Origin: a virus
Reading direction: 5' to 3' (one strand)
Length of the DNA stretch: 25,493 nt
Virus record (IMG/VR): IMGVR_UViG_3300025154_000359
Location: 1-25,493 of that record
Positions within the stretch are counted from its first letter, which is position 1. Each line of letters opens with the position of its first letter. Below, one piece after another: positions 1-25,493 of the stretch. The notes under the pieces were generated by a model. That model worked only from the letters and a program-made list of their open reading frames with translations, searched no databases and was not told the origin of the DNA. The position numbers and the translations under genes are program-made.

Positions 1-158
1 ATTAATTGCTGATAGGGGATTTCCCATTTAGTACCTTTCGTACCAATCGGGAACTGATTTGAAGTGTCTACGCCCGCAAGGTCGAGTACTTCATCTGTGA
101 GTTTTTCAAGCACCATGTCCGCAAGGACGCGCGGTTGAATTACGTCTGCTAATGCCAT
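1..158 (-). CDS. Major capsid protein, N-terminal part (cut by window edge)
   Basis: Reading down from the ATG at 158 gives about 52 residues beginning MALADVIQPRVLADMV and continuing through LTDEVLDLAGVDTS to the window edge. This opening is typical of N-terminal arms of phage major capsid proteins, and the gene follows directly after a scaffold gene, where the capsid gene normally sits. A strong GGAGG ribosome site (164-168 on the complementary strand) lies 5 bases before the ATG. It has its own consensus promoter and a folded leader, which fits the most abundant virion protein. The family (HK97-fold coat) is inferred from context, because the fold-defining part lies outside the window. Confidence 0.75.
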   Translation of the reverse strand, partial: MALADVIQPRVLADMVLEKLTDEVLDLAGVDTSNQFPIGTKGTKWEIPYQQL

Positions 159-167
159 ATAGGCCTC

Positions 168-220
168 CAAAGAGTTTTATTTTTTTTCCTCTTTGTCGGC
201 TTTTTACGACACCGCTGTCG
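168..220 (-). promoter_or_regulatory. Folded 5' leader of the capsid gene
   Basis: Between the promoter and the capsid start are two inverted repeats. CGACA/TGTCG (207-211 with 216-220) closes a 4-base loop. CAAAGAG/CTCTTTG (168-174 with 189-195) closes an A-rich loop in the transcript and ends on the last base of the ribosome site. They may stabilise the message or expose the ribosome site. The pairing is seen directly; the function is inferred. Confidence 0.5.
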
Positions 221-237
221 AGTGAGGGTATTTTGGT

Positions 238-266
238 ATTATAATCTATTTTTTTGTTTTTGTCAA
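238..266 (-). promoter_or_regulatory. Sigma70-type promoter for the capsid gene
   Basis: On the minus strand TTGACA (261-266) and TATAAT (238-243) are both perfect and separated by exactly 17 bases. The TGA inside the -35 hexamer is also the stop codon of the upstream scaffold gene. Transcription should start near 231, leaving a leader of about 70 bases before the capsid ATG. Confidence 0.85.
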
Positions 267-853
267 GTACTCATAATTTTATCATACTCAGCGCGGTTGT
301 TAACGTACAATTCATTTGCCATTTTAGTATTTTTCATTAAGTCTGAACGAGTCAAAACTTTGTTTTTAATTGCCCGGTCAGTATGCGGCATGATAACGTC
401 CCCACTGGAAAACAAATACGGCTTTTCTGCTTTTAGTTTTTCAACGAGTTCTTTCGCCCCGGTTACTTGCCCATTTTCAATTTTTATTTTTGATGTGTCA
501 ATAAATTTTATTATTTCTGTGCTGTCATGCGCAATAGCATTTTTAGCGTGCAATTGTATTTCATAATTTATTAATGCATTATTTAAATCCTGATCTTTTT
601 TATTTAACTTTTCAGCAAGATCAGCGGCTTCCTTGCTTTTGAGTTCTGCAAGCTGCTTAAATTCATTCTGATTTTTTAGTTTTTCTTCTTCAGCGGCTTT
701 CTGCCCAGCTTCCAAGGCTGCAAGTTTGTTCTTTAGCTCATTTTTTTCGTCAATAACTTTTTTAAACCGCTCATAGCTTTCATTGTTAATCGGTTCAGCT
801 TTTTCTTCCTGCGGTTTTGTTTCCGGGGTTCCCGGTTTTGCTTCTTCGGCCAT
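263..853 (-). CDS. Phage scaffold protein (GP20-like)
   Basis: This 196-residue protein is highly charged. It has an acidic, proline-rich N-terminus, then a long predicted coiled coil (about residues 25-95) rich in K, E, A and Q. The C-terminal half carries IKFIDTSKIKIENGQVTG and ends a segment with EKPYLFSS, the pattern of GP20-type scaffold proteins, in which a lysine-proline-tyrosine-leucine-phenylalanine stretch closes the conserved part. Such proteins template procapsid assembly and then leave or are degraded. The position immediately before the capsid gene supports the call. An AAAGGAG ribosome site precedes the ATG. Its stop codon lies within the -35 box of the capsid promoter. Confidence 0.8.
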   Translation of the reverse strand: MAEEAKPGTPETKPQEEKAEPINNESYERFKKVIDEKNELKNKLAALEAGQKAAEEEKLKNQNEFKQLAELKSKEAADLAEKLNKKDQDLNNALINYEIQLHAKNAIAHDSTEIIKFIDTSKIKIENGQVTGAKELVEKLKAEKPYLFSSGDVIMPHTDRAIKNKVLTRSDLMKNTKMANELYVNNRAEYDKIMST

Positions 854-895
854 AATATAAACTCCTTTGTTTATCGATTTAACGCCTCGCGGCGA

Positions 896-2308
896 TTAGA
901 GCGTGATTCCTATCCCTATAAGTTTTTTCTGCTGATTAAAAGATATTTCTCCGTCTCTGACAAAAACTACTTTGTCAAGCGTGCCGGTGAAGGTATAATC
1001 GCCTGTATACTGTACATAAACGGTTTCGCTGTCTACGCTTGCATACGCGCCCGCGCCCGAGGGATTTTGCACGTTATAAGATTTTGTGCTGTCAAGAATA
1101 AAAGTACCATTATTTATAATATCATCGGAAGCAAAACCTTCTTTATCCGTATACGATGCCCCAGATAAAATATTCAGCGTATGAATAGATTGCAAATTAC
1201 CATAAAAGTTTTTATTAAGTCCGGCAAGTCTGATTGTGCTTGTACCTTTTATAATTGTTATTACGCCAGTGCCTACTTCTGTTTTTAAATAGCAATCATC
1301 CCAAACCTCGAGAGTTAATCCGTCCAGATAAACATTAGTAGAATAACTTATAGTTCTACCTGAAAATTTTTTGCATATTAATGTATTTGCGAATCCGTAT
1401 ATATTACAGTTATCTCCCACAGTATTATTTATTCTACAATCTGCATTTTTGAAATTACCACAGAAAATATATCTGTTAGCAGTAGTAGATGCATAAACAA
1501 TTAAATAATTATTAAAAGTAAATGGTATAGTTTTTTCATTGTAAAAAGTTACAAATGAAGATGCAGAATTTGCTAAAATACCGCTTCCGGTTATATCACA
1601 CCCATCATAGAAATACCAATTTTGTACTGCGCCTGTAAGTGTAAAGGCCGCGCCAATAATTAAAGTGCCGCGCAATTTTATAGTATTAGAACAAAAATTT
1701 ATCGTACCATTAATCCCCTCTACTGTAGAAGCGGCTAAATCTTCATACAAATATGGACGATTATTAAAAGAATCATTGTCAAATCTTAAAATTCCTTTAT
1801 TAAATAAAGTTACATTGCTTGACACTATAGATACAGTAGCCTTAATCTGAAAAGACCCAGTAGTGCCGTTATATTCAAAAGAGCATGTAGCATATCCACT
1901 ATATACAAGCGCTACAAAATTATTTGATACAATAAAATCGCCAGTCCATTTTAATTTGCTTCCAGTCGGCATTCTAAAATAAACTTTATTAGCAGTATCT
2001 GTACCTCCAATAGAAGATGAAAGCGTAGTTAATTCCTTTCCATTAAGATTTAGATTACCAGTTGTGTTTCCGTCCCCAGTATAATTATCTGTACCGCCAG
2101 TATTTACAGCTAATGTATATGGCCCGGAACCAATTGTTAAGTTGGCAGATGGTTGCCATTTTGCTGCGGAAGCTGTGTTAGAAAAAAATATTGTATGGTC
2201 TGCCAGCGTGCCGCCGGGTACGGTTGAGCCGCCTTCCGTTGTAGCGTAATTGTTTATATTGTTAGCATCGTTGTCTGATAAAAGATTGCGCCACCAGATA
2301 TTGGCCAT
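896..2308 (-). CDS. Beta-helix-like virion appendage protein
   Basis: This 470-residue protein is rich in T, S, N, G and aromatic residues with very few charged residues. It starts with a W-W-R-N segment and a threonine/glycine-rich stretch ending GGTLADHTIFFSN. This resembles phage and surface proteins in which a short N-terminal module leads into a right-handed parallel beta-helix. The body consists of short strands separated by N/G turns, as expected for stacked helix coils. No enzymatic motif is visible. It lies between the spike-base-like/40-residue pair and the scaffold gene and is translationally coupled to the preceding small gene (TAATG). The likely role is a head fibre, spike or receptor-binding appendage. 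The fold is inferred from composition only. Confidence 0.5.
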   Translation of the reverse strand: MANIWWRNLLSDNDANNINNYATTEGGSTVPGGTLADHTIFFSNTASAAKWQPSANLTIGSGPYTLAVNTGGTDNYTGDGNTTGNLNLNGKELTTLSSSIGGTDTANKVYFRMPTGSKLKWTGDFIVSNNFVALVYSGYATCSFEYNGTTGSFQIKATVSIVSSNVTLFNKGILRFDNDSFNNRPYLYEDLAASTVEGINGTINFCSNTIKLRGTLIIGAAFTLTGAVQNWYFYDGCDITGSGILANSASSFVTFYNEKTIPFTFNNYLIVYASTTANRYIFCGNFKNADCRINNTVGDNCNIYGFANTLICKKFSGRTISYSTNVYLDGLTLEVWDDCYLKTEVGTGVITIIKGTSTIRLAGLNKNFYGNLQSIHTLNILSGASYTDKEGFASDDIINNGTFILDSTKSYNVQNPSGAGAYASVDSETVYVQYTGDYTFTGTLDKVVFVRDGEISFNQQKKLIGIGITL

Positions 2309-2430
2309 TAAATAACCTCTACAAAATTTTTAATTATTGCAAGCTGCTCAGCGGTTACATTGTATATTTTGTCTTTAAAAAAATCTCCGAAGGCAGTATG
2401 AAATTCCCGAAGGGCGCGTACTTGTATCAT
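2308..2430 (-). CDS. Small phage structural-module protein (40 residues)
   Basis: This 40-residue frame begins MIQVRALREFHTAFGDFFKD and ends FVEVI. Its ATG overlaps the stop of the upstream gene (ATGA at 2427-2430), and its TAA overlaps the ATG of the beta-helix gene (TAATG), so it is coupled on both sides. The opening (V-R-A-L plus an aromatic/basic patch) and the later segment YNVTAEQL resemble short phage proteins found in head-tail regions that begin K/Q-V-R-A-L. Its function is unknown. The coupling and codon sense make a real gene likely. Confidence 0.6.
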   Translation of the reverse strand: MIQVRALREFHTAFGDFFKDKIYNVTAEQLAIIKNFVEVI

Positions 2431-2672
2431 GCTACAGCATATCCAGTAACGGTAGACGACGCCAAAATTCTTTTGCAGCGATACGGATATAAATTTCCTG
2501 CAAGCAAATAAAAAGTTTTTGTATCGCTCTCACCGGTTAAAATACAGACAAGATTTCCGGATATGTTAGCATGTATTGCCCTTGACGGGAAAGATAGGTC
2601 TACGGTATCGCTTTTATTAGTTGCTATGTCAAGAGAATGGGTAGCCCCGATTATTTCTGAAATATCACTCAT
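2427..2672 (-). CDS. Spike-base-like small virion protein
   Basis: This 81-residue protein contains HSLDIATNKSDTVDLSF, then SRAIHANISGNLVCILTG, then LLAGNLYPYRCKRILAS. The order, D-T-x-D-L-x-F followed by R-A-I-H, then G-x-L-Y-P-Y-R-x-K-R-I, matches my memory of small phage and GTA spike-base proteins (RCAP_Rcc01079-like). In that family, central beta strands are followed by a basic segment. It has its own promoter inside the end of the preceding gene. It is followed by the 40-residue coupled gene and the beta-helix protein, which suggests a base-plus-fibre set. The family assignment is from recall. Confidence 0.5.
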   Translation of the reverse strand: MSDISEIIGATHSLDIATNKSDTVDLSFPSRAIHANISGNLVCILTGESDTKTFYLLAGNLYPYRCKRILASSTVTGYAVA

Positions 2673-2698
2673 GATATACTACTTTTGCCCCGATTGTT

Positions 2699-2727
2699 AT
2701 TATACTACAATTCTATACTTTTGTCAA
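2699..2727 (-). promoter_or_regulatory. Sigma70-type promoter for the spike-base/fibre genes
   Basis: Minus-strand TTGACA (2722-2727) and TATAAT (2699-2704) are both perfect, with a 17-base spacer. They lie inside the last codons of the upstream completion-protein gene. The expected start point is near 2692, about 20 bases before the ATG at 2672. Confidence 0.8.
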
Positions 2728-3112
2728 TAATATCATCAATTTCCTTTTCGTCTTTTTCACTCACGGCTAAAAATATTCTTCCCCGCTCCTCGTTTTCCGC
2801 AGCTCTCTCCGCAAAGTCGCCGACGAATCCTACGTCCACGGATGTATCGTCAAGTTTTTGCACTTTAAGATTTGCCATCATGTGCGGATGATTTTCCGGA
2901 GATTCCAGGTTAACTTTACCAACCGAAACGCCTTTTTCTTTTCTGTAAGCAGCATAGCTTTTGGAATAAGGATTAAAAGTGTTCTCTTGGTAATCGCGCC
3001 CGGTTGATGTGCGTAACTGAATAGCCCTCACCATGTACGTGCCAATTTGTGCTAATATTTTGCGCGTAGGAATACCGCCTATGCCGGATATTTTTATTTC
3101 GCTACTCGGCAT
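2705..3112 (-). CDS. Head-tail completion protein, gp10/gpG-like
   Basis: This is a 135-residue protein. Near the N-terminus it has the stretch GRDYQENTFNPYSKSYAAYR, followed by a leucine-containing segment and HPHMMANL. This is the layout of phage virion-morphogenesis or gp10-like proteins, where a G-R-D-Y-x-G-x-x-F-x-P-Y-S-x-x-Y motif precedes a M-L/M-M-x-x-L helix. Such proteins join or complete the head-tail interface. The start overlaps the end of the minor head gene by 11 bases, supporting coupled expression. The C-terminus is a charged helix. Homology is by pattern only. Confidence 0.65.
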   Translation of the reverse strand: MPSSEIKISGIGGIPTRKILAQIGTYMVRAIQLRTSTGRDYQENTFNPYSKSYAAYRKEKGVSVGKVNLESPENHPHMMANLKVQKLDDTSVDVGFVGDFAERAAENEERGRIFLAVSEKDEKEIDDIIDKSIEL

Positions 3113-3947
3113 TTATCGCCTCTTTTCGTTCGGTCTTTAACTCGGCAATATCTTTTTTATTCTGTTCACTCACGGAAAACTTATTGTCAACTGCAATCCA
3201 GCGGTGTCGGCAATTGTAGCCGCCGCCATTGATTAAAACATCCGGTATCTGCCCGTTATTCATTTTGCGTATTTCTTCAACGGTAAAAATATCTCCCACT
3301 CTTGCCAAACAAAAAGGCCTTATTTTACTGTCTACCGGTCCCACGTAAAGTCTGCGATCAAGCCCAGCTTCATCGGCTATTATCTCGTTACTTGTGCGTA
3401 TATATTCCATGTATTTTGTTTGTGCTATGGTTGCAATGTATCTGACATTTGCCAACGCTATTCCCTCAGCCGGATTTACCAAACTACGCGCCCTATTGAG
3501 CACGTCTTCCCAGCTGCCCCCGGATAGTGCAGTTTTTACTATGCCGTCATATATCTCCTGTCCGGCCGCCTGCCCGATAGTACCAAACTGGTCTATGGTC
3601 TGCCTGGTCATTGCTTTAATTGCCGTGCTATTTGCTTCAGTTAATTTTGGTTTATTCCCCAGCATTTTATAACTTTCTTTGATATCTTTTAAAGCTCCAG
3701 AAAATTCGTACACATAATTTTCGATTGCCTCATAATATCCGCTTTCAAGTAAGATGTTTTCGATGTTGCGTTTATTCTGTAAAATAAAAGACAGACTATA
3801 TGCATCTTCCTTGCCTATTGCTTTAACAAGATTTCTTTCTGCCTGTAAATAAGATTTTTCTATTGCCGATATTAGCTTTTCTGTCTGCTTGTCTATAAGT
3901 ATATCGCGTTTTTTTTGTACGCGGATTAAATCAAATATATCAGGCAT
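3102..3947 (-). CDS. Minor head protein, Mu gpF/SPP1 gp7-like
   Basis: This is a 281-residue protein. The N-terminal half is helical and charged. The C-terminal half carries the diagnostic gpF pattern: an IAQTKYMEYIRTSNEI helix, then GPVDSKIRPFCLAR with D, R, P and C, then the closing GGYNCRHRW. In Mu gpF and SPP1 gp7 relatives this domain sits after the portal gene and binds the portal or DNA during packaging. The gene overlaps the portal gene by 8 bases. Conserved cysteine and histidine residues in the last block are intact. The protein is of ordinary length for a stand-alone gpF-domain protein, with no toxin domain attached. Confidence 0.85.
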   Translation of the reverse strand: MPDIFDLIRVQKKRDILIDKQTEKLISAIEKSYLQAERNLVKAIGKEDAYSLSFILQNKRNIENILLESGYYEAIENYVYEFSGALKDIKESYKMLGNKPKLTEANSTAIKAMTRQTIDQFGTIGQAAGQEIYDGIVKTALSGGSWEDVLNRARSLVNPAEGIALANVRYIATIAQTKYMEYIRTSNEIIADEAGLDRRLYVGPVDSKIRPFCLARVGDIFTVEEIRKMNNGQIPDVLINGGGYNCRHRWIAVDNKFSVSEQNKKDIAELKTERKEAINAE

Positions 3948-5382
3948 TAAATTCTTCTACCGCCTCATCAACTGCCGCAACCGCTTTCCCAAATTGTCCG
4001 CGCTGTGTTTCATTAATAGCCCGATTTTTTTCATACTGCTGAATAGCTTGTTCCTCGGTCAAGTCCGGGTTGCGCTTCATTATTATAGCGATAACATTTG
4101 AAATATTATAATTTATTTCAAAAGCGTCATTCTCATTTATTTCTGCCTGCGACATTTGCGTTGTATAATCGGCAAAGTCAATAACCAGTTTTGCTGATTC
4201 GTCTATTTTCTGCGAGTAAATGGCATTGTTTACTACCCGGATAACTTCAAATATTTGCCGCTCATATTCTCGGAAAAGTTTTTTTCTTGCTTCAATCCTT
4301 TTACGTAGGCCTTCCCGTTTTATCGCCAGCTTATATCCGCTTTCAGGCGTACCGCTTTTAGTTAAATCGTCAAGAGCAAGATCGTATTGGTTTAAAACAA
4401 AGCCGGTTTTATTCATTATCTGATTCCAATATTCTTGCAAATTCCCCTGAAAATCAAGTAGCTGAACACTGGCCCCGTCCCCGAGTATCTGTATAACGGA
4501 CATGACGTCAAGTACCTGCCTGGCTGGTATTGTTATTTTTTCTCCACCGGTTACAATAAGCTGTTTGTGAGATGAGTTTTTTAAGTAATAATTAAACAGC
4601 GTACCAATAACACCAATTGCAAGTTGACTATCAAATATGCTTGATTTGCTTGTATCGTCAAAAATGCTGTCAATGTTTAGACTATCATGCAGGATAACGC
4701 CTGGGATAATGTACTTGCCGTTTACCTTATACGGATTTACATTATCTTTATTCTTTTCATTCGGTATCACGTGCCAGCGGCTGTCAAATTTGAAATGCTT
4801 TCCGTCGGTGTCGTAATAAATAAATATTCTCTCACTGTTTTTAATTGAGTTCGTTCCGGATAAATAAGTGCTTACGCTGTCCGAGTAAGTAACCTCATAG
4901 ATAACCGCCTTTATTTTTGATGGGTCATTTTCATCTTGAATTACAGAAAACTTATCCGGTGTAATCATGTCAAGTTCTACTGTATTATTCCGCGGTACTC
5001 CTATAAGCAAAAGTTCATTGCAAATAAAAGTTAGTTTGTCTGCCTTGTCCATTCTCACATCAAAAATATTATGTTCAAGGATGTTATTATAGACATCGCT
5101 TTCAATTTCTTCCCCGGCAGCATTAACAAGTTTTCGGATAGGAGATTCGTCGTAAATACAGGCTACCTTGTCAGATATAAAGCGCGAAATATTTAAAGAC
5201 GTATCTGGAAATAGTTTTATATTTTTATAATTCTCCGGCTGAAACTGGTTAGCCAGCTCTGATAATAGCCGACTCTTCCAGTTATCAAAATAAAAATCCA
5301 GCCGTTCACTAATATTTTTCTGCCGCTGAACTTCGTTATAATCGTTTAATTGTTTTAAAACTTCCTGAACTATGTCTGCCAT
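3940..5382 (-). CDS. Portal protein, SPP1 gp6-like
   Basis: This 480-residue protein has the order of an SPP1-type portal. An N-terminal helical part (about residues 20-90) contains NISRFISDKVACIYDESP. The wing/clip region contains DMITPDKFSVIQDE and ASVQLLDFQGNLQEYW. A C-terminal helical part contains LDDLTKSGTPESGYKLAIKREGL and ends with an acidic helix. The S-G-T-x-x-S-G-x-A-L/Y-K block is typical of this family. The portal forms the dodecameric ring through which the terminase pumps DNA. It lies between terL and the gpF-like gene, as expected. An AAAGGGG ribosome site and its own promoter precede it. Confidence 0.88.
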   Translation of the reverse strand: MADIVQEVLKQLNDYNEVQRQKNISERLDFYFDNWKSRLLSELANQFQPENYKNIKLFPDTSLNISRFISDKVACIYDESPIRKLVNAAGEEIESDVYNNILEHNIFDVRMDKADKLTFICNELLLIGVPRNNTVELDMITPDKFSVIQDENDPSKIKAVIYEVTYSDSVSTYLSGTNSIKNSERIFIYYDTDGKHFKFDSRWHVIPNEKNKDNVNPYKVNGKYIIPGVILHDSLNIDSIFDDTSKSSIFDSQLAIGVIGTLFNYYLKNSSHKQLIVTGGEKITIPARQVLDVMSVIQILGDGASVQLLDFQGNLQEYWNQIMNKTGFVLNQYDLALDDLTKSGTPESGYKLAIKREGLRKRIEARKKLFREYERQIFEVIRVVNNAIYSQKIDESAKLVIDFADYTTQMSQAEINENDAFEINYNISNVIAIIMKRNPDLTEEQAIQQYEKNRAINETQRGQFGKAVAAVDEAVEEFNA

Positions 5383-5402
5383 GTGTACCCCTTTAAAAAT
5401 AC

Positions 5403-5431
5403 ATTATAAGCCATATTCTGGTTTTTTACAA
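5403..5431 (-). promoter_or_regulatory. Sigma70-type promoter for the portal operon
   Basis: Minus-strand TTGTAA (5426-5431) and TATAAT (5403-5408) are separated by 17 bases. The TAA of the -35 element is the stop codon of terL. The leader is short, about 13 bases before the ATG region, and carries the AAAGGGG ribosome site. Confidence 0.65.
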
Positions 5432-6835
5432 TACAATAAATTCATTTTTTTTGTCGTGGTATTCTATGCCGGTAGCTATGCTGTCAATAATGTCATCATG
5501 CTTCCCGGCCGGGAAATTACTAAACTCATGTTTTACATCGTCTGTATAGGATTTTGGAGTGATATAAAAGTTTCCTATTGCTATTATATTTTCGAGTAGG
5601 CTTGCCCGGCTTATTTTGTCCGTTGCTACCGTAATACCTTTGACATACCGCAATCCTTCCAAAGTTTTCTTTATTTCCGCGTAAGCGTCTTTATATCCGC
5701 CGTTACATTCGATACAAATAGGTACGTCAATGTCTTTTTTGGCAGTCTCGATAATAATGGCGTTGCGCTTTGGGGCCTCTTCCCGGATACGCACAATATC
5801 CTTGACGTAGGCTTTCCGCGTAACAATTCCGGTATTTTTATCGGTTAGTTTTATTACCCCGACCAACGCACCTACAGTATAATCCGGATCGTCAGTAGTA
5901 CGCTCTTTCTTGCTGCTTGCCATGTCCCAAGAGCGCACCCAGCTTATCTGCGGCATATCATCGGTTACATTTATTTGGTCTACTTTAAAAATATTGCCGC
6001 CCCGCATTACCGGAGAACACTGCATTAATGACTGCCAGCCGTATTCCCCAAGTGCTGCTTTCTGCCCCTCGTACCAATCTCGGGTAAATCGCTCCAAAAA
6101 AAGATAACCGCTTGGGTACTTTTCATCCTGCGCTGGGAAAGTGATGCTCTCAAACTGCGGGAAATTACTATCTTCTTTTACTTTTTGCTCAATCCTACCG
6201 ATTAAATCATCTGTATGCCATGGTGTAGCCAGTATTATCGTTATGCTTACCGGGGCCCGGCGTGTAAGAAAGACGTTTGTTAACCAGTCCCATTGAGTAT
6301 TGCGTATTGTTTCGCTTTCTGCGGATTCACGATTTTTGCAGTAATCGTCAAGAATTCCCAGATGATATCCACTTCCTGTGATACCACCGCCCACACCTGC
6401 CCAGAGAGTTTTCCCGCCCCTATCTGTATGCCAGCTTTTTATGCTACTGCTTTCTTTTGATAATTTAACGTCAAATAATTCTGCGTATTTTCCCGAGTCA
6501 AATATCCTCCGGGAATCCCGGCTAATATCCCCGGCCTTATCATCGCTATAAGTACAGGCAATAACTTCCTTGTCCGGGAATAAACCCAAAAAATGCGGGG
6601 GGAGAAAACGGCTTATAATGTCTGTCTTACCATGTCGGGGAGGGCATTTAATGATTAAAAATGTGCTTTTGTCGGCCTGGAAGTCTTTTATGGCCTTGTC
6701 TATAGTATTGCAAATTGCGATAGTGTGCTGTCCGCGCTTTAAGCCTTCACTCCCAGCCCAGCAATGTTTCATAAAAAGAATGTGTTTATTGCGCGGGGCA
6801 CCGAGTAATATATCAGCCTTCTGTTCGTCGGTCAT
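5426..6835 (-). CDS. terL: Terminase large subunit
   Basis: This is the 469-residue packaging motor. The ATPase half has Walker A CPPRHGKT at about residues 64-71, Walker B ILDD at about 161-164, and a coupling motif ATPWH at about 203-207. The nuclease half has an aspartate in RSWDMASS (about residue 305) and a late acidic pair in KHDDIIDS (about residue 448). These are the usual metal-binding positions of the RNase H-like domain. It powers DNA translocation into the procapsid and cuts concatemers. The start overlaps the terS-like gene by 23 bases with only a weak ribosome site, so coupled translation is likely. Length and motif spacing are normal. Confidence 0.95.
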   Translation of the reverse strand: MTDEQKADILLGAPRNKHILFMKHCWAGSEGLKRGQHTIAICNTIDKAIKDFQADKSTFLIIKCPPRHGKTDIISRFLPPHFLGLFPDKEVIACTYSDDKAGDISRDSRRIFDSGKYAELFDVKLSKESSSIKSWHTDRGGKTLWAGVGGGITGSGYHLGILDDYCKNRESAESETIRNTQWDWLTNVFLTRRAPVSITIILATPWHTDDLIGRIEQKVKEDSNFPQFESITFPAQDEKYPSGYLFLERFTRDWYEGQKAALGEYGWQSLMQCSPVMRGGNIFKVDQINVTDDMPQISWVRSWDMASSKKERTTDDPDYTVGALVGVIKLTDKNTGIVTRKAYVKDIVRIREEAPKRNAIIIETAKKDIDVPICIECNGGYKDAYAEIKKTLEGLRYVKGITVATDKISRASLLENIIAIGNFYITPKSYTDDVKHEFSNFPAGKHDDIIDSIATGIEYHDKKNEFIVL

Positions 6836-7217
6836 ATATATCGGATATTAATTTCTGCTCTTCTTCAGGCAGTTCGTTAAATATGTCTTTTGTCTTTCCG
6901 TCGACTTTTGCCTCAATTCTTTGTATAGGCATACCGCTGTCATAGGCTAAATACAGCCTTTGCGCCGCATCTCCGCCCTTTAATGCTTTCATGTATATAG
7001 CTCTAACTACTGCCTCGCCGCGTGTTATCTGCCCATGTTCGGTTTCAATAATCTCTGATGAGTGCTTACGAATTAAATCAGCTATTGCGGTTCCGCGTTT
7101 TGGTCTGCCGTTAGGGTTTCCTGATTGACCCGGCTTAAATGTACCTGGCTTGCGTTCCTGCTTTTCTCCTGCTTTACAGGCTTCTATATCTTCAGTATCT
7201 TCTTTATTGTTATCCAT
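6813..7217 (-). CDS. Terminase small subunit-like protein (DUF5681 type)
   Basis: This is a 134-residue protein. Residues about 25-40 read GTFKPGQSGNPNGRPKRGTA, the hallmark of the DUF5681 family, which is commonly found just before phage large terminase genes. A helical region follows, with LKGGDAAQRLYLAYD. The family is thought to act as a small terminase that recognises the packaging site; this is inferred from context. The acidic, low-complexity N-terminal 20 residues look disordered. It overlaps the ABC-GNAT gene at its start and terL at its end. Confidence 0.75.
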   Translation of the reverse strand: MDNNKEDTEDIEACKAGEKQERKPGTFKPGQSGNPNGRPKRGTAIADLIRKHSSEIIETEHGQITRGEAVVRAIYMKALKGGDAAQRLYLAYDSGMPIQRIEAKVDGKTKDIFNELPEEEQKLISDIYDRRTEG

Positions 7218-8280
7218 GTTTATATTCCCATGAAGCAGTTATTCTGTTTTTGCTTACCGTGTTATTTAAATATCTATTGCCTGAGCTTGAGATACCGTTA
7301 ACCCGCCCATGACGTACTAAATGCCAATTTTTACTATTTTTAAATCCTTGCATTAATGCCGGTGTTGATGTTACTATCATAAAACGATAACCACCAGCTA
7401 AATAATAATCACCAATTACATTTAATAGCATGCCGCCTATCCCTATTCCTTGATAATCAGGCAAAACAACCACACGATGAACATGTTTGATATTACTAGC
7501 CGAGGGGTGCGGAAAATGTAAAACAGCACAACATCCGACAAATATATTATTTATACAAGCTGCAAACATCATACTTCCTTTATGCAATTCACTATTCAAA
7601 TAATGATACTTGCTAAAATATCGCCATATTGTTCTATCTGATTTTCTGATTTCAAGTTTAATATCTGGTCGCTGAAGTAACCCCCTTGTATTTTTAAATG
7701 TCATGTCATTTGTATTAAAAACCCAATCAGGTTGAAGCCATTCAATTATATCATAATGGCAAGTTACTGCTATAAACTTTTTATTACTTTTTCTTATTGA
7801 CTTTTGACAAGCCATACTGCCTATTTTTGCTATATTTCTATCAATTACACTGGTAAATTCATCAAATATTATTATATCATTATCAGTTAATATTGCATTT
7901 GCAAGTTCTACTCGCATTTTTTCGCCGTTAGATAATACGCTATAAGGCTTTAACCATGAAGGCGGACTTGAAAACCCAACACTATTAAAAGCCTGAGTTA
8001 TTTCTGATATAGATTTATTTTCAGGCATATCATCAATTACAGAATTATTAGTATATTCTTTATTTATTATTTTATCTGAAAATAACTGCTTTGCAATCGT
8101 TGTTTTACCAGTTCCACTATTGCCTACAATTACCCCTATATTCCAGTCATCTGAATATTCTATATTGCCGGAAAATTTTTCTTTTATTTTTTCTTCGGTT
8201 ATTGTGAACTGATTTTTTATTGCATTAACGCGAAAGGTTTCTTTTGGCATATATTCTTTTACAATGTCAAAACACGGCAT
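7210..8280 (-). CDS. ABC-type ATPase fused to a GNAT acetyltransferase domain
   Basis: This is a 356-residue two-domain protein. Residues 1-200 form a soluble ABC ATPase: Walker A GNSGTGKTT (53-61), signature LSNGE (115-119) in place of LSGGQ, Walker B IIIFDE (135-140) followed by the D-loop region SVIDRN, and a switch histidine in TCHYD (174). Residues from about 205 form a GNAT domain with FSKYHYL and the acetyl-CoA loop VVLPDYQGIGIGG (270-282). There is no membrane segment, so it is not a transporter. The GNAT half could be related to Mom-like DNA-modifying acyltransferases; this is inference. The ATG at 8280 has a GAAGGG site 5 bases upstream, so I prefer it to the longer frame. It sits between ParB-like and terminase genes. 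Confidence 0.75.
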   Translation of the reverse strand: MPCFDIVKEYMPKETFRVNAIKNQFTITEEKIKEKFSGNIEYSDDWNIGVIVGNSGTGKTTIAKQLFSDKIINKEYTNNSVIDDMPENKSISEITQAFNSVGFSSPPSWLKPYSVLSNGEKMRVELANAILTDNDIIIFDEFTSVIDRNIAKIGSMACQKSIRKSNKKFIAVTCHYDIIEWLQPDWVFNTNDMTFKNTRGLLQRPDIKLEIRKSDRTIWRYFSKYHYLNSELHKGSMMFAACINNIFVGCCAVLHFPHPSASNIKHVHRVVVLPDYQGIGIGGMLLNVIGDYYLAGGYRFMIVTSTPALMQGFKNSKNWHLVRHGRVNGISSSGNRYLNNTVSKNRITASWEYKHG

Positions 8281-8783
8281 GAATACCCTTCTGCTGTTAA
8301 TTTTTCGTATAATGTGCACTGTTCTTCTTCACTTTTGCAGTCAATTTCTATTTTCATACTTTGTTTATAATCTAAATCTTTTGATGATATATTTTCTTCA
8401 ATATTTTCCAATCCCGTACTATCAATTATCCTTTGCGTTTCCATGTCAATGTCTTTAAGTTCAGCCGCCAGCAGCTCATCATCCCATTCAGAATACTCCG
8501 CCGTCTTATTACTTGCTATTCTATACGTGCGCTTTTGTATGTTAGTCATACCTGTATGTTGTACAACCGGAACATCTTTATAGCCAAGTTCTTTATAAGC
8601 TTTATAGCGTGTATGCCCAGCAAGTATTATATTTTCCTCGTCTACTTCTATCGGGTCAAGTGCGCCATTCATTCTGATTGACTTTGCTACCACTTCAACA
8701 GCTTTTATGCTTATCTTGCGCGGGTTCCTTTCATACATTACCAGCTTTTCAATAGGATATTTTTCAAAAAATTGTGAAGCCAT
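8259..8783 (-). CDS. ParB-like nuclease-fold protein
   Basis: This is a 174-residue protein with an N-terminal ParB/Srx domain. PIEKLVMYERNPRKI opens the fold, and the key box AGHTRYKAYKELG (about residues 55-67) is the family's G-H-x-R-x-x-A motif that binds nucleotide in ParB relatives. KTAEYSEWDDELLAAELKDI follows, as in phage ParB-like proteins. The C-terminal 50 residues are acidic and without a recognisable domain. It overlaps the ABC-GNAT gene by 22 bases, so the two are probably made together. Its role is not established. Possible roles are a DNA-binding switch for the partner ATPase, or transcription or modification control. Confidence 0.8.
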   Translation of the reverse strand: MASQFFEKYPIEKLVMYERNPRKISIKAVEVVAKSIRMNGALDPIEVDEENIILAGHTRYKAYKELGYKDVPVVQHTGMTNIQKRTYRIASNKTAEYSEWDDELLAAELKDIDMETQRIIDSTGLENIEENISSKDLDYKQSMKIEIDCKSEEEQCTLYEKLTAEGYSCRVLTL

Positions 8784-8796
8784 TATTTGTCCAATA

Positions 8797-9072
8797 TTAT
8801 ATTACCTTGCCAGTCTCTCTTAAAAGCTGATCAACCATTTGAGTTAATCGTCTATTTTCGCCATAAAGTATTTTGTTTTTTTCTGCATACGTTTGTTTGT
8901 CTTCACAATATTTTTTATATGCTGCAATGTATTCTTCTCCCAGCATTTCTTTTAATTTATTTATTTCACGTTCCTGAAAATAATACTTGTTACATACTTC
9001 ATAGTATTTTTTTTTCAACTTTGTTTGTTTTTCAAGTGCTTTTTCTGCTAAATATGTTATTTTTTTATACAT
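8797..9072 (-). CDS. Small coiled-coil protein
   Basis: This 91-residue, lysine/glutamate-rich protein begins MYKKITYLAEKALEKQ and is predicted to be helical nearly throughout, with heptad-like spacing of L, I and Y. No catalytic motif is seen. Its ATG starts one base after the stop of a 41-residue membrane-protein gene (TAGCATG) and has no ribosome site of its own, so it is probably translated by reinitiation. A promoter-like pair upstream (TTGAAA, 17 bases, TATAAT at 9078-9106) would give an almost leaderless message; I regard that as secondary. Function unknown. Confidence 0.6.
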   Translation of the reverse strand: MYKKITYLAEKALEKQTKLKKKYYEVCNKYYFQEREINKLKEMLGEEYIAAYKKYCEDKQTYAEKNKILYGENRRLTQMVDQLLRETGKVI

Positions 9073-9073
9073 G

Positions 9074-9199
9074 CTATATTATATTATATTTCCGCCAAGT
9101 TTTCAAGTTTTTTGTAATTAATTTTATCTTACCGCATAAATATTTTATGCCAATCGTAATAAATACAGTAAGTACAAATGCCAATATTATGTATATCAT
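9074..9199 (-). CDS. Small single-span membrane protein (41 residues)
   Basis: The frame MIYIILAFVLTVFITIGI followed by a basic tail (KYLCGKIKLITKNLKTWRKY) gives one clear hydrophobic span at residues 2-19 with a positively charged cytoplasmic end. A GGAGG ribosome site is 7 bases before the ATG. The ATG overlaps the stop of the CMP-sugar synthetase-like gene (ATGA). The next gene, a coiled-coil protein, starts 2 bases past the stop. Size, charge and coupling argue for a real gene. Spanin-like, holin-like or signalling roles cannot be told apart from the sequence. Confidence 0.6.
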   Translation of the reverse strand: MIYIILAFVLTVFITIGIKYLCGKIKLITKNLKTWRKYNII

Positions 9200-9702
9200 G
9201 CCAATACCTCCGCAACCTCAAAATCTAATTGAGTATCAATGTCCACAGCATAAGCGCATTCAATATATTGCCAATTCCCATAAATCTGGTTAGTAAACCA
9301 AACATAAACTTGCCCGTCCGGTCCCACACAACCAGAGGCCGCGTTCATTTGTATTTGATAGGCATATTTTATAACTTTTTTAATAGTTTCTATGGTTCTT
9401 CCAGGGCTTGTTACCTGTAAAATTACAACCATTTCACAATACGGACGATAACTTATCATTTCTTTTATTACTGCCTCCGTTGTAATATCATCGCCCCTTA
9501 AATGTTTAGGGCGCTCATAAAAGTTAACATCTATGTCTATATCATAATCTGTATTTACAATTATTTGTTCTTTCCGAAATATTTGTTTTGCTTGATTGAT
9601 TGTTCTAAACAATAAAGGATTGCCCTTAAAAATTTTGATATTTTTATCTGGAAATCTTTTACTGCTTTTTCTACATGGGATAACGCATAATAATTTACTC
9701 AT
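9196..9702 (-). CDS. CMP-nonulosonate synthetase-like cytidylyltransferase (short)
   Basis: This is a 168-residue protein. Residues 8-22 read IPCRKSSKRFPDKNI, the nucleotide-binding P-loop of NeuA/KdsB-type enzymes (I-P-A-R-x-x-S-K-x-x-x-x-K-N). LQVTSPGRT (about 97-105) matches the L-Q-P-T-S-P-x-R motif, and DIDTQLDFEVAEVL at the end matches the I-D-x-x-x-D-x-x-x-A-E motif that holds the metal. Family members activate sialic, legionaminic or pseudaminic acid with CTP. It is shorter than the usual 220-235 residues, lacking part of the middle and dimer region. It is coupled by ATGA to the DUF115-like gene. Activity is plausible but unproven. Confidence 0.7.
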   Translation of the reverse strand: MSKLLCVIPCRKSSKRFPDKNIKIFKGNPLLFRTINQAKQIFRKEQIIVNTDYDIDIDVNFYERPKHLRGDDITTEAVIKEMISYRPYCEMVVILQVTSPGRTIETIKKVIKYAYQIQMNAASGCVGPDGQVYVWFTNQIYGNWQYIECAYAVDIDTQLDFEVAEVLA

Positions 9703-10382
9703 ATAACATCCTTTAAATCCATAGTCGGTATAATATCTTTTAATCTGCCTGTTTTGCTACAGTTTATAAAATTGATATCCATGTTTTGCCTTATAATATT
9801 TTTCCACCCTCCATAACTCATTTCAAGGGATGGATCGGAATCATTTTTTTTGTTTTCTTTATCGTGTTTATAGCAATCCATATTACCATTTACCAGTAAG
9901 TCATTTTCATTTTTAACGCAATACTTTTTATCACCATTCCAGCGCAAGTCTACGCCAAGCAGATATATTATTTTAGCTCCCAAGCAATAAGCAAAATTAG
10001 CAGCTACATGTACACAATCCATGCCGCATATTAACTTGCCGTCTGTATCGCTCACAGAAAAATCATACGTCCGATTATCGTATCTACGCCTTACGCAATA
10101 CATATTATCTTTTTCGTCATTATACATAGCATCATTCGCTAATATGATATTTTTAGCAATATGTTTTTTCTGAAAAAAGTTACCCTTTGTAACAAGCTGA
10201 TCTGTTATTAAATAATAATCGAGTTTATCGCCATCATTAAAAATACTTATAGCACTATTGCAGGCTATTACCGTATAAGACTTTAAAAGTTCCGGCAAAT
10301 TTTCATGTTCTCCGAGACTATACCCGGCCCCCAGTACAAATATCTTTTCAGTACCCTGCTGGAAATCAGATGTTTTTTTCAT
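9699..10382 (-). CDS. DUF115/Maf-like Rossmann protein, possible sugar transferase
   Basis: This is a 227-residue protein. The N-terminus has IFVLGAGYSLGE, the I-x-G-x-G-P/Y-S-L loop of DUF115/MptE/Maf and related GT42 sialyltransferase-like folds. CNSAISIF and YYLITDQ follow, and later AKIIYLLGVDLRWNG has the L-x-G-V-D signature. Known relatives (flagellin Maf proteins, Cst-type sialyltransferases) use CMP-activated nine-carbon sugars, and the next gene is a CMP-sugar synthetase-like protein. I therefore infer a transferase for such a sugar. I choose the ATG at 10382, with GGGAGG 9 bases upstream, over a TTG two codons earlier. Confidence 0.6.
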   Translation of the reverse strand: MKKTSDFQQGTEKIFVLGAGYSLGEHENLPELLKSYTVIACNSAISIFNDGDKLDYYLITDQLVTKGNFFQKKHIAKNIILANDAMYNDEKDNMYCVRRRYDNRTYDFSVSDTDGKLICGMDCVHVAANFAYCLGAKIIYLLGVDLRWNGDKKYCVKNENDLLVNGNMDCYKHDKENKKNDSDPSLEMSYGGWKNIIRQNMDINFINCSKTGRLKDIIPTMDLKDVI

Positions 10383-11181
10383 AGTCAAATACCTCCCGGT
10401 ATTCTTTTTCTATTGCGCAAAGCTTTTCGTGTAATTCCTGATTGCAATTTTTGAACCAATAAGGCACTATTTTATTATTATTATTTATTGCATTAAAACT
10501 ATATGGTTCACCCATAAATTTAATAAATCCATTACATTCCGGGGAGCATTTCGTATCGCATTCTATAGACAATATTTTATCTGTAGAATATTTATTCTGT
10601 TTATTAACTGGCATGCCCAATATTCTATGCTCTGTAATACTATGCATAACAAGAGGATAAATATAATATTGTAAAAAATATTGATCACTTCCTTTATGTG
10701 ATAAATCAAATTCGATTTCATTATAGATCACTATTGTAAACGACTCTTTTTTAAATCCTATCATGCCGCCCATTAAAGGAACCGTGTGCGCTAAATTGTC
10801 ATTCATGCTATGAGCTATTGTATCGTTAATTATCCAGTGTTCAACCGCCATTCTTTCGCGGTGAGTCGGCAGGCTGTCAATATCCCGGCAAATGAAACGG
10901 TCAGCAAAACTAACTGGATCAAGTCTCCATAACATCGCCTTGCCGATATTTTCATAATCTTTAACATTTAACAAAATAATATTATTATCTGCAAGATAAT
11001 CAAAGTATTTTTTATAAGCAAGATAACTTTCGCGATCGGCTGTTAAATATATTTTCCAGCCATTATAAACACTATCAAAAACGCGTATATCAAAAGATAA
11101 ATATTTCAAAAAAGTATTAAAACTAAAACATTGACTGTGTTTTTTATTATAGCCAAAAATAGAAAGCGATACTACATTCAT
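10366..11181 (-). CDS. Glycosyltransferase-like protein (GT-A, RDIDS motif)
   Basis: This is a 271-residue protein. It begins VVSLSIFGYN, has an early beta-alpha region, and then carries MLWRLDPVS and FICRDIDSLPTHRERMAVEHW (about residues 83-116). D-I-D-S is a plausible metal/nucleotide-sugar D-x-D motif. PLMGGMIGFKK and DLSHKGSDQYFL follow, like acceptor-side motifs of capsule-type GTs, in which G-x-D-Q-x-F/x-L is common. There is no signal peptide or membrane span. It overlaps both neighbours and is part of the six-gene sugar operon. The donor and acceptor cannot be read from the sequence. Confidence 0.6.
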   Translation of the reverse strand: MNVVSLSIFGYNKKHSQCFSFNTFLKYLSFDIRVFDSVYNGWKIYLTADRESYLAYKKYFDYLADNNIILLNVKDYENIGKAMLWRLDPVSFADRFICRDIDSLPTHRERMAVEHWIINDTIAHSMNDNLAHTVPLMGGMIGFKKESFTIVIYNEIEFDLSHKGSDQYFLQYYIYPLVMHSITEHRILGMPVNKQNKYSTDKILSIECDTKCSPECNGFIKFMGEPYSFNAINNNNKIVPYWFKNCNQELHEKLCAIEKEYREVFDYEKNI

Positions 11182-11738
11182 TTTTTACTCAAATAATTAT
11201 AGTAATACAAAATATCATCAATATGGTGTTCTGTATTCAATGCTTTATTTTTAACCATACACATTGCAAAATCTGTGTCCTCACTGAAACTTTTATGCGG
11301 AAAAGGATATTGAATAGCAATACTGCGCCGAATACAGTTAATATGATTCGGTGGCCTGTAATAAGCTTCATTGTCTTCGCTATAACAATTATATCTTATA
11401 GAATGAATAAACTTTTTTTTCCTTGTATGATTTATTGTTATTATGCCGGTTAGATCACAGCAATCAACATCTTTTAAACATCCTTTGTAAATATTTTTTA
11501 TGTAATTATCCGACACGTTATCATCGTCATCAATAAAACAAATATATTTTCCACTTGCTTTTTCAATAAGTGCATTTCGCTTTTCTCCGATAGATAATTC
11601 TCCATTATCTAAATATTTTATTATTTGTACCTGATCTGATAATTCATTTTCTACTATTTGATTTTTTAATTTTAAAAATAGCCTATCAAACATTTCAATT
11701 CGTTTTTCAAGTGTTGGTATTAATACTGACAGTATCAT
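11178..11738 (-). CDS. GT2-family glycosyltransferase
   Basis: This 186-residue protein has a GT2 catalytic core. It opens SVLIPTLEKR, then has LSIGEKRNALIEKASG followed by FIDDDD (residues 68-73), the metal-binding D-x-D, and later a SEDTDFAM block with the acidic pair expected near the catalytic base. It is short for GT2 but includes all core motifs. The phage-type G-x-K-R-N-x-L sequence before D-x-D is shared with other small viral GT2 enzymes. It is coupled by ATGA to both neighbouring genes. Substrate unknown. Confidence 0.75.
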   Translation of the reverse strand: MILSVLIPTLEKRIEMFDRLFLKLKNQIVENELSDQVQIIKYLDNGELSIGEKRNALIEKASGKYICFIDDDDNVSDNYIKNIYKGCLKDVDCCDLTGIITINHTRKKKFIHSIRYNCYSEDNEAYYRPPNHINCIRRSIAIQYPFPHKSFSEDTDFAMCMVKNKALNTEHHIDDILYYYNYLSKK

Positions 11739-12385
11739 TTAAACCCTGCCAGTTTTCTTTTTTCATACGTTGTTTTATCTTCCTGATAAAAGCTTTCTGT
11801 TATGCGGTATCGCTCATCATACGGCTTACCGGTATTCGCCGGGTGTTCATGCTTTATTATTACATTATCAATATATGTTTGTTTCCCGAGTTTATTTGCT
11901 ACTTCCATAAATTCGTTATCTGCGTAAAGGCTTTTATATGCCGGATGATAAATGTAGCCGAAACGCTCATAATATTTCCTACCCATGCAAACAAGCGTAT
12001 TAAGCCTATTTCCAGCATAGCCGTCATTATACCAAAGTACGCCGTCAAGGTCTGGATAGTATTTCTGCATATCCTCCCGGATGATATTATCCCAGCCATT
12101 TACCTGCGGTATCATATCATCGGAAATAAGTAATAAAATATCCCATTCAATATTTTTAGGCATATTATTTATTGCTTCTATTTTTGACTTATTATCTGAA
12201 ATCATTAATTTATAGTTCTTTGCTGTTTCCAAGATAGATATTGTATTCATTGTTTCATCGTCAATATCAACAACAAAATTAAATATTATTTTTTCACTAT
12301 TTCTTGCCTTATATACATAATCTATAAATGTATTTAAAAATCGTTTACGCCTGCCGCGTGTCGGATATTGACAAAGTATTTTCAT
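11735..12385 (-). CDS. Phage GT-A-type glycosyltransferase-like protein
   Basis: This is a 216-residue protein with the N-terminal motif QYPTRGRRKRFLNTF, then VVDIDDETM (about 38-46), NKSKIEAINN (about 65-74), and LLISDDMIPQVNGWD (about 85-99). S-D-D stands in for D-x-D. YADNEFMEVA near the C-terminus supplies an acidic D-N-E-F motif, and a histidine pair follows in IIKHEHPAN. This P-T-R-G-R/S-D-D/D-N-E-F layout occurs in many phage glycosyltransferase-like proteins. No membrane segment. It overlaps both neighbours through ATGA junctions. Confidence 0.65.
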   Translation of the reverse strand: MKILCQYPTRGRRKRFLNTFIDYVYKARNSEKIIFNFVVDIDDETMNTISILETAKNYKLMISDNKSKIEAINNMPKNIEWDILLLISDDMIPQVNGWDNIIREDMQKYYPDLDGVLWYNDGYAGNRLNTLVCMGRKYYERFGYIYHPAYKSLYADNEFMEVANKLGKQTYIDNVIIKHEHPANTGKPYDERYRITESFYQEDKTTYEKRKLAGFK

Positions 12386-13038
12386 CGTTGAGTACCATTT
12401 AGTATATAAGCTGATTTTCTAATTCCTATATGACAAAATATATCGTCAAGCATAGCAAGATAAAAGCCAGCCGCAGCATATTTTTTTGCATATTCAAGCT
12501 CAAATAATTTTACTTTCTCATCAAACTTCCCGCATGCTTTTCTTATTTTTTTTATAGCCTGAATTGTAGGATTAAGCGTATAACCAGGGTAAGTATGTAT
12601 ATCTCTGCTATTATATTTTAAGCCATTATAATTATGCACCTTTATGCCATTAATCATTTTTGTATTACCCCAAAGTCGATATAAAACAGAAAGTATATTT
12701 TCATTCTGTTTTATTATATCAATACCGGACTGCAAATAAAATGGCTTTTGTGCTTCCCAATCATCTTCCAACATCATTATATAATCCGTATCAACTGCAT
12801 CAAAAAGTTTATTGAGTGCTGCCGGATGCCCTGGAGTTATCTTGCGCAATACATAGGCTTTTATAAAATAACTCGATAAATGATTAATCATCTCCGTAAA
12901 TTGCGTAGGATCCGAATTATCATCTATCATAATTACTTTTTCTATTAAACGACTATCTTGACACTTTGCAAAAAAAGCGTCTACCGTGCGTTTAAAAAGC
13001 TCCGGCCTTCGACAGGTAGTCATGGTTAGGGTTATCAT
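12382..13038 (-). CDS. GT2-like glycosyltransferase
   Basis: This 218-residue protein starts with ITLTMTTCRRPELFKRTVDAF, a typical GT2 opening. VIMIDDNSDP (about 36-44) and YIMMLEDDWE (about 86-95) provide the two acidic nucleotide-sugar and metal sites. TPGHPAALNKLFD between them matches the usual A-L-N-x-x-x helix. I start at 13038, where the ATG overlaps the stop of the VRR-NUC gene (ATGA), rather than 18 codons earlier, where the frame runs inside that gene. It is the first gene of the six-gene sugar operon in transcription order. Substrate unknown. Confidence 0.7.
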   Translation of the reverse strand: MITLTMTTCRRPELFKRTVDAFFAKCQDSRLIEKVIMIDDNSDPTQFTEMINHLSSYFIKAYVLRKITPGHPAALNKLFDAVDTDYIMMLEDDWEAQKPFYLQSGIDIIKQNENILSVLYRLWGNTKMINGIKVHNYNGLKYNSRDIHTYPGYTLNPTIQAIKKIRKACGKFDEKVKLFELEYAKKYAAAGFYLAMLDDIFCHIGIRKSAYILNGTQR

Positions 13039-13334
13039 TTTACAATACCATTCTCTCCCAAAAATAATAAAAAGTCCTTTGTAGAAAAACATACCGCCGT
13101 TTTTACTCCGCGCTTTCCGAGGTTTTCGATAGTTTTTTTTTGTATATCGCTAAGCCTGCCGCCGTCTGCTTTAAGTTCAACTGCGTATGCTTTGCCATTA
13201 AAAAAGAAAAGCAAGTCCGGGAATCCTTTAAAGGTAGTAGAATAAACTGCCGCTTTTGCTGGTAAATGGTAATACTCAATACTGAGTTTTTTTAAAATAT
13301 CTTGACAGGCGGCTTGAATTGTATTTTCTTTCAT
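13035..13334 (-). CDS. VRR-NUC domain nuclease
   Basis: This 99-residue protein is a minimal VRR-NUC fold. KGFPDLLFFFNGKAYAVELK spans residues 36-55, giving the G-x-P-D (40) and E-L-K (53-55) catalytic residues of the PD-(D/E)XK superfamily, followed by G-G-R-L-S-D-x-Q with the family's conserved glutamine (65). Stand-alone phage proteins of this type are structure-selective nucleases, probably acting in replication or Holliday-junction processing. It starts just after a TAATAA stop pair. Its end overlaps the first glycosyltransferase gene. Confidence 0.85.
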   Translation of the reverse strand: MKENTIQAACQDILKKLSIEYYHLPAKAAVYSTTFKGFPDLLFFFNGKAYAVELKADGGRLSDIQKKTIENLGKRGVKTAVCFSTKDFLLFLGENGIVK

Positions 13335-13337
13335 TTA

Positions 13338-13511
13338 TTATCTTTTACCTTTTATATAATACTCAAATTCACAATTATCAGTTATTACTATTTTTTTTTC
13401 ATATTCACAAATTAATTCAGGCTCCATACGAATACCGCCCTCAATAAAAATATAAATGTGTTTATTTTCTGGATATTTTTTTAATAAAGATATAAGTTTT
13501 TTTATTGTCAT
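13338..13511 (-). CDS. Small hypothetical protein (57 residues)
   Basis: The frame MTIKKLISLLKKYPENKHIY continues through IFIEGGIRMEPELICEYE and ends YYIKGKR before TAATAA. It starts by ATGA overlap with the upstream gene and ends 3 bases before the VRR-NUC ATG. It looks like a helix followed by beta strands; no motif is recognised. Codon sense and exact packing between its neighbours support a real gene. Confidence 0.55.
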   Translation of the reverse strand: MTIKKLISLLKKYPENKHIYIFIEGGIRMEPELICEYEKKIVITDNCEFEYYIKGKR

Positions 13512-13687
13512 TTCATACCAAATATATTTTTAAGGTTTTCAACTGTTTCATCTGCTTCGGGCTGTTCAGCTATGTGATCAATTCTTATTTTTTCACGTAG
13601 TATTTTTTCTGCGTGTACCGCGCTGTTAGCTTCAAGCTCGGTTAACATCTTTCTACTGTATAATGTAAAATGTATTTTGTATTTCAT
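13508..13687 (-). CDS. Small hypothetical protein (59 residues)
   Basis: The protein begins MKYKIHFTLYSRKMLTELEA and continues through AVHAEKILREKIRID to ENLKNIFGMK. A beta strand followed by an A-x-x-A-E-x-I-L-R-E-K helix is the pattern of small phage strand-helix proteins with the K-Y-x-V/I-x-F-T-x-Y opening. The ATG at 13687 overlaps the stop of the Lar-like gene (ATGA), so I use it rather than the start five codons upstream. Function unknown. Confidence 0.55.
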   Translation of the reverse strand: MKYKIHFTLYSRKMLTELEANSAVHAEKILREKIRIDHIAEQPEADETVENLKNIFGMK

Positions 13688-13872
13688 ACGCGCGTATTCC
13701 ATCTTTTTATTAATAATTCAATATTATCTTTTGCTCCTAAAAGTTCGGCACAGGGTATTCCACAATTAAGACACATAACAGCCCAGTTTTGTTTATCGCT
13801 ATTGAGACTTGATAATTTAACTTTTTTACCGCAAAAAGGACATGGCAATAATTTGTATTTCAAGCGCACCAT
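13684..13872 (-). CDS. Lar-like zinc-ribbon protein, possible restriction alleviation
   Basis: This is a 62-residue protein. LLPCPFCGKKVKL supplies the first C-x-x-C, and AVMCLNCGIPC supplies the second, in the order of the Lar/restriction-alleviation zinc ribbon. The C-terminal KDNIELLIKRWNTRV matches the family's A-x-x-x-W-N-x-R ending. The founding member, Lar of Rac prophage, modulates type I restriction and modification; many relatives are untested. It is coupled to small genes on both sides. Confidence 0.65.
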   Translation of the reverse strand: MVRLKYKLLPCPFCGKKVKLSSLNSDKQNWAVMCLNCGIPCAELLGAKDNIELLIKRWNTRV

Positions 13873-14057
13873 CTCGAAAAAGTCATTTCTTCTACTTTTA
13901 AAACCTCTTTTGCCATACCTCCAATAGTATTATCACACGTTGTTATATAAGAAATAAAATCACAGTATAGCTTATCCTGTAGAATATGAGCTTGTTCATC
14001 ATCGTCTTGTATTTTTTCTATTTCATGTACTCTTTTTTGTATTTCATCGATTGTCAT
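13860..14057 (-). CDS. Small acidic helical protein (65 residues)
   Basis: The protein begins MTIDEIQKRVHEIEKIQDDD and ends EEMTFSRWCA. The first half is an acidic helix with E-x-x-Q-D-D-D-E-x-A-H, and the second half contains ISYITTCDNTI. It resembles small phage proteins of unknown role with an early I-x-x-I-x-D-D-x-E-x-A-H-x-x-x-D-x-L-Y motif. The ATG at 14057 overlaps the upstream stop and follows a GGGAGG site; the longer frame would need a TTG. Function unknown. Confidence 0.6.
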   Translation of the reverse strand: MTIDEIQKRVHEIEKIQDDDEQAHILQDKLYCDFISYITTCDNTIGGMAKEVLKVEEMTFSRWCA

Positions 14058-14353
14058 ATTGCCTCCCAATAAAGCATAGTATTTTTCTTTTTATACACTA
14101 TATCAAGTTTAATATCTGCTTCATCAGCAACATTGACAAATTTTTCTCTTGCCGATAACATCGGACCCGCGTATCTCGGTCTTTTATCTTTACTTTCAAA
14201 CTGTGCTGTCCATACAGGCTTAACCGGCATATACATATAACAAGCTATTTTTGATGATTCAATATCTCCACACTCACAACGCGGCCGCGGAGGATGTTTT
14301 TTATCTTTAGCGGAAAGAAATGCCGCACGGCGTTCACAGCGAAAACAAAGCAT
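14054..14353 (-). CDS. Hypothetical phage zinc-binding protein
   Basis: This 99-residue protein has C-x-x-C at the N-terminus (LCFRCERRA), C-x-C in PRCECGD, and a further cysteine in IACYMYMPVKP. This gives a likely metal site formed by the first 40 residues. The middle KDKRPRYAGPMLSARE block, with R-P-R-Y/F-A-G, is shared with phage proteins I have seen in this context but cannot name. An AAAGGAT-type ribosome site precedes the ATG, which overlaps the stop of the preceding gene as TAATG. Confidence 0.55.
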   Translation of the reverse strand: MLCFRCERRAAFLSAKDKKHPPRPRCECGDIESSKIACYMYMPVKPVWTAQFESKDKRPRYAGPMLSAREKFVNVADEADIKLDIVYKKKNTMLYWEAI

Positions 14354-14496
14354 TATATATCATCCTTTAAAACAGGATATTTTTCTTTAGGATAATCAAA
14401 TTTATAATTTTTGTCATATTTAGGAAATATTTTATTTTTATTATTTTTATTTTTTATTTTTTCTTTTAATCGCGCTATAGTTTTTTTTATTTTCAT
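14353..14496 (-). CDS. Small lysine-rich protein (47 residues)
   Basis: The frame starts MKIKKTIARLKEKIKNKNNK and ends PVLKDDI. The first half is very basic; the second is Y/D/K-rich. An AAAGGAT site precedes the ATG, which overlaps the metallophosphoesterase stop. The TAA overlaps the next ATG. No motif is recognised. It may be a small nucleic-acid-binding protein; this is only inferred from charge. Confidence 0.5.
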   Translation of the reverse strand: MKIKKTIARLKEKIKNKNNKNKIFPKYDKNYKFDYPKEKYPVLKDDI

Positions 14497-15329
14497 ATCA
14501 TAATCCTTTCAACGCTTGAAATAACGCTGCCTTTAAGTTTTACTGAAATATATCCTAATTCTACCGGGTCATAGCCTGCCCTTTCTGCGTATCCGGAAAC
14601 GCCAATTTCAAAAGTCTTTAGAAAACTGCCAGTACATAAATAATACCGCCTGTCCGGTTCGATGTACTCCTCCGCTCCATTACCAGCTTTCAAATATTTC
14701 TGTTTTATTTCTTTTCCGTTATCAGATAAAATAAGACGTTCTGCAGGCGGTACAACTAGCGTGTGATGATAATGCCCGCAAGCCATGACAAGGCAGTCTC
14801 CGGCTTTATGTACAAGCTTTCTTTTTAAGTTAGCCTTGATATTTGCCTGCTGCTGTAAAAAATCTTTAGCGTTACTTTGTAGTAATCCACGATACCCATG
14901 TGTTAAAAACATTTTAAGCATTAAACTTTTTTTATTATATAAATGCAGTTTTGCTGTGCTTGCTCCGAATGGTATATTTAATCGCCTGCAAATTTCTTCT
15001 GCTAAATTGCCGAAGCGCTCAAGCTTCCATTCGTGATTGCCTTCGAGCCCGACAAGTATTTTATCTGCAATAGGCTGATAAATTTTTACAGTTTCAGCAA
15101 CCTGCCGTAAAGGTATAGGGTCTTTATGTGTTTCATATTGAAATCTTTTATCATCACTAATTATTGATTCAATCCAATCTCCCATGTGTATAACGTATGC
15201 ACCGGTATTTTTTACATATTTAATAAGCTTGTCAAGACCATTATAATAGACCATAATATTGCCTATGTGCGTATCTCCGTGCAATAATATTTCTGCGTTT
15301 TCTGGTATTTGTTTTTGTATTATGTTCAT
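14493..15329 (-). CDS. Calcineurin-like metallophosphoesterase
   Basis: This 278-residue protein carries the full set of metallophosphoesterase motifs in order: GDTH (18-21), GDW (50-52), GNHE (97-100), THG (143-145) and GHYHH (185-189). These supply the two-metal site. Phage relatives act on nucleic acid ends, nucleotides or unknown phosphoesters; this one has no fused domain to indicate which. The ATG at 15329 overlaps the upstream stop (ATGA), so I use it instead of the frame nine codons longer. It is intact and of normal length. Confidence 0.85.
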   Translation of the reverse strand: MNIIQKQIPENAEILLHGDTHIGNIMVYYNGLDKLIKYVKNTGAYVIHMGDWIESIISDDKRFQYETHKDPIPLRQVAETVKIYQPIADKILVGLEGNHEWKLERFGNLAEEICRRLNIPFGASTAKLHLYNKKSLMLKMFLTHGYRGLLQSNAKDFLQQQANIKANLKRKLVHKAGDCLVMACGHYHHTLVVPPAERLILSDNGKEIKQKYLKAGNGAEEYIEPDRRYYLCTGSFLKTFEIGVSGYAERAGYDPVELGYISVKLKGSVISSVERIMI

Positions 15330-15580
15330 TGTCTTAATTTCCTTGCCGGTATGCATTCATTGCGATTACAATATTTAAAACCTGCTTCGACTTTTTTACC
15401 GCATAAAATACAGTTTCCAGCTTCCTGCCTTTTTTGCCTTAATTTTCTATGATATATTCTAAGTTTTTCTAAACAACTTTCGCAGCGCAAATATTTTGCA
15501 GCCTTCCCGCAAGTTACGCATCTGTGTTGTTCTCTCATGCGCTGTTCCCAGGAACGTTTTTTGTTTAGTTGTTTTAGCAT
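15326..15580 (-). CDS. Zinc-ribbon protein, hypothetical
   Basis: This 84-residue, strongly basic protein has two metal-site clusters. CVTCGKAAKYLRCESC (21-36) has C-x-x-C twice, and CILCGKKVEAGFKYCNRNEC (57-76) has C-x-x-C plus two further cysteines. A K/R-rich helix (RIYHRKLRQKRQ) joins them. The composition suggests nucleic-acid binding, but no named family is recognised. It overlaps the HNH-like gene upstream and the phosphoesterase downstream. Confidence 0.6.
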   Translation of the reverse strand: MLKQLNKKRSWEQRMREQHRCVTCGKAAKYLRCESCLEKLRIYHRKLRQKRQEAGNCILCGKKVEAGFKYCNRNECIPARKLRQ

Positions 15581-15849
15581 TTTGCAAGTCTGTTAATATT
15601 ATTATACACTATTTCAAGGCACATTTCAAGGTGTTCTCGAAAATATTTTTTTATTTCTTCGTGTGTCAACATTTTAAAAGTGTGTATTTCCGTATGATGT
15701 TCAGCGCACACCGGAAAAGCAGATATATATAAAACTTCCGGTATATGTTTTTGTCTTTTAGGATAGTGATGTATCTGCTGGTATCTTACCCCACACCGGA
15801 TACACGGCAGGTTATACTGATCTGCTATTTCATGGCAAAGACTAATCAT
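15574..15849 (-). CDS. HNH-like zinc protein (DUF968/NinG-type layout)
   Basis: This is a 91-residue protein. CIRCG (16-20), IHHYPK (26-31), then FPVCAEHHTEIH (45-56) give the C-x-x-C, H-H, C-x-x-H-H-x-x-x-H arrangement of small HNH-like phage proteins such as DUF968 recombination-linked proteins. These residues would hold the zinc and the catalytic metal. A helix with LTHEEIKKYF follows. It is likely a DNA-acting nuclease or a relative; cleavage activity cannot be confirmed from the sequence. The gene starts by ATGA overlap. Confidence 0.65.
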   Translation of the reverse strand: MISLCHEIADQYNLPCIRCGVRYQQIHHYPKRQKHIPEVLYISAFPVCAEHHTEIHTFKMLTHEEIKKYFREHLEMCLEIVYNNINRLAKC

Positions 15850-16034
15850 TTCTTTTCTTCAAGCAATTTACATTTCTGTTTATACAGTTTTATAATAGCT
15901 TCATGTAATTGGTTTTTTTCCTGCTCAAGCGTGTTCATAAGTGCAGCCTGTTTTTTTAAGAAAATATTGTGCGCGTTTATTTCTGCAAAACATTCTTTTA
16001 TTTCACTGTCTATTTTGTCAATTTCTGCTGTCAT
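15846..16034 (-). CDS. Small coiled-coil protein (62 residues)
   Basis: The protein begins MTAEIDKIDSEIKECFAEIN and ends KQKCKLLEEKK. It is helical with a repeating I/L/F/A hydrophobic pattern, typical of a short coiled coil. It is the first gene after the cassette array in transcription order, and its ATG sits about 17 bases beyond the last attC-like half-site. Function unknown. Confidence 0.55.
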   Translation of the reverse strand: MTAEIDKIDSEIKECFAEINAHNIFLKKQAALMNTLEQEKNQLHEAIIKLYKQKCKLLEEKK

Positions 16035-16158
16035 TGTTTTCCCTTTTTAATGGCGTATAATCGCTGTTGTGTGAAGTGGGAGTCGTCTGAGTATGCAAAC
16101 TCAGTGGCATGGAATTGCCTTGTATGTAAGGCTTACCGACATTACACTTCCCTGACAT
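16018..16158 (-). CDS. Possible short cassette ORF (46 residues), doubtful
   Basis: This frame reads MSGKCNVGKPYIQGNSMPLS and ends with the attC-encoded tail SHNSDYTPLKR. A GGAG lies 11 bases before this ATG; an in-frame ATG at 16182 has no ribosome site. The region is mostly inverted repeats, and the amino acid sequence has no recognisable fold, so this may be a non-coding cassette whose frame is open by chance. Confidence 0.2.
   Translation of the reverse strand: MSGKCNVGKPYIQGNSMPLSLHTQTTPTSHNSDYTPLKRENNDSRN
16051..16075 (-). other. attC-like half-site, downstream edge of the array
   Basis: This is the R''/L'' type arm (plus strand GGCGTATAATCGC then TGTTGTGTGA), nearly the same as the corresponding arm of the complete sites. 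The partner arm is missing: the sequence runs straight into the start of the coiled-coil gene at 16034. I read it as a truncated attC left at the array boundary. Confidence 0.6.
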
Positions 16159-16183
16159 TTCATTCAGTTCTCCGACTCCCATT

Positions 16184-16274
16184 TCGCACAATGTTTGCGA
16201 GTACCCGAAGTGACCACAGGTCATTTGGGCGTAGATGCGTAAGCATCAAAGCCGGGTAATCGCTGTTGTACGAC
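16184..16274 (-). other. attC-like site 5 (91 nt)
   Basis: The arms GCGAGTACCC (16197-16206) and GGGTAATCGC (16254-16263) pair at 9 of 10 positions. The outer arms are TCGCACAATGTTT and GCTGTTGTACGAC. The variable centre holds two perfect small hairpins: TGACC/GGTCA (16211-16223) and GATGC/GCATC (16234-16247). The 88-residue gene upstream ends inside this site. Confidence 0.7.
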
Positions 16275-16487
16275 GTTTTCGATTGATTCTACAATATCAT
16301 AAGCAGACATTTGATTTAATCCTATTTTTCCATGCCAACATTCAAATATTTGTCTTATTGTTTCTTCATACTCAACTTGAATAATATCTTCTCTTCTAAA
16401 AATACTTTTTTGGCTTCGTTCTCTTGGTGTTTCGCTACAAGGACAATCTCTTAATGAGAGCCCGCATTTATCACATTTATATAACAT
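16221..16487 (-). CDS. Cassette-borne small zinc-binding protein
   Basis: This is an 88-residue protein. LYKCDKCGLSLRDCPCSE gives C-x-x-C followed by C-x-C in the first 17 residues, a probable zinc knuckle. A basic stretch and a helix (EYEETIRQIFECWHGK) follow. The last 15 residues (about VVQQRLPGFDAYASTPK) are encoded by the attC-like site itself and probably do not belong to the original fold. A weak AGAGAG ribosome site precedes the ATG. No named family is recognised. Confidence 0.55.
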   Translation of the reverse strand: MLYKCDKCGLSLRDCPCSETPRERSQKSIFRREDIIQVEYEETIRQIFECWHGKIGLNQMSAYDIVESIENVVQQRLPGFDAYASTPK

Positions 16488-16499
16488 ATTTTTACTCTC

Positions 16500-16583
16500 T
16501 TATTTTTTTACAATTTGTCCATCACTCAAAGTAGTATAAAATTCACATAAATGTTGGCATATATCGCATTCTTTATTTTCCAT
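16500..16583 (-). CDS. Cassette-borne micro-protein (27 residues)
   Basis: The frame MENKECDICQHLCEFYTTLS ending DGQIVKK has a C-x-x-C-x-x-x-C pattern. It is preceded by a textbook AAAGGAG site 5 bases from the ATG. That ribosome site lies between the attC-like boundary at about 16607 and the ATG, where each cassette's gene start is found. It overlaps the end of the upstream methyltransferase frame by 11 bases. Function unknown. Confidence 0.5.
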   Translation of the reverse strand: MENKECDICQHLCEFYTTLSDGQIVKK

Positions 16584-17325
16584 GTCTGCTCCTTTCAATC
16601 GAAAATGTCGTACAACGTTCGCGATTATACACCGTTTTAATGGCGTTATAATCGCTGTGTATGACGTTACCGCCTGCATCTTGAATTCTTTTAACTGCAA
16701 TGTCATAATATTTTTTTTCCTTCTCTATACCGATAAAATGCCGATTATTTTTTACACAAGCAATTCCCGTTGTTCCACTCCCCATGAATGGATCAATAAT
16801 AATATATTCTTCTGGTAATATTTGTATAATATTATTCATGACCTGCAATGGCATTTGACAAGGATGATCTGTTTTATCCTTACTTACATTTTTCACCTGA
16901 TTGATTTCCCACCAGTCGTATAATCGTGCTGATTTTCCTTCCGCAATACGTTTCATTATTCTTTTATCTTTAGGATTTTTGTATTCTTGTTTACCTTTTC
17001 TCATATCTGGTTTAATTCCGAAAAATGCAATGTCTCGATGTTGTTTTGCTGTATTTGAATTATACACCCAAGATATTACTTTATCGGGAAAATGTCCGAT
17101 ATTAAAAGCGTGTTTGTATATTTCTTCCGGATAATGAATAATAACATGGCGGTAATTATCGAAAACAGATTTTAATAAATCGTAATATTCATCATCTGGT
17201 AAGTTATCGTTATATCCAGTATAGTGATACCCGATATTAAACGGTGGATCACTAACTACCAAGCATTTTTCGTTATCAAATGTTTTCATCGCTTCTAAAC
17301 AATCAGCATTATAAAGTTTTATCAT
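16573..17325 (-). CDS. Orphan DNA methyltransferase (beta class, N6-A/N4-C), cassette gene 4
   Basis: This is a 250-residue amino-methyltransferase. The catalytic DPPF (26-29) comes before the SAM-binding DPFMGSGTTG (178-187), the beta-class order. HPCQ (154-157) is the conserved segment before motif I, and the target-recognition part lies at about 60-150. No restriction nuclease is next to it, so it probably protects phage DNA or changes host methylation. The AAAGGA ribosome site is present. The normal fold should end near IQDAGGN (about 220). The last 30 residues are encoded by the attC-like site and then by the next cassette's leader, because the stop in the site is out of frame here. The 3' end matches the other methyltransferase exactly over 93 bp. 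Confidence 0.85.
   Translation of the reverse strand: MIKLYNADCLEAMKTFDNEKCLVVSDPPFNIGYHYTGYNDNLPDDEYYDLLKSVFDNYRHVIIHYPEEIYKHAFNIGHFPDKVISWVYNSNTAKQHRDIAFFGIKPDMRKGKQEYKNPKDKRIMKRIAEGKSARLYDWWEINQVKNVSKDKTDHPCQMPLQVMNNIIQILPEEYIIIDPFMGSGTTGIACVKNNRHFIGIEKEKKYYDIAVKRIQDAGGNVIHSDYNAIKTVYNRERCTTFSIERSRHGK
16607..16665 (-). other. attC-like site 4 (59 nt)
   Basis: The plus-strand outer arm GTCGTACAACGTTCGCGATTATA and the far arm TATAATCGCTGTGTATGAC pair along the length of the site, apart from an asymmetric spacer (CGTTC against C/A). The short centre is ACACCGTTTTAATGGCGT with an ACGCC/GGTGT-like hairpin. It lies between methyltransferase cassette 4 and the 27-residue gene. Confidence 0.75.
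16647..16739 (-). repeat. 93-bp direct repeat, copy 1 (methyltransferase 3' end plus attC arm)
   Basis: This stretch is identical to 17624-17716. It covers the last codons of the methyltransferase and the R''/L'' arm of the attC-like site. Beyond it, towards the 5' end of the genes, the two copies diverge clearly. Confidence 0.9.
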
Positions 17326-17349
17326 TGCAGTTTCCTTTCAGGCGGTAAT

Positions 17350-17408
17350 GTCATACAACGTTCGTCGCTATGCGCCGTTTCAATGGCGTGTAGTCGCTGT
17401 TGTGTGAT
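17350..17408 (-). other. attC-like site 3 (59 nt)
   Basis: The arms GTCATACAACGTTCGTCGCTATGCGCC and GGCGTGTAGTCGCTGTTGTGTGAT (plus strand) pair around a short GTTTCAAT centre, with the same asymmetric spacer as the other sites. The stop codon of the upstream small gene (TGA at 17351-17353) lies in the terminal R-like box. Confidence 0.75.
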
Positions 17409-17566
17409 GTAGGAGTTTTTATAAGAGGGCAATCATTTGGAGTTATCCCTTTAAACATAGATAACTCTATGCAGTTTTTTGTTAAGTCACAAATTCGTTC
17501 TTTATAACGTAAATAGTTACGATTAGTTTTATGCTTGCATTTTTGGCATTTACTTTTACTAGCCAT
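17351..17566 (-). CDS. Cassette-borne small zinc-type protein
   Basis: This 71-residue protein starts MASKSKCQKCKHKTNRNYLR, with C-x-x-C near the N-terminus, then ICDLTKNC and ITPNDCPLIK with more cysteines. This is the pattern of short phage or bacterial Cys-rich proteins that end in a D-C-P-L block. The last 20 residues (TSHNSDYTPLKR and after) are encoded by attC-like site 3. AGGAG precedes the ATG by 6 bases. Function unknown. Confidence 0.55.
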   Translation of the reverse strand: MASKSKCQKCKHKTNRNYLRYKERICDLTKNCIELSMFKGITPNDCPLIKTPTSHNSDYTPLKRRIATNVV

Positions 17567-17580
17567 TTTAAACTCCTATT

Positions 17581-17642
17581 TCGTACAACGTTTGCGATTA
17601 TACGATGTCCGCTCCGGATTTAGTATAATCGCTGTGTATGAC
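17581..17642 (-). other. attC-like site 2 (62 nt)
   Basis: The arms TCGTACAACGTTTGCGATTATACG and GTATAATCGCTGTGTATGAC (plus strand) include a perfect 10-bp GCGATTATAC/GTATAATCGC pair. The centre TCCGCTCCGGA is itself palindromic. The stop codon of methyltransferase cassette 2 (TAA at 17598-17600) is in the L-like arm. Confidence 0.8.
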
Positions 17643-18236
17643 GTTACCGCCTGCATCTTGAATTCTTTTAACTGCAATGTCATAATATTTTTTTTCCTTC
17701 TCTATACCGATAAAATTACGATTTAATTTAACACACGCAACGCCGGTAGTACCACTTCCCATAAATGGGTCTAATATTGTATCACAATCAAACATCTTTA
17801 TAATATACTCCATGACATCTAATGTTCTTTGTGTTGGGTGAGCAACTCTTTCTTTTTTCATACCAGCCGTGTTTGCAATAAACCAATTACGCCCATTCGA
17901 TAAATATTTTTTATACTTCATAAAAACTATGTCAAAACAATTTGGCATTTTATGTTTTGTCATTTGACTGAAGTTTTTTATGCTTACAAATGGTTCATAA
18001 TCATCAAATAAATGACTTACAAATGGGATGGCTTTTGATGATTGAAAAATAATAATTGTTTCACATATCAATTCAAAATTACTTTTATATTTATCTAACC
18101 ACTTTGCGTATTCTTGCCAAGTTTTTTCATCATTTTCAAAATATCCCATATTCCACGGAGGGTCAGTTATGACAGCGTCAATTTTATCGGGATTAAGTAA
18201 AAATGGTTTATTATCTCCGTGTATTAGTTTTATCAT
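17598..18236 (-). CDS. Orphan DNA methyltransferase (beta class), cassette gene 2
   Basis: This is a 212-residue amino-methyltransferase. DPPW (25-28) is the catalytic motif, followed by a middle region (about 40-130) that differs from the paralogue. HPTQ (133-136) and the SAM site DPFMGSGTTG (156-165) follow. It is an intact beta-class layout without a cognate nuclease nearby. The AAAGGA site and 5' leader are almost the same as in cassette 4, while the target-recognition part is different. The two enzymes may therefore methylate different sequences. The tail after DAGGN is attC-encoded and ends at a stop within the site. Confidence 0.85.
   Translation of the reverse strand: MIKLIHGDNKPFLLNPDKIDAVITDPPWNMGYFENDEKTWQEYAKWLDKYKSNFELICETIIIFQSSKAIPFVSHLFDDYEPFVSIKNFSQMTKHKMPNCFDIVFMKYKKYLSNGRNWFIANTAGMKKERVAHPTQRTLDVMEYIIKMFDCDTILDPFMGSGTTGVACVKLNRNFIGIEKEKKYYDIAVKRIQDAGGNVIHSDYTKSGADIV
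17624..17716 (-). repeat. 93-bp direct repeat, copy 2
   Basis: Identical to 16647-16739; see that entry. The flanks diverge at 17717, where G in copy 1 becomes T here. Confidence 0.9.
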
Positions 18237-18260
18237 TTCTGTTTCCTTTCAAGCGGTAAT

Positions 18261-18413
18261 GTCATACAACGTTTGCGATTATGCGAAGTGCGTAGCATTT
18301 AGGCGTTGTATTTCTTTGACTCCTTTACATATTTTTTCGTCTGTTCTTTCGCCGTCATAATATAGTTCATCGAGTATCTTATACAACGCCACCGCATAAT
18401 CGCTGTTGTGCGC
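18261..18413 (-). other. attC-like site 1 (153 nt, long)
   Basis: The outer arms GTCATACAACGTTTGCGATTATGC and GCATAATCGCTGTTGTGCGC (plus strand) pair. A second perfect 10-bp pair, GGCGTTGTAT (18302-18311) with ATACAACGCC (18381-18390), extends the stem inward. The long centre is coding for the small gene of cassette 1. The length is above that of the neighbouring sites, though long attC sites are known. Confidence 0.65.
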
Positions 18414-18539
18414 TGTTTGTACTATTTCTTTTTTAAATTGTTCATACCCTGCACGAAATGACTTATTTTGGATGTTGATAATTTCAACTTCTTCAGGTGA
18501 TTTTTCTCCAGTTGGAAAAGGTAACATGTTATTAAGCAT
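18279..18539 (-). CDS. Cassette-borne hypothetical protein, cassette gene 1
   Basis: This 86-residue acidic protein starts MLNNMLPFPTGEKSPEEVEI. The first 40 residues form an ordinary charged region with a helix (FRAGYEQFKKEI). From about TAHNSDY onward the residues are encoded by the unusually long attC-like site, whose centre carries a further helix-like segment (ILDELYYDGERTDEKI). AAGGAG is 6 bases before the ATG. It is the first gene after the upstream half-site. No family is recognised. Confidence 0.5.
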   Translation of the reverse strand: MLNNMLPFPTGEKSPEEVEIINIQNKSFRAGYEQFKKEIVQTAHNSDYAVALYKILDELYYDGERTDEKICKGVKEIQRLNATHFA

Positions 18540-18563
18540 TTACTACTCCTTATTATTACAAAT

Positions 18564-18589
18564 TGCGCACAACTATTAATTATACGAAC
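18564..18589 (-). other. attC/attI-like half-site, upstream edge of the array
   Basis: The plus strand reads TGCGCACAACTATTAATTATACGAAC, which aligns with the R'/L' arm of the complete sites (ACAAC, spacer, ATTATACGA). The opposite arm is absent. It overlaps the end of the NinB-like gene, whose TAA stop lies inside it. It marks where the first cassette joins the phage backbone. Confidence 0.5.
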
Positions 18590-19001
18590 TTTTATTATCC
18601 ATTTCATTATTTATTTCACCGGTAATGTCGCCGATTTCACATTTTAAAATATACGTTGCTACAAATTGTAGGCAATTTTGTACATACTGGTTAAAATTAT
18701 CCTGCGGCATTTCGTTAAACGCCGTGCTGGTTACGTTAAACTTTGTCTTTAATGTTTCGTGCCATGCCTGGGGAGGTATACTGTCAACATCCGAAGCCTG
18801 CGTTATTGTGTCCGGAGTATTATCAGAAAGAAAACGTAGAAAAGCCCAATAAAATTTATTTTGTTCAGATGAACGGCAGGTGTCGTTTTCTAAATAATCG
18901 GCTATTTTATTAGCGTGTTGCCGTGCCTGTTCTGGTGTCTGTGAGAACTGCGCTGCTATATACCGCGTCAATCCTGCTTTTTTCTCTTTAGTAAGTTTCA
19001 T
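18576..19001 (-). CDS. NinB-like recombination protein
   Basis: This 141-residue protein has RSSEQNKFYWAFLRFLSD in the middle, matching the R-S/T-x-x-Q-N-x-x-x-W-x-x-L block of NinB/Orf-type phage recombination proteins. PPQAWHETLKTKFN and a serine/threonine stretch before FNQYVQNCLQFVATYI follow, as in that family. Such proteins bind single-stranded DNA or help RecA-like strand exchange. It is coupled to the SSB-like gene by TAATG. The last six residues run into the edge half-site of the cassette array. The assignment rests on pattern recall. Confidence 0.5.
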   Translation of the reverse strand: MKLTKEKKAGLTRYIAAQFSQTPEQARQHANKIADYLENDTCRSSEQNKFYWAFLRFLSDNTPDTITQASDVDSIPPQAWHETLKTKFNVTSTAFNEMPQDNFNQYVQNCLQFVATYILKCEIGDITGEINNEMDNKSSYN

Positions 19002-19384
19002 TAAAACTGATCAGCAGCCAGTGGATCACTGTCTTCAGCTTCAAATTCTTTTTTAAGGTTTTCAATTGTTTTTGAAGGCTCATCGTCAACTTCAACTTTA
19101 CACTTGTGAACAGGCTTTTTGCCGAATTTTGTTTCGGCTACTTCGGTGCCGATATAAGTAATTCTGCACATTGTACCCGGCTGAACATTTTTCATTAAAT
19201 AATTTAAGTGAGAAAACCCATAAATGTTTTTTTCACCTTTCCCAGTTTCAAATTCATAGGAAATCTGTTCTCCCATTTTTGTTTGAAACTTGTGATTGCC
19301 GAGATACTTGCCGGTTAGCGGTTTGCCCGGAAACTTTTTTAGATCGATACTTTCGCCGCCGCCTTTAATTTCTTTAAATGCCAT
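19001..19384 (-). CDS. Single-stranded-DNA-binding-like protein
   Basis: This 127-residue protein starts MAFKEIKGGGESIDLKKFPG. A beta-rich body with YLGNHKFQTK and NIYGFSHLNYLM could be an OB-type fold. The C-terminus is acidic and disordered and ends DPLAADQF, an acidic tail with a terminal phenylalanine like the partner-binding tip of bacterial SSB. It sits between rtcB and the NinB-like gene, among replication and recombination genes, with an AAAGGAG site, its own promoter and a hairpin leader. It could be another small phage ssDNA-binding family. Confidence 0.5.
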   Translation of the reverse strand: MAFKEIKGGGESIDLKKFPGKPLTGKYLGNHKFQTKMGEQISYEFETGKGEKNIYGFSHLNYLMKNVQPGTMCRITYIGTEVAETKFGKKPVHKCKVEVDDEPSKTIENLKKEFEAEDSDPLAADQF

Positions 19385-19452
19385 GTGTTGCTCCTTTTGC
19401 TTGAATGGTATCTTATATTACTTATGCCTTATGGCAATAAGCCGAAAATAGG

Positions 19453-19510
19453 TCGGGCGGCAGGTATTGAATATAGACTTGGAGGTTCTTTATTACGCCG
19501 TGCCGCCCGA
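19453..19510 (-). promoter_or_regulatory. Hairpin leader of the SSB-like gene
   Basis: TCGGGCGGCA (19453-19462) and TGCCGCCCGA (19501-19510) are a perfect 10-bp inverted repeat with a 38-base loop. It lies downstream of the promoter and before the ribosome site. It is not followed by a T-tract in the direction of transcription, so it is not a classical terminator. The rest of the 182-base gap holds the promoter and no gene. Confidence 0.6.
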
Positions 19511-19541
19511 TATGTTTTGTATTGTTCCAAGTCATGCTGAT

Positions 19542-19570
19542 ATTATAATCGATTTTTTGCATAAAGTCAA
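19542..19570 (-). promoter_or_regulatory. Sigma70-type promoter for the SSB-like gene
   Basis: Minus-strand TTGACT (19565-19570) and TATAAT (19542-19547) have a 17-base spacer. The TGA inside the -35 element is the rtcB stop codon. The expected start is near 19535, giving a long leader of about 150 bases. Confidence 0.8.
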
Positions 19571-20724
19571 GCTTTTATTACTGCAATAGGAAATAATTTT
19601 TCTTTTATATCTACTAAATCATTTTGATTAATCATTACCTCATCAATATTTTTATATGCACTTGTTGCTTCTTCAAGGTCTTGAGCTTTAGAAATATTAT
19701 GAATAATTCCTTGTTTATTTAAAATTGATATTTCTTCTTCAAGATTTAATTTTTTAATAGCTTCTTTCCTACCCATTTTCCTGCCTGCCCCATGAGAACA
19801 TGACATAAAAGATTCTATATTCCCTTTTCCGGTTATGATATAACTACAAGAACCCTGTGAACCGGGTATTATTCCTATAGTTCCTAATCTTGCCAGCGTT
19901 GCGCCTTTTCTGTGTACAATAACATTTTTATTAAAATGATGTTCATGCGCAGCATAATTATGATGTATATTAATAATGTCATTAAATTTTATTGTATCAA
20001 AAGTCTCAATAAAAATATTTTTTATTTTTTCAATCATATTCAATCTGCTTTGTTTTGCAAAAGACAAAGCAAAATTCATACAGGAAAAATATTCTTTTGC
20101 TTCTATCGTGTCCATTGGTAAAAAAGATAATTCTTTATCCGGAATATCAGAATGCCATTTTGAACATAAAGACAATGCCTTGTCATGATATTCTTTAGCA
20201 ATTTTTAATCCAAAATTACGAGAACCAGAATGAAGCATTATCCATAATTTACTCGCTACGCTTTTTTGTATTTCAATAAAATGATTACCGCCCCCCAGAG
20301 TACCAATTTGTTTTTTTGCACTATCGATTTCTTGCTGAATTATTTTTATATCAGGTACATTGTTAAATCCTTCCCACTCCTGATTTTCATTGTGATGAGA
20401 AAATCCCACTGGTATTTCTTTTTTTATTCTTTCTAATATTTTTATTAATAATTCTTTATTAATATCTTCAATCTCTAAAGATGTTTCTACCGCGCACATT
20501 CCACAACCAATATCAACACCAACTGCATTTGGTATAACAACATTTTCACACGCTATTACTCCGCCTATAGGCATTCCATAGCCTTGATGTGAGTCCGGCA
20601 TAATAGCAACGTGTTTATAAATAAATGGCAAATTAGCAAGATTTTTTGCTTGCAATAAAGCACCATCTTCAATTTTTTCTAACCATAATTTAATAGGTTT
20701 TTTTTCTGTTAATATAATTTGCAT
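19567..20724 (-). CDS. rtcB: RtcB-type RNA ligase
   Basis: This 385-residue ligase has the conserved RtcB sites in order: VDIGCGM with metal D71 and C74, GGGNHF with H148, LHSGSR with H165, NYAAHEH (about 256-262), HRKGAT with H271, and SCSHGAGR with H311. RtcB seals 2',3'-cyclic phosphate or 3'-phosphate RNA to 5'-OH ends using GTP and Mn. In phages it can repair tRNAs cut by host anticodon nucleases. The ATG at 20724 has an AAAGGAG site and a promoter with a hairpin leader. The longer frame from 20772 would run back through that hairpin, so I reject it. Every active-site residue I can place is present. Confidence 0.92.
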   Translation of the reverse strand: MQIILTEKKPIKLWLEKIEDGALLQAKNLANLPFIYKHVAIMPDSHQGYGMPIGGVIACENVVIPNAVGVDIGCGMCAVETSLEIEDINKELLIKILERIKKEIPVGFSHHNENQEWEGFNNVPDIKIIQQEIDSAKKQIGTLGGGNHFIEIQKSVASKLWIMLHSGSRNFGLKIAKEYHDKALSLCSKWHSDIPDKELSFLPMDTIEAKEYFSCMNFALSFAKQSRLNMIEKIKNIFIETFDTIKFNDIINIHHNYAAHEHHFNKNVIVHRKGATLARLGTIGIIPGSQGSCSYIITGKGNIESFMSCSHGAGRKMGRKEAIKKLNLEEEISILNKQGIIHNISKAQDLEEATSAYKNIDEVMINQNDLVDIKEKLFPIAVIKA

Positions 20725-20742
20725 TTTAACTCCTTTAAAGGT

Positions 20743-20788
20743 CGCGCCGGACTGCATAGACCTGCCAGCCATTGCTGTACGCGGCGCG
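20743..20788 (-). promoter_or_regulatory. Hairpin leader of rtcB
   Basis: CGCGCCG (20743-20749) and CGGCGCG (20782-20788) pair perfectly around a 32-base loop between the promoter and the AAAGGAG ribosome site. It is the second of three leaders of this type in the window. Confidence 0.55.
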
Positions 20789-20819
20789 TTATATTTTTTG
20801 CTTGTTTGACAGTAAATAT

Positions 20820-20848
20820 ATTATAATACATTTTTCGTTCAAAGTCAA
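20820..20848 (-). promoter_or_regulatory. Sigma70-type promoter for rtcB
   Basis: Minus-strand TTGACT (20843-20848) and TATAAT (20820-20825) have a 17-base spacer. The TGA in the -35 box is the stop of the upstream 52-residue gene. The leader is about 90 bases long. Confidence 0.8.
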
Positions 20849-21003
20849 TCTAAAAATATTTGTTTATCTTTTTTTTCTTCAAGTTTTTTTTCAAGCCAGT
20901 CTATATACATTTGCGTAATAGCCCCGCCGTCCATTTTTATTTTTATGCCATTTACGTCAATATAAGTTTTGACTTCTTTTTCAAATTGTTTTTTATACCG
21001 CAT
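20845..21003 (-). CDS. Small hypothetical protein (52 residues)
   Basis: The frame MRYKKQFEKEVKTYIDVNGI continues through KIKMDGGAITQMYIDWLEKK to IFLD. An AAAAGG site is about 5 bases before the ATG. The protein has a beta-hairpin-like YIDVNGIKIKMDG segment followed by a charged helix. No family is recognised. It overlaps the upstream gene by 11 bases, and its stop is shared with the rtcB promoter. Confidence 0.6.
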   Translation of the reverse strand: MRYKKQFEKEVKTYIDVNGIKIKMDGGAITQMYIDWLEKKLEEKKDKQIFLD

Positions 21004-21166
21004 AAAATACCTTTTCAAATTCTTTTTCGCTTTTTTTTAAACTTTCAATTTCATAGTTTTTATATTCTTCGCTGCTGATAATAGTCTGATATAATTCAGG
21101 TTTAAAAGTTTTATTGCCGGATTCCAGCAATTTAAATACATCATTTTTAGTGTATGCTTTTTTCAT
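20993..21166 (-). CDS. Small hypothetical protein (57 residues)
   Basis: The frame begins MKKAYTKNDVFKLLESGNKT, then FKPELYQTIISSEEYKNYEI, and ends KEFEKVFYAV. It is highly charged and mostly helical, with a ribosome site AGGTGAAG before the ATG. The first 20 residues resemble a short DNA-reading helix pair, but I would not assign a family. Confidence 0.55.
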   Translation of the reverse strand: MKKAYTKNDVFKLLESGNKTFKPELYQTIISSEEYKNYEIESLKKSEKEFEKVFYAV

Positions 21167-21172
21167 TTATCT

Positions 21173-21328
21173 TCACCTATTTTTATTTCGTAGTTTATTT
21201 TTTACTGCATCCAAGTATTCTTTTTCGTTTTTGTGTATCTGCTTAAAAAGTTCGTGGCTTCCTATTGCGTAGGCGCTGCCAGCCCGGAAAGCTTCACTTA
21301 CAAGTTTAAGTATTTCTTTTTCTGTCAT
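21173..21328 (-). CDS. Small hypothetical protein (51 residues)
   Basis: The frame begins MTEKEILKLVSEAFRAGSAY and ends KNKLRNKNR. It has a helix, then an A-F-R-A-G-x-A-Y-A-I-G turn, and a basic tail. Its ATG overlaps the stop of the upstream 55-residue gene (ATGA). The longer frame would need a GTG and overlap that gene further, so I use 21328. Function unknown. Confidence 0.55.
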   Translation of the reverse strand: MTEKEILKLVSEAFRAGSAYAIGSHELFKQIHKNEKEYLDAVKNKLRNKNR

Positions 21329-21492
21329 GTTACGTTTTTCGTACCAGTCCGAATAATAAATAAATCGCACTTCTTGCCGTCAAAGTTTACTGGTTCACCG
21401 TAAGGCTGCCATTTACAAGGCGTTGCCATGTACCGACAGCATTTTTTTTTACTTTTGCATACGTGCCTTAAACACATTTGATAATCAGGCAT
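21325..21492 (-). CDS. Small cysteine-rich phage protein (55 residues)
   Basis: The frame begins MPDYQMCLRHVCKSKKKCCR, then YMATPCKWQPYGEPVNFDG and KKCDLFI. Cysteines at 7, 12, 18, 19, 26 and 42 give a C-x-x-x-x-C pattern and two more sites, like the short M-P-D-x-x-M-C-x-x-x-x-C phage proteins I have seen near replication genes; their role is unknown. GGGAGG is 6 bases before the ATG. Confidence 0.6.
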   Translation of the reverse strand: MPDYQMCLRHVCKSKKKCCRYMATPCKWQPYGEPVNFDGKKCDLFIIRTGTKNVT

Positions 21493-21736
21493 TTATCCTC
21501 CCGGTTAATTCCATTTCTTCCGCATAAGCTTCAGCCGCGCGGTTTACGGTTTCCGTAGCTTCTTCAATCGTGCAATCATTTTCAAAAAGTTTTTTATCAT
21601 ATTCGTCAATTAAAAAACTTAAATAATAAGCAATATTTATACCGCTATATTTTTTTAATATTTCTTTTATTTTATGTTCAGGACAATATTTTTTTGCTAT
21701 GTCTAAATATCCTGCGTTTAATTCAGTTATCGTCAT
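21485..21736 (-). CDS. Small hypothetical helical protein (83 residues)
   Basis: The protein begins MTITELNAGYLDIAKKYCPE, continues through KEILKKYSGINIAYYLSFLI and ends ELTGRINA. It is strongly helical and acidic at the end. The ATG at 21736 has a GGAAG site 5 bases upstream; the frame from 21760 is open eight codons earlier but without a better site. It overlaps the end of the helicase gene by 14 bases. No family is recognised. Confidence 0.55.
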   Translation of the reverse strand: MTITELNAGYLDIAKKYCPEHKIKEILKKYSGINIAYYLSFLIDEYDKKLFENDCTIEEATETVNRAAEAYAEEMELTGRINA

Positions 21737-22964
21737 GTAGTCTTCCGGACGCCCAGTCAAAGTTTACTTCTGTTTGTGAGTAAGGGAAATATGTAGTTTT
21801 AACCCATTTCAACGTTCGTGCGCTATCTTTATAATCCTGATAATCTATAACCAAACAAGCGCGTGCATCCTCGTCAATATTGCCTGTTTCTTTAGCATCG
21901 TTCAACTGCAATTTTACCGCGCCAGTTTTTTCTTCTGAAAGTCTTGACACCTGAGATAATACAAATATTGCTATACCATATTTTTTTGATATAGTTACAA
22001 GCGCACTCATAAACTGATCAATATCTTCTTTGCGGCTTTGCTTTACGTTCCTGCCTATGCGCTGTATATAGTCAATAAATATTGCTTCATACTTTCCGTC
22101 AATAAACAGATTTTCAATTATCTGAATTATTTTATCGCCAGAAAGTCCCGGCTTGTCAATTACTTTTATCATGCGCGGTTTCCCAGGCATAACATATTTT
22201 CCCAGTACTTCTTTTTGTGTATCGTTCAGATCGTAATTTACGAGATTATTAATTGGTATTCCGCTACAGGCTCCAAGATATTTTGCCCGGACGGTTTGAA
22301 CTACATCATCACTCAATGCAAAAAATACGCTTTTCTTTTGTAGGCTCGTTAAATGTTTTATAATGTTCATTGCAAGGGCTGTCTTCCCGCCGCGCGGCCT
22401 GGTCATTATCACATATACAAATGGATAAATACTTCCTGCAAATATTCGACTATATATTCCAGTAGGTTTTATTATGCTGTCAGAAAAGTCATCTTTAATC
22501 CCAGCCCTCACTTTTTCGCGGAAGTCATCAATACTATCTTCGAGGTCAGTTACAAATTGCTGTTTAGTATTTTGGGCCATTAACATAACAATTTCTTTTG
22601 TCATGTTTGCTATGCTTTCAGTAGTTGCATCCTTGCTTATAGCATGCATTTTTAGTTTACGCATTAAGCCGTCAATGTATTCGCGTTCAAGGTCTTGTAT
22701 CACCTCTTCAAACGTGTAAATATATTCTTCGGTTTCAATCTGCCTTAATAAGTTTAAAAGTTTAGCAAGGTTTTTTTGTTCGTGCTGATGTAAATATGTG
22801 CGCAGATTTTCTATCGTCAAATCGCCTGACATTTTACAGCCTACTGTATGCTTGTAAAGATCGCGGATTAACCAGTCCGTTATCCAACACTGGTTTACGC
22901 TTTCAGTTATTTTCCAGTAATTATCGACAATTAATATTTTAAGATATTTTTTTTGTGTTGTCAT
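21723..22964 (-). CDS. DnaB-like replicative helicase
   Basis: This is a 413-residue protein. The N-terminal region (about 1-150) is helical, with an acidic DLEDSIDDFREK stretch. The RecA-type core has Walker A TRPRGGKTALAMN (188-200), then a strand-loop FFALSDD (215-220), Walker B AIFID (294-298) and FVLSQVSR (about 334-341). These are the DnaB H1, H2 and H3-type motifs. It unwinds the phage fork after loading by the initiator encoded immediately upstream. The Walker loop reads R-P-R-G-G-K-T rather than R-P-G-M/x-G-K-T, but the K-T pair is intact. The start is coupled to the initiator stop by ATGA. Confidence 0.88.
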   Translation of the reverse strand: MTTQKKYLKILIVDNYWKITESVNQCWITDWLIRDLYKHTVGCKMSGDLTIENLRTYLHQHEQKNLAKLLNLLRQIETEEYIYTFEEVIQDLEREYIDGLMRKLKMHAISKDATTESIANMTKEIVMLMAQNTKQQFVTDLEDSIDDFREKVRAGIKDDFSDSIIKPTGIYSRIFAGSIYPFVYVIMTRPRGGKTALAMNIIKHLTSLQKKSVFFALSDDVVQTVRAKYLGACSGIPINNLVNYDLNDTQKEVLGKYVMPGKPRMIKVIDKPGLSGDKIIQIIENLFIDGKYEAIFIDYIQRIGRNVKQSRKEDIDQFMSALVTISKKYGIAIFVLSQVSRLSEEKTGAVKLQLNDAKETGNIDEDARACLVIDYQDYKDSARTLKWVKTTYFPYSQTEVNFDWASGRLHDDN

Positions 22965-23962
22965 ATTTTCACCGCGTTATTTTTTTTTAAATATTCTGCT
23001 TCCCATACTTCCTGCGGACGTGTTTCTTTTTCAAGTATAGTTGCTGTTTGATATAAATTATATAATTCACCGCTTGTTTTTGTATTTTGTTTTGAAACAT
23101 TTTTTTGCAAATAAATATTAAATGAAGCTGAAAACCCTTGAATACTTGAACCGTATTCAGTTCGGCTTTCCTTATCATTAAAATATGCCTTAATAATATC
23201 CTGTAATTTTTCAAGGCTATTTGTTTTTAAAAGCCGCTGAAATATACCGCCGCCAATTTTAAAACTGTATTGTGCGCCCGGCAGGTTCGCTTCTAATAGC
23301 CCAGCAAACATATCATTTAAAATTTTAACCGGCGCGGCAGGTTCGTTACTTTCTTTAATGACTTTCTTTGTTTTAATAAGTTTATCTTGCTTATTAGTTA
23401 AGGTTTCTTTAGGGAGTAGCTGTTCAGCGATTTCTTCAGAAAACGCAGTTTCACCCGCTTCGGGTATAGTGTTTATATTAGTGTTTACATCAGTGTTTAT
23501 AATAGGTATAGGTTTGTTATTTTCATCACATCCATTTGTTATTTTAACCAATCCGTTTGTTATTTTATCACATCCATTTGTTATTTTAACAAAGGCTTTA
23601 TGTTCATGCAAGATATTACCTTTTTTATCGGTTACCTTGTCAATTTCTAAAAATCTGTTAAAAAATATCTCCGGATTGATTGTGTACCACTTTGTTTTGT
23701 CATATCCTGCTTTGTTGTATACGCCAGTCAATAGCACGTTTTTTTTAACCAGTCTTTGCAGTGCATACCGTATTTTGCTTGCTGTCAAATAAGGGAAAAG
23801 CTGTTTCCATGCTGAAACACTATTAAAAATCCAATATTTATCTGCTATTTTATTTTTCTCATTTGCAATATTATAGTGCATCCAAAAAGCTATGTTTTCC
23901 AGTAATATAGCCTCTATCAATCCATAATCTTTCGCGATCTGAATATTAAAGTTGTGATTCAT
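22961..23962 (-). CDS. Replication initiator with winged-helix N-terminus
   Basis: This is a 333-residue protein. Residues about 1-115 read as a winged-helix DNA-binding region of the phage replisome-organiser type, with IEAILLENIAFWMHY, then KYWIFNSVSAWKQLFPYLTASKIRYALQRL and a wing ending KTKWYTIN. A low-complexity linker (about 120-160) has the repeated KITNGCD. The C-terminal helical part, with QDIIKAYFNDKESR, could be a DnaD-like or helicase-loading domain. It sits directly before the DnaB-like helicase, as in lambda O/P and DnaD-type modules. AAAGGAG precedes the ATG, adjacent to the base of a long leader stem. Confidence 0.75.
   Translation of the reverse strand: MNHNFNIQIAKDYGLIEAILLENIAFWMHYNIANEKNKIADKYWIFNSVSAWKQLFPYLTASKIRYALQRLVKKNVLLTGVYNKAGYDKTKWYTINPEIFFNRFLEIDKVTDKKGNILHEHKAFVKITNGCDKITNGLVKITNGCDENNKPIPIINTDVNTNINTIPEAGETAFSEEIAEQLLPKETLTNKQDKLIKTKKVIKESNEPAAPVKILNDMFAGLLEANLPGAQYSFKIGGGIFQRLLKTNSLEKLQDIIKAYFNDKESRTEYGSSIQGFSASFNIYLQKNVSKQNTKTSGELYNLYQTATILEKETRPQEVWEAEYLKKNNAVKI
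23469..23504 (-). repeat. Three tandem 12-bp repeats inside the initiator gene
   Basis: GTGTTTATATTA, GTGTTTACATCA and GTGTTTATAATA (plus strand) lie end to end and encode the NTDVNTNINT part of the linker. Together with the 21-bp repeats 25 bases away they form a direct-repeat cluster within the initiator gene. Confidence 0.65.
23530..23588 (-). repeat. Three tandem 21-bp iteron-like repeats inside the initiator gene
   Basis: ATCCATTTGTTATTTTA starts at 23530, 23551 and 23572. One copy has G in place of A, and the 4-base gaps vary. The period is 21 bp, two helical turns. It encodes the KITNG repeats of the linker. Lambda-type phages place iterons inside the initiator gene, so this is a candidate replication origin; this is inferred. 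Confidence 0.6.
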
Positions 23963-23978
23963 TTTTAAAACTCCTTTG

Positions 23979-24099
23979 TTTTAGAGTATGCCGGATTAAC
24001 ACGCCGTGCAGTAAGACAAACCGACAGACTGCAAGGCCTCCGGCATACTCTAAAAAACAGGATTGATTTTGTCATAGTTTGTCTCCGCCGCCGTGTTAA
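23979..24099 (-). promoter_or_regulatory. Structured leader RNA of the initiator-helicase operon
   Basis: TTTTAGAGTATGCCGG (23979-23994) and CCGGCATACTCTAAAA (24040-24055) form a perfect 16-bp stem around a 45-base loop. Inside it TGCAGT (24007-24012) and ACTGCA (24028-24033) form another stem. The loop segment TTAACACG (23996-24003) can also pair with CGTGTTAA at 24092-24099, near the start of the transcript, forming a pseudoknot-like link. The base of the stem is next to the ribosome site. The roughly 200-base gap holds this leader and the promoter but no gene. No known riboswitch class is recognised. Confidence 0.6.
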
Positions 24100-24110
24100 A
24101 GCGGTAAGGT

Positions 24111-24139
24111 ATTATAATCTATTTTTTAAAGTTTTGCAA
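24111..24139 (-). promoter_or_regulatory. Sigma70-type promoter for the initiator operon
   Basis: Minus-strand TTGCAA (24134-24139) and TATAAT (24111-24116) have a 17-base spacer. The expected start is near 24104, so the leader is about 140 bases. Confidence 0.7.
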
Positions 24140-24140
24140 G
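24119..24140 (-). repeat. Duplicated promoter -35/spacer segment, copy 1
   Basis: CTATTTTTTAAAGTTTTGCAAG on the plus strand, in two parts of 20 and 2 bases, matches 24365-24386 with one difference. In this copy it forms the -35 element and spacer of the initiator promoter. Confidence 0.6.
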
Positions 24141-24160
24141 CGTTACAAATTCTTTAAAAT

Positions 24161-24355
24161 TTATTTTATTATATAAAAAATTATATGCACAATCCAACCT
24201 AATACCCAAATAATAAAGCAAATTAATGTTGTTATTTTTATCATTGTGGTAATATCTAATTCATAAAATCTTTTTATATTTACTACTATAGCAATAAGCA
24301 TTATACCCATCGGGCAAATACATAAAACAGAAAAAATATTTAATATATTATCCAT
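24161..24355 (-). CDS. Small two-span membrane protein (64 residues)
   Basis: The protein begins MDNILNIFSVLCICPMGIML. The first hydrophobic span is about residues 5-26 and the second about 40-62, joined by a charged loop NIKRFYELDITTM. AGGAG is 7 bases before the ATG. It has no signal-peptide cleavage motif, and its charges place both ends outside or both inside. Its location among early genes does not suggest lysis. Function unknown. Confidence 0.6.
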   Translation of the reverse strand: MDNILNIFSVLCICPMGIMLIAIVVNIKRFYELDITTMIKITTLICFIIWVLGWIVHIIFYIIK

Positions 24356-24364
24356 CTTTCACTC

Positions 24365-24386
24365 CTATTTTTTAAGGTTTTGCAAG
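24365..24386 (-). repeat. Duplicated promoter -35/spacer segment, copy 2
   Basis: This copy differs from 24119-24140 by one base and has no TATAAT downstream. It ends in the AGGAG ribosome site of the membrane-protein gene. It looks like a decayed or partial promoter copy. Confidence 0.5.
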
Positions 24387-24429
24387 TTCAATATGTCGGC
24401 AGTATGTCTTTACTTACCGACTTTTTGTA

Positions 24430-24684
24430 TCATGTGTTTAATGCCGTACCTTTAAACAAGTGTGCGCCTGTACAAAACTTAATACTGTCAAGGTTTTTAT
24501 CTATCAAAAGTTTTGCGCCGTCTTTAGCTTGCTTTTTCCTTTGTGCATTAAAAATACCTTTGCCGGTTATCTTTTCAGACACAATATAATTACCATCTTT
24601 ATGCATGAAGCATTCTATGCCTTTGTAGGTAAATTCTTCAACAGGCGTTACTTCCTGCGTTCCAGTTTTAATTGCTATTTTCAT
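24430..24684 (-). CDS. Hypothetical early protein (84 residues)
   Basis: The protein starts MKIAIKTGTQEVTPVEEFTY. A beta-strand region FMHKDGNYIVSEKITGKGIF precedes a basic helix (NAQRKKQAKDGAKLLID). The pattern suggests a small single-domain protein of mixed fold. AAAAGG is before the ATG. No family is recognised. A hairpin-like GTCGG/CCGAC repeat lies after its stop (about 24395-24420), without a good T-tract. Confidence 0.6.
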   Translation of the reverse strand: MKIAIKTGTQEVTPVEEFTYKGIECFMHKDGNYIVSEKITGKGIFNAQRKKQAKDGAKLLIDKNLDSIKFCTGAHLFKGTALNT

Positions 24685-24696
24685 TTTGAAATCCTT

Positions 24697-24861
24697 TTAG
24701 TATTTAGAATGAATATTAATCAGTTCTTCGAGCTCATCATCATCGTAATTGTCTTTTTCATATTCCGGTTCATATTCCGAACATTCTTTTTTGTCAAGAT
24801 CGCATTGTCCGCAGCCTATACAACCGACATTCATTTTTTGGTCATAAGCCGGGCAGCTCAT
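24697..24861 (-). CDS. Small cysteine-cluster protein (54 residues)
   Basis: The frame MSCPAYDQKMNVGCIGCGQC continues through DLDKKECSEYEPEYEKDNYD and ends NIHSKY. C-x-x-C-x-x-C at residues 14, 17 and 20, plus cysteines at 3 and 27, could bind zinc or an iron-sulfur cluster. The C-terminal half is very acidic. The ATG overlaps the stop of the RHH-like gene (ATGA). It looks like a real coupled gene. Function unknown. Confidence 0.6.
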   Translation of the reverse strand: MSCPAYDQKMNVGCIGCGQCDLDKKECSEYEPEYEKDNYDDDELEELINIHSKY

Positions 24862-25016
24862 ATATCGCCCCTTTGTCTTTGCTCAAAAAGATCGATCATA
24901 GCCAGTATAAGTTTTTCTCGGCGTAATCCAGTTTTTTCTTCAAGCTGGCGAAACTTTTTTGCAGTTTCTTTTTTTACATTTATGGCAGAATAGTCATACT
25001 TTTTTTCTTTAGTCAT
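24858..25016 (-). CDS. Small helical DNA-binding-like protein (52 residues)
   Basis: The frame begins MTKEKKYDYSAINVKKETAK, then KFRQLEEKTGLRREKLILAM and IDLFEQRQRGDI. A strand-like INV segment, then a helix with K-K-F-R-x-L, a T-G-L-x-R turn and a second helix resemble the ribbon-helix-helix fold of small repressors. This is a plausible early regulator, but operator binding is not shown. It overlaps the pentapeptide gene by 8 bases. Confidence 0.5.
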   Translation of the reverse strand: MTKEKKYDYSAINVKKETAKKFRQLEEKTGLRREKLILAMIDLFEQRQRGDI

Positions 25017-25493
25017 TTTTTACTCCTGTAAATTTCCCGCATTCGTCTACTCTGTGAAATCGATTAACAATTTTTTTAAATGAATCGCTATTAAATAAAT
25101 CAATAATATCTTGATCTAAATCAAGTTTATTATTTTGACATGGCATAGCTGCATGATAAAGCATTTGTATAATATGGACTTTGTCAAATTTTGCTGATAA
25201 CCACTTGCAAGAAAAAATATTGGTAAAATCAATATTTGCCCTTGACATATTTGCCCATGACATATTTACCCTTGACATATTTGCCCATAACATATTTGCC
25301 CCTGACATATTTGCCCTTGACATATTTGCCCATGACATATTTGCCCTTGACATATTTGCCCTTGACATATTTGCCCCTGACATATCTGCCCATGACATAT
25401 TTGCCCATGACATATCTATTTTATAATAATTCATTCTTCGCCAACGATTCCATATTTTTATTTTATTTTTTTTATTGCTTTTTAAAAATTCAA
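25009..25493 (-). CDS. Pentapeptide-repeat protein, 5' end outside window
   Basis: From the ATG at 25434 it is 141 residues. Twelve pentads of the form M-S-x-A-N/D run over residues 8-67, then a few looser pentads (IDFTN, IFSCK, WLSAK), then a C-terminal helical region with LDQDIIDLFN. The frame stays open upstream of 25434 to the window edge with sensible residues (for example NKIKIWNRWRRM), so the true start may lie outside. Pentapeptide-repeat proteins form right-handed quadrilateral beta-helices, and some mimic DNA to shield gyrase. Here methionine, not the usual leucine or phenylalanine, occupies the central position. Confidence 0.75.
   Translation of the reverse strand, partial: EFLKSNKKNKIKIWNRWRRMNYYKIDMSWANMSWADMSGANMSRANMSRANMSWANMSRANMSGANMLWANMSRVNMSWANMSRANIDFTNIFSCKWLSAKFDKVHIIQMLYHAAMPCQNNKLDLDQDIIDLFNSDSFKKIVNRFHRVDECGKFTGVKND
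25234..25413 (-). repeat. Twelve-unit 15-bp tandem repeat
   Basis: Units of GACATATTTGCCC plus two variable bases (plus strand) repeat without spacers, each encoding one pentad. The strong uniformity suggests recent expansion. Every unit contains an ATG in gene direction. Confidence 0.85.

Follow-up and report, generated by a model that had tools for sequence, protein, structure and literature searches.

The window, meaning the whole stretch of DNA that was analysed, is a virus record of 25.5 kb with a G+C content of 35%. The locus consists of a gene for a ParB-fold protein and a gene for an ABC ATPase fused to a GNAT domain (ABC-GNAT), and its features are listed in Table 1. ABC-GNAT has the ParB gene, a TerS-like gene, and the TerL gene as its neighbours in the window, and parB is flanked by ABC-GNAT and a small coiled gene. 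That both ORFs are real genes, as the initial annotation had it, was confirmed by Pfam and PHROG matches. The overlap it described between them also exists, at 22 nt rather than 61 nt. Homologues begin at Met14, and the AGAAGGG element lies 5 nt upstream of its ATG at 8280; the ABC-GNAT start is therefore probably this ATG rather than the GTG at 8319, which gives the shorter overlap. The fusion had further been placed directly before terS; a DUF5681 gene does adjoin it, followed by TerL, and the assignment as TerS is drawn from this position. The arrangement is not due to chance, since hundreds of homologues were found and most of the close ones have the same gene order.

Table 1 Genes and sequence features at the locus, with positions in the window
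Feature	Position	Strand	Remarks
ParB-fold protein, 174 aa	8259..8783	-	ParB_N domain aa 7-75; conserved N20, G56, R59, N92
ParB C-terminal tail, aa 143-174, MKIEIDCKSEEEQCTLYEKLTAEGYSCRVLTL	8262..8357	-	Predicted docking element
Overlap between the end of parB and the start of ABC-GNAT, 22 nt	8259..8280	-	Found at this length in 126 related loci
Shine-Dalgarno-like AGAAGGG for the ATG at 8280, within the parB tail	8286..8292	-	Read from the sequence
ABC ATPase-GNAT fusion	7210..8280	-	356 aa from the likely ATG; 369 aa from the GTG at 8319
ABC ATPase half	7681..8280	-	Walker A G53xSGxGK59, signature L116SNGE, Walker B D140E141, H-loop H175
GNAT half	7222..7668	-	HYL motif (H226 Y227), R269, acetyl-CoA loop P274xxQGxG280, W319
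DUF5681 protein, terminase small subunit position	6813..7217	-	Context
Terminase large subunit (TerL)	5426..6835	-	Context

Elsewhere in the window, a glycan-like gene set lies upstream of parB (9196-13092, minus strand), with a PseF-like cytidylyltransferase, an MptE-like/sialyltransferase-like gene, and two GT2 glycosyltransferases. An RtcB-type RNA ligase gene, possibly for the repair of cleaved tRNA, is found at 19567-20772 (minus strand). Two neighbouring N6_N4 DNA methyltransferase genes at 16573-17325 and 17598-18236 (minus strand) may mark a phage with more than one DNA-modification route.

Pfam domains identified in ABC-GNAT were ABC_tran (E 4.9e-10) and Acetyltransf_1 (E 3.6e-8), and PHROG_11143, a widespread family carrying the PHROG annotation of function unknown, matched near full length (residues 27-366, E 4.6e-96). 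Alignment of 113 homologues showed little or no variation in the Walker A, ABC signature, Walker B, and H-loop motifs. In the GNAT half, Y227 and R269 are invariant and H226 is conserved at 91%; the acetyl-CoA loop that the initial annotation had called intact is 99% conserved at P274, Q277, G278, and G280. Its statement that the ATPase has no transporter partner was likewise borne out, as no transmembrane partner was found adjoining ABC-GNAT, no transmembrane domain was found in the protein, and no membrane partner was found among the recurrent neighbours. The structure model of the whole protein has a pLDDT of 92.4 and a pTM of 0.86, and the GNAT half modelled alone has a pLDDT of 88.6. A fold search with the full model against the PDB returned ABC ATPases, with TmcA at rank 7. 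The GNAT half alone gave a generic result in which the nearest structures were small-molecule and peptide GNATs such as RimI, and a PDB profile search with it gave only weak matches around the acetyl-CoA loop. Similarity to PADLOC defence families was weak and confined to the ATPase half. The ABC and GNAT parts are separate adjoining genes in Lactococcus, Streptococcus, and Oenococcus phages. One viral contig (L274) has two ABC-GNAT genes close by (6001-7098 and 8158-9258).

The window protein matches a gene of the pT24 phage named in PMC7824862, and by this match it is a member of the phage ABC-GNAT family of the Iyer 2013 prediction. The phage family of ABC ATPase-coupled GNATs is predicted to carry out acyl modification of a DNA base (Iyer et al. 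2013, NAR 41:7635, restated in Iyer et al. 2021, PMC7824862). The idea of DNA-base modification by ABC-GNAT is therefore not new, having been predicted in 2013 and restated in 2021. For this family, ParB does not occur in the PMC7824862 text, and the ParB tail, the Com slot, and the acyl-donor genes described below are absent from the passages covered; Iyer et al. 2013 may describe some of these, and no priority is claimed for the ParB, Com, or donor-enzyme links. A literature search on COG2401 found no paper, and the LE3/LE4 paper names the two genes with no mention of modified bases.

The window ParB matched Pfam ParB_N (E 1.6e-7) and a PHROG ParB-like family (E 1.6e-40), and its sequence also resembled the N-terminal part of methyltransferase families (phrog_498, E 1.4e-34; PADLOC MTase_II, E 8.7e-20). 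With ParB_N as the only domain in its 174 aa, no HTH domain was found by Pfam or PHROG, and no ParA match was found among the window proteins scanned; a canonical ParB of the parABS type was rejected on the missing HTH DNA-binding domain and parA neighbour. ParB lies directly upstream of ABC-GNAT in 86 of 86 close viral loci, counting only those with room upstream of ABC-GNAT, and the overlap is exactly 22 nt in 85 of the 86. These loci are related, were picked by similarity, and are not independent (L002 and L055 are one contig), and better evidence for the ParB link comes from genome loci, phage records, and other clades. Bacterial genomes supply a further 26 loci with the 22-nt overlap, many of which are only distantly related, and two bacterial ORFs (L145, 584 aa; L115, 611 aa) hold ParB, ABC, and GNAT in one chain. 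Three other candidate ParB fusions were set aside: L120 has an N-terminal extension via an overlapping frame, with the real ParB in another frame; L126, of similar size and position, was treated likewise; and L300 (748 aa) is preceded by two separate ParB genes.

The tail of the window ParB was searched against 50,697 phage records and gave 19 matches, 17 of them in records with ABC-GNAT. Among the best 60 ParB matches, 12 have alignments reaching residue 172 or further, and every one of these comes from an ABC-GNAT record; the other 48 never extend past residue 160. By these searches, the tail is almost exclusive to ParBs encoded beside ABC-GNAT. The overlap itself may be mainly a translation-coupling device rather than a sign of physical contact. 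Contact between the two proteins is nevertheless favoured, because the tail pattern V.C..E..Q....L..G..CR.L is kept even in pairs without gene overlap. ParB is missing from several ABC-GNAT clades and is therefore not strictly required. Other ParB arrangements were also seen. In Salmonella phage SSU5 (L188, 3566-6710) and Rhizobium phage V1VFA-S (L189), two ParB-like genes are followed by an ABC ATPase with no GNAT match, which suggests a related module with a different catalytic part. In Streptococcus phage Javan254 (L022, 3971-5068), a ParB fused to DUF4417 and annotated as a DNA modification methylase stands before the terminase. A recent survey (PMC12704722) describes a bacterial ParB-fold/acetyltransferase fusion that specifically bound GTP.

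The genomic slot after com or parB is shared with Mom in relatives; in the window itself the partner is parB and not com. In Arthrobacter phages EastWest and Sonny, the genes on either side of the slot are homologous, but the slot itself holds ABC-GNAT in EastWest and a Mom-like protein in Sonny. Along the flanks, the two agree at 64%, then at 54.5% over 132 aa of ParB, then at 80%, with the clamp at 45%; the 54.5% identity of the ParBs is that of their N-domains, and their tails differ with the partner enzyme. ParB overlaps a Mom-like gene in Antuna. Upstream of ABC-GNAT in 14 loci of a clade like Gordonia phage Axumite (12 from a motif scan, with L242 and L246 from Pfam) is a gene for a zinc ribbon like Com of phage Mu, and Zn_ribbon_Com was confirmed in four of them (best E 1.5e-18). 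Com is the translational activator of mom in phage Mu. The end of ABC-GNAT lies 9-30 nt from the contig terminus in seven viral contigs, close to the placement of mom, which stops 115 nt short of the end of Mu. The gene order in EJ-1 is ParB-DNA methyltransferase, ORF38, and terL, and in Lactococcus phage P335 it is ParB, ABC, GNAT, a further ORF, terS, and terL, so that by gene order the ParB-methyltransferase of EJ-1 occupies the slot of ParB, ABC, and GNAT of P335. Mom displacement, the Com slot, and the methyltransferase slot are independent lines of genomic context that place ABC-GNAT among DNA-modifying genes, and such slot sharing could reflect a common counter-defence role and not common chemistry. 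Aeromonas phage PX29 (L191, L346) has both a Mom-like protein and ABC-GNAT, which are therefore not always mutually exclusive. No diverse Mom genes were found in four host genomes searched.

Genes that follow ABC-GNAT in other clades suggest special acyl donors there. Of 80 loci in the clade retrieved with Axumite-like queries, 41 have a gene of a formyltransferase family after ABC-GNAT. By clustering, CoA-transferase III follows in 10 Jace-like loci (Jace counted twice) and aspartate decarboxylase in six, plus Rhodococcus phage Jace by Pfam; the identities of all three enzymes were checked with Pfam on example loci. In L288, ABC-GNAT, the decarboxylase, and the CoA-transferase are encoded by successive genes with 4-nt overlaps. 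The Gly-Ser self-processing site of the decarboxylase is retained. A route from aspartate to beta-alanine to beta-alanyl-CoA is predicted for the Jace-like clade. The window's own clade does not have these accessory enzymes.

Taken together, ParB and ABC-GNAT are best read as a phage DNA-modification module for ATP-driven base acylation with a ParB-fold partner, at a probability of roughly 0.7. The observed basis is the gene structure, motifs, co-conservation, fusions, tail specificity, slot sharing, and accessory genes. From it, we infer DNA as the substrate, an acyl group as the modification, the ATPase role, and ParB docking. The GNAT half would take an acyl group from an acyl-CoA, which in the window phage would be acetyl-CoA or some other acyl-CoA of the host, and attach it to an exocyclic amine on a phage DNA base. 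Probably as an ATP-dependent dimer, the ABC half would open or move the DNA to make bases reachable. ParB would dock on the enzyme by means of its C-terminal tail, serving as an NTP-dependent switch or as a specificity factor. Dedicated enzymes of some relatives, namely aspartate decarboxylase with CoA-transferase III (predicted to supply beta-alanyl-CoA) or a formyltransferase, may alter the donor or product. The presumed purpose is to shield phage DNA from host nucleases and bacterial defences. The Mom-like DNA-modification role raised in the initial annotation is thus backed by context (the com-mom slot, Mom displacement, the ParB-methyltransferase slot, and the acyl-donor enzymes) and by the published prediction, but the GNAT half is not of the Mom family.

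An alternative also raised there, a packaging-linked switch, is disfavoured because many relatives are not near a terminase. More broadly, the GNAT half might acetylate terminase, RNA polymerase, or another protein for host takeover or packaging, with ABC and ParB as nucleotide sensors. TerS and TerL directly adjoin in the window and most close relatives, the RimI-type fold neighbours are as this explanation would have them, and phage GNATs such as phiKMV Rac (cited in PMC7824862) are known to acetylate proteins of the host. It is nonetheless unlikely, as a Mom-like enzyme or a methyltransferase can occupy the same slot and the terminase link is loose: ABC-GNAT is the last gene of Mu-sized contigs, lies in the replication module of Thomasclavelia phage TR-TP2, adjoins tail genes in a Porphyromonas phage, and is unlinked to terminase in T4-like phages, and the terminase neighbours fall into several sequence clusters. 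The fold neighbours themselves, which are ordinary peptide and small-molecule GNATs as would be expected of a peptide or antibiotic acetyltransferase, are uninformative because all GNATs share that fold.

RNA is a decidedly improbable target. The GNAT half would then act on charged tRNA in the manner of a toxin, or on tRNA bases in the manner of TmcA, as a host-takeover or counter-defence factor. The similarity to TmcA and the known GNAT toxins that acetylate aminoacyl-tRNA (cited in PMC7641849) fit such a target, but there is no antitoxin partner, no RNA-binding domain was found in the fusion or beside it, and Com, Mom displacement, and the shared ParB-methyltransferase slot all point to DNA. 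Very improbable, too, is a role in DNA loading or segregation, with phage DNA handled by ParB together with the ABC ATPase and the GNAT half reduced to an accessory. A ParB fold next to an ABC ATPase would suit it, and Dnd systems also pair the ParB-superfamily DndB with an ABC ATPase (PMC10853773); against it, this ParB is without an HTH domain, no adjoining ParA gene was found, ParB can be missing while ABC-GNAT stays, and the acetyl-CoA loop residues are 99% conserved.

The preferred reading of ATP-driven base acylation can be extended, tentatively and with some doubt, to a modular DNA-acylation platform with clade-specific, exchangeable chemistry, in which the ParB tail is a plug-in NTP switch that identifies the partner enzyme. 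The window clade would add a plain acyl group, Jace-like phages a beta-alanyl group by aspartate decarboxylase and CoA-transferase III, and Axumite-like phages a formylated group, and at least two unseen DNA base modifications would be added if this is true. So far, the ABC-GNAT family is mostly annotated as ABC transporter or hypothetical protein, and it probably makes novel protective DNA bases; the gene neighbourhoods hint at the acyl groups to look for in phage DNA. Base acylation, if true, would add an ATP-driven modification of DNA and give a role to a group of orphan ParB-fold proteins.

Among known systems, DndB, DpdB, and the fusion of PMC12704722 also have a ParB fold that binds NTP and partners a modification enzyme. 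Genes for sulfur or deazaguanine modification were not found here. Phage ParB-DNA methyltransferase fusions (PHROG_498) share a homologous ParB N-domain and the position before the terminase and differ in having a methyltransferase catalytic part, no ABC, no GNAT, and another ParB tail. Mom of phage Mu (PF25680, PDB 8bv8) is, like ABC-GNAT, a phage GNAT-fold enzyme with slots after com and after parB, but it is without an ABC half and without the canonical QGxGxG loop that ABC-GNAT keeps. The structural comparison with Mu Mom proposed in the initial annotation placed 8bv8 outside the best 50 fold matches of the GNAT half. The window proteins matched neither phrog_1384 nor, among the Pfam families listed, PF25680, and hhalign gave ABC-GNAT and the Mom profile an insignificant probability of 1.3%; membership of the GNAT half in the Mom family was rejected by profile and fold. 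A His-Tyr pair conserved in both is in register in the sole profile segment, which is weak and insignificant. TmcA, the tRNA(Met) cytidine acetyltransferase (PDB 2zpa), has an NTPase and a GNAT in one chain as ABC-GNAT does, and its fold match covers 399 alignment columns at a low TM-score of 0.29. It acetylates the nucleobase cytidine in RNA. Its NTPase part is not of the ABC type, whereas that of ABC-GNAT is, which sets ABC-GNAT outside the TmcA/Kre33 cytidine acetyltransferases. TmcA is the best mechanistic analogue, as an analogy only, and ABC-GNAT would work like Mom in biological role and like TmcA in architecture.
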